A stretch of DNA of 64,000 nt. Origin: Natronorubrum tibetense GA33 (lineage in GTDB: Archaea > Halobacteriota > Halobacteria > Halobacteriales > Natrialbaceae). Of this stretch, positions 1 through 64,000 are shown piece after piece; the stretch's first letter is position 1; each line of letters begins with the position of its first letter. A program made the translations under genes and the position numbers. The notes under the pieces are model-generated. The model saw only the letters and a program-made list of their open reading frames with translations, was not told the DNA's origin and made no database searches. Location of the stretch: NCBI RefSeq assembly GCF_000383975.1, contig NZ_KB913021.1:62001-126000 (forward strand). Reading direction: 5' to 3'.

Positions 1-1
1 G

Positions 2-328
2 ACGAACGAGCCGACGCCCCGGTTCGAACAACCACTCAGTGACGACCAGATCTGGACGATGCTCCAGACGGCTGCGAACAGCGCCCGGATCATGCCGATC
101 GTGAAGGGTGACTGGGAGTCGTCGACGCGCTCGTACGAGACGCGTGAGGACACAGCCCGCGCCCTGATCTTCGACCTGAGCTTCTACGCCGACTATCGGT
201 TCAGCCAGGTTCGCCGGTTGTTCCAGCAGACCGCAATGCGGGACGTCCTCACCAAGACGGAGATCGACGACATTGTCGAGGAGGCCTACATCCAGCAGAA
301 CGGACGGAGCTATCCAACGTTCGCATAA
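2..328 (+). CDS. C-terminal part of a plasmid/virus primase-polymerase-like protein (5' end outside window)
   Basis: The frame is open from base 2, so the true start lies left of the window. Visible: a helical C-terminus with the sequence order QIWTMLQTAANS, then DTARALIFDLSFYADYRFSQV and RRLFQQTAMRD. This order (nucleic-acid handling helix, 'D-x-A-L', 'LFRQSGL'-like block) is what I know from the C-termini of NrS-1-type primase-polymerases and related plasmid primases. The polymerase domain itself would be outside the window. Its position next to a PolB remnant and an Orc1 origin fits a replication module. Family assignment is by motif memory, so moderate. Confidence 0.5.
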   Translation, partial: TNEPTPRFEQPLSDDQIWTMLQTAANSARIMPIVKGDWESSTRSYETREDTARALIFDLSFYADYRFSQVRRLFQQTAMRDVLTKTEIDDIVEEAYIQQNGRSYPTFA

Positions 329-449
329 TGGTGAGGTAGGCCAGTTACGAAGTGCTTCTCACGGGGCAGAGCCCGCGGAGATTCCCAGAAGTCCGGGACT
401 GAAGCAGGAGATCCGCTGACACCGAGAAGGTCACACACAGAAGACGCAA

Positions 450-715
450 AACGTGGCGGTACTTAAACAGGCTCTCGAATAGGACCTTGCCGTCCATCCC
501 AGACAGGATATCGAGTACGCCGTCGTCGACGAGAAATCCTCACTGGACCACGTCGCCCTCGCCCCGTAGAGATCAACACCTACGACGCATTGTACTACGA
601 GACGCAGCTAGTCCGAGCTGCCGAGATCCTACTGTCTCCCTTTGACTGGAATTAGAACGACATCCGACGCGAGTTCAATGGAACACGTGTAGTCGATATC
701 ACGGACTGGGCCTAA
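450..715 (+). pseudogene. Decayed C-terminus of a family B DNA polymerase
   Basis: Three frame pieces read as the PolB tail. Frame 0 from 450 gives 'NVAVLKQALE-stop-DLAVHPRQ' and then DIEYAVVDEKSS. After a frameshift near 567, frame 2 gives EINTYDALYYETQLVRAAE and LLSPFDW. After a TAG at 653 it continues DIRREF to ITDWA-stop at 713. The 'Y-E-x-Q-L-x-R-A-A-E-x-x-L-S-P-x-x-W' block is typical of archaeal PolB C-termini. There is at least one frameshift and two nonsense codons, and no polymerase core nearby, so it is dead. It probably belonged to the same replicon as the adjacent primase remnant. Confidence 0.72.
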
Positions 716-719
716 CGAA

Positions 720-746
720 CCCCCTCCCCCCTTTTTCGAGTTGTAA
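720..746 (-). repeat. Origin recognition box (ORB), minus orientation
   Basis: The reverse complement reads TTACAACTCGAAAAAGGGGG, the same element found ten times on the plus strand in this module. It is the only inverted copy and faces the copy at 1084, so the AT-rich interval between them (747-1083) is bounded by convergent-type boxes. Confidence 0.75.
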
Positions 747-1083
747 ACTCGTGACGACGGGGAGGGGGTGAACAGAAAGAGGGGCTGCAAAACAGCCGAT
801 TGTGGCAGATACACGCGATAGAAGACCTGAACATCCATTTCTCTAAGTTACAACTAGGAATGCGAAAGTTTATGGTGCGCGTTATCTAACCATATCCGCA
901 ATGGGGACAAAAGAAATAAATCTTCTAGCCCAGCTAGAAGATTGGAATCTCTGGGTATATAAAATCTCCTCATCTCGCACATGGTTCCAATCTCGAGAAC
1001 TATCAGGTTTCATCGCCTCTACGTCCTATTTTGTGAACTCCATTCCCACTCCATGGGGTCTGGAGTGGTCTGCACCCGGCAAC

Positions 1084-1110
1084 TTACAACTCGAAAAAGG
1101 GGGGAGGGGG
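1084..1110 (+). repeat. ORB repeat, left array
   Basis: TTACAACTCGAAAAAGGGGG followed by AGGGGG. It matches the module consensus TTACWACTCGAAAACGGGGG-GTGT apart from AA for AC before the G-run. Confidence 0.8.
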
Positions 1111-1225
1111 TAGAAGGTTCGAGTATACCACACGAACTTCACCAACCATCATGTTTGTTAACCGGTATTACTCTCATTTGTGAACTGCTCCTACGAGCGT
1201 TACCCTTTCGCGACAATTCTGGTGC

Positions 1226-1249
1226 TTACTACTCGAAAACGGGGGGTGT
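1226..1249 (+). repeat. ORB repeat, left array
   Basis: TTACTACTCGAAAACGGGGG then GTGT: a full consensus copy, identical in its core to the copies at 3019, 4747 and 4821. It is now separated from the next box (2956) by the TnpB element. Confidence 0.85.
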
Positions 1250-1421
1250 GGGATACACCGTTTCACCCTAAGCATCATTCGCAAAATTCAGCCGATATAT
1301 ATCTGCTTCTATCTTTAGACAGCGAGAGAACCATCTCGAATAGTCTGCAACTCTTTTGTCCGGTACGGTAGTCGGCAGTAACAACGTACGAAAACTGCGA
1401 AGTCACGATCGAGAAGGCGAA

Positions 1422-1506
1422 GGAGCGCCGCTACACGGCGCTCCGAAGCGTTGTCACTTGTCATGCATCTTCCTGACCGATTCACTCGGTCAGTTTGGGA
1501 AGTGAC
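1422..1506. other. Cluster of perfect hairpins left of the TnpB gene
   Basis: GGAGCGCCG/CGGCGCTCC forms a 9-bp stem with a 5-nt loop (1422-1444). GTCACTT/AAGTGAC (1453-1459, 1500-1506) encloses TGACCGA/TCGGTCA (1474-1480, 1486-1492). IS200/IS605 elements have subterminal hairpins, so this could be the left end of the TnpB element. It could equally be part of the origin. The exact element end cannot be fixed. Confidence 0.5.
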
Positions 1507-1620
1507 CTGTTTAGGACGGGCGTGAATCGCGTCGCTTGAATACCCAATCACCGCCGATTGCTAACTGGATATTCCATGTTAATCCACACCATTAAGCAGG
1601 ATTACTTACATAGGCTATAT

Positions 1621-2871
1621 ATGGTGGTTCAGGTCACTCGAACCTACGTTAGTTCTATTCAGAACCACCGACAGGTCTGTGATAGTCTCGACTCGCTCGG
1701 CGATTCCGCCTCAAAAATCTGGAACGTCGCCCGATGGACAGCAGACCGAATCTGGAACGCAATCGGCAAAATCCCAGATGTAGGAACGCTGAAAGCCTAC
1801 ATGAAGAACCAAGCGTGCTGGAAGGACCTGAACGCCCAATCCAGTCAGAAAGTCATTGAAGAACTTTCCGACGCTTTCCAGTCGTGGTTCGACCTGCGAC
1901 AGAAAAACCCGAAGGCGAATCCGCCAGGCTACCGCAAACACGGCAACACACGTCCACGGAGCACGATCACGTTCAAAGCAGACGGGTTCAAACACGACCC
2001 CAAGAACAACCGTGTTCGACTCTCAAAAGGGTCGAACCTCAAAGCGTATTGGTCGGACTTCCTGCTCTGCGAATACCAGACCCGTCCCGACGTTGACCTC
2101 TCGGAAGTCAACAAGGTGCAGAACGTTCGCGCGGTCTGGAATGGCGACGAGTGGGAACTACACTTCGTCTGCAAAGTCGACCTCGAAACCAGCGACTCAG
2201 CAGGTGACGAAGTTGCAGGCATTGACCTCGGCATCAAGAACCTCGCCACGGTCGCGTTCCCCGACGAATACGTTTTGTACCCTGGCAACTCGCTCAAGCA
2301 GGACAAACACTACTTCACACGTGCGGAGTACGACACAGAGGGCGAGAACGGTCCGTCGGAGAAGTCGAGGTGGGCGCGTCGAAAACTCGCAGAGCGCGAA
2401 ACTCACTTCTACCACGTCCTCGCGGACACTATCATCACTGAATGCGTTGAACGAGGTGTTGGAACGCTGGCAGTGAGCTGGCCCGAAAACGTGCGTAAGT
2501 CCGACTGGGGAAAGACCGGAAACAAGAAGTTGCACACGTGGGCGTTTGACCGCATCTACCAGTATCTCACATACAAAGCCGAGATATGTGGTGTCGAGGT
2601 GCTGAAAGAGAACGAGTGGAACACCTCGAAGACCTGCTCAAAGTGTGGTGAGGACACGAAGTCGAATCGTGTCGAACGTGGCCTGTACGTTTGCTCGTCG
2701 TGTGGGTTGGTGGCCAATGCGGATTGTAACGGGGCGGAGAATATGCGTCAGAAGATAACTCCGAGTCCTCATGGCGAGGATAGGAGTAACGGCTGTGTGG
2801 CACAGCCATCGGTACACTTGTTCGACCGCGAGAGCGGGACGTTTCGCACGAAAGGACAGGTCGTATCGTAG
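1621..2871 (+). CDS. tnpB: TnpB, RNA-guided RuvC-like endonuclease of an IS1341-type element
   Basis: About 416 residues from the ATG at 1621; an upstream in-frame ATG (1558) would add residues unlike the family. RuvC motifs are in order: GIDLGIKN with D near 202, SWPENV with E near 289, and ADCNGAENM with D near 368. A four-cysteine zinc ribbon (CSKCGE ... CSSCG, about 339-361) lies between the last two. The N-terminus has the helical, QSWFDLRQKNPKANPPGY-type region of OrfB proteins. All catalytic residues are present, so it should be active. TnpB proteins cut DNA opposite a guide carried by an RNA that overlaps the 3' end of their own gene. That role is family knowledge. Confidence 0.93.
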   Translation: MVVQVTRTYVSSIQNHRQVCDSLDSLGDSASKIWNVARWTADRIWNAIGKIPDVGTLKAYMKNQACWKDLNAQSSQKVIEELSDAFQSWFDLRQKNPKANPPGYRKHGNTRPRSTITFKADGFKHDPKNNRVRLSKGSNLKAYWSDFLLCEYQTRPDVDLSEVNKVQNVRAVWNGDEWELHFVCKVDLETSDSAGDEVAGIDLGIKNLATVAFPDEYVLYPGNSLKQDKHYFTRAEYDTEGENGPSEKSRWARRKLAERETHFYHVLADTIITECVERGVGTLAVSWPENVRKSDWGKTGNKKLHTWAFDRIYQYLTYKAEICGVEVLKENEWNTSKTCSKCGEDTKSNRVERGLYVCSSCGLVANADCNGAENMRQKITPSPHGEDRSNGCVAQPSVHLFDRESGTFRTKGQVVS

Positions 2872-2903
2872 ACCGGCAAATATCCCAACCGCGGTACGGG
2901 AAG

Positions 2904-2933
2904 CCTCGTCGTTTACGGCGAGGAGGATGTCAC
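2904..2933 (+). ncRNA. Right-end hairpin / probable 3' end of the TnpB guide-RNA scaffold
   Basis: CCTCGTCG-TTTA-CGGCGAGG forms an 8-bp stem including one G-T pair, followed by AGGATGTCAC. In IS605-type elements the right-end sequence is also the scaffold of the reRNA/omegaRNA, and the bases just beyond it act as guide. Here the guide would start about 2934 and run into the ORB at 2956. Confidence 0.55.
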
Positions 2934-2955
2934 ACTCAGTGCGACTCACTGTTAC

Positions 2956-3202
2956 TTACAACTCGAAAATGGGGCGGGTGGGAGAATCTAACCAGGTGTG
3001 ATGACGCTCCTCGAAGTCTTACTACTCGAAAACGGGGGGTCTGGGTCATCGAGGGAGTTCGACGATAGAGATTCCTGGCGATCCCTTACAACTCGACAAC
3101 GGAGGGTGTTAGATGCCGAAGACGGTATCTGGCTGGTTTCGGGAATACACGGCTGTAGTTGTTAGATAGCCTGTTTTCACCCGGTTACAACTCCACAAGG
3201 GT
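2956..3202 (+). repeat. ORB cluster just upstream of orc1/cdc6
   Basis: Boxes at 2956-2980 (TTACAACTCGAAAATGGGGC), 3019-3041 (TTACTACTCGAAAACGGGGG) and 3086-3109 (TTACAACTCGACAACGGAGG), plus a degenerate half-site at 3185-3202 (TTACAACTCCACAAGGG). All are in plus orientation and spaced 63, 67 and 99 nt. They lead directly into the orc promoter, so the initiator probably also controls its own gene. Confidence 0.85.
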
Positions 3203-3207
3203 CCACA

Positions 3208-3215
3208 TTTTTATA
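3208..3215 (+). promoter_or_regulatory. TATA box of orc1/cdc6
   Basis: TTTTTATA lies 24-31 nt before the ATG at 3239, the spacing expected if transcription starts at or next to the start codon. This suggests a leaderless mRNA and supports the 3239 start over the in-frame ATG at 3332. Confidence 0.6.
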
Positions 3216-3238
3216 CCCAGAGTTCGAGGGGGTTCATA

Positions 3239-4723
3239 ATGGGACGAAAGGGACGTAGAGCAGGTTCGAATCATCCAGAAGGTGAAAAGGATCGCAAATC
3301 CTCCTCTGCTGCTCCTGATAATCCCGAGTCGATGGGTGAGGAGATAGATACGTCACAGTCGACGTTTGAGGATGGCTCGGAACTCGCCGATTCTTCTCAA
3401 GAGGCAACAAACGGTGGTGGCATCTCAATCCGGGATCGACTACAAACTGAGTCGTCTGGGGGGGTCTTCGCGAACAAAGACCTCGTTCGGTCAGATACCA
3501 TCATCGACGAGGATCGTATCGTCGGTCGTGATGACCAACTGGGCCGTGTCGTCGACAATCTGAAACCCGTGCTCCAGAACGAAGGCATCCCAGATATGCT
3601 TCTGAGTGGTCCTTCTGGAACTGGGAAGTCGCTCATCATTCATGCAGTCTGCAAACAGATCGTCGAACTGTGTGAATCTCAAGGCAAGACCTTCGGGGTC
3701 ATTTCAATCAACTGCGAGGGGCCGAAGACAGCAGATCGAGCTGTCTATCGGTTAGTTAAAGCTGCTGCCGACGACCTCGGCGTTGATCCTGGTGTTCCCC
3801 AAACCGGGGTCTCAACGGATCAGAAGTTGGAGCGACTGTACGAACTGATGCGCGAGTACTACGACGGTGTCATCTTCATTCTCGATGAAATCGATATGCT
3901 CGAGGGACCGTATCAGGAAGCAGAGTACAATTCTCTCATCTACCAGCTTTCACGGGCTCGAAAACTCGCCGATTTTGATGGGCCGATCTCACTCACGACT
4001 ATCACGAATTACGCCGATTTTATGAAGGACCTCAACAGCCGCGCACAGAGTTCTTACAATCCTGATGATATCTTCTTCGACGATTACGATGCGAACCAAC
4101 TCCGTAGTATTCTCCACAACCGACGAGATGCCTTCAAGCCAGAATCACTCTCAGATGACGTCGTTCCGCTTGTTGCCGCGTTCGGATCCCAAACACATGG
4201 TGATGCACGGAAAGCAATTGATCTCCTCAGATGGGCTGGCGAATTAGCCGAGCGGCGTGGAGCTGACACTGTTACCGAGACTGATGTCCGTGAAGCCCAG
4301 GAGAAATACACCGAAAATCGCAAACTACGCCATATTAGCGGGATATCCACTCAAAAGAAACTCTCCATCTACGCTGTGGCGGCTACTGCCCACTACGCAA
4401 GAGAACATCCTGAGTGGATACCTGCTGGACCTGCGTTCAAGACGTACCAATTCATTGCTGATACGATGGATTCGGATCAGTACAGTCGCGAGACGTTCGT
4501 AAATCACGTCACAGAGCAGAGTACGTACGGGGTATTGGACTCCGAGCGTCGAGGCAAGGGGCGAGGCAGAGGAGTGCATATGTATTTCTCCCTCTCCGAG
4601 GACCCGGAAACGATTATGGAGACGATTCGTGAGGATTCCCGGTTCGAAGATCTAGCTCACGAAGAGGCGACTATTAGCGCGGTTGTCCGCGAACGGCTGA
4701 AGCAGTTCCGGAGCAAGAACTAA
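3239..4723 (+). CDS. Orc1/Cdc6 replication initiator
   Basis: 494 residues. AAA+ core: Walker A GPSGTGKS at about 124-131, Walker B VIFILDEIDML at about 211-221, a sensor-1-like LTTITNYADF, and sensor-2 region GDARKAIDLLRWAGELAERR. A winged-helix C-terminus follows (about 390-494). The first 80 residues are a polar, low-complexity extension, making it longer than the usual 400-residue family member. Orc1/Cdc6 proteins bind ORBs, open the origin and load MCM. The boxes on both sides (1084-3109 and 4747-4929) are its obvious targets. This is the initiator of the local origin, not necessarily of the whole replicon. Confidence 0.95.
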   Translation: MGRKGRRAGSNHPEGEKDRKSSSAAPDNPESMGEEIDTSQSTFEDGSELADSSQEATNGGGISIRDRLQTESSGGVFANKDLVRSDTIIDEDRIVGRDDQLGRVVDNLKPVLQNEGIPDMLLSGPSGTGKSLIIHAVCKQIVELCESQGKTFGVISINCEGPKTADRAVYRLVKAAADDLGVDPGVPQTGVSTDQKLERLYELMREYYDGVIFILDEIDMLEGPYQEAEYNSLIYQLSRARKLADFDGPISLTTITNYADFMKDLNSRAQSSYNPDDIFFDDYDANQLRSILHNRRDAFKPESLSDDVVPLVAAFGSQTHGDARKAIDLLRWAGELAERRGADTVTETDVREAQEKYTENRKLRHISGISTQKKLSIYAVAATAHYAREHPEWIPAGPAFKTYQFIADTMDSDQYSRETFVNHVTEQSTYGVLDSERRGKGRGRGVHMYFSLSEDPETIMETIREDSRFEDLAHEEATISAVVRERLKQFRSKN

Positions 4724-4746
4724 TCTCACTCAGATTCTCCCCGCAC

Positions 4747-4929
4747 TTACTACTCGAAAACGGGGGGTGTTCGCGGCCTAGGGTGATTCGTTACAGCTCG
4801 AAAACGGGGGGTGTGACTCGTTACTACTCGAAAACGGGGGGTGGGTGAGCCAAGAGATTCGACGTTCTACTACATGTGATATGGTTTTTCCTCGATCTTT
4901 CCCATTTACAAATCGAAAACGGGGGGTGT
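4747..4929 (+). repeat. ORB cluster downstream of orc1/cdc6
   Basis: Four plus-oriented boxes: 4747-4770 and 4821-4844 (TTACTACTCGAAAACGGGGG), 4791-4814 (TTACAGCTCGAAAACGGGGG) and 4906-4929 (TTACAAATCGAAAACGGGGG), mostly followed by GTGT or GTGG. Spacings are 44, 30 and 85 nt. The stretch 4724-5027 holds nothing else that I can see. Confidence 0.88.
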
Positions 4930-5027
4930 ATCCTACGATTTTCTCGTCGGTGCCATTGATGACGAGGACATCGTGGAGAAACGACGGAAATGTGGAGTGT
5001 AAGTCCCCGATTCGTCTCTGTCTACGG

Positions 5028-5618
5028 TTATTTCTGTCCACTCACGAGAGCCTTGGCACACTCGACGAGGTCGTCCTCAGATTTCCACTGACAGAGCCGC
5101 CCAGTGTCGTCGAGCATCTCGAAGATCGCGGTCTGCATACCGCTATACGGGTTGTCAATGTCGATGCCTGTGTCGATCGAGTCTACATCCAACGAGTCAT
5201 ACTCACGCTTGAACACATGGGTCTTCGCGAAGTACTCCTCGAGGGCCGTAAAGTAGCCCTGTTCGACGAGGAAGCCGCCCTGGGCGTGTTCAGCGACTCC
5301 CACGATGAGGTCCGTGTAATCGGCGAGCAGCCGGAACTTGAGGTATGTGTTCGTCCATTCGCTCCGAATGTCGACCATCAGGAACGCATACGCATCGGGC
5401 TGCCGGTTGAGGCGATCTTTTACGAGCTGGAGTCGGTGGATTTCGGGACGTCCGTAACTGCCAAGGACGAAGTACGAATTCTCAGCTGAGAAGATTGGCG
5501 TGAGCTCCGCAACACTCTGTTTCAGCGCTTCGTACTCCTCCGGTGTGAGTGTGGTTTCGTGAAGATACTCGTCGGCTTTCTCGGCGAGTTCATTGATAGT
5601 GACCGGATCCTCACTCAT
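5028..5618 (-). CDS. Origin-linked hypothetical protein with a Rossmann-like fold
   Basis: 196 residues. I do not recognise a named family with certainty. Visible: an N-terminal helical part, then strand-rich SYFVLGSYGRPE, AFLMVDIR and DLIVGVAEHAQGGFLVEQGYF. The alternation and the glycine-rich 'GGFLVEQGY' with a conserved-looking Glu resemble nucleoside deoxyribosyltransferase/TIR-type folds, where such a Glu is catalytic; that is inference. It lies just right of the ORB cluster and is divergent from a winged-helix gene 121 nt away. It may be replicon maintenance or a defence effector. Confidence 0.7.
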   Translation of the reverse strand: MSEDPVTINELAEKADEYLHETTLTPEEYEALKQSVAELTPIFSAENSYFVLGSYGRPEIHRLQLVKDRLNRQPDAYAFLMVDIRSEWTNTYLKFRLLADYTDLIVGVAEHAQGGFLVEQGYFTALEEYFAKTHVFKREYDSLDVDSIDTGIDIDNPYSGMQTAIFEMLDDTGRLCQWKSEDDLVECAKALVSGQK

Positions 5619-5739
5619 CTAGCCGAGCCTTCTCCCGTACCCTGCTTTAATGTGGCGACCTCATTGGCCACCGTATCGCCTCAGACCGATTCGTATTTGA
5701 GCGAAACGCTTTTGCACACACTACCCGAACAACGAGGTA

Positions 5740-6150
5740 ATGAGTACGTCCGATCACCCGCCAAGCGATCTGGAATCCGTCCGGGAGCGACTCAGCGTTG
5801 TCACCCAGGAGACGCGGTTTGCGCTCCTCCAGGACATCCTCGGGCATCCGTCGGAATTACCGACGCTGAAGGAACTCGACTACGTCAACCCAAGCAAGAG
5901 CCAGACGACGATTCGCCAGCACCTCCAGCAGCTCGTCGACGCCGGCATCGTCGAGGAAGTGCTCCTGCCGGAGGATCGCCGGCAGAACGACCTGCCGTAC
6001 AAGTTCTACGGGATCAGTGAGAGTGGTCGACAGTTCCTCGAGGAGCATAAGCTCCATCGGGCACAAGACACGCTTCAAGAGATCTATGACCACGTGGAGA
6101 AGACCGACGACATCAAACGCTACGAAACTGCGCCGCGACCCGAGCGCTAA
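5740..6150 (+). CDS. Winged-helix transcriptional regulator
   Basis: 136 residues. The N-terminal half reads as an ArsR/MarR-type winged helix: ETRFALLQDILGHPSELPTL, then the recognition-helix region KSQTTIRQHLQQLVDAGIVEEV and a wing at about residues 75-95. The C-terminus is charged and helical. It is transcribed away from the Rossmann-like gene at 5028-5618, sharing a 121-nt intergenic space, so it is a candidate regulator of that gene and itself. No effector-binding domain is visible. Confidence 0.82.
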   Translation: MSTSDHPPSDLESVRERLSVVTQETRFALLQDILGHPSELPTLKELDYVNPSKSQTTIRQHLQQLVDAGIVEEVLLPEDRRQNDLPYKFYGISESGRQFLEEHKLHRAQDTLQEIYDHVEKTDDIKRYETAPRPER

Positions 6151-6221
6151 CAGCCCTTTTTCACTTCGCAGACGGGGTGTTACCCTGAACAACTGGCCAT
6201 TCAACTGAAGCGCTTCTTAGT

Positions 6222-6545
6222 CTATTCACCCGGGTTGACCGGGCCTTTATACTTCGATTTGATCTTGTCCCCTTCACGCCACTGCCAGTAGTAGTAGCGG
6301 TTGTCGTTGATATTCTTGATCGTGATCGTGGCCTTCGACGGGACGTCGTCCGGGAAGTCGTCTGCTCGTTCCTCCACCTCGTCTTGATCTGTCTCCCCCT
6401 CGAGACGAGTCTCGCGTTCCTTGTGTTCGGCTAACTCCTCGGCGTACGTAGCAACGTCACGGAGGCACTCCGGAGTGGACTCGTTGAGCGTGTTGACTAC
6501 TCCTGATGGGAGGATCGCTGGTGGGGTCGGTGGCTCGTAGGACAT
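6222..6545 (-). CDS. Small conserved haloarchaeal protein (DUF6788-like)
   Basis: 107 residues. An acidic coiled region (about 25-65, AEELAEHKERETRLEGE) is followed by a compact basic/aromatic C-terminus TITIKNINDNRYYYWQWREG then KSKYKGP. I associate that C-terminus with the DUF6788 family common next to mobile DNA; function unknown. A perfect 9-bp inverted repeat (6560-6600) lies 15 nt before the start codon, so this gene is probably under the same control as several genes at 34-52 kb. Confidence 0.7.
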   Translation of the reverse strand: MSYEPPTPPAILPSGVVNTLNESTPECLRDVATYAEELAEHKERETRLEGETDQDEVEERADDFPDDVPSKATITIKNINDNRYYYWQWREGDKIKSKYKGPVNPGE

Positions 6546-6559
6546 TGGCTGTTCTCGTG

Positions 6560-6600
6560 TTAACCAACACAGAACGCCAGATTATAGTTTTGTTGGTTAA
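6560..6600 (-). promoter_or_regulatory. Inverted repeat TTAACCAAC-N23-GTTGGTTAA
   Basis: Perfect 9-bp arms, ending 15 nt upstream of the start of the gene at 6222-6545. First of five copies in the window (others at 34172, 36729, 39152, 52164). Arm centres are 32 nt apart, about three DNA turns. The minus-strand spacer contains ACTATAA, a possible TATA element. Confidence 0.65.
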
Positions 6601-6681
6601 AACGGTGGTTTCGGTTCTCCACCCGCTGTCTGTAACACTACCCGAAACTTCTCTTAAATCAGTTTCATACTATGTTACGAC

Positions 6682-7298
6682 GTGCTCCGGCGCATCGAAC
6701 TCGAGGTGGTGAGAACCTCGAACGAGGCGACACGATCTCGGAACTCGTGACAAAGCTCGACCACAGCGAGAGTTATCTCTCTCGTGCTGTCGTAGACCCT
6801 GCTGAGGAGGGTTCGGTCTATACGGAGCGTGACGGCTGCCGAAAATGAGTCATCCCCTCGGATGCTCGGGCGATCGAGATATACTAGGATCTCGTCCGCC
6901 AACACTCCCGCATCGACTTCCCTGAGTTGTTGACGGGAAAAGCCCTCGAGTTCCTCTTTTACCTCGATCAGTCACGGGTCGTTGCTGACGCCGCCGAACG
7001 GAGCGGCAACTACCGCAACACCCTCAACTCGAAGGGCCTAGAGGAAGTCTCGCCGACGGAGCTCTGCTGTCACACGTTGCTGATTGACGACATCCGCCAC
7101 CGCTCGTACTGCCTCCTATTTCTCAGCCACGTCGGCGAGGGCAATCTTCGAAAGCGAGCGGCGAAATACGGCCTCAAAGACGAAATCGACGCTCTGTTCC
7201 AGTGCCTCGAGATCCAAGGTGAAGTTGAGGCTGACCGTCTTTCTGAGTGGCTAAAGTTCCAGGAGCTGGAGACTGACCTAGAGACATATTTTTATTGA
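6682..7298 (+). pseudogene. Decayed HTH regulator
   Basis: A GTG at 6682 opens VLRRIELEVVRTSNE. After a frameshift near 6720 the frame gives GDTISELVTKLDHSESYLSR (winged helix), stops at 6845 and 6881, then DFPELLTGKALEFLFYL, an internal gap, and TELCCHTLLIDD onward to a stop at 7296. The pieces are in family order for a roughly 400-residue haloarchaeal HTH protein I recall from plasmids, with the middle deleted. The open piece from 6927 alone could still make a 123-residue protein, but it lacks the HTH. Confidence 0.6.
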
Positions 7299-7419
7299 CA
7301 CGAACTTCTTTCGGACGCGAATATATTGAGAATGAGTCATACTGATCTTCTCTTGATAGGATTTGATCATGCGATAATCGTCCGTGATTCGATTATTGAT
7401 CGTTGAGACGCGATCGTAC

Positions 7420-7980
7420 TCAATCCAGTAGTCCCAATTGTTCCAATCGATCTATGATAACAGCAAGACTGTCTTCAATTGCTTCTCTCGTTTTCACGCC
7501 CGTGATTAGAAGCTTTCCGCTCGTGAATAGCAGCACAACGGCTTCAGGTTCGTCAAGTCGATAGAGTAATCCTGGGAACTGTTCGGGTTCGTACTCGACA
7601 TTTTCGAGGCCAAGCCCAATAGCGATCGCGTTTAAATTCAACTGTCGATCCAGATCAGCATTGCTCACGATATTCTGGACGGTGATTTCACGGTCGGCGG
7701 GAGCCTCAATACCAAGGCTGCGCAATGTGTCGAAGACATCCTGAAGCGCGGTCTGTACGTTGTGAACGCTGGTTGCCCCCGTACATACTATCTTTCCGGT
7801 CCGAAAGAGTAGCACCGTTGCTTTCGGATCCTGGAGGCGATAGATAAGTCCTGGAAAATGATCCGGGTCGTACTGAACATCGTCTAAATCTTGACCGAGT
7901 GCATCGAGTTCGAGTTCTTGTCCAACTCCGGTCGATGCAACCACGTTCTGAATTTCGATGGTATCGACCGCGTTTGTCAT
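7420..7980 (-). CDS. tbp: TATA-box binding protein
   Basis: 186 residues, the normal archaeal length. The two direct repeats of the saddle are clear: residues about 8-95 (EIQNVVASTG ... HFPGLIYRLQDPKATVLLFRTGKIVCTGA) and about 99-186 (TVQNIVSNAD ... QFPGLLYRLDEPEAVVLLF then SGKLLITGVK). TBP recruits TFB and RNA polymerase at TATA promoters. Haloarchaea carry several TBPs and TFBs; the only TFB in this window is in the accessory segment (40193-41119). No operon partners. Confidence 0.97.
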   Translation of the reverse strand: MTNAVDTIEIQNVVASTGVGQELELDALGQDLDDVQYDPDHFPGLIYRLQDPKATVLLFRTGKIVCTGATSVHNVQTALQDVFDTLRSLGIEAPADREITVQNIVSNADLDRQLNLNAIAIGLGLENVEYEPEQFPGLLYRLDEPEAVVLLFTSGKLLITGVKTREAIEDSLAVIIDRLEQLGLLD

Positions 7981-8050
7981 TGGGAGACCGTTCCTGCGTA
8001 TCGTATAAAAGCACGGGTATCTCGACTTCGATGTCAGTATTCAAGCGAGA

Positions 8051-8575
8051 TTATGCTTTGTTCAGGAGCGATTCGGACTGCTTGGCAGCGAGAGCTGCGC
8101 TACGGACTGCCTCAAAATTGTCTGCTGTATGAGCGATAAGCCGAACATCGGCGAGCGCCGTCGAGTCAAATGCCAAAATCGCTTCGCAAATATGACGTGT
8201 CCCGTCGGAAAGATCGTATCCACCACCGCCACATCCCAGTACAGGTAGCACGAGCGATCGACACTCCATCTCGTCAGTGCGTGAGAGAACCGCTCTCGTT
8301 GCAGCCGAAATCGAGTGTTCTGTAACGCTTCCTTCGCTCGTAAACGGGACCGCGTGGATCACGTATCGTGCGCTCAGGTTGTACGCATCGGTAACGACCA
8401 CCTCGTCGCAGGAAACGTCCGAAGTTCGTACCACATCTGTTTTGAGAGGGCCGTCGGCTTCTCGCTGGAGAGCGGCGGCGACACCGCAATTCATCGTCGC
8501 GTCCGGACTCGTTGAATTAACAAGAACATGCGCACTTTGCTTGGCGATATTCCCCTGGACAACAGCGAAGTGCAT
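8051..8575 (-). CDS. Macrodomain protein (ADP-ribose binding / hydrolase)
   Basis: 174 residues, a stand-alone macrodomain. Visible motifs: VVQGNIAKQSAHVLVNSTSP at the N-terminus, loop 1 MNCGVAAALQREADGP, RYVIHAVPF in the middle, and the second phosphate loop LPVLGCGGGGYDLSDG at about 118-133. The family binds or removes ADP-ribose. It is 24-30% recognisable as a relative of the second macrodomain gene at 22896 only in these loops, so it is probably an old paralogue. Monocistronic. Confidence 0.9.
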   Translation of the reverse strand: MHFAVVQGNIAKQSAHVLVNSTSPDATMNCGVAAALQREADGPLKTDVVRTSDVSCDEVVVTDAYNLSARYVIHAVPFTSEGSVTEHSISAATRAVLSRTDEMECRSLVLPVLGCGGGGYDLSDGTRHICEAILAFDSTALADVRLIAHTADNFEAVRSAALAAKQSESLLNKA

Positions 8576-8723
8576 ACTAGATATTCGTTCACTAGTAGAA
8601 AAAGCACGGGGGATAATTCACCGTTACATGCAGCTTGCAACGATCTCGTCTGGACGGTCACTGTCATGGGCGAAATTAGCTTTCGGACAAAGGTTGACGC
8701 CCTTTGAACTCGAACTGGAGACT

Positions 8724-8879
8724 ATGGAGCTGCGGGCGATGTGCAAAACGTGTGACTGGGCCTTATCGGCGGACGAACTCTCGACGATTGAATCGGCTGC
8801 GGAGGAACATCAGCAAGAGAATCCTGATCACAGTGTTCGATTGAGCCGTCCAGATGCGAATCTCAGCGAATACCGGTAA
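8724..8879 (+). CDS. Small haloarchaeal protein with a CxxC motif
   Basis: 51 residues from the ATG at 8724. It begins MELRAMCKTCDWALSADELS and ends with an ESAAEEHQQENPDHSVRLS-like helix and tail. One CKTC pair and a downstream His suggest a small metal-binding or dimeric fold. Codon use looks coding. No homologue can be named. Confidence 0.55.
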   Translation: MELRAMCKTCDWALSADELSTIESAAEEHQQENPDHSVRLSRPDANLSEYR

Positions 8880-8937
8880 CGACACCGTGTTCTTGTTAGG
8901 AAATTGGCTACCAGAATGTCTATTCAATTATGTATAA

Positions 8938-9402
8938 CTACGTGTCGTCTTCGATTTCCAACTCGAACTGCTCATTTTCGGAGACGGCGTTCAGGACCAC
9001 GCTCGTATTTGAGGCCGTAATATCCGGGTCAGTGAGCACGGTTTTGATCTGGTCGTTCATCCCGTCGGTGTCTTTGAATTTGCCGATCGCAATGATGTCG
9101 TAATCGCCAGTAACCTCGTAGACCGACGTCATCTGGCGATGCTCCTGCAACCGTTCAGTGATTTCCGGTAAGGCGTGTCCTTCGACTTTGAGTTGCATGA
9201 CGGCAGTCACGTCGTATCCGACCGCGTCGTAATCGACCCTCGCCGTGTATCCTTCGATCACGCCTTCGTCCTGAAGATCGGAGAGGTGATTCGAAACCGT
9301 CGTTACCGACACGTCCAACTCCTCGGCCAGGCTACGAAGACTTGCCCGGCCATCTCCGAGAAGTGCGTTCACCAGTTTTGAATCGAGATGTTCGTAGACC
9401 AT
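8938..9402 (-). CDS. Lrp/AsnC family transcriptional regulator
   Basis: 154 residues. N-terminal HTH at about 5-55 ([20 protein letters not shown], then [20 protein letters not shown]). The C-terminal RAM/AsnC ligand domain is at about 62-140 (VMQLKVEG ... [20 protein letters not shown]). Members form octamers and sense amino acids. Located beside hisE, though in haloarchaea this paralogue is not tied to one pathway. A typical full-length member. Confidence 0.93.
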
Positions 9403-9483
9403 TTGCTCTCATATTGTATACTGCCCACATACGAGTACCGATTTCCTGACCGCTCGTGTGGTTTAGCTCATCCTTTGTGATGA

Positions 9484-9771
9484 TTACCGTCGATGGGCTA
9501 ACTCATCACGAAGATCGTCGAGATCCATCTCCTTTGCGGCGAATAGAACGAGCAGATGATAGACGAGATCGGTACTCTCAGCGGCGATTTCATCTGTATC
9601 GTCGTCTTTTGCAGCCAGGATCACTTCGGTCATTTCTTCGCCGAGTTTCTCCAGTACGGCGTTTTCCCCCTTTTCGTGTGTGAAGAGCGAAGCAGTGTAC
9701 GAATCGTCTGGAAGCGTCTCTTGGCGCTCTTTGATCACGGCGAATAGTTCGTCGAGAATCCGCTCAGTCAT
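9484..9771 (-). CDS. hisE: Phosphoribosyl-ATP pyrophosphatase
   Basis: 95 residues, the normal single-domain length. Helical MazG-like fold with ILDELFAVIKERQETLPDDSY, the metal-binding EKLGEEMTEVILAAKDDD and ESTDLVYHLLVLFAAKEM. It hydrolyses PR-ATP to PR-AMP in the second step of histidine synthesis; HisI, the next enzyme, is at 32118-32495, so the two steps are unlinked. It stands alone between the Lrp gene and a winged-helix gene. Confidence 0.96.
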   Translation of the reverse strand: MTERILDELFAVIKERQETLPDDSYTASLFTHEKGENAVLEKLGEEMTEVILAAKDDDTDEIAAESTDLVYHLLVLFAAKEMDLDDLRDELAHRR

Positions 9772-9878
9772 TTCTCTTCCACCCCGTCTCGTTGGTAGTC
9801 AACTGCACGAATATGTGGTCTCTCGCCCCCTCACAGAGTTGTTTCGATATGGATAGGCAAAGGCTGTGTACTATGTTC

Positions 9879-10127
9879 TCACTCGCATGTAGCACAACTC
9901 GGTTCCACCACTCGATACAAACTTTGTCGGGCGTCTGGAAAGTAAATATCTTCTTCAACGACGCCGATGGATTCGAGGCGCTCTAGTGCGTACCGGACGG
10001 TGCGTGGAGACAGGAGTGTTTCCTCGACGAGTTGCTTCTGGGTCAGTTCTTCCTCGAATTCGAGCACCTTGTAAACGAGTTTGGCGCTCGGGGGCAGGTC
10101 TGATAGCTCTGTGTCTGTGTCCGACAT
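9879..10127 (-). CDS. Small winged-helix regulator (MarR-like)
   Basis: 82 residues: PPSAKLVYKVLEFEEELTQK, then SPRTVRYALERLESIGVVEE as the recognition helix and a short wing ending SLYRVVEPSCATCE. The CATC at the very end could bind a metal or act as a thiol pair. It is divergent from the enolase-superfamily gene at 10255, with 127 nt between, and may control it; that is positional inference. Confidence 0.85.
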   Translation of the reverse strand: MSDTDTELSDLPPSAKLVYKVLEFEEELTQKQLVEETLLSPRTVRYALERLESIGVVEEDIYFPDARQSLYRVVEPSCATCE

Positions 10128-10254
10128 TCGATAACCGTACGCGGTACCCTCTAACGCGAATCAACAAATTAACTGCGGTCCATGCTTGTCCGCATGATGG
10201 TCTGAACCGCGGTGAACTCACAACCTCTTTCTACTACTGGGAAGGAGTACTCGT

Positions 10255-11406
10255 ATGCGAGTTACTGATGTCGAGACCTTCGTCGTCGATGCCGACTGGC
10301 GCAACTGGTTCTTCGTCCAGGTGAAAACCGACGAGGGGATCACTGGTGTTGGCGAAGCACTCAGTGGAGAGGGATTGACGGCTGCCCTCGAAGCAACTAC
10401 GGACGCCCACAAGCACTACCTCATCGGCGAAGATCCACTGAATCGAAAGCAGATCAGCCGAAAACTGCGCCGCTATCCGTTCGCGTGGCGTGCGGGCAAA
10501 CTGATTAACGCGGTTGCGTCGGCGTTCGACATCGCGCTCTGGGACATTGCGGGCAAGTACTACGGTGAACCCGTCTGGAAACTGCTCGGCGGTAAAGTTC
10601 ACGACGAGATCCCGGTCTACGCTAATGGCTGGCACATCGGCGAGCGGACGCCGGAAAATTACGCCCACCATGCGAAAAAGGCCGTCGAAGAACAGGGGTA
10701 CCCGGCGCTGAAATGCGACCCGTTCGCTCACTACGAGTATTCGCTGACCGACGATCAGATCGAGGAGGTCGCGGAATTGCTCGAAGCGGTACGGGAAGCG
10801 GTTGGGTGGGACGTCGGGATCGCCCTCGATTGTCACGGTCGCTTCTCCCGCCGGGGCGCGATCGAAGTCGCAAACGCCCTCGAAGAGTACGACATCATGT
10901 TCCTCGAAGAACCGGTCGAACTCGAAGATCGGGACGTTATGGCGGACGTCACCCAGCACGTCAATATGCCCGTCGCAACGGGCGAACGGATCTACAACAA
11001 CGAAACGATGGAGGAGATCGTCCGTAAGCAGGCTTGCGACATCGTCCAACCCGATCTGACGAACTACGGGAGCTTGCAGGAACTCCAACATTCGGCTGCG
11101 ATCGCCAAATCGCGGTACATGACGTTCGCACCGCACAATCCCAACGCCGGCGTGAGTACTGCCGCTGGACTGCACCTCTGTGCAGGAATCGAGAACCTCG
11201 AAGTACTCGAACACATGAGCCGCGACGTTGAGTGGGGCGATGAGATTGTCAAACACGACTTCGCGGTCAAGGACGGCGTGATTGAAGTCCCCGACAAGCC
11301 CGGTCTCGGCGTCGAATTCGATGCGGAAGCAGCGCGAAAATACCCCGGCGAACCGAAAGACAGCCACAGTCTCTTCGACAAAGACGGGGCGCTCAAACGG
11401 CCATAG
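10255..11406 (+). CDS. Mandelate racemase/muconate lactonizing enzyme family, probable sugar-acid dehydratase
   Basis: 383 residues. The N-terminal capping domain covers about 1-125. The barrel shows KCDPF (about 158), metal ligands in ALDCHGRF, MFLEEPVE and ATGERIY, and the acid PHNPNAGVST. The order D-E-E plus the late His matches the galactonate/gluconate dehydratase type, which removes water from aldonic acids. The substrate cannot be read from sequence. A decayed copy of the C-terminus of a paralogue occurs at 30882-31022. Confidence 0.9.
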   Translation: MRVTDVETFVVDADWRNWFFVQVKTDEGITGVGEALSGEGLTAALEATTDAHKHYLIGEDPLNRKQISRKLRRYPFAWRAGKLINAVASAFDIALWDIAGKYYGEPVWKLLGGKVHDEIPVYANGWHIGERTPENYAHHAKKAVEEQGYPALKCDPFAHYEYSLTDDQIEEVAELLEAVREAVGWDVGIALDCHGRFSRRGAIEVANALEEYDIMFLEEPVELEDRDVMADVTQHVNMPVATGERIYNNETMEEIVRKQACDIVQPDLTNYGSLQELQHSAAIAKSRYMTFAPHNPNAGVSTAAGLHLCAGIENLEVLEHMSRDVEWGDEIVKHDFAVKDGVIEVPDKPGLGVEFDAEAARKYPGEPKDSHSLFDKDGALKRP

Positions 11407-11522
11407 TCTCCCGATATCTGCTTTTTTCCGGCTAACGCGATTCTAATCACACAGGATGTAGCTATCGTTCGTAATCAGGGGACAGGAGCAGAGCTTAGGT
11501 CGCTCGATCCATAATCGAAAAT

Positions 11523-11825
11523 ATGGAGGGATGTTTGAGATGTGGAGAGACAGACGTCACGCTGTTCGAGGTCGTAAAAGATGGCAACCCGGACGAAGTA
11601 GTAGGTCGAATTTGTGTTGACTGCGAGGATGACCTCGTCTGGAACGGAATAGAAGTGGGGGCCGCGGGAACGTGCGGCTACTCGGAAAACTGTAACCGTG
11701 TCGTTTCATATGTGACCTTCGGGACGAACTCTTCGACTGGTAGCAGTGGTGAAGCACTGGTTCGCTCACAAAAGAGAAATAACATCCTTTGCGAGCAGCA
11801 TCTTCATCAGTTGCGCACTGAGTAG
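11523..11825 (+). CDS. Small zinc-finger-like protein
   Basis: 100 residues with CLRCGE at residue 4, CVDCEDD near 37 and two further Cys (CGYSENC about 53-59), enough for one or two zinc sites. No family name. It stands between the enolase-superfamily gene and RNase J and is followed by about 280 nt without a gene. Confidence 0.65.
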   Translation: MEGCLRCGETDVTLFEVVKDGNPDEVVGRICVDCEDDLVWNGIEVGAAGTCGYSENCNRVVSYVTFGTNSSTGSSGEALVRSQKRNNILCEQHLHQLRTE

Positions 11826-11955
11826 GTCTTTCCACGAGTATTTCGGCGTATTCTCGACCATACGGCCGTTCGATGGCATCGGAGGCGTTTCTCGATTGGA
11901 ACCCTGGGGTACTTAGGTACGGAGCGTCGATATTCATCTAACCGAAAGAGGCGCT

Positions 11956-12004
11956 GTCCTTGACGCAGCTGGGACGGAGCGTTCGATTTAGGAACGTCAA
12001 GGAC
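11956..12004. repeat. 10-bp inverted repeat upstream of the RNase J gene
   Basis: GTCCTTGACG (11956-11965) and CGTCAAGGAC (11995-12004) are perfect arms with a 29-nt spacer, about 105 nt before the RNase J start. It could be an operator or the trace of an element end. Nothing else is seen in 11826-12109. Confidence 0.45.
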
Positions 12005-12109
12005 GTAATCGACGTGCGTACTCACGCCCGCGAACGTTTGCGTTCCGCTCTATCGTGGCCGTTCTGGCTACGTAGCTGCGTTTTGGGACTGCTATGATCG
12101 GTCCTAGCC

Positions 12110-13453
12110 ATGGAAATTGAAATCGCAACAATAGGCGGCTACGAGGAAGTCGGCCGGCAAATGACTGCCGTCCGTGCGGGCAACGACATCGTAATCTTCG
12201 ACATGGGGCTGAACCTGTCGAAGGTGCTCATTCACGATAACATCCAAACGGAAGGAATGCACAGCCTCGATCTGATCGACATGGGTGCGATCCCCGACGA
12301 TCGAGTGATGAGCGATCTCGATGGGGAGGTGCGGGCGATCGTACCCACGCACGGTCACCTTGACCACATCGGGGCGATCAGCAAGCTGGCTCACCGGTAC
12401 GATGCTCCGGTCGTGGCTACGCCGTTCACGCTCGAACTGGTCAAAGGGGAAGTAGAGGACGAGCAAAAGTTCAGCTTCGACAACGACCTGATCGAGATGG
12501 ACGCCGGCGAGACGATGCAAATCGGCGACCACGGACTCGAACTCGAATTCGTCAATGTCACCCACTCGATCGTCCAGGCGATCAACCCTGTTCTCCATAC
12601 GCCCGAAGGTGCCATCGTCTACGGGCTGGACAAGCGCATGGACCACACGCCGGTCATCGGTGCACCGATCGACATGAAGCGCTTCCGTGAGATCGGACGC
12701 GAGGGCAACGGCGTCCTCTGTTACATCGAAGACTGTACGAACGCGAACAAGCAGGGACGAACGCCCTCCGAAAACGTCGCCCGAGAGCACCTTCGAGATA
12801 CGCTCTACAGCATGGAGGATTACACGGGTGGGATCGTCGCCACGACCTTTTCAAGTCACATCGCTCGGGTAAAATCGCTCGTCGAATTTGCTCGGGAGAT
12901 CGGCCGCCAGCCGATCTTGCTCGGTCGATCGATGGATCACTACTCGGGAACTGCCCAGCAGGTCGGGATCGACTTCCCGTCGGACGTTCCGATGTTCGGC
13001 TATCGACAGGCGATCGATCAGACGTTCGAGCGCATCATGAACGACGGGAAGGGAAACTTCCTGCCCGTCGTGACGGGCCACCAAGGCGAACCGCGGGCGA
13101 TGCTCACCCGCATGGCTCGGGGAGAGACTAACTACGAACTCGACGACGGCGACAAAGTCGTCTTCTCCGCCCGCGTGATTCCGGAGCCGACCAACGAGGG
13201 CCAGCGTTACCAGGCTGAGAAACTCCTCGGCATGCAAGGTGCACGCGTCTACTCGGACGTCCACGTCTCCGGCCACCTCTGTCAGGAGGGCCACTACGAG
13301 ATGCTTGATGCCCTTCAGCCACAGCACGTCATCCCGGCCCACCAGGACCTCAACGGGTTCTCCGGATACGTCGATCTTGCCTCTGATCAGGGTTACGCGC
13401 TCGGGCGAGATTTGCACGTAACCTCGAACGGAAACATCATGCAACTCGTGTAA
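12110..13453 (+). CDS. RNase J-type beta-CASP ribonuclease
   Basis: 447 residues, full archaeal RNase J length. Metallo-beta-lactamase motifs: [13 protein letters not shown] start, [10 protein letters not shown] at about 80-89, NVTHS, and the beta-CASP motifs ending [14 protein letters not shown] and [14 protein letters not shown]. It is expected to degrade RNA 5' to 3'. A frameshifted fragment matching its last third lies at 31735-32058, so there was once a second copy. Haloarchaea usually have another RNase J in the mevalonate region, making this perhaps a paralogue. Confidence 0.92.
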
Positions 13454-13628
13454 GTCTGCTCGGAATTATTATCCATTACGAACACCCTCTTAAATTTTTA
13501 TTTTGTATATGTGATTGCAACAGTCCAAGAAATGGGTTCAGCAGACATTTTTGTATAGAAGCTAGGAGGGTAAGTCAAATCCACTAAGATGTGATGCGCT
13601 TATCCCTTCTGAGTCGAACTTGAGCACA

Positions 13629-14525
13629 ATGGTTGAAGAAGAAGAGAAAATAGATCTATCTGAAAGTGCCGTTCTTCGAGACCGGTTTACTTCTGAAGAG
13701 ATTTTTGAACGAGTTATAGTTGATGCAGATGAGGAGATTTCTCGAAGCTACCGTGAACTCTTTTTCAGCGGCCTGGCTGCGGGCTTTGCGATTACATTGA
13801 CAGTCTTACTGTATGCTTCAATGACACACGCAGCGGGTGGGATTCCACTGATTGGCGCGCTATTATACCCAATTGGTTTCGTATATATAATATTGGGAAA
13901 TTATCAACTATACACTGAAAATACGTTACCACCTGTAGCGCTTGTCATCGAACGGATGGCGAGTGTGCCAGCTATGCTCGGAATGTGGGGTATTGTATTA
14001 TTGGGGAACGTCCTCGGGGGCGCGTTAGGTGCAACTGCATTGGCATATGGCGGTGTGTTCTCTCCCGAGGTGTCAGAAACAGCTATAGAGATTGGCATGA
14101 CTGGGATAGAGACAGAGTGGATAGCGTTGTTTTTCAAGGCTGCATTTGCAGGGCTGATCGTAGCGGGAATCGTCTGGCTTGATTTCGGCGTCAGAAATTC
14201 AACAGCGAGATTCCTCCTCGTCTATATGGCATTCCTTGCGATTCCGCTCGGAAACCTGTTTCACGTCGTTGTTGCAAGCACGGAAGTTGTGTATCTCGTG
14301 TTACTTGGTCAGGTCGGACTTCTGCATGGAGCGTATAATTTTGCGCTTCCAGTTCTTCTTGGAAATACGTTTGGTGGTGTTCTGCTCGTTACGCTTGTAA
14401 ATTACTTTCAGACGCCATCGTACATTCAAGAGGATCCGAGCCGCCGGCTCACGCCGAAACAATGGCTTTTCACTTGGAATACTGGACGAGATAAAGAGGA
14501 ACTCGAACAGATGGCTTCCGATTAA
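13629..14525 (+). CDS. Formate/nitrite transporter family channel
   Basis: 298 residues from the ATG at 13629; a TTG nine bases earlier is in frame but less likely. Six hydrophobic segments: about 42-66, 70-90, 105-135, 160-185, 195-218 and 235-260. Glycine-rich FNT-type helices such as LLGNVLGGALGATALAYGG and ALPVLLGNTFGGVLL contain the N-x-x-G half-helix breaks. It conducts small monovalent anions across the membrane. Base composition is noticeably more AT-rich than in its neighbours, suggesting transfer or weak codon selection. Confidence 0.88.
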   Translation: MVEEEEKIDLSESAVLRDRFTSEEIFERVIVDADEEISRSYRELFFSGLAAGFAITLTVLLYASMTHAAGGIPLIGALLYPIGFVYIILGNYQLYTENTLPPVALVIERMASVPAMLGMWGIVLLGNVLGGALGATALAYGGVFSPEVSETAIEIGMTGIETEWIALFFKAAFAGLIVAGIVWLDFGVRNSTARFLLVYMAFLAIPLGNLFHVVVASTEVVYLVLLGQVGLLHGAYNFALPVLLGNTFGGVLLVTLVNYFQTPSYIQEDPSRRLTPKQWLFTWNTGRDKEELEQMASD

Positions 14526-14774
14526 TCGACTATAGATTCGACGAGTACTGTCGTAAAATACTTCATTGACAATTAACTCTCTCTATTTTTCAATAATATT
14601 GGGTAACGATGGCCAACAAGTCTGAATAAGATGCCCCCAGAAGGTTGAAGTCGTAGTGGGTTGGCTGAAGACCTCTAAGCGAGACGACTTCGTAGTGGGT
14701 CTGTGAGAACCACCTACCGATGCCCTCTGCCGGATGGCGTCATTGGGCTGGTAAGCGGCTAAAGTGCTGAGTCG
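14526..14774. other. Gene-free stretch with imperfect repeats
   Basis: GAAGTCGT (14647-14654) is mirrored by ACGACTTC (14684-14691), and CGTAGTGGGT occurs twice near 14652 and 14691 in similar surroundings. It may be a small folded RNA or the 3' region of the flanking genes. No gene seen. Confidence 0.3.
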
Positions 14775-14960
14775 TTACTCCTCTTTGTTCTCTTTGATGT
14801 CCTGTAGCTGGCCAAGCAAGTCGTCGGTCGAGCCACCGGTTTCGACCGTCATATCGCCTTCGTACTCGTTTTCGTGGACGTTTACCGCAGCATCCTCGTC
14901 ATCCTCGTCGCCCACGTCTTGTTGCTGTTGCTCGGACTCGTCGTAGCTACCAAAACCCAT
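14775..14960 (-). CDS. Small acidic haloarchaeal protein (DUF5786-like)
   Basis: 61 residues beginning MGFGSYDESEQQQQ, with a very acidic middle (DVGDEDDEDAAVN) and a helical end (DDLLGQLQDIKENKEE). I know this MGFGSYDES start from a short haloarchaeal family annotated DUF5786; its function is unknown. Monocistronic. Confidence 0.82.
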   Translation of the reverse strand: MGFGSYDESEQQQQDVGDEDDEDAAVNVHENEYEGDMTVETGGSTDDLLGQLQDIKENKEE

Positions 14961-15101
14961 ATACGATGACTCTTGGTCTGTGCACTTATTCTCACCGGTT
15001 CACCTCGTACTATGGGGACCCCAATGAAATCTCTTATCTATATCGTGTCAAGTAGACATACAAGTTTAGTATAACTTCACTGACAGCTGTATCGTGAGTT
15101 T

Positions 15102-15527
15102 CTATGGGCTATACTCCGGTGACTGGGCTTCAATCGTGTCTGCGACGTTGTCCAGTTGTTCGCCGATCGTGGCGACGAGATCGTCGAGGGTGACGATTCC
15201 AGTCAGACTCCCATTTTTGTCAACGATCGGGAAGCGACGAACGTTGTGTTCTTCGATCGCCCGCGAAATTTCCATCGCTTCCTCGTTCTCTTGAATCGTT
15301 GCTGGGTCTTCCGACATCACGTCTTCTACTGAGACGCCTGCGACGTCATCGTGCTGGTGGATCGCTAGTGCAGCATCGCGGTCGGTGATGATGCCGACGG
15401 GGGACTCGTCTTCAGTTATCACGATTGCCCCCACATTTTCGGAGTCGAGTGTCTCGGTGATTTCTCCAAGTGTACTCTCTGGACTCGCCGTTACAACGTC
15501 ATCCGGGCCGAGATCGCCAACGGGCAT
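15102..15527 (-). CDS. Two-CBS-domain protein
   Basis: 141 residues made of two CBS repeats: about 5-60 (VVTASPESTLGEITETLDSE ... PVGIITDRDAAL) and about 68-130 (VEDVMSEDPATIQENEE ... LTGIVTLDDLVATIGEQL). The G-I-I/V-T-D/L-x-D ends are the adenine-nucleotide-binding corners. CBS pairs sense AMP, ATP, NAD or SAM, but no output domain is attached, so the partner is unknown. Confidence 0.9.
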   Translation of the reverse strand: MPVGDLGPDDVVTASPESTLGEITETLDSENVGAIVITEDESPVGIITDRDAALAIHQHDDVAGVSVEDVMSEDPATIQENEEAMEISRAIEEHNVRRFPIVDKNGSLTGIVTLDDLVATIGEQLDNVADTIEAQSPEYSP

Positions 15528-15662
15528 GGATCGAGTGAACCCACCACACAGAGGATATTCAAGATGGAGCTTTCAACTGTCGCCGAATAGGCGGAGAATC
15601 AACTCTTGAATGGGTATCATAGGCGTCCTCACATAGATGGGCGTCTACCGCTAAGCTAGAGT

Positions 15663-16616
15663 ATGGTCCAATCGGACTATGCAACCGGTATACTCCTCGG
15701 ACTTGCATGCGGTGACGCCCTCGGTCGTCCCGTTGAAGGCTGGTCGTCGGACCACATTGAAGCGGAATACGGAACGCTGCGTGATTTCGCCGGATACGGA
15801 GCTCACGACCGACCGCCAGGGACAGTTACCGACGATACACAGCTTGCGATGCGACTCGCCAGAAGTCTCGTGAATTGCGGCGGGTTTGATCGAGACGACT
15901 TCGTCACCCGACTCGTCGAGTGGTACGAAGAGCAACCGTTCGGGATCGGTGGGACCACGACCGAAGCGCTTCGTCGAATCCGCGACGGCGTTCCGCCGGA
16001 AGATGCCAGTCGCCGAGCGAGAGAGACGAAGCCACCTGGAAAGAAAGCCACGAACGGGAGCGTCATGCGGTGTGCGCCGATCGCTGTTCCATACGCGACT
16101 GACCGCGAGGAACTCCAGCGAGTCAGTCGCACTTCCTCACGAGTGACTCACTGCGATCCCCGCTGTGTACACGGCTGTTCGGTACTCAATCTCACCCTCG
16201 CGTACATTCTCACCGGTAGCGATCGTCCGTTGCAGGCTGCCCTCGACGACCTTCCGGCGACGGCACCACAGGAATTGAGACACCATCTCGATCCAGTTCC
16301 TGACGAGATCGATCCTACCGACATCGTGCCGGCGAACGACGCCGTCGAAACGCTTCGGGCTGCGCTCTATCACGGACTGACGGCCAGTGACGCCGAAACG
16401 GCGATCGTTATGGCCGTCAACGAAGGCGGCGACGCGGACACGGTTGGTGCTGTCACCGGCGCGATCGCTGGAGCGCGTTTCGGTGTATCCGACGTACCTG
16501 ATCGATGGGTGGCGACAGTGGAATATCGAACTGAACTCGAACAGCTCGGCGAGCAACTCGCTAACCTACGTTCGGGTCATTGTGAAGCGGGTGATGATCG
16601 AAACGATAGATCTTGA
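15663..16616 (+). CDS. ADP-ribosylglycohydrolase (DraG/ARH family)
   Basis: 317 residues. Hallmarks: GLACGDALGRPVEGWS at the N-terminus, the metal-binding TVTDDTQLAM at about 57-66, and the second metal site EGGDADTVGAVTGAIAG at about 257-273, all intact. The family removes ADP-ribose from proteins or small molecules using two Mg ions. It is 2.3 kb from pncB and in the same neighbourhood as two macrodomain genes. Its 3' end overlaps the convergent gene 16577-17425 by 40 nt. Confidence 0.94.
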   Translation: MVQSDYATGILLGLACGDALGRPVEGWSSDHIEAEYGTLRDFAGYGAHDRPPGTVTDDTQLAMRLARSLVNCGGFDRDDFVTRLVEWYEEQPFGIGGTTTEALRRIRDGVPPEDASRRARETKPPGKKATNGSVMRCAPIAVPYATDREELQRVSRTSSRVTHCDPRCVHGCSVLNLTLAYILTGSDRPLQAALDDLPATAPQELRHHLDPVPDEIDPTDIVPANDAVETLRAALYHGLTASDAETAIVMAVNEGGDADTVGAVTGAIAGARFGVSDVPDRWVATVEYRTELEQLGEQLANLRSGHCEAGDDRNDRS

Positions 16617-17425
16617 AACGTCCAGTCCTCGGGCAGTTCATCTTCAACTCCAGTCCGGCGAACGAGCGATCGAAGATCCAACTCAACCGATCGAGACCAC
16701 TCGAACCCTTCTGTGATTTCGTTCCACTGCGACCAAAAGCGTGGAACGTTCGGATGATAATCGTCGGTATCCGGCCCGACGAGGCATTCGAACAGGAACC
16801 GTTCCTTAGAGACGGCGCATTCGGGGGCGAGTTGAGCCGAGAAATCGAGTGATTCGTCTACTACCAGTGATGTCAGAAGATCGGCAGCGGCGCGTTGATC
16901 GGCGTAGAACGCATGTTCCAACGCAGCCTGTGTCCACCAGTGTTTGTCCTCGATAGAGCTACGAAGGTACTCCGCTGTCGCGTGGTCGGGATGACCGATC
17001 GCCCATCCGTACGTCTGTGACTCTTTCCGGGCGAGTGTGTGATCCTCGATACTAGAAAATGCTCGAAGATAGCGCACTGCGACCGCTGGAACGGTGTCGA
17101 TCCCATCTCGTAATCGCGTCCGTATCACAAATCTTCCAACGACGTTCACCAAGACGTGACTACACGGAGGGACGCCGAACTGGTCGTCCGGGTTATACGA
17201 TTCTAGTACGTCGGCGAGGAAGTCCCATCCCTCTATTTGTACGGTTTCATCGAGGAGTTCGACGATCGGTCGATAGTATCGCCACGTTCTCTCACGAACA
17301 GTCGGTGGCGTAGCGGACGTCAGTGCAGCAGTTTCGATCGTTTGATCATATGTCGAGAGAACGTTACGAACCGTTTCCGTGTCGCTAGGATTTGCCTCAT
17401 CGAGTAACCCATTCAGAGTAGCCAT
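16577..17425 (-). CDS. Haloarchaeal protein of unknown function
   Basis: 282 residues from the ATG at 17425 (MATLNGLLDEANPSD); a longer frame upstream reads through unlikely basic sequence. Almost all helical, with repeated W/Y-rich helices (ERTWRYYRPIVELLDE, DKHWWTQAALEHAFYADQRA), like an alpha-solenoid. No catalytic motif. It converges on and overlaps the ADP-ribosylglycohydrolase gene. Confidence 0.68.
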   Translation of the reverse strand: MATLNGLLDEANPSDTETVRNVLSTYDQTIETAALTSATPPTVRERTWRYYRPIVELLDETVQIEGWDFLADVLESYNPDDQFGVPPCSHVLVNVVGRFVIRTRLRDGIDTVPAVAVRYLRAFSSIEDHTLARKESQTYGWAIGHPDHATAEYLRSSIEDKHWWTQAALEHAFYADQRAAADLLTSLVVDESLDFSAQLAPECAVSKERFLFECLVGPDTDDYHPNVPRFWSQWNEITEGFEWSRSVELDLRSLVRRTGVEDELPEDWTFQDLSFRSSPASQ

Positions 17426-17629
17426 CCTCTCTCCGTTCAGAGACAGTACTCGATCGAGCGAAGTAAACAATCCGATCAGGGAACGGTGACTACACTCTCC
17501 GATCCGCGCGGATTTCTGCCGTCTCGTTCGTCTTCGGACGTCCAACTCAAAGGCGAAGAGATGGTTGATATTCTTCGCTTTTGTCCGATGCCCCTGCTTT
17601 TTATCTCGTTCATCAGCGTTCGAACCGCT

Positions 17630-17908
17630 ATGGGAGAACTGGAAACCGAGGAACAAAAAACGCGGACGGAGATCGCCGCATACCTCCGGGACTTAGCCGA
17701 TCAACTCGATGAAGACGGCGATGTATCGCTCGAATTAGGCGACAAGCAAGTGCTGTTGAACCCCTCCGATCCGATCACGTTCAAACTTGAGGGGGAGTCA
17801 GATTGGTCCGAAGGAGAGACAGAAGCAAAACAGAGCATCGAATTCGAGTTAGTCTGGTGGCGTGAGGCTCAAACGGCCGAAGAAGGAGAGTTAAACGTTC
17901 GAGAATAA
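17630..17908 (+). CDS. Amphi-Trp domain protein
   Basis: 92 residues from the ATG at 17630. TTTTTATC at 17598-17605 gives leaderless spacing and supports this start. Helix EIAAYLRDLADQLDEDGDV then strands with IEFELVWWRE: the alternating-strand, tryptophan-rich end is the reason for the 'amphi-Trp' family name. Function unknown; short single-domain haloarchaeal members like this are common. Confidence 0.82.
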   Translation: MGELETEEQKTRTEIAAYLRDLADQLDEDGDVSLELGDKQVLLNPSDPITFKLEGESDWSEGETEAKQSIEFELVWWREAQTAEEGELNVRE

Positions 17909-17940
17909 CGGTTTCTGGGAGTAGAATCTGCGTGAGCGGC

Positions 17941-18446
17941 TTATAATCTCTCTGTTGACGGTCGGACAAGTTTGACGTCTCGGTCGGTTAGCCGGATTGT
18001 AATCGGTTCGTCGATCCTGAGCTCGTGTATCTCCTCGGCGTTGTCGCGGGTAAGTACGGCACTCGACGAGTGTTCGAATCGAGCATTTTGACTTCTACGT
18101 CCGCATCTGGAGAGAGGTGGATGTATCGCGGAGCGTCTATCGGCGTGTGTACGTTGTTGAATGCGACGCTGAGTCCGCTCGAAAACGTTCCACCGATGAT
18201 CGACCGGTAGTACCCGGTCGAACCGAACGGCGTCGCCACGAGTACGCCGTCGCCGACCAGCCGCTCGAATTCGTACGCTGTTCCTTGGTCGTCAATACGG
18301 ACAGCAAACGTCGCTGCCAGAATCGGCGAATAGTGATGGAGGCTGATCTCGTTCGGGGCGCTAAAATCGCCTTGAATCTCGGCCCCGTCTCGGTGCAGTT
18401 GCCTGAAATCCACGACGAATCGGAAGTTAACACATATATCCGACAC
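17941..18446 (-). pseudogene. NAD kinase, C-terminal half only, frameshifted
   Basis: The frame from 18446 shows the NAD-kinase C-domain: SAPNEISLHHYSP, then FERLVGDGVLVATPFGSTGY and IIGGTF. At about 18070 the frame breaks; the correct continuation (EHSSSAVLTRDNAEEIHELR to a stop at 17941) is in another frame. The N-terminal domain with the GGDGT motif is absent; the TFS-like gene occupies that place. So it is truncated and frameshifted. It sits beside NAD salvage genes. Confidence 0.82.
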
Positions 18447-18465
18447 CCGTGTATTCCTCCTTTAT

Positions 18466-18783
18466 ATGCAATTCTGTGACGAGTGTGGTTCGATAATGCA
18501 CACGGAGGGCGACACGTGGGTGTGTCGCTCCTGTGAGAACGAGGAGCCGCGGGACTCACAAGCAGAAGCAGCGATGGCGACCCAGGATGGACAGTGGGAC
18601 GACGGGGCACCTGCCGTGGCCGACGCGACCCAGGACTCCACCGAGACGATGCAGGAGCCCTGTCCGGCGGACGACTGCGACAGCGATCGGGCCTACTCTG
18701 AGATGATGCCGAAGCCGGGCGGCTCCTACGAGGTTCGGCTGTTCACCTGCGTCGAGTGCGGCCACAAGTGGCGCGAGTCCTGA
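18466..18783 (+). CDS. TFS/RpoM-like zinc-ribbon transcription factor
   Basis: 105 residues. N-terminal ribbon MQFCDECGSIMHTEGDTWVC then CRSCENEE, an acidic linker, and a C-terminal ribbon CPADDCDSDRAYSEMMPKPG ... LFTCVECGHKWRES. The layout is that of archaeal TFS (TFIIS-like), which rescues backtracked polymerase by inserting an acidic DE pair into the active site. Here the tip between the C-terminal cysteine pairs reads YSEMMPKPGGSYEVRL and lacks the usual D-E. It may therefore lack cleavage activity or act as an inhibitor. Confidence 0.85.
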   Translation: MQFCDECGSIMHTEGDTWVCRSCENEEPRDSQAEAAMATQDGQWDDGAPAVADATQDSTETMQEPCPADDCDSDRAYSEMMPKPGGSYEVRLFTCVECGHKWRES

Positions 18784-18926
18784 CAGCGCATCTCGCAAAC
18801 CCCGTCGCTTACATATGCATAGACAGCCACATCAGACTCTCAAATTCGGGGTTATCGTTCTCAAGTGGAGCCACACATCGACTCCAAATCAACTCCCCGC
18901 GCTACTATCTCTTGGTTACGATTGAC

Positions 18927-20099
18927 TCAGCTGGTACTGACTTGGTCACTAAACGACACTCGTTCTGCGTTAGCATTTGAGCGCTTACTCGCCTCATCAA
19001 GGTCAAACTCGCGGACGATTTCCCCGTCACGGATGAGCGGTTCCAGTAATTCTTCTCCGTTCGAAGGACCACTACGATCCGCTAACCCAACGTGGTGGCC
19101 GCCATTCGACGTTCGGTAGACTGCCTTTTTCCCGGAAAGTTTGCCGCGCTTCGCAGTCGGCGTCCTGTCAACTTCGACGATATCCAGCGCGAAGTCGATC
19201 GGATCGGCGTTACTAATGTAGCCGCCGACGCCGAATCCGGCGACGTGATCCCGGAGGTCTCGCATCGTGTCGGGTGTGATCCCACCGCTGACGAAGATGT
19301 CAACATCATCCTGGCCGCGAGCGTCCAGTTCCCACCGAACTTCGCGGATGATGTGCTCGAAATCGCCTCGGCGCGAGCCGGTCGTATCGAGTCGGACGCT
19401 GTCGAGCCGATCACCGAGCGCATCGACGGCCCGAAGGACCTCATCGACTTCGTCCGAAAACGTATCACAGAGTGTGATTCGAGGAACGCTCTCATCGACC
19501 GCGTCGTCGAACGCCTGCCACGCCGCCTCTTGATTCCCCTTTCCGAAGCAGAGCATGAGCGCGTGCGGCATTGTTCCCGACGCTTGCTGATCGACAAACT
19601 CCTCCGCGGCGACGTTCGAAAAGCCGTCCAGGCCAGCGAGCAGAGCGGCCCGTTCGATGATTCCCCCGAGCGTCGGATGAACGTGGCGCGTTCCAAAACT
19701 CAACACGAGCGAATCGGGAGCAGCGTACCGCGTCTCCAGTGCGTTCGTTGCGATCCCTGACGCGTGGGACAGAAAGCCAAGAAGAGCGGTTTCGTATCGT
19801 GCGAAGTCCAGGTACGTTCCTTCGATCTGGAAGACGGGTCCGCCGTCGAACAACGTTCCTTCCGGCAACGCATCGACGTCGATCGGGAGATTCTCCAAGA
19901 GGTGTGCGGCATCTTTGACGCCGGCGAACAGTTCGAACTCACCCGTCGGGAATTGGTCCGCGGTTATCTCGGCGACGACGTGTGGATTCGTCCCAGCGTG
20001 GTCGAGCGTTTCGACGGTGCGATCGAAGTACGCATCTGTCGCGTCTCCTCGTTTAATCGTCTCTGCTGTGATGATATCGAACTGACTCACGGTAACCAC
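18927..20099 (-). CDS. pncB: Nicotinate phosphoribosyltransferase
   Basis: 390 residues. Archaeal NAPRTase features: FDIITAETIKRGDATDAYF at the N-terminus, LSFGTRHVHPTLGGIIERAA, DTTGSRRGDFEHIIREVRWE and the phosphate loop VSGGITPDTMRDL with GFGVGGYISNAD. It converts nicotinate plus PRPP to nicotinate mononucleotide in NAD salvage. It is divergent from the nicotinamidase-like gene at 20275 (175 nt between), which would supply its substrate. Confidence 0.96.
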   Translation of the reverse strand: MVTVSQFDIITAETIKRGDATDAYFDRTVETLDHAGTNPHVVAEITADQFPTGEFELFAGVKDAAHLLENLPIDVDALPEGTLFDGGPVFQIEGTYLDFARYETALLGFLSHASGIATNALETRYAAPDSLVLSFGTRHVHPTLGGIIERAALLAGLDGFSNVAAEEFVDQQASGTMPHALMLCFGKGNQEAAWQAFDDAVDESVPRITLCDTFSDEVDEVLRAVDALGDRLDSVRLDTTGSRRGDFEHIIREVRWELDARGQDDVDIFVSGGITPDTMRDLRDHVAGFGVGGYISNADPIDFALDIVEVDRTPTAKRGKLSGKKAVYRTSNGGHHVGLADRSGPSNGEELLEPLIRDGEIVREFDLDEASKRSNANAERVSFSDQVSTS

Positions 20100-20274
20100 C
20101 TTTGTGAAGACCGATTTCGTCAGAGGCCCGATCCATTCGGTACTCGGACGCTGCTAGTTGATAGGACGGACTTGTTCACCAAAAAGACTCATACTATTCC
20201 CAATACTCTAGTACTTTCTCTCCGAAGTACGGTGTAGCACAAATTCTTTCTTCGTCCCAGAGAAACAATCACAT

Positions 20275-20853
20275 ATGACGTACGATCCGGAGCGCACAGC
20301 GATCATCGTGGTGGACATGCAGAACGGATTCTGCCATCCGGACGGAAGTCTCTACGCGCCGGCCAGCGAGAAGGCGACCGAACCCGTTCGTGACGTTATC
20401 GAACGTGGCCGAGACGCAGGTGCGCAGATCGTATTCACGCGGGACGTCCATCCGCCGGAGCAATTCGCGGACGCGCACTACTACGACGAGTTCGAACGGT
20501 GGGGAGAACACGTCGTTGAGGGATCGTGGGACGCTGAGATTGTCGAAGACTTGGACGTCCGAGATGAGGACCACGTTGTCGAAAAGCACACGTACGATGC
20601 CTTCTATCGAACCGAACTCGACGGCTGGCTTCGCGCCCGAAATATCCGCGATTTGCTCATCTGCGGAACGTTAGCGAACGTTTGCGTATTGCACACCGCG
20701 GGAAGCGCCGGGCTCAGAGACTACCGGCCAGTCGTGGTCCGTGACGCGCTCGGCTTCATCGAAGCGGATCATCGTGCGTACGCCGTCGAACACGCAGATT
20801 GGCTGTTCGGGGAGGTTATCGAACGCGATGAGATTGAGTTTCTGGAGAGGTGA
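20275..20853 (+). CDS. pncA: Isochorismatase-family hydrolase, probable nicotinamidase
   Basis: 192 residues. Catalytic triad: Asp in IIVVDMQNGFC (about 14), Lys in VVEKHTYDAF (about 103), Cys in GTLANVCVLHTA (about 140). The D-K-C order is complete. Pairing with pncB in opposite orientation suggests nicotinamide to nicotinate conversion. Isochorismatase-fold amidases with other substrates cannot be excluded, so the symbol is tentative. Confidence 0.85.
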   Translation: MTYDPERTAIIVVDMQNGFCHPDGSLYAPASEKATEPVRDVIERGRDAGAQIVFTRDVHPPEQFADAHYYDEFERWGEHVVEGSWDAEIVEDLDVRDEDHVVEKHTYDAFYRTELDGWLRARNIRDLLICGTLANVCVLHTAGSAGLRDYRPVVVRDALGFIEADHRAYAVEHADWLFGEVIERDEIEFLER

Positions 20854-21156
20854 CCGATTTGTAATCTCATGGCTTTGGTAGATAATCGTTTTAGAGAGGA
20901 GTTGTGATGAGACCCGTATCTCAACAGGTGATAAATAGGTGGACAGAAGTTTTGAGTACCCCTACCCGTTGTCCACCTTTCTATTGGAGAAGTCAGTGTT
21001 AGGTGGAATATGTTTTGTGGTCCCTCTATGGCAACTGCTGTGGTGTAAAATCTCACGCAACCGCGCCCAATGATATTCTGCTTAAATATTGGTGCACAGA
21101 TGGCAAAAAAATGAATAAAGAGATAATCTCTTTACAACGGGTGCGGAAGATGTCTC
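20854..21156. other. Intergenic region with one hairpin
   Basis: AGGTGGACA (20937-20945) and TGTCCACCT (20970-20978) form a 9-bp stem around 24 nt, followed by TTTCT. It could end transcripts from the nicotinamidase-like gene. Otherwise nothing is seen. Confidence 0.35.
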
Positions 21157-21291
21157 GTGCCCACCAAGTGTCCTGAGTGTGAAAATTTCGTTCCGAAACC
21201 CCTCGGTAGAGGCCGGGATGAAGACGGGAATCGGATTCTGCGGTTTCGATGCAGAGATTGTGGCTACGAATGGCGAGTTAGTTTTAATTAG
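21157..21291 (+). CDS. Very small zinc-ribbon protein
   Basis: 44 residues if started at the GTG at 21157; the frame is also open some codons upstream. It contains CPECENF ... FRCRDCGYEWRVSFN, two CxxC pairs 23 residues apart, like the C-terminal ribbon of TFS or a rubrerythrin-type zinc finger. Codon pattern and the CxxCGYxW ending look genuine. Function unknown. Confidence 0.6.
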   Translation: MPTKCPECENFVPKPLGRGRDEDGNRILRFRCRDCGYEWRVSFN

Positions 21292-21559
21292 CAATGGCGA
21301 CACAAGTAGGTGAGCACGGGATTCTGATAATCAGTAATCAGGTTCTCTTCTAGAAAGTGGCGACTCGGTGTCCCGCGTCATCACAAGGGGCTCAGTGGGG
21401 TAACTACTCGTCATCGCCGCCACGCGGAGATAGTAGACACATCCGTATCAAAGCCGTGTTTCGCTGGTCGTAGGACGTGCAATTTCTGTCTGGAGAATGC
21501 AGTGATCCGTTCAACCGACTCTTCCAAAGCGGTTTCACTAAGACGGCCGAACGAACCGT

Positions 21560-22495
21560 ATGGAGGTAACGTTTCTCGGGACAAGCGGTGCGATTCCGAC
21601 GACCAAACGTAATCCAAGTTCGATTTTTCTTCGACGAGAAGGTGATCGCTTCCTCTTCGATGTAGGAGAAGGAACTCAACGGCAGATGATGCGTTTTTCG
21701 ACTGGATTCGACATCTCGACTATCTTTCTCACGCATCTTCATGGAGATCATATCCTTGGATTGCCGGGCCTCTTACAGACCTTGGATTTCAACGAACGAA
21801 CGAAGCCCTTGGAAATCTGCACTCCTGCGGGTACTGGCACCGATGTCGATCAATTCCTCACGGCAAGCGGAACGGATCCTGACTACCCAGTTCGAATTCG
21901 TGAGCTAACATCAGGCGACGTCGGTCTCGAACACGACGAATATACCATCCAAGCGTTCGAGACCGAGCACCGAACGCGATCGCTCGGCTACGCTCTCGTC
22001 GAAGCAGAGCGAAAAGGACGCTTCGACCGCGAACGAGCGTTAGAACTCGGCGTCCCTGAAGGTCCGATGTTTGGGCGACTCCACGAGGGAAATTCCGTCG
22101 AACTTACGGACGGCACGGTGATTCATCCTGATCAAGTCGTCGGCGACCCCAGACCGGGCCGACGTGTAGTGTATACTGGAGATACTCGACCAACGGATCG
22201 GACCATCTCCATCGCTTCTGACGCTGATTTACTCATTCACGATGCGATGTTTGCCCAAGACCGAGTGGATCGAGCACGACAGACCGGCCATTCGACAGCA
22301 GAGGAGGCAGCCACCGTTGCGCATCGTGCGGATGTAAAACAGCTTGCGCTTACCCACGTTTCATCACGGTACGCAGGTGACACCTCGCAGCTGCTACGTG
22401 AAGCGAGCGAGATTTTCGATGATCAGGTATTCCTCCCGGATGATGGACGAACCATTAGTGTACTTTATCCGGAACAGATAACTACTGATGACTAG
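21560..22495 (+). CDS. rnz: Ribonuclease Z (tRNA 3' endonuclease)
   Basis: 311 residues, the short-form length. Motifs: TFLGTSGAIPTTKRNPSS, the metal site FLTHLHGDHILGLPG at about 57-71, an AFETEHRTRSLGYAL region, VVYTGDTRP, and ALTHVSSRY. It cuts pre-tRNA at the discriminator base to make mature 3' ends. It overlaps the next gene by 8 nt if that gene starts at 22488. Confidence 0.96.
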   Translation: MEVTFLGTSGAIPTTKRNPSSIFLRREGDRFLFDVGEGTQRQMMRFSTGFDISTIFLTHLHGDHILGLPGLLQTLDFNERTKPLEICTPAGTGTDVDQFLTASGTDPDYPVRIRELTSGDVGLEHDEYTIQAFETEHRTRSLGYALVEAERKGRFDRERALELGVPEGPMFGRLHEGNSVELTDGTVIHPDQVVGDPRPGRRVVYTGDTRPTDRTISIASDADLLIHDAMFAQDRVDRARQTGHSTAEEAATVAHRADVKQLALTHVSSRYAGDTSQLLREASEIFDDQVFLPDDGRTISVLYPEQITTDD

Positions 22496-22820
22496 TCCTT
22501 CTGCAAGTTGGTACGCGACTCGTACAATATTCAAAACCGATTCCCACTCGACGTCAGCTTCTTTTAACTGGGAAGAGCAAGATCGGATTGTGAATGACGA
22601 CATTCAGAGTGAAGATTCTGCAATTGAAGTAGCAAAAGGGTACGCTAACGAGGAGTGTATCGGCGAACTCGGCGAGATCATTGACGCGAGACGAGAGGTA
22701 AACGAATGGATTGTCGAGTTTCGAACGCACACGCTCTCCGAAGCGTATGATCACTGTGTACGGCTTACGGCGTCAGTCGGAAACGTCGTTTCACACGAGC
22801 GATCAACGAATCTTGAGTGA
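22488..22820 (+). CDS. Hypothetical protein downstream of rnz
   Basis: 110 residues if started at the ATG overlapping the rnz stop. A shorter start at GTG 22590 (VNDDIQSEDSAIEVAKGYAN) is preceded by CTTTTAAC at the right distance for a TATA box and may be the true one. Visible: an alpha/beta protein with EWIVEFRTHTLSEAYDHCVR near the end. No family recognised. Confidence 0.6.
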   Translation: MTSPSASWYATRTIFKTDSHSTSASFNWEEQDRIVNDDIQSEDSAIEVAKGYANEECIGELGEIIDARREVNEWIVEFRTHTLSEAYDHCVRLTASVGNVVSHERSTNLE

Positions 22821-22895
22821 TCTTCAAGGACTTGCCGAATCACGTCTACTGAGCTGATAGCGCATTTTTAGTGGAAACGCGGTGTGCCATCACAC

Positions 22896-23405
22896 ATGGA
22901 GTTCTCCACTGTCCAAGGCGATATCGCAGCCCAGCGCGCGGACGCGCTGGTGAACGCTGCCGGAACGAGTCTCCAGATGGGAAGCGGCGTTGCCGGCGCA
23001 CTCCGGCGTGGCGCAGAGGGCCCGATCAATGAAGAGGCGGTTTCGAAAGGCCCAGTTGATCTCGGTGGAGTTGCAGCCACTGATGCGTACGAACTGGACG
23101 CAGAGTACGTAATCCACGCAGCGGCGATGCCCCACTACGGTGATGGAAGAGCGACGTCGGACAGTATCCGCCGAGCGACGAAAAATGCCCTCGAAAAAGC
23201 CGACGAACTCGGCTGTGAGTCGATCGTGGTTCCGATATTGGGAACGGGTGCAGCCGGATTTTCCTTCGAAGAGGGCGCTCGGATCGTTTGTGAAGCGATT
23301 CGAGACTACGAATCGTCGTCGCTTACCGATGTCCGAGTAATCGCGTACTCACAACGGGAGTACGACGCGCTGGAACAGATCGCCGAGGACGTTCAATCGT
23401 CGTGA
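22896..23405 (+). CDS. Macrodomain protein (second copy)
   Basis: 169 residues from ATG 22896; a GTG at 22884 is in frame. Macrodomain loops: VQGDIAAQRADALVNAAGTS, SGVAGALRRGAEGPI, EYVIHAAAMPH and VPILGTGAAGFSFEEGARIV. Closer to canonical macrodomains than the gene at 8051, with the NAAG loop intact. It likely binds or hydrolyses ADP-ribose derivatives, matching the ADP-ribosylglycohydrolase at 15663. Confidence 0.92.
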   Translation: MEFSTVQGDIAAQRADALVNAAGTSLQMGSGVAGALRRGAEGPINEEAVSKGPVDLGGVAATDAYELDAEYVIHAAAMPHYGDGRATSDSIRRATKNALEKADELGCESIVVPILGTGAAGFSFEEGARIVCEAIRDYESSSLTDVRVIAYSQREYDALEQIAEDVQSS

Positions 23406-23417
23406 TGCTGACGCCGG

Positions 23418-24284
23418 TCAGCACGATTCCAACGCGACTTCGAACTCTTCACGGATGGCATCAACGATCGCCTCCCGGTCGTATTCTCCGGCGGTTGCAC
23501 TGACAAGCGCGATAGTATCCTCGTCAACCGGAATCCAGATTTGTAGAAACCCCTGTGCCCCATCCATGTAGTCAACTCGTGATGCAGGTTTCTGCCAGAG
23601 CTCGGCCTCTTTGCCGGTGTAATTCGGGTGGATTCCGTTGGGAAGTTCCTTTGTCGTTTCTAACGTGAAATCGTCGTCTTGCTCGAGGACTGGGCGAATA
23701 TCTCCGGAGATCGTGTGCCTCTCTGCCTCCTCTTCGATTTCCGCTTGGATCGCCTGTACCGTCGAAGTAATAAACTTTTCAAACGAGCGATCGGGCACGA
23801 GTTTGTCCATATCGTCGAAAATCTCCTGTTCTCGCATGCGAGGGATTCCGCTCACGCCCGAGATGACCTGGTCGTCGATCGGATTATGACAGATTCCGAT
23901 ATTGGCCCGGGGCCGTTCGCCCATCTGCGGAAGATACGTATCACGAATTTGGAGTAGAACTGCGATATCGAGCTCAGTGTACGTCTCGTACTTTTGTTGA
24001 AGATACGTTTTGAAGACAGCCATTTCCTGTTTGGATGGTGATGTGAGAATAAGTTGTCGGAGAAACTCTTCATCGGGCGTATCGTCGTGATAGAAAAACG
24101 TGTGATTCTCGTAGTCCTCTAACACAAACCAAACGAGGTAGTCAACCGGTCCGTCATCGACGAAAAACGCCTCTTCAACGGGTCGTTGTTCTATTTTGGA
24201 AAATCGATCCTGGAAGCCTCCCGCGAGACGCTGGACATATTCCCCTGGGTCGAGCCCATACTCAGAGATAAATTCCCGGGCCAT
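23418..24284 (-). CDS. Haloarchaeal protein of unknown function
   Basis: 288 residues from ATG 24284 (MAREFISEYG). Mixed alpha/beta without a catalytic signature. Notable stretches are DGPVDYLVWFVLEDYENHTF, GERPRANIGICHNPIDDQVI and a C-terminal GFLQIWIPVDEDTIALVSAT sheet. It converges on the macrodomain gene with 12 nt between stops. No name offered. Confidence 0.7.
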   Translation of the reverse strand: MAREFISEYGLDPGEYVQRLAGGFQDRFSKIEQRPVEEAFFVDDGPVDYLVWFVLEDYENHTFFYHDDTPDEEFLRQLILTSPSKQEMAVFKTYLQQKYETYTELDIAVLLQIRDTYLPQMGERPRANIGICHNPIDDQVISGVSGIPRMREQEIFDDMDKLVPDRSFEKFITSTVQAIQAEIEEEAERHTISGDIRPVLEQDDDFTLETTKELPNGIHPNYTGKEAELWQKPASRVDYMDGAQGFLQIWIPVDEDTIALVSATAGEYDREAIVDAIREEFEVALESC

Positions 24285-24446
24285 GAGAGAGACTACTACC
24301 TTCGCCCGATAAAAGCAGTCTGAATGGCGCAACGCGATGGGCATCTTCGAAAAGGGACCAGATCACTGGATCCACTATTATCAGATTTATAACATTAAGT
24401 GGCTACTAGAAAGGAATCATGTGGATCGATATCGAATAGTAGTTTG

Positions 24447-24677
24447 ATGAGTGACGAACAGATGATAGACTCTCTTAACGGATCCGCTTTACAGGAAGCC
24501 ATCGATGCCGTCGTCCAGATACTTGATCATCCGTCTGATCTATCGATTTCTTACTCATTTGACGGAGAAACCAAACGGACCCGATTTCGGATTCAAGAAC
24601 CGGAGAGTAAATGCTATGAGCTTGTATATGAGGGGCAGAACGACGAGAACGAACCGATCATTCGACGCATAGAGTAA
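24447..24677 (+). CDS. Small hypothetical protein (HalOD1-like)
   Basis: 76 residues from ATG 24447. Layout: an N-terminal helix ALQEAIDAVVQILDHPSDLS, then strands SISYSFDGETKRTRFRI and YELVYEG. Size and order (helix, two strand pairs) resemble short haloarchaeal HalOD1-type output proteins, but I am not certain. Monocistronic. Confidence 0.58.
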   Translation: MSDEQMIDSLNGSALQEAIDAVVQILDHPSDLSISYSFDGETKRTRFRIQEPESKCYELVYEGQNDENEPIIRRIE

Positions 24678-24734
24678 GTAACGAAAACGGGCAGTAAGTC
24701 CATATGTGCTTTCTTGGATTGGTCCTCTCGCACG

Positions 24735-25412
24735 TTATAGATCGCTCGCCAGTAGTGAGGCTGAATAGCGTCTCGCTGACTGGTATTCGAAATCGAGATC
24801 AGAATCTGCTCCCTTCGTAACCCAGAGAATCCCATCAACGTGGCGAGCTAACATGGTAATTGTCTCTTCATCGTGCTCGGTATACCTGAGTCCGAAGAAT
24901 CCCATTCCCGTTCCAGTTCGGAGTCCAGTAACGCGTTGAAGCACGTTACACACTCGCTTCGGCGACGAGCAATTGAGCAAGGGGGTGAGCGATCGAATAA
25001 CGAGATGACGAGATGTTGTCGGCGGAACCTTTCCTTCCGTCAGCTCCGAAAGGGCAATCACGATCCGTTCAAGATCGGCTGATGAAGGCGTGAAGACCGT
25101 TGGCGAACGACCGTATAACGCAGACACGTATTGTTTTTCAGATGTGGTATCGACGAGTCCGATCGAAGGTCCGTTCTGAGGGCAAATTTCCTCGTATATC
25201 GCACACGTTTGATCGGCGCTTTCAGTAGTAGTCACGACGAGTGCAGATTCATCGTCGCGTCCATACTGGCACAGTGCCCGAAGTCCGAGCGCGTATTTTG
25301 AGGGATCGACGCTCCCGGCGACGAGTACCGTGGAACCATCACCTATCGCATCGGGGAACGAAGGGTGAAACTCCGTACTCTCGTCTACCGACGGATTAGA
25401 TGAGCCGGTCAT
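24735..25412 (-). CDS. KaiC/RadA-like fold protein without a working P-loop (DUF7504-like)
   Basis: 225 residues. VLVAGSVDPSKYALGLRALC stands where a Walker A would be but lacks G-K-T/S. RHLVIRSLTPLLNC and VDGILWVTKG look like the later strands of a RecA core. Haloarchaea have many such degenerate KaiC-like proteins near sensors. It is co-transcribed with the zinc-ribbon gene 25419-25631 (6-nt gap). Probably a signalling scaffold; not an ATPase as far as visible. Confidence 0.65.
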   Translation of the reverse strand: MTGSSNPSVDESTEFHPSFPDAIGDGSTVLVAGSVDPSKYALGLRALCQYGRDDESALVVTTTESADQTCAIYEEICPQNGPSIGLVDTTSEKQYVSALYGRSPTVFTPSSADLERIVIALSELTEGKVPPTTSRHLVIRSLTPLLNCSSPKRVCNVLQRVTGLRTGTGMGFFGLRYTEHDEETITMLARHVDGILWVTKGADSDLDFEYQSARRYSASLLASDL

Positions 25413-25418
25413 CGATGA

Positions 25419-25631
25419 TCAGCTACCGCTCCGTGAGTGTGAATCGCCCGACGAACTCACAAGTTGGGCGAGCGTTTCTTTCGGATAGTACCGCGCGCCG
25501 CAGTTGGGACATTCGGCTACGGTGACGTTCCCTCGCCAACTCGTCGAAATCGGCAACTCCCTTACGTGAACGGTCCGCTCAGTGAGCGATGTATTGCAGT
25601 CCGAACATGGGATATCTGTTTCGTGAATCAT
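25419..25631 (-). CDS. Small zinc-ribbon protein
   Basis: 70 residues with CSDCNTS near residue 9 and CPNCGARYY near 40: one four-cysteine ribbon. It is upstream of and in an operon with the KaiC-like gene. Function unknown. Confidence 0.72.
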   Translation of the reverse strand: MIHETDIPCSDCNTSLTERTVHVRELPISTSWRGNVTVAECPNCGARYYPKETLAQLVSSSGDSHSRSGS

Positions 25632-25874
25632 GATTAGTACGGATGACTCAGTCCCGCAGGAGGTGCCCGCGATAGCGGTTTACGGATGGGCGTACACCTG
25701 AGCAGTTCCCGCCATGCCACTGGTACAGTGGCGTTCGCGGTGAATGAAGAAATTACGGGACGGAGCCCTGCGTCTGGCAAGATTTGGGTGAGAGCTCACA
25801 AATAAGTTTCGTCTGTTGAGGGCTCATCTCGACTGTATTTTCGATCGAACAGTGTACTCGTGTACAAGGCTGCG

Positions 25875-27788
25875 TCACGCAAATCGAAACGTTTCGAGGT
25901 TCCGTGGCGCGTACGTTCGACAGTTGAATTTCTGATAGAGTGCTGATGACAGTTGGTCCGTCGCGGATTTATCTCCGTGGACGCACAAGATCTCTTGTGG
26001 GCGAGGATTCATCGACTGCACGAAATTTTCGAGCCCGTTTCGATCCGCGTGACCCGAAAATCCGCTCACGGATTCGATCGTGAACCGAAGGGTAAGTCGA
26101 TTCGTTTCGCCACGTCTGTCGGTGAGTTGGATCTCTCTGTTTCCGCCCTGAATGCGCCGTCCCAGCGTCCCTTCTGCCTGATAGCCGACGAAGATGAGCG
26201 CGTTCTCCGGATCGCCTCCGAGTAGTTCCAGCCAGGACATGATCGGCCCGCCAGTGACCATCCCTGACGTCGAGAGGATGATACAGGGCTCGCCACCGGC
26301 GATCGCCTCGCGCATCTCTTCACCGCCGTCCACCTGCTCGAACTGGTCCGCGAGAAACGGGTTTTCGTCTTCGTGGAGGATTCGTTGACGCAGACCGTCC
26401 CGGAGGAACTCTGGATACGCGGTGTGAATCGCCGTCGCCTCTCGAATCATCCCGTCGAGGTAGATCGGCATCGTCGGGAGTTTTTCGGTGCGCATCGCCT
26501 CTTCGAGGACCAACATGAGTTCCTGCGATCGACCCACGGCGAATGCTGGAATGACGACTTTGCCGTCGTTCTCGTACGTTCGGGTAATGAGATCGATCAG
26601 TTTCCGCTCGCTGTCCTCTTGATCCGTCTGGTAGTCGCCGCGTCGTCCGTACGTCGATTCCATGACGAGCGTTTCGACCCGCGGGAAGTCGTTAACCGCA
26701 CCGTTGAACAGTCGCGTGTCCGAGTAGTGGACGTCGCCAGAGAAAACGATGTTGTGGAGGCCGTCGCCGATGTGGAAGTGAGCGACTGCACTTCCGAGGA
26801 TGTGTCCTGCGTTGTGGAGCGTGAGCTTGATGTCGGGCGCGATATCGGTGACGTCGCCGTAGTCGAGCGTGATCGTGTGCTTGAGTTCCTCCCGAACCAT
26901 CTCGCTCTCGTAGGGCGGCGTTCGACCCTCTTTTGCCGCGACGTCGAGATAGTCTAGTTGAAGGAGCCCGATGAGGTCGCGCGTCGGCGCGGTCATGTAG
27001 ACGGGACCGTCGTACCCGTATTTGAACAGGAGGGGAAGTAACGCGCTGTGATCGAGGTGGGCGTGGGTTAACACGACTGCATCGAGATCGGCAATCGGAT
27101 TCGCTTCAGGAACTTGGAGATGCGGAACATCGCCTTCAGCACCTGGCTTATCGCCGCAATCCACGAGAATTCGCGTTTCCGGCGTAGACAGCACGAAGCT
27201 CGCACGACCGACCTCACGACAGCACCCGAGAGTCGTGACGCGTACCCAATCTGTCTCCTCGAGCGGTTCGCGGTGAATCTGCTCGCCGACTCGTTCGAGG
27301 ATCTCCCGCCGTTCTTCGCGCTCTTTGACGAGATAGTTCCGGACGTTAGCGACGGTCGAGGACTCCATCGGCGGGGTTCGGAGCACGTCTGGGGTCCACC
27401 CGACCTCTTGCGTGATTTCGCGGAGCGTACTCGCTCGCTGTCCAATCACGAGTCCCGGTTTGTCGGCCTCGATCACAACTTCACCGGTCGTCGGGTAGAA
27501 ATCGAGATCCGTAATGCCGGCCTCCTCCGGGATCAACTCGCGTATCTGTGCTTCCGCATCGGCAGGTTTCGTCTGTGTGCCGGGTGCCGGTCTAATCGCA
27601 ATTCGCTTGCGGAATTTCTGTGCGAGTTGTCGAACGATCCCGTCGCGTTTGGCGAACTTCCGAGGGGTACCCGTGTAGATGACGAGTTCCGGTCCTTCGT
27701 ATGTTACCCTGGACACGGTGAGATCATCGGGTAATTCGGCTTCGATCTCCTCTTTGAGCTCTGAAATTGAATCCTGATTTGTACTCAT
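25875..27788 (-). CDS. fttA: FttA (aCPSF1), KH-domain beta-CASP ribonuclease and transcription terminator
   Basis: 637 residues. Two N-terminal KH-like domains (about 1-140, with PGLVIGQRASTLREI as the KH loop). The metallo-beta-lactamase core has VVLTHAHLDHSALLP at about 245-259, then the beta-CASP domain (PAFAVGRSQELMLVL, LSTSGMVTGGP) and a C-terminal GFSGHADRNGLENF and CVHGDKS. This is the archaeal termination factor that cuts RNA after U-rich tracts and releases polymerase. Essential in haloarchaea by general knowledge. Monocistronic here. Confidence 0.97.
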   Translation of the reverse strand: MSTNQDSISELKEEIEAELPDDLTVSRVTYEGPELVIYTGTPRKFAKRDGIVRQLAQKFRKRIAIRPAPGTQTKPADAEAQIRELIPEEAGITDLDFYPTTGEVVIEADKPGLVIGQRASTLREITQEVGWTPDVLRTPPMESSTVANVRNYLVKEREERREILERVGEQIHREPLEETDWVRVTTLGCCREVGRASFVLSTPETRILVDCGDKPGAEGDVPHLQVPEANPIADLDAVVLTHAHLDHSALLPLLFKYGYDGPVYMTAPTRDLIGLLQLDYLDVAAKEGRTPPYESEMVREELKHTITLDYGDVTDIAPDIKLTLHNAGHILGSAVAHFHIGDGLHNIVFSGDVHYSDTRLFNGAVNDFPRVETLVMESTYGRRGDYQTDQEDSERKLIDLITRTYENDGKVVIPAFAVGRSQELMLVLEEAMRTEKLPTMPIYLDGMIREATAIHTAYPEFLRDGLRQRILHEDENPFLADQFEQVDGGEEMREAIAGGEPCIILSTSGMVTGGPIMSWLELLGGDPENALIFVGYQAEGTLGRRIQGGNREIQLTDRRGETNRLTLRFTIESVSGFSGHADRNGLENFVQSMNPRPQEILCVHGDKSATDQLSSALYQKFNCRTYAPRNLETFRFA

Positions 27789-28584
27789 GTCGTCTGATAG
27801 GTATGCTATCCCATTGCCGGGATGCTATCGGAAGTACGAATCGCATGGTGAAACGATGTCGAATACGTGTTACTCACCAGATGGCGAACGGATGAAATCG
27901 TACACTGGAAAATAGCTAGTTCGTAGTATAAAGGGGTTCCGACGCATCAGTTGGCTATCAATCACCTCCTGCATTGGACGAACCCGAACCGTTAAGCGGA
28001 TTGGTTGGCTAGAGGTTTACATAAAAAGCTGCCCGATGAGGCCTATCGGCTGAGGGCATCAGTCCGAGGTAGTGCGCTGAACGCGTACGCCTTCCTGGAG
28101 GACTCGGGCTCGCCATCCCGAGACGGACTGACTCTGCTGTTTCGCCTTCCTATTACCAGAACTAGTGTTTCGAGAAAAATGCTTTTGAGGAGTTTTAGAC
28201 CGAACGGCTCTGGTGAATCGCTATATGGTGTTTGGTTCACGTGCTGTTATGTCCCCTGTGAGACGGTCCGGCCGTTCCATTATCACAGATCGCTCGAGTT
28301 TACGAACACGATTATTCCATTGTGACAGATCAGGTCGTGTATGTTCATGATCAAGGTTGCCGCAGTCTAGGACTCACCAGAGCCGGCTGAACACACAACG
28401 GCAACAGTACAATTTGCGTTGCGAATCACGTACTCCGCGCGATGGCTGAAGAATGCTCGCCGTGACACCAGTCGAAGGATGGCTCCCATAATGATGATGT
28501 CGTCGTCGAATGGAACAGCTCGTAGAGATCAAAGAGAGCGACGAAGACGAGTAGGCCACAGCATTACTCCCCTCGTTTTTGGTG
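27789..28584. other. Long gene-free region before adk
   Basis: About 800 nt without a convincing gene. Seen: CTCGGG/CCCGAG hairpin near 28105-28124, a tract with C-box/D-box-like GATGAGG and CTGA words (28035-28060), and two copies of an ACAGATC-ended 14-mer near 28278 and 28317. A short in-frame piece MEQLVEIKESDEDE with a stop at about 28552 looks like a protein C-terminus without its body. A noncoding RNA is possible but not shown. Confidence 0.4.
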
Positions 28585-29220
28585 CTATGGAACCTCTGAC
28601 TGCACTGCCGTTTTGACGTCCTCCCAAACTGCCTCAATAGACTGTTCTCCATCGATTTCGATCAGTTCTCCAATGCCCCGATAGAACTCAATGAGTGGCT
28701 GTGTGTTTTCCTCATAGACGCGAAGCCGCTCGCGGGCGGTCTCTTCTTGATCATCTTCTCGGTGGTAGAGGTCGCCACCACATTCATTGCACGTCCCCGC
28801 CTCGGCAGGCGGGTTAAACTTGACGTGATAATTTGCACCGCAATTAGAACAGACCCGCCGCCCAGTGAGACGTTCGATGAGCACCTCCTTGTCGACCGCT
28901 AGGTAGAGAACGCCATCGAGGTCGGTAATCGAATCGAGATACTCGGCTTGGTCTTGATTTCGGGGATAGCCATCGAGTACAAACCCATCAGCAGCCTCCA
29001 GCTCTGCTTCGACGATTTCATTGACGACAGGGTCCGGAACGAGTTCTCCTTCGTCCATGTAGCTCGCGGGTGTCCCGTACTCGGTCTCCATGTGCTTGTT
29101 CGCGCGAAGCGCGTCGCCAGTCGTGACGTGGGCGAGATCGAATTCATCAACCAGTCGCTCGCACTGTGTCCCTTTCCCCGCGCCGGGGGCTCCGAGAATG
29201 ATGAGTCGTGAGTCAGCCAT
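28585..29220 (-). CDS. adk: Adenylate kinase
   Basis: 211 residues, bacterial-type long form. P-loop [18 protein letters not shown] at about 9-26, NMP-binding [24 protein letters not shown], and a zinc-binding LID with [10 protein letters not shown] and [10 protein letters not shown]. It equilibrates ATP, AMP and ADP. It is complete and has no operon partner in this window. Confidence 0.97.
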
Positions 29221-29266
29221 ACACGTAGTCGTCGCCGGGAACCCCTAAAACACTCCTGAAACGAGT

Positions 29267-29497
29267 TTATACCCAACGCGCTACAGTGCGAGTCCTATCT
29301 GTTCTCTCGGCCATCGAAATCCTGTTGCTAGAGTTCGAGTTCGGTCGCGCTATCACGTCGAATTGGATAACTTCGGGTTCGCCTGCGAGAAAGTCTTGAA
29401 GCGCCGCCTCGAACTCTTGAGAGTGCGTTGTTTGTGTATGTGCCTCGAAAGCCTCGGTGTTCACGTATTGTTCGAAGAATCGGATGACGTTCGGCTC
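29267..29497 (-). pseudogene. Remnant of an antibiotic-biosynthesis-monooxygenase (ABM) domain protein
   Basis: From about 29494 the minus frame reads PNVIRFFEQYVNTEAFEAHT, then EFEAALQDFLAGEPEVIQFD, the second half of an ABM/quinol-monooxygenase domain. A TAG just upstream and the lack of an N-terminal half show it is truncated. A GTG at 29464 could start a 65-residue peptide, but it is probably dead. Confidence 0.6.
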
Positions 29498-29583
29498 CTA
29501 TCTGCTCTGGCCAACTGAGCTATTACGACACATTACGGGACGAGAGCAAAGAATCGCTTATTCAGTAGCGGCTTTCAGATCGA

Positions 29584-30126
29584 TCAGCTATCGACTCGAA
29601 CCGCTGTATCCTTCCCAATGTCTCGAGTATCATCGAGTTCTGCGAATGCGGTATGGAGGCGGTGATAGGTCTCCTCGACGGCTTGGACGATGACTTTGGT
29701 ATCCCCAATGACCGGCATAAAGTTCGTGTCACCTTCCCAACGAGGAACAATATGGGTGTGCAGGTGGTGTTCTATCGATCCACCGCTTCCACTCCCGAGG
29801 TTGAGCCCCGTATTGAATCCATCAGGATCGAATGCTGTTGTCATCGCTTCGAACGTCCGTGTCTTGAGTTGCGCATGGCCGAGCAGTACCTCGTCAGAAA
29901 GGTCCTCATACGCACCCGTATGTACGCGAGGGATCACCATGACATGTCCTGGATTATAGGGATAGTTGTTGAGCATGACGAACGCGTATTCGTTTTGAGC
30001 AACAATTAGATGCTCTCGATCTTCACCCCGTTCGGGGAATTCACAGAAGATACATTTCTCGACATCGGGATTCTTGTCCTCCCGCTCAATCCACTCGATA
30101 CGCCACGGAGCAAAGATCTTGTCCAT
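29584..30126 (-). CDS. HIT-family hydrolase/phosphorylase
   Basis: 180 residues. CIFCEFPERG near residue 25 is a zinc half-site. VMLNNYPYNPGHVMVIPRVH lies in the core and the histidine triad reads EHHLHTHIVPRWEGDTNFMP at about 118-137. Such proteins act on dinucleoside polyphosphates or nucleotidyl adducts; this subtype resembles Ap4A phosphorylase-like actinobacterial/archaeal members. Monocistronic. Confidence 0.92.
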   Translation of the reverse strand: MDKIFAPWRIEWIEREDKNPDVEKCIFCEFPERGEDREHLIVAQNEYAFVMLNNYPYNPGHVMVIPRVHTGAYEDLSDEVLLGHAQLKTRTFEAMTTAFDPDGFNTGLNLGSGSGGSIEHHLHTHIVPRWEGDTNFMPVIGDTKVIVQAVEETYHRLHTAFAELDDTRDIGKDTAVRVDS

Positions 30127-30423
30127 ACCGTGGCTTCTCTGATCAACGATTTACCTCCTGTGAAAGACACGCAGTACCCTCATCGTGATCGGGCCCGCAC
30201 TGCCGACAGGAGAACTCGATTTCGTCTTTCGTCGCGACCGCTACTTGACGGATTTTATGATATTGTCGCAAGATTGGAAGTTGGTAGGCACACATCATCC
30301 TTCTCTGTACAGCCCTAAGATTCTATTGCGGTCCTTTCGAAAAAATCGCTCAGATGCTCTTCGACGGACGGTACTTCATCATCGATTAAGCACACGAATA
30401 GCGATACGCGAGCGACGTTCCCA

Positions 30424-30816
30424 TTACTCACACAACGCGTCAGTAACGATTTGTTCGTGATCGAAGCCCAGCTCGGGAAGGTTCCTAGGGTCGAACGTCT
30501 CCACTTGATAGGCTTCCTCTCGGGGTATCGGTGTTTGGTCACTAAGAGGAGTACATCGATAGGCCGCGCTCACATTTCCGCGTTCGTCTCGGTCAGGGTC
30601 ATCGTAGAGGCCAACGAACTCCTCGATTGTGACGTCAAGACCAACCTCCTCCTTGGTTTCACGGACGCACGCTCCTCGTGCGGTTTCATCCCGCTCCACG
30701 AGGCCACCGGGAAGCACCCATGATCCCTCGAACGGTGGGTGGGCTCGTTCGAGTAGTAAGACCTCTCCGTTGAATTCGATGACAGCATCGGTAGTCAGTG
30801 CACGAACCTCGGCCAT
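30424..30816 (-). CDS. NUDIX hydrolase
   Basis: 130 residues with an intact Nudix box: G-x5-E-x7-R-E-x2-E-E-x-G from LPGGLVERDETARGACVRE and TKEEVGL at about 35-62. N-terminal RALTTDAVIEFNGEVLLLER is the first strand pair, and the C-terminus carries VETFDPRNLPELGFDHEQIV. It hydrolyses a nucleoside diphosphate-X; ADP-ribose is a plausible substrate given the other ADP-ribose genes, but substrate is not readable. Confidence 0.92.
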   Translation of the reverse strand: MAEVRALTTDAVIEFNGEVLLLERAHPPFEGSWVLPGGLVERDETARGACVRETKEEVGLDVTIEEFVGLYDDPDRDERGNVSAAYRCTPLSDQTPIPREEAYQVETFDPRNLPELGFDHEQIVTDALCE

Positions 30817-30881
30817 ATGAGACAGTCAGATAACCGACCACAAAGAAGTACAGGACTAGGCTTTTGAAGCACCTCAATCCC

Positions 30882-31022
30882 ATGATCGAATCAAATCAAG
30901 TAGTTCTGAAGCAACCGGGGCTCGGCATCACGTTCAATCCGAATGCGGCTCGCGAGCACCGCGGTGAACCGAAAAACAGCCATAACCTCTTCGACGAAGA
31001 AGGCACACTCAAACGCCCATAA
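30882..31022 (+). pseudogene. C-terminal scrap of a mandelate racemase-family gene
   Basis: Reads 46 codons to a TAA: LKQPGLGITFNPNAAREHRG then PKNSHNLFDEEGTLKRP. This matches the end of the intact gene at 10255-11406 (VPDKPGLGVEFDAEAARKY, PKDSHSLFDKDGALKRP). No upstream part exists, and a promoterless start at 30882 is unlikely to be used. It is 69 nt before gfcR and 0.7 kb before an RNase J remnant. Confidence 0.85.
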
Positions 31023-31090
31023 CACGCGTCCACATCTTAGGACCGGTCAGGACGACACACGTAAAAAGTACCAGTCCAAGTTCGAAAGAG

Positions 31091-31726
31091 ATGAAGAATG
31101 TTGATGATCTCATTTCGGATGCTGCTTCATTAGCCAACCGAGGGGTGTCAAAGGGTGAAATCGCAGACGAGCTGAACGTCTCTCGTGAAACTGCCAGCTG
31201 GCTGGTCGCACGAAGTGGATTGACGAGCCAGGATACCCAGCCGGAGGACAGAAGGAAATCTCACGATATTCATGTGGACTGGAATGCCATTGGACGCGAT
31301 AGCACACGGTTAACACATATTGGAAATGCGATGGCTAATATGCTCTCAGACTACAGTGAAGAACCATCACTTACGGTCGGTATTGAGAAGGCTGGGACGC
31401 CGCTTGCGACCGCCGTAGCCCAAAAACTCGACACGGATCTTGCTACGTACACGCCTCGTAAACACCAGTGGGAAGAGGGTGATATTGAAGATCTCGGAGG
31501 TAATTTCTCACGGAATTTCGCCGGTGCCCATGGATACAATTGCTATATAGTTGATGACACGATTACTAGTGGGACGACGTTACGTGAAACTATTGAAGCG
31601 ATAAACGACATGGGGGGAAATCCAGTTGCTGCAGCTGTACTGATCGATAAACAGGGTGTAGAGAGTATCGAGGGTGTTCCGGTACATTCTCTTATTGATA
31701 TTGTACCTGTTCATGGAGGATCATGA
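31091..31726 (+). CDS. gfcR: GfcR-type regulator (HTH plus phosphoribosyltransferase fold)
   Basis: 211 residues. The N-terminal HTH is at about 1-50 (LANRGVSKGEIADELNVSRE). A PRTase-fold body follows with the PRPP-binding CYIVDDTITSGTTLRETIEA at about 150-169. In Haloferax the protein once called PyrE2-like is GfcR, an activator of gluconeogenic and glycolytic genes that senses a metabolite in the PRTase pocket. Full length and intact although it stands between two dead gene pieces. Confidence 0.9.
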   Translation: MKNVDDLISDAASLANRGVSKGEIADELNVSRETASWLVARSGLTSQDTQPEDRRKSHDIHVDWNAIGRDSTRLTHIGNAMANMLSDYSEEPSLTVGIEKAGTPLATAVAQKLDTDLATYTPRKHQWEEGDIEDLGGNFSRNFAGAHGYNCYIVDDTITSGTTLRETIEAINDMGGNPVAAAVLIDKQGVESIEGVPVHSLIDIVPVHGGS

Positions 31727-31734
31727 GTTTCATG

Positions 31735-32058
31735 TTGGAAAAAATATTATCCAGATCGACGACAGTGATAAGGTCATCTTCCCGGCTCGCGTGATGCCGA
31801 TAAACAAGGCTAGCGCTACCAATCTGAGAAATCACTCGGGATCAAAGTGTGTGCATCTACGACGACATCCACGTATCCAGCCATCTCTCGCAAGAAGGCT
31901 ACTTGCGATATCCAATGCACTTCAATCACAGTACGTAATCTCGCCTCACTAGAATTCACGGGCTTCTCCGGCTATATCGATCTCGTAGCAAAGCAGGCTA
32001 CAAGCTGGGCCGTGATCTCCACGCGACCTCGAACGGGAATATCCTTCAGCTGGTATAA
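31735..32058 (+). pseudogene. Frameshifted C-terminal fragment of an RNase J gene
   Basis: Three frames in order match the intact RNase J: DDSDKVIFPARVMP (vs [14 protein letters not shown]), YDDIHVSSHLSQEGY (vs [15 protein letters not shown]), then FTGFSGYIDL and [20 protein letters not shown] to the stop. At least two frameshifts. Together with the scrap at 30882 it preserves the order enolase-superfamily then RNase J seen at 10-13 kb. Confidence 0.85.
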
Positions 32059-32117
32059 CCCGAGAGCTGAATTCCGAAATAACAACTGGTATCCCGAGTC
32101 TGTGGTATCAGATGAAT

Positions 32118-32495
32118 ATGGAGGACGAACGTTTAGACGTTGAACTCGATTTCGGCGAAAATGAATTGATCCCCGCGATTGCACAGGATGTCGAAACGGG
32201 TGACGTCTTGATGCTCGCGTACGTTTCCCCGGAAGCGCTCGCTGCAACCCAGAACACGGGACTCGCTCACTATTACTCTCGAAGTCGTGACGAACTCTGG
32301 CAGAAGGGCGGCTCCAGCGGGCACGTCCAACAGGTCAAAGAGATACGTGTCGACTGTGATGGTGATGCGCTGCTCTACCGAATCGATCAGGAAGGCGGGG
32401 CGTGTCACACGGGCTATCGGTCCTGTTTCTATCGGACGATCGAAGGTGAAACCGTCGGGGAGAAAGTCTTCGATCCGGACAAAGTCTACGAGTAG
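32118..32495 (+). CDS. hisI: Phosphoribosyl-AMP cyclohydrolase
   Basis: 125 residues from ATG 32118 (an in-frame ATG six bases earlier is possible). Motifs: [32 protein letters not shown], metal-binding [15 protein letters not shown] and the catalytic zinc site [13 protein letters not shown]. It opens the purine ring of PR-AMP in the third step of histidine synthesis, following HisE. Ends 20 nt from a tRNA gene on the other strand. Confidence 0.96.
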
Positions 32496-32515
32496 CGGGT
32501 GTAGTATCAGAACAA

Positions 32516-32590
32516 TAGCGGGAGGTGGACTTGAACCACCGATCTCCAGGTCATGAGCCTAGCGGAATCTCCGAGCTATCCTATCCCGCT
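32516..32590 (-). tRNA. tRNA-Met (CAT), initiator-like
   Basis: Read on the minus strand: acceptor AGCGGGA/TCCCGCT closes the cloverleaf, with the discriminator A at 32516. The anticodon loop is CTCATGA with CAT. The T-arm is GGTGG-TTCAAGT-CCACC. The A1-T72 pair and the GGATAGC D-arm resemble haloarchaeal initiator tRNA-Met, but the anticodon stem is CTAGG/CCTGG, not ending in three G-C pairs as initiators do. CCA is not encoded. Integration sites often use tRNA genes; the accessory region starts just to its right. Confidence 0.88.
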
Positions 32591-32644
32591 ACAAAGAACT
32601 CTGTGAGAGCCGCAGATAAGCGTTGAGAGGTCGTCTCTGTGTGT

Positions 32645-32705
32645 GAACTAGTCACTCGATTTGCCGGCCGACTGAGTACCTTCCCAAGTGTCGAGTGACT
32701 AGTTC
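32645..32705. repeat. 15-bp inverted repeat across the left edge of the first IS630 element
   Basis: GAACTAGTCACTCGA (32645-32659) and TCGAGTGACTAGTTC (32691-32705) are perfect arms. The right arm lies in the terminal repeat of the IS; the left arm is outside it, next to the tRNA. The left arm may be the relic of an earlier insertion end. Confidence 0.6.
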
Positions 32706-33884
32706 TCAGCTTCCTCGATAGTCGGATAGAGTCGGTGTAGTTTCGTTCGAGCGTCCTCGTTCGTGAATTGCCAGCTGATCGTGACATCCAATTCATTGCG
32801 CTGGGTTTCCCACGCAGCGACCTCCGACCGGAGGGTCGCTGCGTCAGGAATTCGGCGGTTGAGACACTGGGTCTGGAGCGTGCTCCAGACAAGCTCGGCC
32901 ATATTCAGCCAACTTCCATGCGTGGGCGTGTAGTAGAACTCGAACCGATCGAGATACTCGCGTGCTTTCTCGGGTGGGAAGAATCGGTAGAATGCAGCCG
33001 GATTGTGCGTGCTAAGGTTGTCTAAGACTACCCGGATGCGGTCGGCATCCGGGTAGTCGTCTGCAATCGCTTGCATGCAGTCGATCCATTCACACGTTCG
33101 CCGCCGTTCGGTCACATGAAGGCGGCACCAGCCGGTCAACGGTTCAGTCGCCACGTGGAGCATTCGTTTCCCGTTGCGTTCGTAGTGGTGATCTGTTCGA
33201 GCGACCGCTCCCGGTGCCGCCGGGAGCGGATCGCGGACGTGCTTTCGAAGTTCCTTGCTGGACTCGTCGAAACAGATGACTGGACGAGTCTCGTCGTACG
33301 GTTCCTGATACAGCGAAAGGAGCGTTTCCATGCGGTAGACGAACTCTGCGTTTTCTTTGGGTGGAATAAGCCAGTATTCAGAGCGGTGTGGCTTCAGGTC
33401 GTTTTTTTAGCCGCTGTCTGACGGTTTCTTCGGAGATAGAGTCGAACTCGATCTCCTCAAGAGTGACAAGGCGATCGGCAAGGAGTGCGTAGGTCCAGCG
33501 AGATCGTCCTTCTGGTGGCTCTGAACACGCAAGAGCGACGAGGTGAGCTTCACCGCGGCCATCTAGTTTTGGCGTGTAGTCTCGGTCGGGTTTGCGGCGA
33601 TGAATCGCCGCAATCCCTCGGTCAGTGTAGGATTTACGTGTTTTATAGGGAGTGCCGATTGAGCAGTCGAGGTGCTCACAGATGGTGGCATCTGTGAGCC
33701 CCTCGTCAGCCTTCAGAAGAATCTTTGCTCGGGTGATGTCCTCAGGTCTGCGTTCTCCTGTCGAGACAAACGTCTCAAGCTCTTGGCGTTCTTCGTCGGC
33801 AAGATCGACAACGTGTTGCTTTCGGCTCATTCCAGTAGAAACGGGCTCAGAAGAGATAAACTAGCATGTCCACGTTTGGGACAG
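32679..33884 (-). mobile_element. IS630-family insertion sequence, copy 1
   Basis: 1206 bp flanked by TA at 32677-32678 and 33885-33886, as IS630 targets TA. Imperfect terminal repeats: CCTTCCCAAGTGTCGAGTGA inward on the left and CTGTCCCAAACGTGGACATG inward on the right. It contains a two-frame transposase. It interrupts the sequence between the tRNA-Met and a truncated accessory gene. Confidence 0.8.
32699..33830 (-). CDS. IS630 transposase made by frameshift (orfA 33378-33830, orfB 32699-33331)
   Basis: OrfA (150 residues) has the HTH part (LTDATICEHLDCSIGT). OrfB (210 residues) carries the DDE core: VICFDESSKEL, RIRVVLDNLSTHN and the E in GSWLNMAELVWSTLQTQ. The frames meet at seven T on the plus strand (33402-33408), i.e. 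CTAAAAAAACG in the mRNA. A one-base slip there joins RQRLKK to NDLKPHRSEYWLIPP and gives one full transposase. All catalytic residues present, so probably active. Confidence 0.9.
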
Positions 33885-34035
33885 TACTGAGTCCATCGGC
33901 AGATGATCCCTCGGATGTAGTTGTGGATTCTACCTTCGAGTGAGCTCCACAGTTTTCATACCAGGATGAAAATTCCATACTTGTCGATCTCAACATTCTG
34001 TTGGGTACTGTAGACGGTGAACAAACGATATCCAT

Positions 34036-34119
34036 TCAGCGTAGTCCTACAACCGACTGACCGACTTTGCGGACGTCCTCGCTCCGCTCGAGGGGCGTTA
34101 TGAGATAGCGGTCAGTCAT
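34036..34119 (-). pseudogene. Truncated start of an accessory gene
   Basis: An ATG at 34119 opens MTDRYLITPLERSEDVRKVG, then SVVGLR and a stop. It has both the leader hairpin (34140-34171) and the inverted repeat (34172-34213) in front, exactly like the intact genes to the right. So this is the 5' end of a gene whose body was lost next to the IS630 insertion. 33887-34035 holds nothing recognisable. Confidence 0.55.
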
Positions 34120-34139
34120 GGTTCGACGGAGGTCGAAAT

Positions 34140-34171
34140 GCGCCTCCGCCCCCTCGCGGGCGCTGAAAAAC
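34140..34171 (-). promoter_or_regulatory. Leader hairpin L1
   Basis: Minus strand: GTTTTTCA, stem GCGCC/GGCGC, loop with GAGGGGGCGG, then 20 nt to the ATG at 34119. Confidence 0.6.
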
Positions 34172-34213
34172 TTAACCAACGATCAGCGGACCCACGTATC
34201 GAATGTTGGTTAA
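34172..34213 (-). promoter_or_regulatory. Inverted repeat TTAACCAAC-N24-GTTGGTTAA, copy 2
   Basis: Perfect 9-bp arms directly upstream (minus sense) of leader hairpin L1. Confidence 0.65.
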
Positions 34214-34225
34214 ACAAGCGAGAAT

Positions 34226-35152
34226 TTAGTCCTCGAGGACCTCGATGATCTCTTCTGCTGTTCGACTGATTCGGCCGAGCCGCTCTCGAACGACTTCGGG
34301 ATCGTCCGATTCCCACGCCGCGAGGTAGAACGCCGAGCCACTCGTATCGAGCCCGCAGTACCGCCCGACCACGTACGCGACGGCTTCGGCCTCGACCTCG
34401 CGCTTCGAGCGCTCGGTATCGTCGTCGACGTCGAAGTGGAGTAAGGCGTGTGCGTACTCGTGAATCAGCGTCCGGGCGAGATCCGCATTGTTCTCGCGGT
34501 CGCGAGCCTCGACGAGGGGCTTGACGTCGATGAGACTCACCCGCTCACAGACACCTTTTGCCTCTCCATGCGACCATTCCTCCTCGGGGATAATTCGAAC
34601 CGTCACCCCAAGGTCATCATCGGCGGCAGTCAACTGGGTGACGAGACCGTCGGCGTCGCCGGTCGCTTCTGTATCAAGTTCCGGAAGCGGCTCACCGTCG
34701 GTCTGGGAGATGTCGAACACCGGTGCGGGTCTGAACCCAACGAGCCCCTTCGACCACTCTTCAGGCGGTGTCTCGTCGTAGTCACAGTCGCTGCTCTCGT
34801 GGTACCTCGGCGAATTCTCGCACTCTGGGCATTGTTTCGTGATGATTGGTGCCCAGATCCAGATCGCGCTTTCCCCCTCCTGGACGTGCCGATCAAAGTC
34901 TTCTTGCCATGTCCGATAGCCCGCCACGCGGGTCGCCTCGGGACACTGGCGCTTGATCAGGAGCGTATTTTGGTAGGAATAGTCGTGGAAACGGCTCTGG
35001 ACATCGAGCCACTCCTGAAACTCCGCGCTGGATTGCGCCTCGTCGATGCCGGCGACGAGGTCGTTGATCCACTGTTCGATGGTGCTGTTCATCTCGTCCG
35101 ATCGCGTGTCGGTCTCGTCGAAGGAGATCGACGAGTCGCTGGTCGTAGCCAT
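34226..35152 (-). CDS. ArdC-like antirestriction protein
   Basis: 308 residues. The N-terminal ssDNA-binding ArdC domain is at about 20-150 (FHDYSYQNTLLIKRQCPEAT, VAGYRTWQEDF). A zincin domain follows with TLIHEYAHALLHF at about 230-242 (HExxH) and a downstream VEAEAVAYVVGRYCGL giving the third ligand Glu. A CPECENS ... SSDCDYD insertion may hold another metal. ArdC-type proteins protect incoming single strands during conjugation, fitting the transfer genes at 57-64 kb. The start at 35152 has the leader hairpin L2 upstream. Confidence 0.85.
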   Translation of the reverse strand: MATTSDSSISFDETDTRSDEMNSTIEQWINDLVAGIDEAQSSAEFQEWLDVQSRFHDYSYQNTLLIKRQCPEATRVAGYRTWQEDFDRHVQEGESAIWIWAPIITKQCPECENSPRYHESSDCDYDETPPEEWSKGLVGFRPAPVFDISQTDGEPLPELDTEATGDADGLVTQLTAADDDLGVTVRIIPEEEWSHGEAKGVCERVSLIDVKPLVEARDRENNADLARTLIHEYAHALLHFDVDDDTERSKREVEAEAVAYVVGRYCGLDTSGSAFYLAAWESDDPEVVRERLGRISRTAEEIIEVLED

Positions 35153-35196
35153 AATTTCACTGAATCGAGTTCACCGCGACCGCGTCAGTTTAGAAC

Positions 35197-35226
35197 GCGC
35201 CGCACCCCTCTGGGGCGCACAAAAAA
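35197..35226 (-). promoter_or_regulatory. Leader hairpin L2
   Basis: Minus strand: TTTTTTGT, stem GCGCC/GGCGC, loop CCAGAGGGGTGC; 44 nt to the ATG at 35152. The U6 tract starts 13 nt after the stop of the upstream gene (35240). Confidence 0.65.
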
Positions 35227-35239
35227 CCTCCTCTGAGTG

Positions 35240-35587
35240 TCACCAGAGTTCGTGTGGTTCGTCCGCGAACCCGACTGTAACGAGGTACTCGAGATACTCG
35301 TCGAACTGCTCTACGTCGCTGGGCGTGTCTGTCGCGAGGTGACGTGCCCATTCGATGGCCCACTGGAATGCGGGGTCGGTGCCACCCTTTCCGTGGATAT
35401 ACCACCAGCGGGCCGCTTTCAGCACGACGAGCGGATTCGTCGGTGGGTGCTCGCTTGCTAGTCCACAGGTGATCGACCGGATCTCCTCGGGAACGTCTGC
35501 TGGATCTACCTCGGACGTCTGGGTGTTCGGTAGGTCGATTGGAATCTGATCGATTGAGATGTCACTCGGATGCTGCTGTTGACTCAT
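35240..35587 (-). CDS. Accessory-region hypothetical protein
   Basis: 115 residues. Acidic N-terminus, then TNPLVVLKAARWWYIHGKGG, DPAFQWAIEWARHLATDTPS and a helical end. No cysteines or catalytic motif; probably a small helical adaptor. In a run with ArdC-like and DUF6610-like genes, each with its own leader hairpin (L3 here). Confidence 0.7.
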   Translation of the reverse strand: MSQQQHPSDISIDQIPIDLPNTQTSEVDPADVPEEIRSITCGLASEHPPTNPLVVLKAARWWYIHGKGGTDPAFQWAIEWARHLATDTPSDVEQFDEYLEYLVTVGFADEPHELW

Positions 35588-35615
35588 GTAGAATCACTCT
35601 CTTGTGCTCTCTTTC

Positions 35616-35646
35616 GAGCCCTCACCCCTTCCGGGGACGAAAAAAC
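35616..35646 (-). promoter_or_regulatory. Leader hairpin L3
   Basis: Minus strand: TTTTTTCGT, stem CCCC/GGGG around GGAA with AAGGGGTGAGGG following; ATG at 35587. The U-tract starts 12 nt after the stop of the upstream gene (35657). Confidence 0.6.
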
Positions 35647-35656
35647 GACTCGCTGC

Positions 35657-36658
35657 TTAGGCTGGGGGGAAGTAGACGCTTTGCTCGCCGACTAGCTCTT
35701 CGAGTTGGTTCCGATGCCGATGCGTGAAGTAGCAGTCGTAGCTACAGTATCCACAGATATCTCCCGTATCGTACTCTGCTACGAAGGGGCCTTGTTCAGT
35801 CGTCCAAACGTTCACATCGCACTCAGTACACGCCGCACTCTCGATATCACTCGGTGACGGACCGCGATACTCGAACTCGACACCATCTTCCTTCGTTGTC
35901 GATTCGGGCCAAACACCTCGTGCCTGCCAGAACTCCCGGACCTTTGCGAGACTGCACCGGACGGTTTTTCGGATCGTCATGTGCTCGGCGTCGCGACCGC
36001 TGTCGTCCCACCCACTAGCCGTCCAGAACTCGCCAAACTGTGCGCCACGGTGAAGCCCATTCCAGTCGAGCCCCACGATATCTGCGGGCGGGTCACCCGT
36101 CAGCGTGGGACGGGTGAGCTGCTTGATCACGTCCAGTTGTTTCGGCGGACTCCCTCCGAGTATATGGACGCGACGACCACGCCAATCACTCGGTTCTGAA
36201 AATTCGTGAGCGAGCCGGTCGGCATATCCACGGGAGTACCCGACGACGAGGTCATCAGGGATCGCGCGAATCGCGGCACGGCATTTCGGGACGATGACGA
36301 GATCCGTTTCTGGGTAGCTTCCTTGGATCTCGCGAGCAGCAGCGACGTATTGGTCCACCTCCTCGACTTCGTAGGCATCACCAATCACCCCGACCTGGGG
36401 CTCGTGTTCGAAAAAGCGCTCGACGTACCGCTCAAGGTCTGGACTTCGAAAATCGTTATCGAGCATCCCGACAGGCAATTCGAACGCGTTGAATTGCTGC
36501 TGCTGGTAGGTACAGTCCTCTCGAAATCCAGTGAGAAAACCGAGACGAAAGGCGTCAAATGCGAACGGAACTCGATGGAGGAACGCCATGTGGTCGGCCT
36601 GCCGAGCAGCTGCAATTTCGCTGGCTGCACTGCTGGTCGTACTCGCTGTGAGTGCCAT
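35657..36658 (-). CDS. Accessory protein with barrel-like core and C-terminal zinc finger (DUF6610-like)
   Basis: 333 residues. The central part alternates strands and helices: PQVGVIGDAYEVEEVDQYVA, TDLVIVPKCRAAI, DDLVVGYSRGYADRLA, RRVHILGGSPPKQLDVI and ADIVGLDWNG. The order and the 'H-I-L-G-G' strand recall the TIM barrel of tRNA-guanine transglycosylases and their DNA-modifying DpdA relatives; this is inference. The C-terminus has ACTECDVNVW ... CGYCSYDCYFTH, a zinc site. Function unknown; leader L4 and an inverted repeat lie upstream. Confidence 0.7.
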   Translation of the reverse strand: MALTASTTSSAASEIAAARQADHMAFLHRVPFAFDAFRLGFLTGFREDCTYQQQQFNAFELPVGMLDNDFRSPDLERYVERFFEHEPQVGVIGDAYEVEEVDQYVAAAREIQGSYPETDLVIVPKCRAAIRAIPDDLVVGYSRGYADRLAHEFSEPSDWRGRRVHILGGSPPKQLDVIKQLTRPTLTGDPPADIVGLDWNGLHRGAQFGEFWTASGWDDSGRDAEHMTIRKTVRCSLAKVREFWQARGVWPESTTKEDGVEFEYRGPSPSDIESAACTECDVNVWTTEQGPFVAEYDTGDICGYCSYDCYFTHRHRNQLEELVGEQSVYFPPA

Positions 36659-36680
36659 GATGAATCAACGCGGGAATTTG

Positions 36681-36708
36681 CCCCGCACCCCCTCCTGGGG
36701 GAGAAAAA
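36681..36708 (-). promoter_or_regulatory. Leader hairpin L4
   Basis: Minus strand: GTTTTTCTC, stem CCCCC/GGGGG, purine-rich AGGAGGGGGTGCGGGG; 22 nt to the ATG at 36658. Confidence 0.65.
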
Positions 36709-36728
36709 CTGCTACCAGCGGCTAGCCG

Positions 36729-36770
36729 TTAACCAACACAAATTACTGTTATACGATTTCTGTTGGTTAA
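36729..36770 (-). promoter_or_regulatory. Inverted repeat TTAACCAAC-N24-GTTGGTTAA, copy 3
   Basis: Perfect 9-bp arms upstream of L4 and the gene 35657-36658. The minus-strand spacer contains GTATAAC. Confidence 0.7.
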
Positions 36771-36835
36771 TCAGGCTGGTCCCTGTGGAGGCTGCTACGT
36801 TGTCGGTTCAGCACGGATACCTCGCAGATCTCAGT

Positions 36836-37255
36836 TCAGTACGGGGGGTAGCTCGGAGCGATATCCCCGGTTAGTACGCTGCTCTCGAAGGCGTCGCTTT
36901 CGCCGCCCTCGAGGTCGATGATTCGATAGACTGCATCACCGCTCCAGTTACATTCCTCGCTCGAACACACCGCGCTAGCCAGGGCTCCGTTCCCTGTATC
37001 GAGATGGACGCTCTGAAGATCGAGCCGATCGCTACAGAATGGGCACGTCGCCGGAACTTGCGCATATCGGTAGCCCGTACTGATGTCGATGTCATCTTGC
37101 TCAGCGTCGATGCCACGAAGCCCTTCGACGAGATGGCCGACTCGTGAGCGAAACTCGGTGAGAAGCGCGTTGCGGGCTTGCTCGTCGACGGGGAGTTTCG
37201 CGCTATCAAGGGTAATCGTTACTCGATGCGCTGTCGTCTCGTTGGAGTTTTTCAT
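36836..37255 (-). CDS. Accessory zinc-finger protein
   Basis: 139 residues from ATG 37255 (MKNSNETTAHRVTITLD). N-terminal strand/helix part, then CPFCSDRLDLQSV and CSSEECNWSGDAVY: four cysteines for one zinc. No name. The start is supported by leader L5 29 nt upstream. Confidence 0.72.
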   Translation of the reverse strand: MKNSNETTAHRVTITLDSAKLPVDEQARNALLTEFRSRVGHLVEGLRGIDAEQDDIDISTGYRYAQVPATCPFCSDRLDLQSVHLDTGNGALASAVCSSEECNWSGDAVYRIIDLEGGESDAFESSVLTGDIAPSYPPY

Positions 37256-37284
37256 TTGGTTCACCTCTGGGGGGCGTTTGATTT

Positions 37285-37310
37285 CCCCGCACCTCTTCGG
37301 GGGTGAAAAA
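37285..37310 (-). promoter_or_regulatory. Leader hairpin L5
   Basis: Minus strand: CTTTTTCAC, stem CCCCG/CGGGG, loop AAGAGGTG; 29 nt to the ATG at 37255. Confidence 0.65.
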
Positions 37311-37331
37311 GATCTTCGACTACGAGCTGAC

Positions 37332-37554
37332 TCACCCCTCTTGTGAGCGGATTTCTTGTGCCTGACGTTCGAGACACCGGAGAATCTGAACACGTCCCTG
37401 ATTCGCATTCTCGTACGCGACACAAGCACCGTAGTGTCTCCATGTCGTTGATCGTCACGATACCGGGGTTGATGAGTCGAGTGTTTGGTGGCTCGAGACG
37501 CTGTTTTGGCGTAAGACCGCCCGATTCTACAGATTGATCTGATGACTCACTCAC
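37332..37554 (-). pseudogene. Frameshifted small accessory gene
   Basis: From ATG 37554 the frame reads MSESSDQSVESGGLTPKQRL and INPGIVTINDMET. The natural-looking continuation, WRHYGACVAYENANQGRVQI then RCLERQAQEIRSQEG-stop at 37332, is in another frame, with no start of its own. One indel near 37440 explains it. Leader L6 is intact. It could be a sequencing error in a real gene. Confidence 0.55.
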
Positions 37555-37560
37555 TGATGT

Positions 37561-37590
37561 TCGCCTCCGCGCTTTTGAGGCGAGAAAAAA
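37561..37590 (-). promoter_or_regulatory. Leader hairpin L6
   Basis: Minus strand: TTTTTTC, perfect 7-bp stem TCGCCTC/GAGGCGA around AAAAGCGCG; only 6 nt to the ATG at 37554. Confidence 0.65.
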
Positions 37591-37635
37591 CGGCTCTAGG
37601 TTGACCTGCTTCCGTGACCGGCTATCAGCTGTACG

Positions 37636-37920
37636 TCACGCATTTAGACCCCACCAAACATCGTCTTCGACTGCCTGCAGTTCGCGTTCTGCACGCTTGA
37701 CGAAGTCACGTCCAACGAGTTCGATCGCTGTTTCTCGATCGATTTCGTCATTCACGTACCGCGAGAGGACGAGGTCTATCCAGAGGTCTTCGACACCGTG
37801 TTCCAGCGCCTGTTCGAGGATCTCCGACTCGGGGATGCCTCGCGCTTCCGCGATTTCTTGCACCCGTTCGTTGAGACTCGTGGCCGTGTCTCCGCAATTG
37901 CTCTGCAATGAATTAAACAT
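37636..37920 (-). CDS. Ribbon-helix-helix-like protein, probable antitoxin-type regulator
   Basis: 94 residues. SLNERVQEIAEARGIPESEI then LEQALEHGVEDLWIDLVLSR reads as an RHH/UPF0175-type N-terminus followed by a helical tail (ETAIELVGRDFVKRAERELQ). Such proteins often partner PIN toxins, but no toxin is adjacent. It follows the regulator 37948-38607 by 27 nt, so the two are probably one operon. Confidence 0.68.
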   Translation of the reverse strand: MFNSLQSNCGDTATSLNERVQEIAEARGIPESEILEQALEHGVEDLWIDLVLSRYVNDEIDRETAIELVGRDFVKRAERELQAVEDDVWWGLNA

Positions 37921-37947
37921 CTCTGGATACTCTGATGGCAGCCCAGG

Positions 37948-38607
37948 TTAGTTTGGGCGGTAGTTCGCGTCAGTGTCGACCTCGTCGTACATACGGTCGA
38001 GCATATCGAGTGCTGACTGAAAGTGTGCGTAGTGCTCGTTTGCGAACGCTACGGTTTCTTGGAGGGAGATAACGGGCCGTCCTTCGACCATCTCGGCCTC
38101 GATCTGTGCCTCCGGCTCGAGTACCACCTGTATCGCACCATCGAGGTCGGCAGCGGGCTGGCGCTCCTCTGCAGCTGGGATTCCGAACCGATCGAAGAAC
38201 GCCGTCCAGGCGTCGAGGTCGGACTCGTAGACGGCGATGAACAGCGGATAGTCCTCTGGGTCGCGAGCGACCTGATAGCCACCGCGGGTCCAGACGTAGA
38301 CCGCATCGATGGCAGTGAATGCATACTCCATACCCGCGAACTGCGGGAGGACGTACGCCTCCGAGATCGACGGCGGCGAGATGTCTGCTGCCGCCGTCAG
38401 GAACTTGAGACCGGCGTCTCGGAGCGTCTGATCGACGAGATGAATCCCATCGTCGTACGCGACGTATCCTGCCTCCTCGAGGCGGTTCACAACGCGACGA
38501 ATCGTTTCCCGGTTCTCGTCGATCTTCCGTGTGACGCCGGAGATGGAATCACCCGTGTCAAGCGCGAGGATGACCTTGAGTTCCCTCTCGCCACATACTT
38601 CGCACAT
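37948..38607 (-). CDS. Haloarchaeal HTH regulator with C-terminal sensor-like domain
   Basis: 219 residues from ATG 38607 (MCEVCGERELKVILALDTGD). A CEVC pair and winged helix (about 12-60, RETIRRVVNRLEEAGYVAYD). The following domain has MEYAFTAIDAVYVWTRGGYQ, YPLFIAVYESDLDAWTAFFD and VQVVLEPEAQIEAE-like text. I know this arrangement from a common family in haloarchaeal genomes; ligand unknown. Upstream is a near-palindrome GCACAGAATTGTGT. Confidence 0.75.
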   Translation of the reverse strand: MCEVCGERELKVILALDTGDSISGVTRKIDENRETIRRVVNRLEEAGYVAYDDGIHLVDQTLRDAGLKFLTAAADISPPSISEAYVLPQFAGMEYAFTAIDAVYVWTRGGYQVARDPEDYPLFIAVYESDLDAWTAFFDRFGIPAAEERQPAADLDGAIQVVLEPEAQIEAEMVEGRPVISLQETVAFANEHYAHFQSALDMLDRMYDEVDTDANYRPN

Positions 38608-38648
38608 CCTATATTTACACAATTCTGTGCAACAACCAAATAACCGTC

Positions 38649-39056
38649 TCACGGCCCCGCAGATGCCGTGAGGACCTCTGAGTTGTTCACCCCAAGAGCG
38701 GATTCAATCTCGATACCGGTGAGTCGCCAATGCTCGTTAGGACTGGCACACTCCAGTTGACTCACAACCTCGTTCTTGAACTGGGTGTAGTGCGTTAGTG
38801 CAAATTCTTCGTCCTCGGTGTAGTCGAGCAGGAGCGCGAGTGCGAGCTGCGCTGGCCCACTCCCACTGTATCCCCATTCGAATCCCGAGGGACTGTGGTT
38901 TACCAGCTTGAGGCTTCGGTCTGGAGTGAGGCGTTCTTGTTCAGGTAGCTTCTCCACGACGGCACGCCCTCGCTGTCGGTAGCCGACGTAGACGATGTCG
39001 CGGTCACTTCTCTGGCTTCTTTGTTGGAGCGACTGTGAGTCGATAGTTCTACTCAT
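38649..39056 (-). CDS. DUF6166-like accessory protein
   Basis: 135 residues from ATG 39056 (MSRTIDSQ). The conserved core SPSGFEWGYSGSGPAQLALA then LLLDYTEDEEFAL is what I associate with DUF6166, found on plasmids and phages; function unknown. A GTG at 39086 would overlap the leader hairpin L7 and is unlikely. Confidence 0.78.
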   Translation of the reverse strand: MSRTIDSQSLQQRSQRSDRDIVYVGYRQRGRAVVEKLPEQERLTPDRSLKLVNHSPSGFEWGYSGSGPAQLALALLLDYTEDEEFALTHYTQFKNEVVSQLECASPNEHWRLTGIEIESALGVNNSEVLTASAGP

Positions 39057-39083
39057 GGGTCTGTTCGAGAGTACTCGTTTGAG

Positions 39084-39113
39084 CACCCCCGCACCCCTCA
39101 GGGGGTGAAAAAC
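39084..39113 (-). promoter_or_regulatory. Leader hairpin L7
   Basis: Minus strand: GTTTTT, perfect 7-bp stem CACCCCC/GGGGGTG around TGAGGGGTGC; 27 nt to the ATG at 39056. The clearest example. Confidence 0.7.
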
Positions 39114-39151
39114 TTGCTGCAGTTCCTGAGTTGTAGAGGGCCTTGCACACG

Positions 39152-39192
39152 TTAACCAACGGTTTCGGGCGTCTACATTCTACGTTGGTTAA
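39152..39192 (-). promoter_or_regulatory. Inverted repeat TTAACCAAC-N23-GTTGGTTAA, copy 4
   Basis: Perfect 9-bp arms upstream of L7 and the DUF6166-like gene. Confidence 0.7.
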
Positions 39193-39213
39193 GATATTGC
39201 TCAGCTGATCATC

Positions 39214-40098
39214 TTATTGAGGGTCTGGTCCGTGACGAGGCGATTGACACACCTGGCACTCCCACATCGGCTGGCCAGACCACTCGTCATCTGGGACAGT
39301 CTCGAACTCTTGGAACTGATGCTCAGTCTTTCGACCACACTTGCGACATTCAAGACGTGTTCTCGAGGGAACGCTGGGTTGACAATCCTCTGAATGCTCG
39401 TCGGTGACGGCGCGCTGGAGTGCAACGGCTGGCACCAACCAGACGTCGTTTTCGGCACTCTCCAGTAGGGCTGTAAGTCGATCTTCGTTGCGAACGTCGT
39501 ACCCTCCCTCATCGTAGAGAAACGTTGAGTGCGCCCCCTCACTCCATGACTGCGTCGACTCTGTCTGTCCCGTCCGCTCACGAGCGGCGGTGAGTAGCTG
39601 TTCACCGCTTTCGGAGGTGACTCGAACTGCTTCGGGCAGCGAGGGCCACTTGTCGGTCAGTTGTGCAGCGGGCTCTGTATCGAGGTCATAGATCAGTTGG
39701 CAGTTGTCGACCGCTGGGTCCCTGTCAGCCTTCGTGAGGAGCGTGGCCGCAGCAGCACCCTTCGCGATGGCGGTGTAGAACGTCGCCGCCTCGACGAGCA
39801 GATGGACGACATGGAGTAGTGTCCACTCAGTATCCGAGGAGGGACTCTCGTCACTGGTTTCATCGAGATGATTTGAGAGGCAGAACCGACACTTGGTGCG
39901 GTTAGCAGAAATCGAAGCGCCACATGAGGAACACTCGCTCTGTGTCGATCCCGTTCGATTTGGATACGATTCGAGCCCTTCCCTTCGCAGTCCCTCTCCT
40001 TGTCCTGTGTTGCCCCGTCCAGAAAGCTGGTTGTCGGGAACGTGGTTCGTTTCGCCAAGGGGTCGTAGTTCCTCAAAATCAGATTGTCGTCCATTCAT
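39214..40098 (-). CDS. Accessory zinc-binding protein of unknown function
   Basis: 294 residues from ATG 40098 (MNGRQSDFEELRPLGETNHV). A four-Cys finger CSSCGASISANRTKCRFC at about 57-74, a helical middle (LLVEAATFYTAIAKGAAAAT), and a second finger at the C-terminus, CRKCGRKTEHQFQEF ... WECQVCQSP. A TTTAAATA TATA element stands about 30 nt before the start, without a leader hairpin. Widespread on haloarchaeal plasmids; job unknown. Confidence 0.72.
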   Translation of the reverse strand: MNGRQSDFEELRPLGETNHVPDNQLSGRGNTGQGEGLRREGLESYPNRTGSTQSECSSCGASISANRTKCRFCLSNHLDETSDESPSSDTEWTLLHVVHLLVEAATFYTAIAKGAAAATLLTKADRDPAVDNCQLIYDLDTEPAAQLTDKWPSLPEAVRVTSESGEQLLTAARERTGQTESTQSWSEGAHSTFLYDEGGYDVRNEDRLTALLESAENDVWLVPAVALQRAVTDEHSEDCQPSVPSRTRLECRKCGRKTEHQFQEFETVPDDEWSGQPMWECQVCQSPRHGPDPQ

Positions 40099-40192
40099 AG
40101 AGTCGTCTGGCAACATCTTCCTTCGTCTCTGTATTTAAATCTCGGCGATCAACGCCGAACTTGAATCGGAAGAAAACTCGCAGATCGCGTCT

Positions 40193-41119
40193 TCAGACAG
40201 CCAATTCCTTCAGCGTATCTTGATGCGACCGGATGGTCGTTGCAGTGACGCTCGCCACCTCCGCCACTTCCGCCTGCGTCAGCCATCGTCCCTCTTCACG
40301 ACCCGCCTTATACAGACAGGCGGCTGCGAATCCTGATGGTTTGACGCCCGACGCTACTCCTGTCGATTCCGCCTGTTCAGCCAACCTCCGAGCTCGCTGT
40401 CGGAGGTACGCTGGAACATCGAGTTCTGACGCGAGACGAGGGATAAATTCGCTGGGGCGGACAGGCTGGGTCGGAAGTCCGAGTTCTGTATTCAACGTCT
40501 TGTACGCATTCGTGACTCTCGACTGGTCAACGCGTGCCGCGTCGACGACGTCGTCGAGTAACCGCGAGTGGCCGTTACAGCGACAGGTTCCGTAGATGCT
40601 TGCAGCAGCTACCGCCTCGATCGATCGACCTCGAAGCAGGTCTTCGTTCTGGGCGCTCCGGAACAGCTGACACGCCTGGTCACGAACCGAATCTGAGAGC
40701 TCGAGGACGCTCGCAATTCTTCGAACTTCACCCAGCCCGTGTGCGAGGTTTCGCTCGGCTTTCGACTGGAACCGACCACGAGTCTGTTCACGCCGCATTC
40801 GGGATAGTCGCTGGCGCTTTCGTCCGGAGAGTTTGTTCCCGTTCGCATCTTTCCAGCGACCGATCTCGGTCGAAAGTCCTCGGTCATGACGTGCTGCTGT
40901 AAGTGGCGCACCCGTCCGCTTTCGCTGGTCCTGATCGTGAGTTCTCCATTCAGGGCCGTGGTCGATTCGTTGTTCGTCAATAACGAGTCCACAGTCCTCA
41001 CAGATGGTTTCGACCGAGTTGGTAGTGACCCGGCCATTGCACTCGGGACATGAGTTCGTGCTGGAGTTCGTCTGGATGTCCTCGTCGAAGCTTGTTTCGT
41101 AGATATCTCTCGTCGACAT
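40193..41119 (-). CDS. tfb: Transcription initiation factor IIB
   Basis: 308 residues. Zinc ribbon CPECNGR ... CEDCGLVIDE at about 24-47, B-finger/linker (GPEWRTHDQDQRKRTGAPLT), and two cyclin folds: about 120-205 (ASIYGTCRCNGHSRLLDDVV) and 215-305, the last helix-turn-helix ending TQAEVAEVASVTATTIRSHQ. TFB binds TBP-DNA and positions polymerase. Being in the accessory region with leader L8, it may serve element promoters. Confidence 0.95.
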   Translation of the reverse strand: MSTRDIYETSFDEDIQTNSSTNSCPECNGRVTTNSVETICEDCGLVIDEQRIDHGPEWRTHDQDQRKRTGAPLTAARHDRGLSTEIGRWKDANGNKLSGRKRQRLSRMRREQTRGRFQSKAERNLAHGLGEVRRIASVLELSDSVRDQACQLFRSAQNEDLLRGRSIEAVAAASIYGTCRCNGHSRLLDDVVDAARVDQSRVTNAYKTLNTELGLPTQPVRPSEFIPRLASELDVPAYLRQRARRLAEQAESTGVASGVKPSGFAAACLYKAGREEGRWLTQAEVAEVASVTATTIRSHQDTLKELAV

Positions 41120-41159
41120 GTTTTCTCACCAATTTTTTGAGATTCGCCGGTACGGCGAC

Positions 41160-41185
41160 CCCCTCACCCATTGAGGGGACAATAG
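41160..41185 (-). promoter_or_regulatory. Leader hairpin L8
   Basis: Minus strand: TATTGTC, stem CCCCTC/GAGGGG, loop AATGGGT; 40 nt to the tfb ATG. The U-tract is weakened to TATTGT. Confidence 0.55.
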
Positions 41186-41509
41186 ACTATATGCAGGATT
41201 GAAGTGCTTACACAAGGAGTCGATGAGAACCTCGGCGCCTGCGATAAGATCGACAAGAGAAGGAACTCAGACTGTTCGAGTATAGGTCTTATTCCGAGTC
41301 CTCAACGTGCTGCCGGACTGTGTCGGTCGGGAATAACTTCTCGACGAACTCTGAGAGCCGACTCCGAATCTGGTCTACATCGTCTTGGAGCGTCTGGCCT
41401 GATTTGTGATGGGCCATCCATCGGCGCTCGGCACGATTCATGCTCTCGATCTTCGAGATGGTCTTCTGGTCGAGCTCCGCGTGTTCGGTCAGTTCGTTGA
41501 GGATTGATA

Positions 41510-42561
41510 CTCAAGGACATAAGTACGTAAAGACGCTCGGCGGTTCAATGGTGTCAAGCGCGGTCAGTGCAGCCCCTTGAAGTTTATCCAGTGTGTCGAA
41601 CAGGCGGTTGCCCAGTGCTTGGTTGAGACGTCGCCAGCACTCTTCCACGGGGTTCAGCTCCGGTGAACCCCGTGGAAGGTAGCACAGTTCGATCGGGGTT
41701 CTTTCGGCGTATTCCTGCACCTTGTTCGCCGTGAAATAGGAAGCGTTGTCCAAGACGACGCAGATCTTGTCGCCGAACTCGGTTTGGAGAGCATCGAGAA
41801 ACCGAATTGTGGTGTCGCTGTTGAAATTTTCCTCACACGGCAAAAAGAACGTCTCGCCGCTGTCGCTGACCGCCCCAAGGAGTTTGATACTGTCCCACGC
41901 GCCCGTCACCGGGAGTGACGGGCGCTCTCCTTCTGGAAACCACGCGTAGATCAGCGTTGAGAGCACCTGACGCGTCTGATCAATGGTCAGGAGCGTGTAT
42001 TCGTCGTCCAAGTTGTCGAGCTTTTTTTGAACCCGTCTTTCCACGCTTCCTGAGCTCGTTCGTCGGACTTGTGGAACTCCGGCCGGGCTGTCTTCCAGGA
42101 CAGCCCGGCCTCAGACATCAGTCGTCGGATGTGTCGTTCGCAGTACTCGACACCGAACTCCTCAACGAGATAATGACGAGCGAGTGGAACAGACCACGCA
42201 GGCGCGTCAAGCCCAATTTCCTCTGGTGATTTGTGGAGCACTTCAACGAACTGCTCGTACTCTTCGTCGGAGAGCTCTGAGGGTCTTCCCGACCGGTGTT
42301 CGTCGTAGACGACCTCCTCGAACGGCTCGTCGGCGAGCCGTTCGAGTCGGTCAAGCCACTGCGAGAGCCAGGCAGCAGTATATCCATACCGTTCAGCGAC
42401 CTCTTCTAACGTCGCACCGTCTTCTTCGAGATAATTGATTGCCGCCATTAGCCGCTGTGTCGGCTTCTTCCCCTCGACCTCCGCCAAGACCTGGCGGAGG
42501 TCTTCAATAGAGACGTTGTCGAGAGAGTTCATAATCGATCAATGTTGTTCCTCGTTTAAAA
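41510..42561 (-). mobile_element. IS630-family insertion sequence, copy 2 (different type)
   Basis: 1052 bp between TA copies at 41508-41509 and 42562-42563. The host gene reads through perfectly if the element plus one TA is removed, so the ends are firm. Terminal repeats are weak (CTCAAGGACATAAGTACG and TTTTAAACGAGGAACAAC inward). Confidence 0.88.
41511..42532 (-). CDS. IS630 transposase made by frameshift (orfA 41987-42532, orfB 41511-42044)
   Basis: OrfA (181 residues) has two HTH segments (ATLEEVAERYGYTAAWLSQW, YCERHIRRLMSEAGLSW). OrfB (177 residues) has the DDE catalytic parts LLTIDQTRQVL, KICVVLDNASYF and SPELNPVEECWRRLNQAL. The frames overlap at T7 on the plus strand (42022-42028), A7 in the mRNA; slipping joins DGFKKK to LDNLDDEYTLLTID. 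The same solution as in copy 1, although the proteins are different. Confidence 0.9.
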
Positions 42562-43269
42562 TACTTTTAGCCGGTAGTATGAGTTCCGGCCACCAGCGAA
42601 GTTGTAGTAGTTGCCGTTTTGTTCCTCTTCGATGATGTCCACATCGGTCGTGAGCTCCAGATAGGCAATCGCGGTCCACTCGAAGGCATGGATGTAGCAG
42701 GTGAGGGCCGAGTGCCAGAGACTGTGTCGATAGCATTGGTCCCCCTCTTGAACATGCCTGATGACCTCTGACCCGTACTTCGTCTCCTTCAGGAACTGTC
42801 GCTGGGGATTCGAGTAGACTCGGCCACTGGGTCTGGAATCCTGTGGTTCGGGGAGTCGTTTGGCAACCTCCCGAGTGACTTCCATGAACCGTGACGGACC
42901 CCACGGATACGCCTCTCCGCAGTTGTGGCAGTACTCCTGTACTCGCCAGTGGGGAGACCCGTTATCCCGAGTGTAACCGTCCAGCTTGACAGGGGCGTTG
43001 TTGCAATTGGGACAGACACTGTGCAATTGATTACCACACTTCCGACAGTACGGGTCGTGCTCGATATCCTCGTGCTCTGCCTCGATCACACGGATGTGCC
43101 CATCCTCACAGACCGCCCCAACAGTCATTCAGAAATATCTATGAATTCACTCGGGATTATATTTCGGGTTTCTCTTTCACCTCAGTTGGCTCGACTTTTT
43201 GCACCTTTATGATCAATATCGATTTGGAGCCTGAAATATAATGTCACACGCTCCAGCGCTCCATCCCCG

Positions 43270-43419
43270 ATGTCTACTGACCGCCCGACCCTCGGAATCT
43301 GTCCGACCTGCGTGACCGAGATACCCGCAGGTATGCTCCTCATCGAATACGAGAGGGACGGCCACCGAGCGGTCTAAGCGGAGTGCCCGTCATGCGAGGA
43401 ACCAGTTCATCTCCGGTGA
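43270..43419 (+). pseudogene. Small zinc-finger gene with a premature stop
   Basis: MSTDRPTLGICPTCVTEIPA then GMLLIEYERDGHRAV, a TAA at 43375, and AECPSCEEPVHLR with a stop at 43417. The two CxxC pairs and the spacing match a short haloarchaeal family I recall as DUF7837, where a Tyr or Trp stands at the stop position. The end overlaps the convergent gene at 43407. Confidence 0.6.
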
Positions 43420-44315
43420 GTTTCCACCCACATCCGCCCCATCGTCGAGAGCTGCGTTTCGAGGCGGTTCCCCTCTTTCTCGCGGTCTACATACCCCTTC
43501 TCGTCGAGTTTCGAGACATTGTACTGGACGCGGCTGCGGAACGACTCGTCGTACTCCTCCCCCTCTTCTTCGGCCAGCTGTTCGGCAAGCGCTGATGTCG
43601 ACGAGATCGGATCCTTACCAAAGAGGAAATTCAAAATTGTCTCCTCGAAATTCTCGACGTCACTGCCAGGCGACGACGGGAACTCGACGTACATCTGTCC
43701 GTCGAGATCTCGAGCACCTTCCGTAACACCACTCTCATTGATTCGGTCGAGGAGCTGTACGATTTCCTCGTACTGGCTGTGCACGGTCAGGTCCTCGTAC
43801 TGCTTCAGGTCATCAAGCGTGTCTGCAGCGTTCTCCAGAACCTCCATCATCCGGTGCACGAGATACTCCTCCGGCGAGACGTAGTAGGTGTGGAGCTGGT
43901 CTCGAACCTCGTCCATATCCTCTTGGAACTCGGCGATTATCGAGTCGGCCGCAGTAGCGAACGCGAAGGCGACCGTGCGAGGCATCGAAGAGATGTTGAT
44001 GAAGACCTCGTTATTAGCCTTCAGTTCGTCGAGGATGTAGTCGTACGCCATCGGATAGAGGGTCTCATAGTCGAACATGCCCTCGATTTCGATGGATTCG
44101 CGCTGAACCTCGACGTCAATCAGTTTGAACGAGTCTTCCAATCGGCGAGTCATATTCGATGCGAGTTGCGCGGCCTTGCTCGTTGCCTCGTCGTCTGGAT
44201 CGCCCTCGTGCGTGATGAGTACGACTCGATCGGCCTCCATCTGTCCCTGCGAAATTGGGTAGATGAGACGCTCGAAGTCGAATCCAACCGGGATAATATG
44301 GACTCGTTCGGTCAT
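43407..44315 (-). CDS. DUF6293/HFX_2341-like regulator with a CARF-like domain
   Basis: 302 residues. N-terminal Rossmann-like domain: VHIIPVGFDFERLIYPISQG, RVVLITHEGDP and the loop EVFINISSMPRTVAFAFATA, resembling CARF folds. A helical spacer follows, then a C-terminal winged helix (about 235-300: ALAEQLAEEEGE, RVQYNVSKLDEKGYVDREKE). CARF/Csa3-type proteins sense cyclic oligoadenylate in CRISPR systems; no CRISPR or cas gene is in this window, so a stand-alone regulator is likely. Confidence 0.8.
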   Translation of the reverse strand: MTERVHIIPVGFDFERLIYPISQGQMEADRVVLITHEGDPDDEATSKAAQLASNMTRRLEDSFKLIDVEVQRESIEIEGMFDYETLYPMAYDYILDELKANNEVFINISSMPRTVAFAFATAADSIIAEFQEDMDEVRDQLHTYYVSPEEYLVHRMMEVLENAADTLDDLKQYEDLTVHSQYEEIVQLLDRINESGVTEGARDLDGQMYVEFPSSPGSDVENFEETILNFLFGKDPISSTSALAEQLAEEEGEEYDESFRSRVQYNVSKLDEKGYVDREKEGNRLETQLSTMGRMWVETHRR

Positions 44316-44520
44316 AGTCTCCTCTATCTGCGGTTTAGGCTAAAGACCTTCGTTATATGCTTCGTATGTGGAATGAATTATGATTTACTGAACAGTATGT
44401 GTTTTGGCTGGCCTAAGAATAGGATCTTGTGCGAAGAAATATGAACAAGATTTATCCCTGTGCGGTGAGTAGTGTCACGACAGGCGCCACCGAAACACAA
44501 TCGCGCCTGAGAGATCCGAC

Positions 44521-45309
44521 ATGCCCGGCGACCGATTCCCGCACGAGTTTGTACCGAAGACTAAGCCCGGAGCTTCTACCGACAGACGCCTCTTCGGCTA
44601 CAACGTCGAGGAGTTTCCGGCCCTCCAAGCACCGTTCCGCCGATCCACATGGTTCGTGAATCAGCCACGAGAGGCGTTCATGCATCCTGATCAGACGCTC
44701 ATCATCAACTCGATGGAGCAGAACAAGTTCCTGGTCGGTCGGACGCCCGAGGACGAGTTCGAGCGGCTACAAGAACTGGACGGGATCGTGGATGTCTACT
44801 TTCCAGGCGACCGCTGGGTTATGGAAAGCGACGAGATGGGCCGTCGGGAGTTACTGAACGAGATCAGGCGGTCCGTCGAGGGCCAGAAGGCACTCTACCG
44901 GATGGTCGAGGATGCAGGGCTCGATGTCGAACTCTACCCGATCATCGTGGGATGGGAGCCCTGGCACTACGAACACTGCCGGGAACTGTTCGAGGTCTTC
45001 GGCACGAAGTCGTGTGCTTTCGATGGGACTGAGTACGACTCGAAGTTCAACCTCTGGGATGACTTGGAGGCCTTGGTCGAGACGCTCGGGCCGGATCGAA
45101 TCTACCTGAACGGTCGGGTCTCTCACGAGCATCTCCTCCACGTCCCTGACGAGGTCGTTGCGTTCTCCGGGAAGAAGACCATCCTAGACAAAATTAGGCA
45201 ACCAAACGGCGACCACGACCCCGAACGGTTGACTGAAACCATCAACTGGAGAGTCGAGGCGCTGCACAGCTCGCAAACTGTACTTGACGGATTCATGGTG
45301 ACCAACTAA
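44521..45309 (+). CDS. Hypothetical protein of a two-gene plus-strand operon
   Basis: 262 residues. Alternating strand-helix text (QTLIINSMEQNKFLVG, VDVYFPGDRWVMESDEMG, VELYPIIVGWEPWHYEHCRE, PDRIYLNGRVSHEHLLH) suggests an alpha/beta barrel or Rossmann domain. No catalytic signature I can name. The stop codon overlaps the next start (TAATG at 45307-45311), so the two are translationally coupled. They run against the dominant minus direction. Confidence 0.7.
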   Translation: MPGDRFPHEFVPKTKPGASTDRRLFGYNVEEFPALQAPFRRSTWFVNQPREAFMHPDQTLIINSMEQNKFLVGRTPEDEFERLQELDGIVDVYFPGDRWVMESDEMGRRELLNEIRRSVEGQKALYRMVEDAGLDVELYPIIVGWEPWHYEHCRELFEVFGTKSCAFDGTEYDSKFNLWDDLEALVETLGPDRIYLNGRVSHEHLLHVPDEVVAFSGKKTILDKIRQPNGDHDPERLTETINWRVEALHSSQTVLDGFMVTN

Positions 45310-45767
45310 TGCCACGCAAAGGCGGCAGACCACCCGACGGACGTACCGACGAAGAACAATGGCAGCCACCGGGTCGAGAGGAACCACTCCAACGGTCACT
45401 TGATATGGCCCTGGAACTCGAACTGGACGACGAGGAGGGAGACCCGGATTTCATCTACGGCGATATCGTCCACGATACAGAGGCCGACGAACCGATCGCC
45501 CTAGTCGTCGTGAACATTCCGGGACTCGAACTCACCGGATGGGAGTTCGAGGACGGAGACACACTGGCCGACAAGACACCGAAGTACCCAGATGACGACG
45601 AGGTCATCGTAGTTACTCCACTCGATGTGCTTGAAGAGCACATCCCGAGATGGGGCGACCGGGAGGCTGCAATCCCACTCGACGAGCTCGTTGAGGAGGA
45701 AATCCCCTTTGCACCGTTCCCGTCCCTCCAACTTGTCCGGGTCGAAGACTCCCACCTCCGAGACTGA
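45309..45767 (+). CDS. Acidic hypothetical protein coupled to the upstream gene
   Basis: 152 residues. A basic start (MPRKGGRPPDGRTDEEQWQP), then acidic alpha/beta text with ALVVVNIPGLELTGWEFEDG and VIVVTPLDVLEEHIPRWGD. One-base overlap with the previous gene. Unknown function; probably works with the 44521 product. Confidence 0.7.
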   Translation: MPRKGGRPPDGRTDEEQWQPPGREEPLQRSLDMALELELDDEEGDPDFIYGDIVHDTEADEPIALVVVNIPGLELTGWEFEDGDTLADKTPKYPDDDEVIVVTPLDVLEEHIPRWGDREAAIPLDELVEEEIPFAPFPSLQLVRVEDSHLRD

Positions 45768-45837
45768 GATGGCCGACGAGCTATGGCCGCTCTTTGTCTT
45801 GCTTGCCCTCTTGACCTCACCAGAACGCTCGAGACCG

Positions 45838-46094
45838 TTATGAGGCGCGTTCGCGGACGTAGTGAACATCCTGTGTCCCGACCCGTCGAACCCACTCAGC
45901 GTCTGGTGGTGTTAGGTGTCCCGCAAGATCCATGACCGAGAACCTCTCCTGCAGGTGCGTCGGCGGTAGGTCTTCCTAAGGGCTCAGTTTGGCGGTTGAC
46001 TGTGCTTCGACGACCGTGGAATTGGTCGTTCGTTGACCTTCGCGGAGGTGAATGCGAAGGCGTTCACGGTCGTGAGAGTCGTTCCATCAGTCAT
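45838..46094 (-). pseudogene. Broken small gene with leader hairpin
   Basis: ATG 46094 opens MTDGTTLTTVNAFAFTSAKV and stops at about 45984. Another frame continues EDLPPTHLQERFSVMDLAGH and LTPPDAEWVRRVGTQDVHYV to the TAA at 45838. A frameshift plus a nonsense codon separate them. Leader L9 in front shows that it once belonged to the same regulon. No function can be assigned. Confidence 0.5.
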
Positions 46095-46117
46095 CGTTGC
46101 TAGGGCACGCTGTTGTG

Positions 46118-46144
46118 TACCTCCGCCCCCAGAGGTAGACAAAC
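46118..46144 (-). promoter_or_regulatory. Leader hairpin L9
   Basis: Minus strand: TTTGTC, stem TACCTC/GAGGTA, loop TGGGGGCG; 23 nt to the ATG at 46094. Confidence 0.55.
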
Positions 46145-46305
46145 ACATTCCCTTTCGACAGTGCCCTCACCCCTCGCTACGTCACTTCCGGAGCGTAGTC
46201 CGGTTGTGGCTGCGCGCGCAGCGAAGCGAGCACGGAGCGGAGGGTGGGGAGGTGGGGCTTGGGTCGGTCCTGGCACGTAGCAAAAAAGAAGGGTGCGACG
46301 ATCGG

Positions 46306-47202
46306 TTACTCCCACCACCGACCGCGCTCGGGGAAATGCACCTCCGTCCAGCCGGTTAGAGCCACCGAGACGCGCCCGTTGTACCAGTTCTTCGCCACTC
46401 CGTGAATCCGAACGTGTTCTCCCTCCTCAATCCAGGGTTGGTCGCTCGCAACCCAGCTGGTGAACTTCGTCCGTCCACTTTCGTCTTCGATGAGTCCCAC
46501 TTGGGAAATAGCTGAACTCGACGGCTCCCACAACTGCGTCACAGTCCCCTCGATGCTCACTTCTTTCCGATTGATGTTCTCGAGCATCCCGATGGGAACC
46601 ACCTGTCCCGGCGCCGTCTGCAACTCCTCGAACACCCCGACGACTGCACTCATCAGGTCTTTTCCATCGACGACGGCTTCACCCATTCGCCGACCAATCG
46701 CTGCTCGCGACCAGCCATCCAGCTTCTCGGCCAGCCGCATTGACTGCTTGTTCACCACTGCCAACTGCTCCTGCGTCAGTTCTGCACGAGGATCGTCTCG
46801 GTCCGGATCCGCCCACGGGTCCACGCTCGCCGCCCGTTTCTGGAACTCAACACGTCGCTCAGCGCTCCGCTTCGCCGCGATATCTCGCGTCCGCTTCTCC
46901 CGACCTTCTTGCATCCCTATCTCTGCCCTGGCACTGATGCGCTCCAGCTCCGCCTCTCGCGCCCGAATGCGCTCTTCCTGTTCAAGAGTCGCACCGTAGA
47001 TCCGCTCGTCACTGGTGTCGACCATCCCGTCTGGGTGGTTGGCATCTACCTTCGCCTGCACCTCCATCTGCACCGTTGCCTGGAACTCCGGTGTCTCATC
47101 GACGACTTTGAAGCCGTCCTCATCGACCACCGCTTCGTTCGCTTTTTCGAATGCTTGTTCATCGACCGAAACTACTTCACTGGTAACGTTCTTACTTGAC
47201 AT
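46306..47202 (-). CDS. OB-fold single-strand-binding / RPA-like protein
   Basis: 298 residues. The N-terminal 150 residues are charged and helical (ERIRAREAELERISARAEIG). The C-terminal OB fold starts at about 200: EVSIEGTVTQLWEPSSSAIS, QVGLIEDESGRTKFTSWVAS, EGEHVRIHGVAKNWYNGRVS, ending TEVHFPERGRWWE. This strand order is typical of archaeal RPA/NucS-type OB domains. Probably coats element ssDNA during transfer or replication. A strong hairpin lies about 100 nt upstream. Confidence 0.82.
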   Translation of the reverse strand: MSSKNVTSEVVSVDEQAFEKANEAVVDEDGFKVVDETPEFQATVQMEVQAKVDANHPDGMVDTSDERIYGATLEQEERIRAREAELERISARAEIGMQEGREKRTRDIAAKRSAERRVEFQKRAASVDPWADPDRDDPRAELTQEQLAVVNKQSMRLAEKLDGWSRAAIGRRMGEAVVDGKDLMSAVVGVFEELQTAPGQVVPIGMLENINRKEVSIEGTVTQLWEPSSSAISQVGLIEDESGRTKFTSWVASDQPWIEEGEHVRIHGVAKNWYNGRVSVALTGWTEVHFPERGRWWE

Positions 47203-47637
47203 TGGAATTCTCCAAAATTCCGAAGGCGCTCAGCGCCCGACACCGCGATGCTCCTACATCACGGTTTTCCGACGACAACGACCGACAGAACCATTTGTGC
47301 GCTCTCGCTCGCGCCTTCGTGAGCGCCCCCTGGGGCGCGAGCGAGAGCGCCTCGGGGAGGTCATCCAACCAGAACCGCGCGCCGACCCGCCCGGAGCGAG
47401 CGGCCAGCTTTAAGCCGTTTCTCGCGTCCGGCCCGGACTGCGGGTCCGTGTCCAGCGCGACGGTCGTGAGCACGGCGAGTCGTGGTATGACTCGCCGCGT
47501 GGAGCGGCCCAAAGCGCTGGAACGCGAAAGCCCGCGAGGGGCGCAACCGAAAACGCGCTTAATGCTGGCGTCGAGACCAGATTCATTTTAGCCCGGAACG
47601 GCGAGCTTGCTCGCCGCATGCCCGGAATGGTCGGTCG
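47203..47637. other. GC-rich noncoding stretch with long hairpins
   Basis: Reading frames are open in several phases only because of high GC; none looks like protein. Perfect hairpins: 47299-47315/47334-47350 (17 bp) and CGGCGAGC-TT-GCTCGCCG at 47599-47616. A candidate transfer origin or RNA locus. Confidence 0.5.
47299..47350. repeat. 17-bp perfect inverted repeat
   Basis: GCGCTCTCGCTCGCGCC and GGCGCGAGCGAGAGCGC enclose an 18-nt loop. The strongest hairpin in the window outside terminators. Confidence 0.75.
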
Positions 47638-47850
47638 CGAGCGATGCGGAGGGCGGAAGCGGCGAGCGGGGCGTGCCGTAACAAAGAACCTGTTTAACCG
47701 GGTTCGACGCTCAGTGAGACAGCCGATATCCTGGTGGAATCAGAAAGGGCGAGGCTGTCTCGGTCGTCCCCCGACTCCGCAAGCACCGCAGGTACGAGGA
47801 GCGCAGCGTGGGTCGCGGGATACCGAGCGGCCGAGGGCTTTTCGAGACGG
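47638..47850 (+). ncRNA. Structured noncoding element, copy 1
   Basis: Shares about 49 of 60 bases in its core (about 47720-47780) with copy 2 at 49097-49320, in the same orientation. AGACAGCC pairs with GGCTGTCT around a conserved loop (TCAGAAAG), followed by a GGTCG-TCCCC-CGACT hairpin. Strand of the RNA is a guess. It ends at the 3' side of the PIN gene. Confidence 0.5.
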
Positions 47851-47925
47851 TAACGGCCATCGCTGGCGGGCTGATATCGAATTTTGCTCCGCAGTGACCG
47901 GTATACGGACCCAACGAGGAGCAGC

Positions 47926-48426
47926 CTACTCGAGAAGATCTTCGACGAAGCGGAAGCCGTTCACGTACGTGACTGAATCGCCGTAGCCCTCACTGGCGAA
48001 GACATTTTCAGCCCCTTCTCCAGCGAGACTATCCGTCGTGTAGATGTAAGCATAGTCAGCGGTCTCGTCGACGAACGCTTGAGCGGCGACCCCTGCCAGC
48101 GCTGGATCCGCACGTTCGATCTCGTCGGCAGGGCGGTCATCAGCGTTCGCGATGTATCGCTGCACGCCGTCCATCGTCCGGGAGACTAGTGCGTTCGTGT
48201 ATCCCAACGGGGCTGCGACTCGGGCCCACCCTTCGTCGATTGCCGTGTCGACCGGCGGTGTCTCGATGTCGGGCGCGTTGACGGTCAGTTCGTCGTAGAC
48301 ACGTTCCGGGAGGACGAACGTCATGTCGTTCCGGCGTGCAAACGTTCGGACGACCTGATACCGACGGTTCGACGGGTTCCCCATCGCGACGAACAGACCG
48401 GTATCAGCTATATGGATGGCGCTCAC
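47926..48426 (-). CDS. PIN-domain protein, probable toxin
   Basis: 166 residues. IADTGLFVAMG gives the first acidic residue, FVLPERVYDELT the second (E), and DYAYIYTTDSLAGEGAENVF the later acidic cluster, the usual PIN order. PIN toxins cut RNA. Start overlaps the stop of the HTH gene 48423-49031 by 4 nt, so it is the second gene of a pair. Confidence 0.78.
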   Translation of the reverse strand: MSAIHIADTGLFVAMGNPSNRRYQVVRTFARRNDMTFVLPERVYDELTVNAPDIETPPVDTAIDEGWARVAAPLGYTNALVSRTMDGVQRYIANADDRPADEIERADPALAGVAAQAFVDETADYAYIYTTDSLAGEGAENVFASEGYGDSVTYVNGFRFVEDLLE

Positions 48427-49031
48427 GCGTCGTTGCCGGCGATGTCCCGGTCGACACCCTCGATATCCGCGACCGACGCGCCTGCCTCCTCGATATCGAA
48501 GTGCTCGTGGACGACGGGGCGAAGCGCCTGCAGGATGATCTCGGCGGCGAGCGGCGAGATGTCGAGATCACGGGCCATCAGCCGGTGGGTGACCTCGCCA
48601 CGTTCCCGGTCGACGGTGTAGGTGAGTGCCGTTGCGAGTCCGGCGATACCGTGGCGGTCGATGTAGGTATCGATGTCGTCGTCGGTCGTGCGACGGGCGA
48701 TGGCGTCGATGAGCGCGGGCGTGATCGTGTACTCGCGAGCGTCATCAACTGCTGTGACGGTCAGATTGATGTCGCGAGCGACGTACACCCGGGGTTGCTC
48801 GTCGGTGGTCGCCTCGATGACGCCGGCGTCGACCAGCCGGTTCACATAGGTGTAGGCCGTTCCCTGCGCGAGGTCGAGTTCGTTCATGAGTTCCTGAACG
48901 GTTGCTTCCTCCTCTCGGGCGAGATGCGCGTACAGTTGGGCGAGCTGTGGCTCCTCAAGGAGGTCCGCGACCGAGAGGAAGTCGCGGATGACGTCGCCGT
49001 TGGTTCGGTTTGACGTGCGTGACATGGGCAA
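48423..49031 (-). CDS. HTH protein paired with the PIN gene (DUF7437-like), probable antitoxin
   Basis: 202 residues. Winged helix at about 20-80: DFLSVADLLEEPQLAQLYAH, then TVQELMNELDLAQGTAYTYV with a wing. The C-terminal half is helical (ALIDAIARRTTDDDIDTYID). Precedes the PIN gene with a 4-nt overlap. A degenerate copy of its first 30 residues occurs at 50570-50665. I recall the DUF7437 name for such proteins. Confidence 0.75.
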   Translation of the reverse strand: MPMSRTSNRTNGDVIRDFLSVADLLEEPQLAQLYAHLAREEEATVQELMNELDLAQGTAYTYVNRLVDAGVIEATTDEQPRVYVARDINLTVTAVDDAREYTITPALIDAIARRTTDDDIDTYIDRHGIAGLATALTYTVDRERGEVTHRLMARDLDISPLAAEIILQALRPVVHEHFDIEEAGASVADIEGVDRDIAGNDA

Positions 49032-49096
49032 ATAGATATTTACAGTTTACAGCGAATCAGTAAAGAGTGTTGCGGTCAATCTATCCGGACTATGTG

Positions 49097-49320
49097 CGAG
49101 CGACGCGGCGGGCGGCAGCGGTGAGCGTGGCGGGCCGCAGAGAAACACGGTTCAACCGGACTTGACACGCAGCGACTCAGCCGATAGCCTGGCGGGCTCA
49201 GAAAGAGTAAGGCTGACCCGGTCGTCCCCCGACCCCGTAAACCCCAAGTGAAAAGAGGCGCGCAGCGGAAGCAAGCGAGACGGAGTCTCGAGTGGTCGAG
49301 GGATATCGAGCAACGGGACA
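49097..49320 (+). ncRNA. Structured noncoding element, copy 2
   Basis: Homologous to copy 1. TCAGCC pairs with GGCTGA here, where copy 1 has ACAGCC/GGCTGT: the outer pair changed from A-T to T-A, so pairing was kept. The GGTCG-TCCCC-CGACC hairpin is also kept. It lies between the HTH gene start (49031) and the small genes at 49409. Confidence 0.5.
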
Positions 49321-49408
49321 GTCTCACACCCGAGTCCATCTCGGCCAGAGGAGGGGGATCCAGAGAACGGAAGGCGACAGTGCAGGTATCAGGGCACCTC
49401 TGGCGTCA

Positions 49409-49603
49409 TCAGTCGAGCACCTCGACGTCGGGATTCATCCCGGCTGGACCAGCGACCGCTTTCGCCCGCTCGAGTTCTCGGAGTTCTCGCTGGGCCTGTC
49501 GTTCGAGGGCAACTGCCCGCCGTCCGCGTTCGATTCTCCGTTTGTCGTCAATGTCGTCCTCGATCGTGAAGCGCTTGCCTCGATGATCAATTTGTTCGAG
49601 CAT
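49409..49603 (-). CDS. Small helical accessory protein
   Basis: 64 residues: IDHRGKRFTIEDDIDDKRRI, then VALERQAQRELRELERAKAV, a coiled helix. Its start overlaps the stop of 49603-49785 (TGATG), so it is translated with it. Unknown function. Confidence 0.65.
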   Translation of the reverse strand: MLEQIDHRGKRFTIEDDIDDKRRIERGRRAVALERQAQRELRELERAKAVAGPAGMNPDVEVLD

Positions 49604-49785
49604 CAGTACGCATCCTCTTGAGCTGCGTCTCGAGCGTCTGCCTGCAAATGCTCATAGCGGATTTCACAGCTGTCCGAACAGAACCGGCCAGCGTACCCTG
49701 CCCGATCGCGGGTGAGTCTCGTACAGGTCGGTAGCCGACACTCGTTATACCTGGTCATCTGGCAATACCTCGCTTCAGGGGCCAT
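49603..49785 (-). CDS. Small zinc-finger accessory protein
   Basis: 60 residues: ECRLPTCTRLTRDRAGYAGR then FCSDSCEIRYEHLQ, a four-Cys finger. The leader hairpin L10 is 27 nt before another ATG (49832), which opens a 25-codon frame that overlaps this start and ends at about 49755. Either that is a leader peptide or a frameshift has split one gene. Confidence 0.6.
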   Translation of the reverse strand: MAPEARYCQMTRYNECRLPTCTRLTRDRAGYAGRFCSDSCEIRYEHLQADARDAAQEDAY

Positions 49786-49858
49786 GTCGTCTCAGCGTCT
49801 GGCGACGCTGGTGCTACGTTGTTTGTTCGCATGAGTGTCTGCGGTGGCTTCAGTCGAA

Positions 49859-49886
49859 CCCCCGCACTCCTCTGGGGGCGACAAAC
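49859..49886 (-). promoter_or_regulatory. Leader hairpin L10
   Basis: Minus strand: TTTGTCG, stem CCCCC/GGGGG, loop AGAGGAGTGC; 26 nt to an ATG at 49832 that begins a short overlapping frame. Confidence 0.6.
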
Positions 49887-49918
49887 TATCTCGAGTGGAC
49901 GACCGGTTTAACCCACAG

Positions 49919-50479
49919 TCACCGGTTGAATGTCCCATCCGGGGCGGGAGTGATCCCAGTTCGTATCTCGAGATCGACGCGTCTGAGATGCTTGCAACCA
50001 CCGGAGGGCTGGCGTTGTTCCCAATCCGGACAAGTACACGTCTCCGCTTCGACGTCAACCATGTAGGTGTTCCCACTCCCGCTGACGACCTCGTAGGTTG
50101 GCCCCACGCTGGCGAAACGAACGTCCATATCCTCGCTCAGCGCGCGACGGGTTCGTGGTTCATCGACAGAGTAGCCGCCTGCCTCGAGTGCAGTCGGTGG
50201 TTGGGTGTCTACACAAGGGTTGGTGAATTCCTCTCGACGATTGCGTTCTTGGCCGCATTTTCTGCAGCGCCAGTAGCGTGTGCGGTATTCATAGCCTTCT
50301 GTGAGGTCGATCTCATACGGTGATGGCTCAGTTCCAGGAAGCCACTCGTCAATAGCTATGAGTTCATGTCCGTTGAGGTGGGCAATGTCACCTGGATAAC
50401 TGCGATCCCGGTCGCTCGTGTCCGTCTGGGATTGGTCGTCTCGATGCGATCCGCTCTGGAGTGACTGATCTGTACTCAT
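49919..50479 (-). CDS. SWIM zinc-finger protein
   Basis: 186 residues from ATG 50479 (MSTDQSLQSGSH). A CRKCGQERNRREEFTNPC finger at about 72-89 and, near the end, the SWIM signature CTCPDWEQRQPSGGCKHLRR (C-x-C-xn-C-x-H). SWIM domains bind DNA or proteins, e.g. in recombination accessory factors and transposases. Start supported by leader L11 25 nt upstream. Confidence 0.85.
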   Translation of the reverse strand: MSTDQSLQSGSHRDDQSQTDTSDRDRSYPGDIAHLNGHELIAIDEWLPGTEPSPYEIDLTEGYEYRTRYWRCRKCGQERNRREEFTNPCVDTQPPTALEAGGYSVDEPRTRRALSEDMDVRFASVGPTYEVVSGSGNTYMVDVEAETCTCPDWEQRQPSGGCKHLRRVDLEIRTGITPAPDGTFNR

Positions 50480-50503
50480 TAGTGATCTCGAGGCACACAT
50501 GGT

Positions 50504-50530
50504 CGCGCCTCACCCTTCAGGCGCGAAAAA
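50504..50530 (-). promoter_or_regulatory. Leader hairpin L11
   Basis: Minus strand: GTTTTT, perfect 7-bp stem CGCGCCT/AGGCGCG around GAAGGGTG; 24 nt to the ATG at 50479. Confidence 0.7.
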
Positions 50531-50569
50531 CGAATTCAGGTGGGTGAGCGAGAGGGAAAACAACGGCTG

Positions 50570-50665
50570 ACTGGAAAGGAGGTCCTTCATTCGAAAGTAC
50601 TCCTCGAGGAGGAATGCGACCGAGAGGAAGTCCCGGATGATGTCTCCGTTGCTTGGTTTGATACG
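50570..50665 (-). pseudogene. Remnant of a second DUF7437-like HTH gene
   Basis: The minus frame reads RIKPSNGDIIRDFLSVAFLL then EEYFRMKDLLSS. This parallels RTSNRTNGDVIRDFLSVADL-LEE in the HTH protein at 48423-49031. Only the first 30 residues survive. Confidence 0.65.
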
Positions 50666-50718
50666 TATGGCACAGCGCTTCTTGACTATCGTTATCACGG
50701 AACTCCAACGATTTGGGG

Positions 50719-51054
50719 TCACTCAACCGCCGTCGTGACTAGGTGCTCCTCGAGGTCGCGCGTCCAATACGTGGATGGTCCACCGGGGCTACAACGAGGA
50801 CAGAGCTGTATGGGATCTTCCAGGTGGCCCAGTTCGACGCGAAACCGCGTGAGCGCCGCGAGCGTGTCAACGACGAGTCCACACCCGTCGCAGGCGTGGT
50901 AATTGCGCTCATCGGGATCGGGTCGCGCCTGAATTGCACAGTCGACACAGATCTGATGCGTGACCCGCTCTTCTTTCCCCCACGTGTGTGCCTCACCAGC
51001 TTCAGCACCGGGTAGCGCCTCGCAGAAGGCACACCCGGAGAGTGTCTGCTGCAT
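50719..51054 (-). CDS. Accessory zinc-finger protein
   Basis: 111 residues from ATG 51054. Cysteine pairs CAFCEAL, CVDCAIQ, CDGCGLVVD and CPRCSPGG: two zinc sites. The start overlaps the stop of 51054-51344 (TGATG). Unknown function. Confidence 0.75.
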   Translation of the reverse strand: MQQTLSGCAFCEALPGAEAGEAHTWGKEERVTHQICVDCAIQARPDPDERNYHACDGCGLVVDTLAALTRFRVELGHLEDPIQLCPRCSPGGPSTYWTRDLEEHLVTTAVE

Positions 51055-51344
51055 CAGGCCGTCTCCTCGCCGGCGTTGCAAGCAACTGTCCAGCCTTTGT
51101 GGAAGACGGCGAGTTGGGTAATTGATTTGAACGCTTCACTACTGGGGTCGTGGACGAGCACGCGCTTTTCAGCGATTGGGATGACGATGCCCGCGTCGAG
51201 GAGGTCATTGACCAGGTTACGGGCCTCCGAATCGTCCATGTCCGCCGTCCCAACGCGGACAGCGTCTTGATCTTGGGCGAGGAGTTCGGCCTCGAACTGT
51301 TCGTAGTCGGCACTCGTGTCGTCGTTGAGGTCAGGTTTGGCCAT
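51054..51344 (-). CDS. Accessory hypothetical protein
   Basis: 96 residues from ATG 51344 (MAKPDLNDDTSADYEQFEAE). Compact alpha/beta: SEARNLVNDLLDAGIVIPIA, KRVLVHDPSSEAFKSITQLA. Leader L12 27 nt upstream supports the start; a GTG at 51431 in the same frame would place the leader inside the gene. Co-translated with the next zinc-finger gene. Confidence 0.75.
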   Translation of the reverse strand: MAKPDLNDDTSADYEQFEAELLAQDQDAVRVGTADMDDSEARNLVNDLLDAGIVIPIAEKRVLVHDPSSEAFKSITQLAVFHKGWTVACNAGEETA

Positions 51345-51370
51345 GCAAATCACATTGAGCACGCTAACGC

Positions 51371-51398
51371 GCGCTGCACGCCTTCTAGCGCAGAAAAA
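51371..51398 (-). promoter_or_regulatory. Leader hairpin L12
   Basis: Minus strand: GTTTTTCT, stem GCGCT/AGCGC, loop AGAAGGCGTGC; 26 nt to the ATG at 51344. Confidence 0.65.
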
Positions 51399-51566
51399 CA
51401 GGCTATCGAGGGTGTCCTGTTCGTCCCACACGGTTCATGGCTTGACTGTCGATTAGATCATGGACCAAGCCAAAACACGTCGTGATGGTCATTTGGTTAC
51501 GGGGGCTCGTCACTGGATAGTAAAACAGCCGTCGATAGCTAAGGAGGCACTGAGAAGCCTGTTGAG

Positions 51567-51758
51567 TCACTCGTCTTCGAGCGCTGCGTAAATGTCTGCG
51601 TGGCGGCGTCCGTCAAGCTTCCCCATCTCGAGGGCGATCTCGTGACGTTTGGCGTCGCTCTCGGCCGCCTGATACCGCTCGTACAGTCGGCGGACTTCTT
51701 TGTCGACCGTCGCTGAGGAGTCGTTGTAGGACGTCACTTGTGTGTCGCTTCCGATCAC
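51567..51758 (-). CDS. Small helical protein, possible antitoxin-like
   Basis: 63 residues, nearly all helix: ATVDKEVRRLYERYQAAESD then KRHEIALEMGKLDGRRHADI. Just downstream of a broken HTH/PIN module (51791-52071). Role unknown. Confidence 0.55.
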   Translation of the reverse strand: MIGSDTQVTSYNDSSATVDKEVRRLYERYQAAESDAKRHEIALEMGKLDGRRHADIYAALEDE

Positions 51759-51790
51759 AGTGGTATGAGGGTTTTGCCGCTAGGCATCTT

Positions 51791-52071
51791 TTAAGTAATG
51801 AGCGTGCCGCGGACGTAGCTGTTCGCGTTCCAACTTCGAGTGATGCTGATGTCCTCGAGGACGGTGAGTGCCTCAGCAGGCGTCAATTGGCCTGTTCGGA
51901 CAAATACCGACAGCAGCGTCGGCGTCGTCACGATTAGCTCGCCTGGTAATAACACTCGGTGTCATCGGATCACGAGTCTGGGGATTGTCTCGTAGACGCG
52001 GTGTTCGACATCGTCACCGCGAAACGCGTCCTCGAACGAGGGACATCATCTGGGGACTCGCTGTTGGACAT
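51791..52071 (-). pseudogene. Fused remnant of an HTH gene start and a PIN-type gene end
   Basis: ATG 52071 opens MSNSESPDDVP; after a frameshift SFEDAFRGDDVEHRVYETIP, a HTH-protein start I know as DUF7342-like. After a stop, PGELIVTTPTLLSVFVRTGQ then LTPAEALTVLEDISITRSWN to the TAA at 51791, like a PIN C-terminus. The middle is missing, so a deletion joined two genes. Confidence 0.5.
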
Positions 52072-52163
52072 GCTCGTCCTTGTGTGGCTGTCGGTGTCGG
52101 TTTTGCTTCGAGGAATCGTTCCCACCGTAGTGTAGACTGGAATGCCTCTATCATCAATTAGAC

Positions 52164-52205
52164 TTAACCAACAACAGGCGTGATAATTGGGTTCGTGTTG
52201 GTTAA
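52164..52205 (-). promoter_or_regulatory. Inverted repeat TTAACCAAC-N24-GTTGGTTAA, copy 5
   Basis: Perfect 9-bp arms, 92 nt upstream of the start of the HTH/PIN remnant; it has no leader hairpin. Confidence 0.65.
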
Positions 52206-52209
52206 GAAT

Positions 52210-52653
52210 CTATTTTTGAACTCGAAGTTCCCGAACTGGTTTCACCTGGAATCTATCTTGAGCGGTGACGACGTCATTCTGACCTACCTCATCGATCAGT
52301 GACGACCGCTGTGAGAGGCGATTGACCAGCTCGTCGCGAACTGCTTTGCGGCTAACTGTTGCTTCGTGCCAACCGAGTCGTTCGTCGAGATACCGCTTCT
52401 TGAATTCCTCACCGACGTCGTCGACGGCGATGAACTGTGTCCGCTTCACTCCTGCAACACTAGTCGAGACGAACTCCGCACCAACTTCTTCATGGGTGAG
52501 TTCGACGAGTGCACACTCGACGAGTGAGACGATGGCAGTCGGACTTCTGGTATGTGGGAGCGTCAGCTCGAGATCTGCCCACGGTTCTTCGCTCGGTTGT
52601 TTAGTTTGCTCGCCAGTTGGTCGTGATCGCTGTTGCTCGTGTTCTGAAGACAT
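52210..52653 (-). CDS. Accessory hypothetical protein
   Basis: 147 residues from ATG 52653 (MSSEHEQQRS). Polar start, then IVSLVECALVELTHEEVGAE, TQFIAVDDVGEEFKKRYLDE and a basic end RFQVKPVRELRVQK. No motif recognised. Leader L13 22 nt upstream. Confidence 0.7.
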   Translation of the reverse strand: MSSEHEQQRSRPTGEQTKQPSEEPWADLELTLPHTRSPTAIVSLVECALVELTHEEVGAEFVSTSVAGVKRTQFIAVDDVGEEFKKRYLDERLGWHEATVSRKAVRDELVNRLSQRSSLIDEVGQNDVVTAQDRFQVKPVRELRVQK

Positions 52654-52675
52654 GGTTGTTGAGTGGGCGTGATAG

Positions 52676-52703
52676 CCCCTCGCTCCTCTCGGGGGTGACA
52701 AAC
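52676..52703 (-). promoter_or_regulatory. Leader hairpin L13
   Basis: Minus strand: GTTTGTCA, stem CCCCC/GGGG, loop GAGAGGAGCGA; 22 nt to the ATG at 52653. Confidence 0.6.
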
Positions 52704-52713
52704 TCCACTGCAA

Positions 52714-53469
52714 ATCGCATCATTATCCAATGAGTGATATCTGATATATTTGCCATGGACTCTTGTCGTCTGATGGCCCCTCGGCCGGAGAGAGCCAGCG
52801 GCGTTTGCACTAGTGTACCCTAGCCTTCCTTTGGACAATTATCGAGGTGCAGAGGATGACGAAACAGGCTTAGATCCAACAATAGGCTCGTCGGGCGGTT
52901 CCTAGGAAGTAAAAATGTCCTCGACGATCTTCAAACGCGGCTATCCGGAGTAATTGTGCTTGACGAGGTGGTGAGAACCTCGAATTTGAAAGAATCAGTA
53001 TCACATCTTGGTCGCACTCGCCAACGACCAATTCCAGCAGTTGACGATGGTTTGCTGCAGCTCGTGGAAGATCTACCCACATCGTTTGAATATAGACGAT
53101 ATGGGGTCTGAAAAGCGCATGACGGAAATTATAACCTCTTCGGACCGCCTCTTCTATTAAAATATAATATATATGGCAGTTCACTCATAGAAGACGAAAA
53201 AGAACCGCCTGATCGGCTGGTCCAAGACAACGGCCAGTCCTCTTTGAGGCCCTCATCCGTTTCGTGCTTTCGGCGATGAAACAGACGATGGTTGGGAGTG
53301 ATCTCCTATCACTGAAGACTCATTTTTGATTAGTCTGAGAAGTTCACGTTCGAGACCGACCAAAAGTGAATTGCGGGTTTCACTAGATTCTCTCCTATCT
53401 TGGTCATTGGATTCCTGAATCTGTATATAGAGCATGATTAATCCGTGCTGGACTGTAGCTCTAAGGTAG
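52714..53469. other. AT-richer stretch with gene debris
   Basis: No convincing gene. A plus-strand piece at about 52960-53110, LDEVVRTSNLKESVSHLGRT to a stop, resembles the start of the HTH family whose dead copy is at 6682, sharing GAGGTGGTGAGAACCTCGAA. A minus frame at 52870-53184 (104 codons) has no family features. Confidence 0.35.
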
Positions 53470-54396
53470 ATGCTACTTGGGACGTACAAGCAGTCTGGGG
53501 GAAGGCACCACAACCATCTTGTCTTCATCATACTGAACGCCGAAGGTCATGGCCTTCGTCGAACCGAACATGAGTACTACAAATGTGAGTGCGGCAATCT
53601 GCTAAGCCCGCAAGAACTGGATCTCGGGGACCGTCAGAAGCAGTCTTGGCCAAATTGTAAGTCGTGGCGAGAGGGGGGACAAAAGTGGTGTCCAGAATGT
53701 GGTGAACGGTTTTCCATGTCTCAGGAACAATGGGTTCGTCCGCGTGGATACGAAGCTGTCCCAGACGACGAATACGACAAAATCACCGACGAGACCCGGG
53801 AGGTTGTCTTCAACCAGCATGATGGAGAGTGTATTGCCTGCGACAAGTCCGCTGATGCAGTTCATCGGATAGTTCCCCCGCGATACGGGGGGTCTGGTGA
53901 GCCCACCAATTTAGTCCCGGTATGTGACGAACATCGTCACCGGCGAGGACATATGTTCCTCGACGTTCTGATGCCGTGGGAGTGGGAGGATGTGAGCGAT
54001 TTGGATTGGGAGTCGTACGTCGAACGCTTGCGTGACCAATATTCAGACGGTGACTCGACCGCTGCAAATAGAATTGTGAGCCTCTGTGAGGATATGCTTG
54101 AGCGGGGGAAGCCACAGAATCCGAACCCCTACGCCAAGAGCAATCTAGGCGACCCAGTCGATATAGACGACGCGGTCGACGAGGATGAGCCAGCTACTTC
54201 AGAGAACATCAAGGGCATAATCAGACGCGTCGGTGAGCAGTATCCCGATGCTGCTGGAGCACCTGAGCAAGATGTGTTGTTGGTGATGCGAGACCGATTT
54301 GAGATGGATAAGGAGAGGGCGTCATCTACCATTGAATCACTGCAGAATAAAGGCGAAGTCTATCGTCCAACCGATACCACTCTGAAAGTTGTGTAG
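53470..54396 (+). CDS. HNH nuclease with zinc ribbon and MCM-type winged-helix tail
   Basis: Up to 308 residues; the start is uncertain because the first 35 residues look noncoding. Domains: CECGNL ... CPECGERF zinc ribbon (about 39-80), HNH at about 118-160 (GECIACDKSADAVHRIVPPR, then NLVPVCDEHRHRRG), a linker, and a C-terminal winged helix (ENIKGIIRRVGEQYPDAAGA, KERASSTIESLQNKGEVYRP) like the C-terminal domain of MCM helicases. Followed 61 nt later by a HhH protein. May be a replication-linked or defence nuclease. Confidence 0.82.
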   Translation: MLLGTYKQSGGRHHNHLVFIILNAEGHGLRRTEHEYYKCECGNLLSPQELDLGDRQKQSWPNCKSWREGGQKWCPECGERFSMSQEQWVRPRGYEAVPDDEYDKITDETREVVFNQHDGECIACDKSADAVHRIVPPRYGGSGEPTNLVPVCDEHRHRRGHMFLDVLMPWEWEDVSDLDWESYVERLRDQYSDGDSTAANRIVSLCEDMLERGKPQNPNPYAKSNLGDPVDIDDAVDEDEPATSENIKGIIRRVGEQYPDAAGAPEQDVLLVMRDRFEMDKERASSTIESLQNKGEVYRPTDTTLKVV

Positions 54397-54457
54397 GGCG
54401 CGAGAAACACGTTGACTGTCCGAAAAAACGATATGTCCGTGCTAGGCACGTCCCAGT

Positions 54458-55156
54458 ATGTCAAACATCGACGGACTAACTTCGTCGAGTGATTTACGTC
54501 ACAAGCTCGAAGATTACGGCTTCGACGATCCAATGAAAGTCGCAGTTGCCAGTCCGGGTGAACTGTCGAATACGCTTGGAATCGGTGAATCACAAGCAGA
54601 ACAACTCATCGAGACTGCACGTGAGCAGGCTACTCCCGTCGGATTTAAGTCTGGTACAGAGGTCGAGTCGCCGCCAGATCTTACCGAAGCGGATGTGGTC
54701 GATGATGTTGAAGGGTGGAACATCCGCCGTCATACCCCCGATCGGATCTCGTGGACATCACCATCGGATTACTCCGTTGTCATCAAAGCGGTTCCCACGC
54801 GCGGTGGTGACCAGCCGCGAACTTACGAGGTTCGTGGTATTCTCCCGCCGGCAGGCGAGCATAACCCGCAGCAGAGCAAGAAAGAAGAGCGTGTGCTGAA
54901 GCGTGAAATGGACACAGTCGAGGAAGCGGTCGGGTACGCGGTAGGCTGGATGGAAACTCATCTGGTCGAGTTTGAGCAAGACTTGACCGAGTTTACTGGC
55001 GTCAGTGAACGAACGGCAGAGTACCTCTTGCTGGAACACAAAATTAAGAATCACCAACAACTCTACGAACTCTGGAAGGAATCAACGCTTAAAGCCGTCG
55101 TCGGGAAGCAGTGGCACGACGACCTCGAGGAGGAAATGAAGGGGAAATTCGAATAG
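54458..55156 (+). CDS. Helix-hairpin-helix protein next to the HNH nuclease
   Basis: 232 residues. HhH at the N-terminus (about 10-55: LEDYGFDDPMKVAVASPGEL, NTLGIGESQAEQLIETA) like the Rad51/RadA N-domain. The middle has strands with EGWNIRRHTPDRISWTSPSD and VVIKAVPTRG. A second HhH-like helical pair is at the C-terminus (LTEFTGVSERTAEYLLLEHK). No catalytic site; likely a DNA-binding partner of the HNH protein. Confidence 0.75.
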   Translation: MSNIDGLTSSSDLRHKLEDYGFDDPMKVAVASPGELSNTLGIGESQAEQLIETAREQATPVGFKSGTEVESPPDLTEADVVDDVEGWNIRRHTPDRISWTSPSDYSVVIKAVPTRGGDQPRTYEVRGILPPAGEHNPQQSKKEERVLKREMDTVEEAVGYAVGWMETHLVEFEQDLTEFTGVSERTAEYLLLEHKIKNHQQLYELWKESTLKAVVGKQWHDDLEEEMKGKFE

Positions 55157-55238
55157 TGTCCTGCACGATGGACAGCCTGCCGCCACGCCTCTCGCTCGTA
55201 CAGGAATACAATACCACCAAAAGTGGTTTCCAGCCGAG

Positions 55239-56750
55239 CTAGAACTCCTCTCCCGTAGATCCTACCTCATCCAGTTGGTCGTACATCTCGTCTGGGAATG
55301 GGAGACTTCCCCAGATGGAGTATGGGCACTGCTCCTGCCCGATACAGTATCGCTGCATATCGTCGTTGTCGCAGTTCATCGGAAGCGGGGTGTCGCCACC
55401 GATCGTGTTCGAGAACTCATAGCGAATCTGGTAGTCAGTAACCTGTTCGTCGTACCAGGGCCACCGCGAGAAGACGCTCTTGAGATCCGCGACAATCGTC
55501 TCGAGGTCACTATCCAGGTACTGTGGCAGCCACATCACCATCCGGGCGAAGTTGTACAGGTCTTTTCGGACTGGTTTCTTCTCGTGGAGGCGTTCGGCCA
55601 TGTTCGCCATACAGGGGAGTTCAAACAGGTCTTCGATTGACTCGACGGTGAGTGGCTGGACGCCTCGCGAAGACTCCTGAATCCGATAGTGGTTCGTATT
55701 TCCGTGCTGCCGGATAGTGAGGCTCCGGTGGTCGCGCTGGGATGCAAGGAGATTTCCAAGACTCCGGGGACTCGAGATGCGATTACATACGTCCCGCTTC
55801 CAGTTCGCTTCCGGATCGTACGCTTCCACTGCTTCAAACAGCTCCTTCGCCGAGTGGAACTCTCCCAGCGTGGTGACTTCGTCTGGAGCGTCTCGAATCG
55901 CGTCCCGTAGCACACGGATAGTTCGCTCACCGGGGTCCCAGTCTCGCCAGATTCGTTCGTGGTGTCCTGTCTCGATGAAGCGGTCGATACGCTCTGTGAT
56001 GGCCGATTCATTTGTCGTCAGCCACGTGAGCTGGTCTTCCGAGAGGTTCTCTTCTTGGACTCGCAGGAGCTTTTTGAACGCGCGTCTGGCGTACTCGCGA
56101 TACTTCGTATCGAAATCGCCGACTGGTACGTAGAGGTGGTTGTTCTTAACGCGAGTGAGCAGTTCCCCATCCTCTCCTGTCTCAGTGTCGGCGTGAACGA
56201 GGCAGTTCCTCGACGCCGCAGCCATCGGGATTTCGAGGTACAACCCACCACCGAACTCGGGCATTTCTTTGACTCCCGTACAAACACGACCGGGGTGCGG
56301 ACCATCCTCTCCGGGGGCTTTCGCGTACAGCACCTCTGCTATATCCTGTTGAAGACTCCCATCGCCGAACTCTCGAAGGAGAGAGGCGAGATTGTTGACG
56401 TAGAGTTCGCGAATATCGTAGAGGACCTGCACCTTTCGCGATGGAGCGTGCTCGAACTTCGGGTGTGCCTTGACGCAGATCGCACTCAACGTCGCGAGCA
56501 CGGCGAGTGTTCCCGGTTCATCGACGAAGGGCTCTTCTGCGGCATTGGCTCTGATGTCTTCTTTGAACGCGGCTGTCCCGAATCGCTCGAGGTCGTTCAA
56601 CAGGTCTTCTGGTTGATCTTCGTCGTCGACGATGTAGCGATTGTAGCCCCGCGTGAACAGCTGGTTGATCCGCGTCGTGCCGTATTCCAGCGGGAGCGTC
56701 GCAACGCGATAGGCGGTACGCTCGTCCTTGACAGGCGTCGACTGAGTCAT
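55239..56750 (-). CDS. Primase large-subunit-like protein (PriL-type, Fe-S)
   Basis: 503 residues. The C-terminal third carries MANMAERLHEKKPVRKDLYN and cysteines in CMANM (about 395), CDNDDMQRYCIGQEQCPYSI (about 465-484), the four-cysteine pattern of PriL/PriX Fe-S domains. The N-terminal part is helical. The start overlaps the stop of the PriS-like gene (ATGA), so the two form a complex-coding pair. Works as the element's own primer maker, by inference. Confidence 0.78.
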   Translation of the reverse strand: MTQSTPVKDERTAYRVATLPLEYGTTRINQLFTRGYNRYIVDDEDQPEDLLNDLERFGTAAFKEDIRANAAEEPFVDEPGTLAVLATLSAICVKAHPKFEHAPSRKVQVLYDIRELYVNNLASLLREFGDGSLQQDIAEVLYAKAPGEDGPHPGRVCTGVKEMPEFGGGLYLEIPMAAASRNCLVHADTETGEDGELLTRVKNNHLYVPVGDFDTKYREYARRAFKKLLRVQEENLSEDQLTWLTTNESAITERIDRFIETGHHERIWRDWDPGERTIRVLRDAIRDAPDEVTTLGEFHSAKELFEAVEAYDPEANWKRDVCNRISSPRSLGNLLASQRDHRSLTIRQHGNTNHYRIQESSRGVQPLTVESIEDLFELPCMANMAERLHEKKPVRKDLYNFARMVMWLPQYLDSDLETIVADLKSVFSRWPWYDEQVTDYQIRYEFSNTIGGDTPLPMNCDNDDMQRYCIGQEQCPYSIWGSLPFPDEMYDQLDEVGSTGEEF

Positions 56751-57631
56751 GACTGGAGCACCTCCGGTGTCGCAGACCGAACGTCGAAGTCCGGGCTCTC
56801 GATCGGCGTGACGATACTACAGACGTCAGCGTGCAACGAGTAGGGTAGCCGGGCGACCCTCCGACGATCGGCGGTAACCACGGGATCGATGGGTATCTCG
56901 TAGGTGTCTTGCAGAAGGTCGTTCAGCACTTCTCGACTCTTGGCGTCGTACCGATGAGCGGGATCAGTATCGAGGAGATAGACGTGAACGCCCTGGCCGC
57001 TGTACACTACCATCGTGTCTTCGGCGTTGAAGTCGTCCTCGAAGATCTCTCGCACCTCGAAGCCGTACTCGATGGCCCGTTCTATATCCTCGAAAGAATA
57101 CGGGTAGCCTGCTGGGTCTGCTTCGAGAATTCCCGCGGTATCGAGCAGCTCCTCGCTATCCCCCATAGATTCCTCATCCAATCTCGCTTGCGCTGCCCGT
57201 TTTCGGGCTATCGTTTTCGCGTCGATATCGACGAGGAGCACCCACGGCCGTTCCCAGTGATCGAGGGCGTAGTAGACCGCATCAGGACACGGGTCTGGTT
57301 TGTCAAGCAAGTCGGGATCTGCGAGCGCGAAGTCACTCCGATCGAGTGGATCGTTTCGTGCTGGATGGCGGATGAACTCGAGGACGTCATCGAAGTCGTG
57401 GAACGCCGCCGTGATCCGCTCACCTGAGACGTTCGTCTGCCACGTATCCCGTCGGATAAAGTCCTTGTCTGGGACTCCATCTTTCCGTACCGGGTGGGGT
57501 TCTCGAAACGCAAGCGCGTACTGTTTTGGCCCCTTCGCTGTAATGAACGACGGGAGTTCGTCACGGTACGGGGGGAACTCCTCGGCGTAGTACCTGTAGA
57601 TCTCCTCGGGAGTCGCCTGGCGCCACGTCAT
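56747..57631 (-). CDS. Primase small-subunit-like protein (AEP/PriS-type)
   Basis: 294 residues. AEP signature: metal-binding WVLLVDIDAKTIARKRAAQA (D-x-D, about 130-149), the SGQGVHVYLLD motif (about 210-220, catalytic H), and PVVTADRRRVARLPYSLHAD with the third acidic and basic residues. Archaeal PriS makes RNA/DNA primers. This copy is shorter than the chromosomal PriS and sits in the transfer operon: 4-nt overlaps with both neighbours. Confidence 0.85.
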   Translation of the reverse strand: MTWRQATPEEIYRYYAEEFPPYRDELPSFITAKGPKQYALAFREPHPVRKDGVPDKDFIRRDTWQTNVSGERITAAFHDFDDVLEFIRHPARNDPLDRSDFALADPDLLDKPDPCPDAVYYALDHWERPWVLLVDIDAKTIARKRAAQARLDEESMGDSEELLDTAGILEADPAGYPYSFEDIERAIEYGFEVREIFEDDFNAEDTMVVYSGQGVHVYLLDTDPAHRYDAKSREVLNDLLQDTYEIPIDPVVTADRRRVARLPYSLHADVCSIVTPIESPDFDVRSATPEVLQS

Positions 57632-60600
57632 GAATTGAACTCCTGATCAAGTTTGTTGAAGCTCCGAATCGTCGTCAGCCCAGCTGCATCGAACGATTCA
57701 ACGGCCTCTCGAATGTCGGAGAACGATCGGGCTGCACGGCCGCTCACACTGCTTTCTATTCGGTCGGCCTCTGCGAGATGGTCTAACACCTCGACGGCGG
57801 TCTCACGTCTGTTGAACGCCCAGACAGCGTTTGCGTCCACCCGACTCTGCTTGTCGTAGTCGTCGACCGGCGCGTGTTTGTTGTTGCTCGCGAGTTCGGC
57901 TTCACCGACCCACACGAGTTCTCCGTCAGTATCGAGACCGGCAACGTCGAACACCGTATCCTCATCGTACTCGTAGTATGGTTCGACCTTCTCGACATCG
58001 TCGCGGGCTTCTAACCACAGTCCGAGCAGCTTCACACCGACCTTGTGCGGCGTCTTCTCACCGATATCCCCCTGACCAGGGCCGACCTTGAGCTTCTGGC
58101 CGAGCAGTTCCCGCCCTGCCGGGAGTACGGTGTAGTACTTCCGACCGCACGCTCGTCCTTCCTCCAGCAGGTCTTGATCGACGAGCCGTTGCACGTCCAG
58201 GTCGTCAAAGTCGTTCTTGAACGCACTCATCGAATCCAAGAGTGTGTGGTCCGGGGCGTCACCATTCATCACGTCGAGGATGCGAGTCAGGAATCGGACG
58301 TCGTCATGAGTGAGTCCGCGTCGTCGAAGCTCGTCATCTGGGACGGTTACACCACCAGCCTGTACTGGCGACTGTAATGGCGATGATCCGTTCTCGTCGA
58401 CAGCTGTCTCCACCTCTTCACCGGTTGGCTCTTCTGACGCAGTTGACTCGGGATCTCCAAACAGTAAGTTGGTGGTGTCCGCTTTGTTCTCTCCCTCGTC
58501 GTCGGCTACTGAACCACTGGTTGCCTGTCCGATGAACGACGACTGCGTCGAGTCCACAGGGCTAGCCGATTCTGCGGATATCGACCGTGCATCGTTCGGC
58601 CTACTTCCCCATCCTTCATTGTCGGCTGCCTCTGATTCGCTAGAGGTCTCAGCAAGTCCGTACTGGCTCTGTGTTTGCTCCGACAGCCGAGGGAGGGCCA
58701 CGGTCTCGAAGTGGTCCTCCTGTTCGACAGAGAGCGACGAGCCGCTCTCTGGATGGCCGGCTGCTATCGGGAGCGGCTTCACCGAAAACGGGGCTGGACC
58801 CGTCTCCCCGAATGACGGACTCGGGAGTTGCGCGATCCATTCCCCACTGGGGAGCGTGTTGATCCGATTTCGGAGGTCAGTCGGACTCAGGTCTTCGTGG
58901 GCCAGCGACTCGGCGAGGTCGCGCTCGATGGAGATGTTCCCGATAAGCTTCGTTTTGATGTTGTTGAGGACCTCGTCGTAGGCACGCTCGCTTCGATTCC
59001 TGACCTGTCCGGGGAACTGCATCACCAGTCCCATGCTCAGGCCGAACGACCGACCCTGGGGAAGCAGTTGCTCGGAAACGAGTTTCGTCGAGGCGACGGG
59101 GGCTGCCTCCTCGATGATGAGGTTGGTGAGATTCTCGTAGTCTGTCTCCCCATCACGTCGACGCACCCGCACCGCGTCCCAGAGATTGCTCAACAGGAGG
59201 AGTGTAATTGCTCGCTGAGCCTCCGGCCGGAGATCACCTAAGTCGAACAAGATCGTGGCATCTTCGTCGAGGAACTCGCGGAAGTCGAATCGGTTGTCGA
59301 CGTAGTCGCCGTGATCGCCCTGTTCCGGAACGTGACTGAAGATACGTCGCAGGTGCGCGTCTTCTCTGAGTTTATCGAGGCGATTCCCGACGGCGTCCAT
59401 CGACACCTGGAATTGCCGATCATCTTTCTCGAAGTGGCGCGTAAGCGACTCCTCGACATTTTGGTTCTCGGCAGCCACAGGAGGAACTATCCGCTCGCGT
59501 TGCATCTGGAGTGCAGCCGCAAAGAGATCATCGAGGCCGAAGGCGTCACTACCGTATTCCTCGTCGAAGAGCGCCTTGATGAGGTAGCTGAGAATCTCGT
59601 TGGCGACGAACGCCTGTTCATACTGTTTGCGACCCATAACCATCCGCATGATGTCGTGGAAGTGATCGACCTTGTCTTGGATCGCATCCTCGCGCCTCCA
59701 CCCAGCTTCAAGTGTCGAACGAATATCGAAGAAAGAGAAAGCAGGGAGGGTGTCCGGAACGCAGAACTGATAGGTGTTGTCCAATCCGCTGAACCGTTCG
59801 TAGTGACAACGAAGATAGTTCGCACACATCCCGTCGCCTTTCGGATCGACGATAATAACCGGCCCACCTGTCGTCTCTCTGAGAGACAGCGCATCATTGA
59901 TGATGGCTTTCGACTTTCCACCCCCAGTTGATGCAAATCGGCCGTAGTGTCTCGTTAAGAGATTTGGCGGAATCCGTATCGGGTCTGGTTGGATGGTACC
60001 ATTTTCATCAAGTGCATATCCGATCGCCATCCCCTCACGGAACTGTGCCATCAAATCAGGATTCGGTCGTGGCAGTGGATTGCGACTGCGCTGCTCTGAA
60101 CGCGCACCTCGAGAGCCCTCAACGGTCAAGTCATCGGCGCTCGGAACAACGATCACGTTCGCGAGTTCGTCCGCATTGAACACGAAATCTGGCCGATTCT
60201 TCCCGCTACCGGCGATCATCTCTCCGTTGAGAACTCGCTCGAGATGGCGTTGAGCTCGTTTTTCTTTCTGCCTCGAAAGGAATCCTTTCTCTCGGATACG
60301 CCGGCCGCGGAGTTCGTAAAACGGGCCATCGAGTGGATCGAGTGCTGCCTTCAGCTGCTCGAGTTCTGCCCGGATCTCAACATCGTCGTCAGGAGCCATT
60401 GCAACGGCTCGAGCATTGACGGTGAACGTTCGACGTGGGTGTTTGCCGTCGATTCTCTGAATACGGCTTTTGGTCTCCTGAGACAGCTCTCGATCTGCAG
60501 GATCTGCATCGACAGGCTCGAGCCACGAGCCGATGAGGTCTTCAGCCCAGGTATCGCGTCCCTCCTTGAGATCCATTTTTCGGATTTCAGCATCATCCCG

Positions 60601-61263
60601 CCAGTCAGGTTTGCACTGCCAGAGAATCTGATAGACAGTGGGTGCGGTCATCTCATGGAGAACCTCAACAACGGCCGAAAGCGGTGGTCGCTCTGATTCG
60701 TATTCCTCATCGGGTTCGTCGACGACAAACGGCGCGATGGTCGTCATCCAGTCTTTTTTGCGGCCAGTTTTACCGAGCCACTCGACCCCCAGTGGTGAGG
60801 GCTTCGGGGTTTCGTCTTCTATTTCACCTTCATCGAAACCTTCCAAATCACTCTCTCCCGAATCAGTTCGAGGATTCTCTCGATTCAACGCTCCCTGTTC
60901 CTCAGACTCGAGATCTTCCCCCGCCAAGTCGGGTTCAGGTGTGAGAACCGCCTCGAGATCGAGTTCCGTTCGCATAACCGTGAATGTGGTTGGGTAAATC
61001 GACCGGAGGCGCTTTTCAAGCGTGTTGAGGTGTTCTTCCTGGTTGACCCCATAGTAGAACTCTACTGGTGCATCAGGGCCTGCAGAGACGGCGAGGAATT
61101 CGAACGTCGGTGGAGCTGTGTCCACTCTAGGACTCACCCGGCTCCAGAAACTCTCTGCCGCTGGGTTCGACAGTTTATGAAGGCTCTCAAGAGCGGCTGG
61201 AATATCCGACCGACGGAGTGGTCCCGACGTCGGGGTCACTTTCAGATACTCGTTGTTACTCAT
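57628..61263 (-). CDS. VirD4/TraD-type coupling ATPase with nuclease-like C-terminus
   Basis: 1211 residues from ATG 61263, which overlaps the VirB4 stop; a GTG 30 nt earlier is in frame. HerA/FtsK-type ATPase: Walker A FASTGGGKSKAIINDALSLR at about 455-474, the VDPKGDGMCANYLR loop, Walker B LTNLIIEEAAPVASTKLVSE. An acidic low-complexity linker follows, a winged helix (about 1010-1090), then FDVAGLDTDGELVWVGEAEL ASN, a D-xn-E-x-E pattern like PD-(D/E)XK nucleases. It would pump the transferred strand into the secretion channel. The tail is unusual for this family. Confidence 0.88.
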   Translation of the reverse strand: MSNNEYLKVTPTSGPLRRSDIPAALESLHKLSNPAAESFWSRVSPRVDTAPPTFEFLAVSAGPDAPVEFYYGVNQEEHLNTLEKRLRSIYPTTFTVMRTELDLEAVLTPEPDLAGEDLESEEQGALNRENPRTDSGESDLEGFDEGEIEDETPKPSPLGVEWLGKTGRKKDWMTTIAPFVVDEPDEEYESERPPLSAVVEVLHEMTAPTVYQILWQCKPDWRDDAEIRKMDLKEGRDTWAEDLIGSWLEPVDADPADRELSQETKSRIQRIDGKHPRRTFTVNARAVAMAPDDDVEIRAELEQLKAALDPLDGPFYELRGRRIREKGFLSRQKEKRAQRHLERVLNGEMIAGSGKNRPDFVFNADELANVIVVPSADDLTVEGSRGARSEQRSRNPLPRPNPDLMAQFREGMAIGYALDENGTIQPDPIRIPPNLLTRHYGRFASTGGGKSKAIINDALSLRETTGGPVIIVDPKGDGMCANYLRCHYERFSGLDNTYQFCVPDTLPAFSFFDIRSTLEAGWRREDAIQDKVDHFHDIMRMVMGRKQYEQAFVANEILSYLIKALFDEEYGSDAFGLDDLFAAALQMQRERIVPPVAAENQNVEESLTRHFEKDDRQFQVSMDAVGNRLDKLREDAHLRRIFSHVPEQGDHGDYVDNRFDFREFLDEDATILFDLGDLRPEAQRAITLLLLSNLWDAVRVRRRDGETDYENLTNLIIEEAAPVASTKLVSEQLLPQGRSFGLSMGLVMQFPGQVRNRSERAYDEVLNNIKTKLIGNISIERDLAESLAHEDLSPTDLRNRINTLPSGEWIAQLPSPSFGETGPAPFSVKPLPIAAGHPESGSSLSVEQEDHFETVALPRLSEQTQSQYGLAETSSESEAADNEGWGSRPNDARSISAESASPVDSTQSSFIGQATSGSVADDEGENKADTTNLLFGDPESTASEEPTGEEVETAVDENGSSPLQSPVQAGGVTVPDDELRRRGLTHDDVRFLTRILDVMNGDAPDHTLLDSMSAFKNDFDDLDVQRLVDQDLLEEGRACGRKYYTVLPAGRELLGQKLKVGPGQGDIGEKTPHKVGVKLLGLWLEARDDVEKVEPYYEYDEDTVFDVAGLDTDGELVWVGEAELASNNKHAPVDDYDKQSRVDANAVWAFNRRETAVEVLDHLAEADRIESSVSGRAARSFSDIREAVESFDAAGLTTIRSFNKLDQEFNS

Positions 61264-63394
61264 GGTTCGATTCACCTCCGTGTTTACCGCCATCAGTCTG
61301 TGGTGGAGTTGAGACCTGGCGTGAGGTTGTTGGGTCAGTCTTCATAGATAGCTCTGTGGATGTGTCTGCTGAACGGCCTGGCAACTCAGTCTGTGACTGA
61401 GATTTCGGATCGAAGTCGATCACAGCTGTCTCGTCCTCCATCGCTCGGACTTCGATTCCTCGCCACTCACCGTCGACACCGACGAGCGCCTCCGAATAGC
61501 CCGTCCGATCGTTGCCAGGAACGGCTTCCTGGACGAAGCGCATCTGTGCCGAGTTGAGGCCGAACTCGTTGGCCCACTCACGATCCATCCCGTCGAGGTG
61601 GTGGAACTGCTTGATCGCACACTGGTCGATGATCGCCTCGGACTCTGGATGCTGGAAGAACTCGTCGACGGTCTGGGTGACGAGTCGGATCGAGAGGTTG
61701 TGATGTCGGTGGTGGCGGAAGACAATCTCGAGGTACTCGAGACTCGCCGCGTCCTGCATGATGTAGCGTGCCTCGTCGATGACGAAGACGACCTCTTTGT
61801 CCGTCTCTTTCGCACGCTCGTAGACTAGCGAGATCAGCAACTGCATGACGAGACTCGTGCTCCCACCGAGACTGCCCTCCTGCTGGGCGAGGTCGAGATA
61901 GATCACTTTCTCGTCGCGGATGTCAAATTCGGTCTCTCGACCCAGATTCTCATACCGGCCGTCTTCCGCGAACGGTCGAAGCTGATCGATGAGCCACGTC
62001 GCGTCTTCACCAATCTTCGACGCTTCCTCGTCAGTCCGCACGACGTACTCCGTCGGCGTCTCGACCATCTCCTCAAGGATATCGAGGACATCCCGCATCG
62101 TCGGGCTCTCGTTGTGATGAGTCGCGATATCGTCGGTGATTCCGTTGCGTGAATAGGCACGCTCGATCGCGGTCTCCAACGTTGTCCGGCGGTCACCGAG
62201 TGTGATTCCCCGGAGCGCGAAGTAGTTCGAGAGGAAGCTCATCACGCTATCGAGCTTTTCGCGATACGGGCTGGCGTCCTTGCCCATTGCCCTCTGAACG
62301 CGCTCGGGAGTCGGCTTGATCTCGAGCGGGTTCAGTCCCATATCGCCGCCGATCGTGATTCGTTCGCCACCGAGTGCTTCGGCTACGCCGGCCCAGTTGT
62401 TCAACGGCTCGAGGATGATCCCGATACGGTCCTCGCTTTGTTCGATCGAGCGGATGAAGTTCTGCTTCGAGCCGAACGATTTCCCAGAGCCTGGGTCACC
62501 GATCGTGAACATCGCATAGCCATTCTCTCGAGCGAACGGGTCGATGACAACAGGGCTCTGGTTCTTCCAATGAACGCCAAACTCGACGCCGCCGTCCTCA
62601 AGGATTGTGGCGTTGTGTGGCGACGCGAGCAACGCACCGACCGCACCACCGAGTGCTGTGGCCTCCCGGCCGAACGGGTTGGGACCGATTGGGGCTGCAG
62701 CCTGGATGGCGAGGTCTTGTTTGCAAATTGCTGTCTTCGGCGAGAGCCCAGCGGGTTGCTCACGAAGCCGGCTCCGAACTGTCCGGACGGCGTCACGAAG
62801 CTCGTCACGTGACTCCGCTCGAACCGTAATGAACATGCCTTGCTCGAACACCCGGCTCCCGTTCTCAACGCTCTTGTACGTCGACAGCGCCTCGTTGGCT
62901 CGCTCCTGAAGATAGCTCCCACGGACAGTACGCTCGAGGTCAGCATCGGCCTGGAGGTCGTCGGCCACTCGCTGGAGTTCGTCTCGAGCCTGCTGCTGAC
63001 TCTTCGGGGTGATATGGACCGTCAGATCGAACTCGACGTCCGTGAGCTCGAAGAGTTCGGTCAGATAGCCGTCTTTCGGGTAATCCGGGTAATCGGCGAT
63101 GTAGAGTGTGGACGTCCACTGATCACCGACACGAGCAGTACGTGTATCCCACTCGATCGCCGCCGGCGCGACGACGTGTTGGTGATGTTCGGCGATGTCG
63201 TCGAGGATCTGCCCTTCCTCGAGGCCGTCTTCCACGGTCGTCTCCTCGAGGAGATCTGCGAGTTCGACTTCTTCGACGTCCTCGGCTCGCCAACGATCCC
63301 ACCCCACCTTCGCGAGAAGCGTGAGCAATGCCGTTGCACCGATATAGAGGGAAAGCCCAGCCTGTGTCCCTGGATCAGGGAGTGCCTCGATCAT
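61256..63394 (-). CDS. VirB4/TraC-type conjugation ATPase
   Basis: 712 residues. A hydrophobic segment near the N-terminus (LSLYIGATALLTLLAKVGWD). Walker A FTIGDPGSGKSFGSKQNFIR at about 295-314, Walker B KEVVFVIDEARYIMQDAASL at about 535-554, and RLVTQTVDEFF, typical of VirB4. It powers assembly of the type IV secretion channel. Four-base overlaps with both neighbours show a single operon. Confidence 0.93.
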   Translation of the reverse strand: MIEALPDPGTQAGLSLYIGATALLTLLAKVGWDRWRAEDVEEVELADLLEETTVEDGLEEGQILDDIAEHHQHVVAPAAIEWDTRTARVGDQWTSTLYIADYPDYPKDGYLTELFELTDVEFDLTVHITPKSQQQARDELQRVADDLQADADLERTVRGSYLQERANEALSTYKSVENGSRVFEQGMFITVRAESRDELRDAVRTVRSRLREQPAGLSPKTAICKQDLAIQAAAPIGPNPFGREATALGGAVGALLASPHNATILEDGGVEFGVHWKNQSPVVIDPFARENGYAMFTIGDPGSGKSFGSKQNFIRSIEQSEDRIGIILEPLNNWAGVAEALGGERITIGGDMGLNPLEIKPTPERVQRAMGKDASPYREKLDSVMSFLSNYFALRGITLGDRRTTLETAIERAYSRNGITDDIATHHNESPTMRDVLDILEEMVETPTEYVVRTDEEASKIGEDATWLIDQLRPFAEDGRYENLGRETEFDIRDEKVIYLDLAQQEGSLGGSTSLVMQLLISLVYERAKETDKEVVFVIDEARYIMQDAASLEYLEIVFRHHRHHNLSIRLVTQTVDEFFQHPESEAIIDQCAIKQFHHLDGMDREWANEFGLNSAQMRFVQEAVPGNDRTGYSEALVGVDGEWRGIEVRAMEDETAVIDFDPKSQSQTELPGRSADTSTELSMKTDPTTSRQVSTPPQTDGGKHGGESNHE

Positions 63395-64000
63395 TGATCG
63401 ATCCTCCGTTGATGATCGACGACCGGACGATCACGGATCGCATCGGCTCCATCTCCATACTCGTGTTCCTCGCCGTTCCAGAAGTCCATCGAAAGGACGA
63501 ACAGTTCGACCGTCGTCAGCCGATGAGCCGACCACCCTGCTGCCTTCTGGATGAACTCCGTCTGGAGACCATGACAACGGTTCTCGAGTTTCTCGAACAT
63601 GGCTGCCCGGATCTCCGCATCGGTCATGTCGTTGCGACGGGTCACGAACGGGTTGAACAGGAAACCGACCACCGGAAACGCGGTGAGCTTCTCTGCAGGG
63701 GATTGTTCGTCCTGATACCGGTCGTAGACCTCGAAGGGGTCGACTTCGACGCCGATGAAATACCGAACTTGTTGGGTTCCCTCGAGGTCTCGTGGACGTT
63801 GCTCGCGATACTCCTCGAGTAACTCTTTGAAGATCGGGTTTTGCTTGACGTCACTGTCGGTAAGCCGCCCATCGATTCGCTCGATCAGCTTCTCGACTGG
63901 GAACGATCGCGTTGTGGCGTGGAATTTGAGCGTGAAGTCGAGTTCCTTATTCGCGAACTCCTCGCCGAGTTGCTGGATCTGCGCCCAGTCACCGGACATC
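63391..64000 (-). CDS. Partner of VirB4 in the transfer operon (5' end outside window)
   Basis: At least 203 residues; the frame is open to the edge, and the Met at 63999 may be internal. Text such as LDFTLKFHATTRSFPVEKLI, IGVEVDPFEVYDRYQDEQSP and VVGFLFNPFVTRRNDMTDAE resembles the N-terminal module that in other systems is fused to VirB4/TraC ATPases. The stop overlaps the VirB4 start (ATGA). A split VirB4 N-domain is the best guess. Confidence 0.75.
   Translation of the reverse strand, partial: MSGDWAQIQQLGEEFANKELDFTLKFHATTRSFPVEKLIERIDGRLTDSDVKQNPIFKELLEEYREQRPRDLEGTQQVRYFIGVEVDPFEVYDRYQDEQSPAEKLTAFPVVGFLFNPFVTRRNDMTDAEIRAAMFEKLENRCHGLQTEFIQKAAGWSAHRLTTVELFVLSMDFWNGEEHEYGDGADAIRDRPVVDHQRRIDQ

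What the first reader, a model, noticed from the sequence alone, without database searches (positions are those of the whole stretch)
53470..55156. HNH nuclease with an MCM-like winged helix, paired with a HhH protein
The first gene joins a zinc ribbon, an HNH site (CIACDK ... HRIVPPR ... CDEHRHRRG) and a tail resembling the MCM C-terminal winged helix. The second has HhH domains at both ends. The pair runs opposite to its neighbours, between cargo and transfer genes, a usual place for defence islands. A nuclease aimed at replication forks or foreign DNA is possible.
Basis: partly seen in the sequence, partly recalled or inferred. Interest (0 to 1): 0.62.

Follow-up and report, generated by a model that had tools for sequence, protein, structure and literature searches.

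The report
Plasmid pair with borrowed MCM/RadA parts
Two neighbouring genes on a salt-loving archaeon's plasmid encode small proteins that carry docking parts of the host's replication helicase (MCM) and recombination protein (RadA) without their motors, and the 'nuclease' part of the first looks catalytically dead, so they are more likely adaptors or decoys than DNA-cutting defence enzymes.

Summary
The two genes are real. P1 (53470-54396+) has a cysteine-rich N-terminus, an HNH-like zinc fold and a C-terminal winged helix that belongs with archaeal MCM (phmmer to the host's own MCM E 2.8e-5; top three structural matches are MCM C-termini, Z 10.3/9.7/9.5). P2 (54458-55156+) begins with a RadA N-terminal domain (E 2e-10), including the FxxA/G self-association motif (GFKSG), but has no ATPase. 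The nuclease reading fails its own refutation test: the HNH general-base His is Arg in all 13 family members found, while the other HNH proteins inspected keep His. P1 is under purifying selection (dN/dS 0.17). The pair recurs in order and spacing in Haloferax massiliensis, where P2 is a 25-codon stump; otherwise it is rarely adjacent. Relatives of both genes sit in haloarchaeal defence islands and on plasmids. One plasmid operon joins a P2 relative, an MCM without Walker motifs and an orphan MCM winged helix. Best reading (confidence 0.4): non-catalytic docking or decoy proteins aimed at Orc1/Cdc6 (P1) and RadA (P2), the two routes by which haloarchaea start replication. Partners and outcome are inferred. 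No matching named family or defence model was found.

The parts
53470..54396 (+). P1: Cys-rich N-terminus + degenerate HNH (treble-clef) + MCM-type winged helix, 308 aa
   Evidence: ORF; 13 homologues; dN/dS 0.17 vs Haloferax massiliensis
53578..53706 (+). Cys-rich region of P1 (residues 37-79; invariant C39, C41, C63, C74, C77), zinc-ribbon-like
   Evidence: invariant columns in A1; no significant family hit
53794..53952 (+). HNH-like zinc fold of P1 (residues 109-161)
   Evidence: IscB HNH phmmer 1e-4; PHROG HNH families 2e-5
53866..53868 (+). R133: Arg at the position of the HNH general-base His
   Evidence: Arg in 13/13 family members; His in IscB, in ten haloarchaeal HNH proteins and in three phage HNH proteins
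54187..54393 (+). MCM C-terminal winged helix of P1 (residues 240-308)
   Evidence: PF21120 2.9e-5; host MCM 2.8e-5; AF2 region matches archaeal MCM C-termini, Z 10.3, 9.7, 9.5
54458..55156 (+). P2: RadA N-terminal domain without ATPase, predicted beta-rich middle, HhH-like C-terminus, 232 aa
   Evidence: ORF; relatives
54491..54667 (+). RadA N-terminal HhH domain of P2 (residues 12-70)
   Evidence: TIGR02236 2.1e-10 and PRK04301 5.1e-11; structural match to RadA Z 9.0
54641..54655 (+). GFKSG (residues 62-66): RadA FxxA/G self-association motif
   Evidence: same place as GFETG of host RadA; GFxx[GA] in 14/14 long and 2/2 short relatives that include this region
54965..55072 (+). C-terminal HhH-like segment of P2 (residues 170-205)
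   Evidence: sequence pattern; weak HhH hits in relatives only
55239..63999 (-). convergent neighbours: primase-associated protein, PriS-like primase, HerA/TraG-like ATPase, VirB4-like ATPase, and one uncharacterised ORF at the window end
   Evidence: NCBIfam hits incl. NF038197 3.2e-257 and VirB4 family 7.9e-41

Best explanation
P1 and P2 are non-catalytic docking (decoy/adaptor) proteins of a haloarchaeal conjugative-type plasmid, built from interaction parts of the host's own machines. P1: a degenerate HNH zinc fold, probably kept for DNA or protein binding, carries MCM's C-terminal winged helix, the part that archaeal MCM uses to bind the ATPase domain of origin-bound Orc1/Cdc6; P1 would dock on Orc1/Cdc6 and compete with, or stand in for, MCM. 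P2: carries RadA's N-terminal DNA-binding domain and FxxG motif but no ATPase; it would dock on a RadA subunit and cap, load or redirect the RadA filament, as BRC repeats, RAD51 paralogues and plasmid PsiB do by other means. Haloarchaea start replication either through Orc/MCM or through RadA-dependent recombination, so the pair could tune both, in favour of the incoming plasmid or against rival DNA. Shown: gene reality, domain identity, degenerate HNH site, absence of the MCM and RadA ATPases, purifying selection on P1. Inferred: partners, direction of effect, joint action.
For: MCM winged helix in P1 by sequence and structure; RadA N-domain and FxxG in P2 by sequence and structure; GFxx[GA] kept in 16/16 relatives that include the region, against 0.13 per 300 aa background; G62-F63 invariant in an alignment where most members are only 20-24% identical to P2; R133 in 13/13 P1 family members, His in controls; dN/dS 0.17 over P1 and 0.28 over its winged helix; P1-P2 order and spacing shared with Haloferax massiliensis. 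Independent parallel: the G091/G177 operon of P2 relative + MCM without Walker A/B motifs + 177-aa protein with an MCM winged helix. Literature: MCM WH binds Orc1/Cdc6 ATPase domain (PMC5333045; PMC12141716); FxxA drives RadA self-association (PMC5117717); origin-less Haloferax depends on RadA (PMC7776575); PsiB binds RecA (PMC2958807).
Against: No interaction data. In most loci P1 relatives lack the winged helix (9 of 13) and the P1 and P2 families are apart, so joint action is weakly supported. P2's linker diverges right after GFKSGTEV, so the contacts of the RadA oligomerisation helix may be missing. In the long P2 relatives the RadA resemblance is remote (hhalign E 0.008, probability 5%). 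AlphaFold models are low-confidence outside the winged helix and the RadA domain. P2 selection could not be measured well (synonymous sites saturated against L062; only 8 changes against N. bangense, dN/dS 0.84).
Confidence: 0.4

Rival explanations
1. P1 and P2 are DNA-binding accessory or regulatory proteins of defence islands (for example switches for the neighbouring systems); the MCM and RadA modules serve only as generic DNA-binding folds.
For: Relatives sit in slots between defence genes; P1 or P2 relatives occupy the same slot between the CoiA-like 368-aa gene and the c6 gene in HMA-like islands; winged helix and HhH are common DNA-binding folds.
Against: Both modules are specifically MCM-like and RadA-like, and the FxxG motif, a protein-protein epitope in RadA, is kept; in the window the nearest large genes are transfer and primase genes, not a defence system.
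Confidence: 0.25
2. P2 is a recombination mediator that helps RadA (RadB- or BRCA2-like), and P1 helps recruit MCM to plasmid DNA: helper rather than decoy, for plasmid establishment or recombination-dependent replication.
For: Same domain facts; long P2 relatives stand divergently beside a 368-aa protein that looks CoiA-like (family assignment by eye); primase and transfer genes next door.
Against: Direction of effect cannot be read from sequence; the MCM without Walker motifs in the parallel operon fits interference at least as well as help.
Confidence: 0.2
3. One reading: P1 is an active HNH nuclease aimed at replication forks or foreign DNA (defence).
For: HNH similarity to IscB and phage HNH proteins; zinc-site residues C121, C124, C152, H155 and N147 invariant; H132 kept in the four winged-helix members.
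Against: General-base His is Arg in 13/13; metal-site residues 132 and 156/157 not conserved in the nine members without the WH; PADLOC has no model.
Confidence: 0.1
4. The two genes are unrelated passengers brought together by chance in a recombination hotspot.
For: P1 or P2 lost or truncated in close relatives (N. bangense L037, Hfx. massiliensis L076); intact adjacent pair seen only here.
Against: P1 under purifying selection; same order and spacing in two genera; P2-family/MCM-WH association recurs in another plasmid type.
Confidence: 0.05

Closest known systems
Archaeal MCM C-terminal winged helix (PF21120)
   Same: sequence and fold of P1 residues 240-308
   Different: P1 lacks the MCM N-domain, AAA+ motor and lid
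RadA/RAD51 N-terminal domain with FxxA linker
   Same: P2 residues 12-70 and the GFKSG motif
   Different: no RecA-fold ATPase; followed by a predicted beta-rich segment and a HhH-like end of its own
HNH (His-Me finger) nucleases, e.g. OgeuIscB
   Same: zinc-binding CxxC...CxxH, GG and N residues
   Different: general-base His replaced by Arg; no RuvC or guide-RNA parts
PsiB (conjugative plasmid anti-SOS protein, binds RecA)
   Same: proposed logic: plasmid protein acting on the host recombinase
   Different: no sequence relation claimed or tested; P2 is made of the recombinase's own domain
BRCA2 BRC repeats / RAD51 paralogue caps
   Same: proposed docking through FxxA on the recombinase
   Different: binding by P2 not shown; no LFDE module looked for

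Membership tests
HNH nuclease | general-base His on the beta-hairpin | tested here: not met
   Arg133 in the window protein and all 13 family members; His in IscB, haloarchaeal and phage HNH controls
HNH nuclease | structural zinc residues and Asn | tested here: met
   C121, C124, C152, H155, N147 invariant
HNH nuclease | DNA cleavage | not testable with these tools
   needs protein
MCM helicase | C-terminal winged helix | tested here: met
MCM helicase | AAA+ motor with Walker A/B | tested here: not met
   P1 is 308 aa with no MCM P-loop hit
RadA recombinase | N-terminal HhH domain and FxxA/G linker | tested here: met
RadA recombinase | RecA-fold ATPase core | tested here: not met
   matches to RadA models stop at residue 70 of 232
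IscB / Cas9-type RNA-guided nuclease | RuvC domain and HNH above family cut-off | tested here: not met
   NF040563 20 bits vs cut-off 175, HNH part only
Known defence system protein (PADLOC-DB) | match to a model | tested here: not met
   no hit at 0.01 for P1 or P2
PsiB-like plasmid recombinase inhibitor | binds and inhibits host recombinase | not testable with these tools
   functional analogy only

The most novel reading that the evidence does not exclude
A haloarchaeal plasmid strategy in which motor-less copies of host MCM and RadA parts act as a pair of decoys that control both ways the host can start DNA replication (Orc1-MCM origins and RadA-dependent replication), with the MCM-without-Walker-motifs operon in other plasmids as a second form of the same strategy.
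Probability: 0.2. Interest if true: 0.8.

Novelty: new variant of a known kind. Interest (0 to 1): 0.5.

Why it matters
Haloferax can live without origins by relying on RadA, so proteins that could dock on Orc1/Cdc6 and on RadA would be tools to ask how archaea choose between the two replication modes. They would also be archaeal counterparts of plasmid genes such as psiB, of which I found no example described in archaea in the papers searched. The case also shows that an 'HNH' label in defence islands can hide a degenerate, probably non-cutting fold.

Tried and rejected
Active HNH nuclease: rejected as main reading on the His-to-Arg change. IscB kinship beyond the HNH fold: far below cut-off. 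Viral origin: no P1 or P2 relative in IMG/VR scans and no P2 match among phages. P2 remnant after P1 in Halobacterium TGN-42-S1: none found. hhalign of long P2 relatives to RadA N-domain: in register up to GFxxG but weak (E 0.008, probability 5%, Neff 1.2), so used only as support. AlphaFold of whole P1 and P2: low confidence overall (64.6 and 52.2), only the WH and RadA domains used; in the VIA list for P1 no HNH match appeared because the WH filled the list, so this says nothing about the HNH fold. P2 dN/dS against L062 saturated. Literature searches gave no paper describing this pair.

Full report
What is there. The window is part of a 166-kb contig (G000:C5) of a haloarchaeal genome. P1 (53470-54396) and P2 (54458-55156) are consecutive + strand ORFs, 61 bp apart, convergent with a - strand block encoding an archaeal primase-associated protein, a PriS-like primase, a HerA/TraG-like ATPase and a VirB4-like ATPase. 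They are genes and not chance ORFs: P1 has a relative in Haloferax massiliensis with 86% protein identity and dN/dS 0.17 (winged helix alone 0.28), and more distant relatives in other haloarchaea.

P1. The HNH-like part (residues 109-161) matches the HNH of OgeuIscB (phmmer 1e-4) and PHROG HNH families (2e-5). In the IscB alignment 'yHHvvP' faces 'vHRivP': the second His, which by established knowledge of HNH enzymes is the general base, is Arg133 in P1. An alignment of 13 distinct family members has Arg there in all 13. The preceding metal-site position is His only in the four members with the winged helix and Lys, Val or Tyr in the rest; positions 156/157 vary likewise; the structural zinc residues and Asn147 are invariant. 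Ten haloarchaeal HNH proteins recovered as weak hits have His-His, and three phage HNH relatives keep His at the base position. So the fold is kept and the active site is not; residual activity in the winged-helix clade is unlikely but not excluded.

The P1 tail. Residues 240-308 match Pfam's archaeal MCM winged helix (2.9e-5, 1.7 bits under the cut-off) and the host's own MCM (2.8e-5). In an AlphaFold model that is poor overall (pLDDT 64.6) but good in this region (77-92), the three best of 997 aligned chains are C-termini of archaeal MCMs (Z 10.3, 9.7, 9.5; 66-67 residues, rmsd 1.8-2.5). Outside MCM itself such domains are rare: in 146 haloarchaeal genomes nearly all hits are in MCM-length frames, with a handful in short frames.

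P2. Residues 12-70 are a RadA N-terminal domain (TIGR02236 2.1e-10; host RadA 43% identical over the matched stretch). The match runs into the linker: P2 ...PVGFKSGTEV..., host RadA ...IGGFETGTTV.... This is the FxxA-type epitope that drives RadA/RAD51 self-association and that BRC repeats mimic (PMC5117717). Even a single-sequence model of this region matches RadA structures best (Z 9.0). No ATPase follows; instead there is a predicted beta-rich segment and a HhH-like end. Relatives of about 300 aa (20-24% identical) share the last two parts and all 14 carry GFxx[GA] at the same boundary.

Is the pair a unit? In Haloferax massiliensis P1 is followed, at the same spacing and with conserved intergenic DNA, by the first 25 or so codons of P2 (76% identical) and then a tyrosine integrase gene: a P2 stump. 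In Natronorubrum bangense the opposite happened: P1 and the first 63 or so codons of P2 are gone, while the rest of P2 and the adjoining DNA with the primase and transfer genes remain. In Halobacterium sp. GN101 relatives of both genes lie in one island, one gene apart. Elsewhere the families are separate. So the two were together in two genera, but each is readily lost.

Context of relatives. P1 relatives without the winged helix stand beside HMA-like systems (HmaB/HmaC-like proteins, DUF262) or beside an Mre11-Rad50-NurA-HerA cassette (three genomes). Long P2 relatives stand in similar islands, and one lies beside a BrxHII gene on this same contig, about 17 kb beyond the pair. Most telling, in genomes G091 and G177 a P2 relative is followed by an MCM in which the Walker A and B motifs are lost (LLLGPSNGTVDRL, GLHEA against LLVGDPGVAKSQL, LIDEF in the best PDB match) and then by a 177-aa protein ending in an MCM winged helix. 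P2-type proteins and motor-less MCM parts thus come together independently.

Mechanism. In archaea the MCM winged helix binds the ATPase domain of Orc1/Cdc6 and this is needed for origin firing (PMC5333045; PMC12141716). RadA self-associates through FxxA (PMC5117717), and Haloferax without origins depends on RadA (PMC7776575). The simplest function for the parts kept, given the parts missing, is docking: P1 on Orc1/Cdc6, P2 on RadA. Whether that hinders the host (decoy), helps the plasmid (recruitment, mediator) or arms a defence cannot be read from sequence. A conjugative precedent for hindering the recombinase is PsiB, which binds RecA (PMC2958807).

Known or new. Neither protein belongs to a named family in NCBIfam, PADLOC or Pfam beyond the modules named above; several homologues are annotated 'hypothetical protein'. 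I rate it a new variant of a known kind: mobile-element proteins made from host machine parts. The nuclease-defence reading is not supported, the domain observation is confirmed, and the decoy/adaptor reading is a testable inference with confidence 0.4.

Noticed in passing
L070 10560-12656 and L072 7184-9280: MCM homologues without Walker A/B motifs (pseudo-MCM) in an operon between a P2 relative and a 177-aa protein ending in an MCM winged helix.
   Followed up: partly
L074 7550-11698 (G000:C5, beyond the window): A long P2 relative and a 368-aa CoiA-like gene next to a BrxHII (BREX type) helicase gene on the same contig as the window.
   Followed up: partly
L058, L059, L060: Mre11-like, Rad50-like, NurA and HerA genes as a four-gene cassette with a PLD-domain protein and a P1 relative, in three haloarchaeal genomes; possibly an undescribed defence or repair island.
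   Followed up: partly
L034 5235-6341 and seven relatives: A 368-aa protein divergent from the long P2 relatives has a Cys-rich start and a D...ExQ pattern resembling CoiA-type PD-(D/E)xK nucleases; no significant Pfam hit.
   Followed up: partly
L076 9992-11307: Haloferax massiliensis: a 25-codon P2 stump lies next to a tyrosine integrase gene.
   Followed up: yes
L037 8001-8513: Natronorubrum bangense: similarity to P2 starts abruptly at the end of the RadA-like domain; P1 absent.
   Followed up: yes
G050:C1:69483, G066:C4:23804, G057:C17:220787, G078:C5:229726: Further MCM winged helices in frames much shorter than MCM; nature not examined.
   Followed up: no
window 3239-4723: ORF clusters with an Orc1/Cdc6 of another plasmid (L035 9254-10564), so the contig seems to carry its own initiator.
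   Followed up: no
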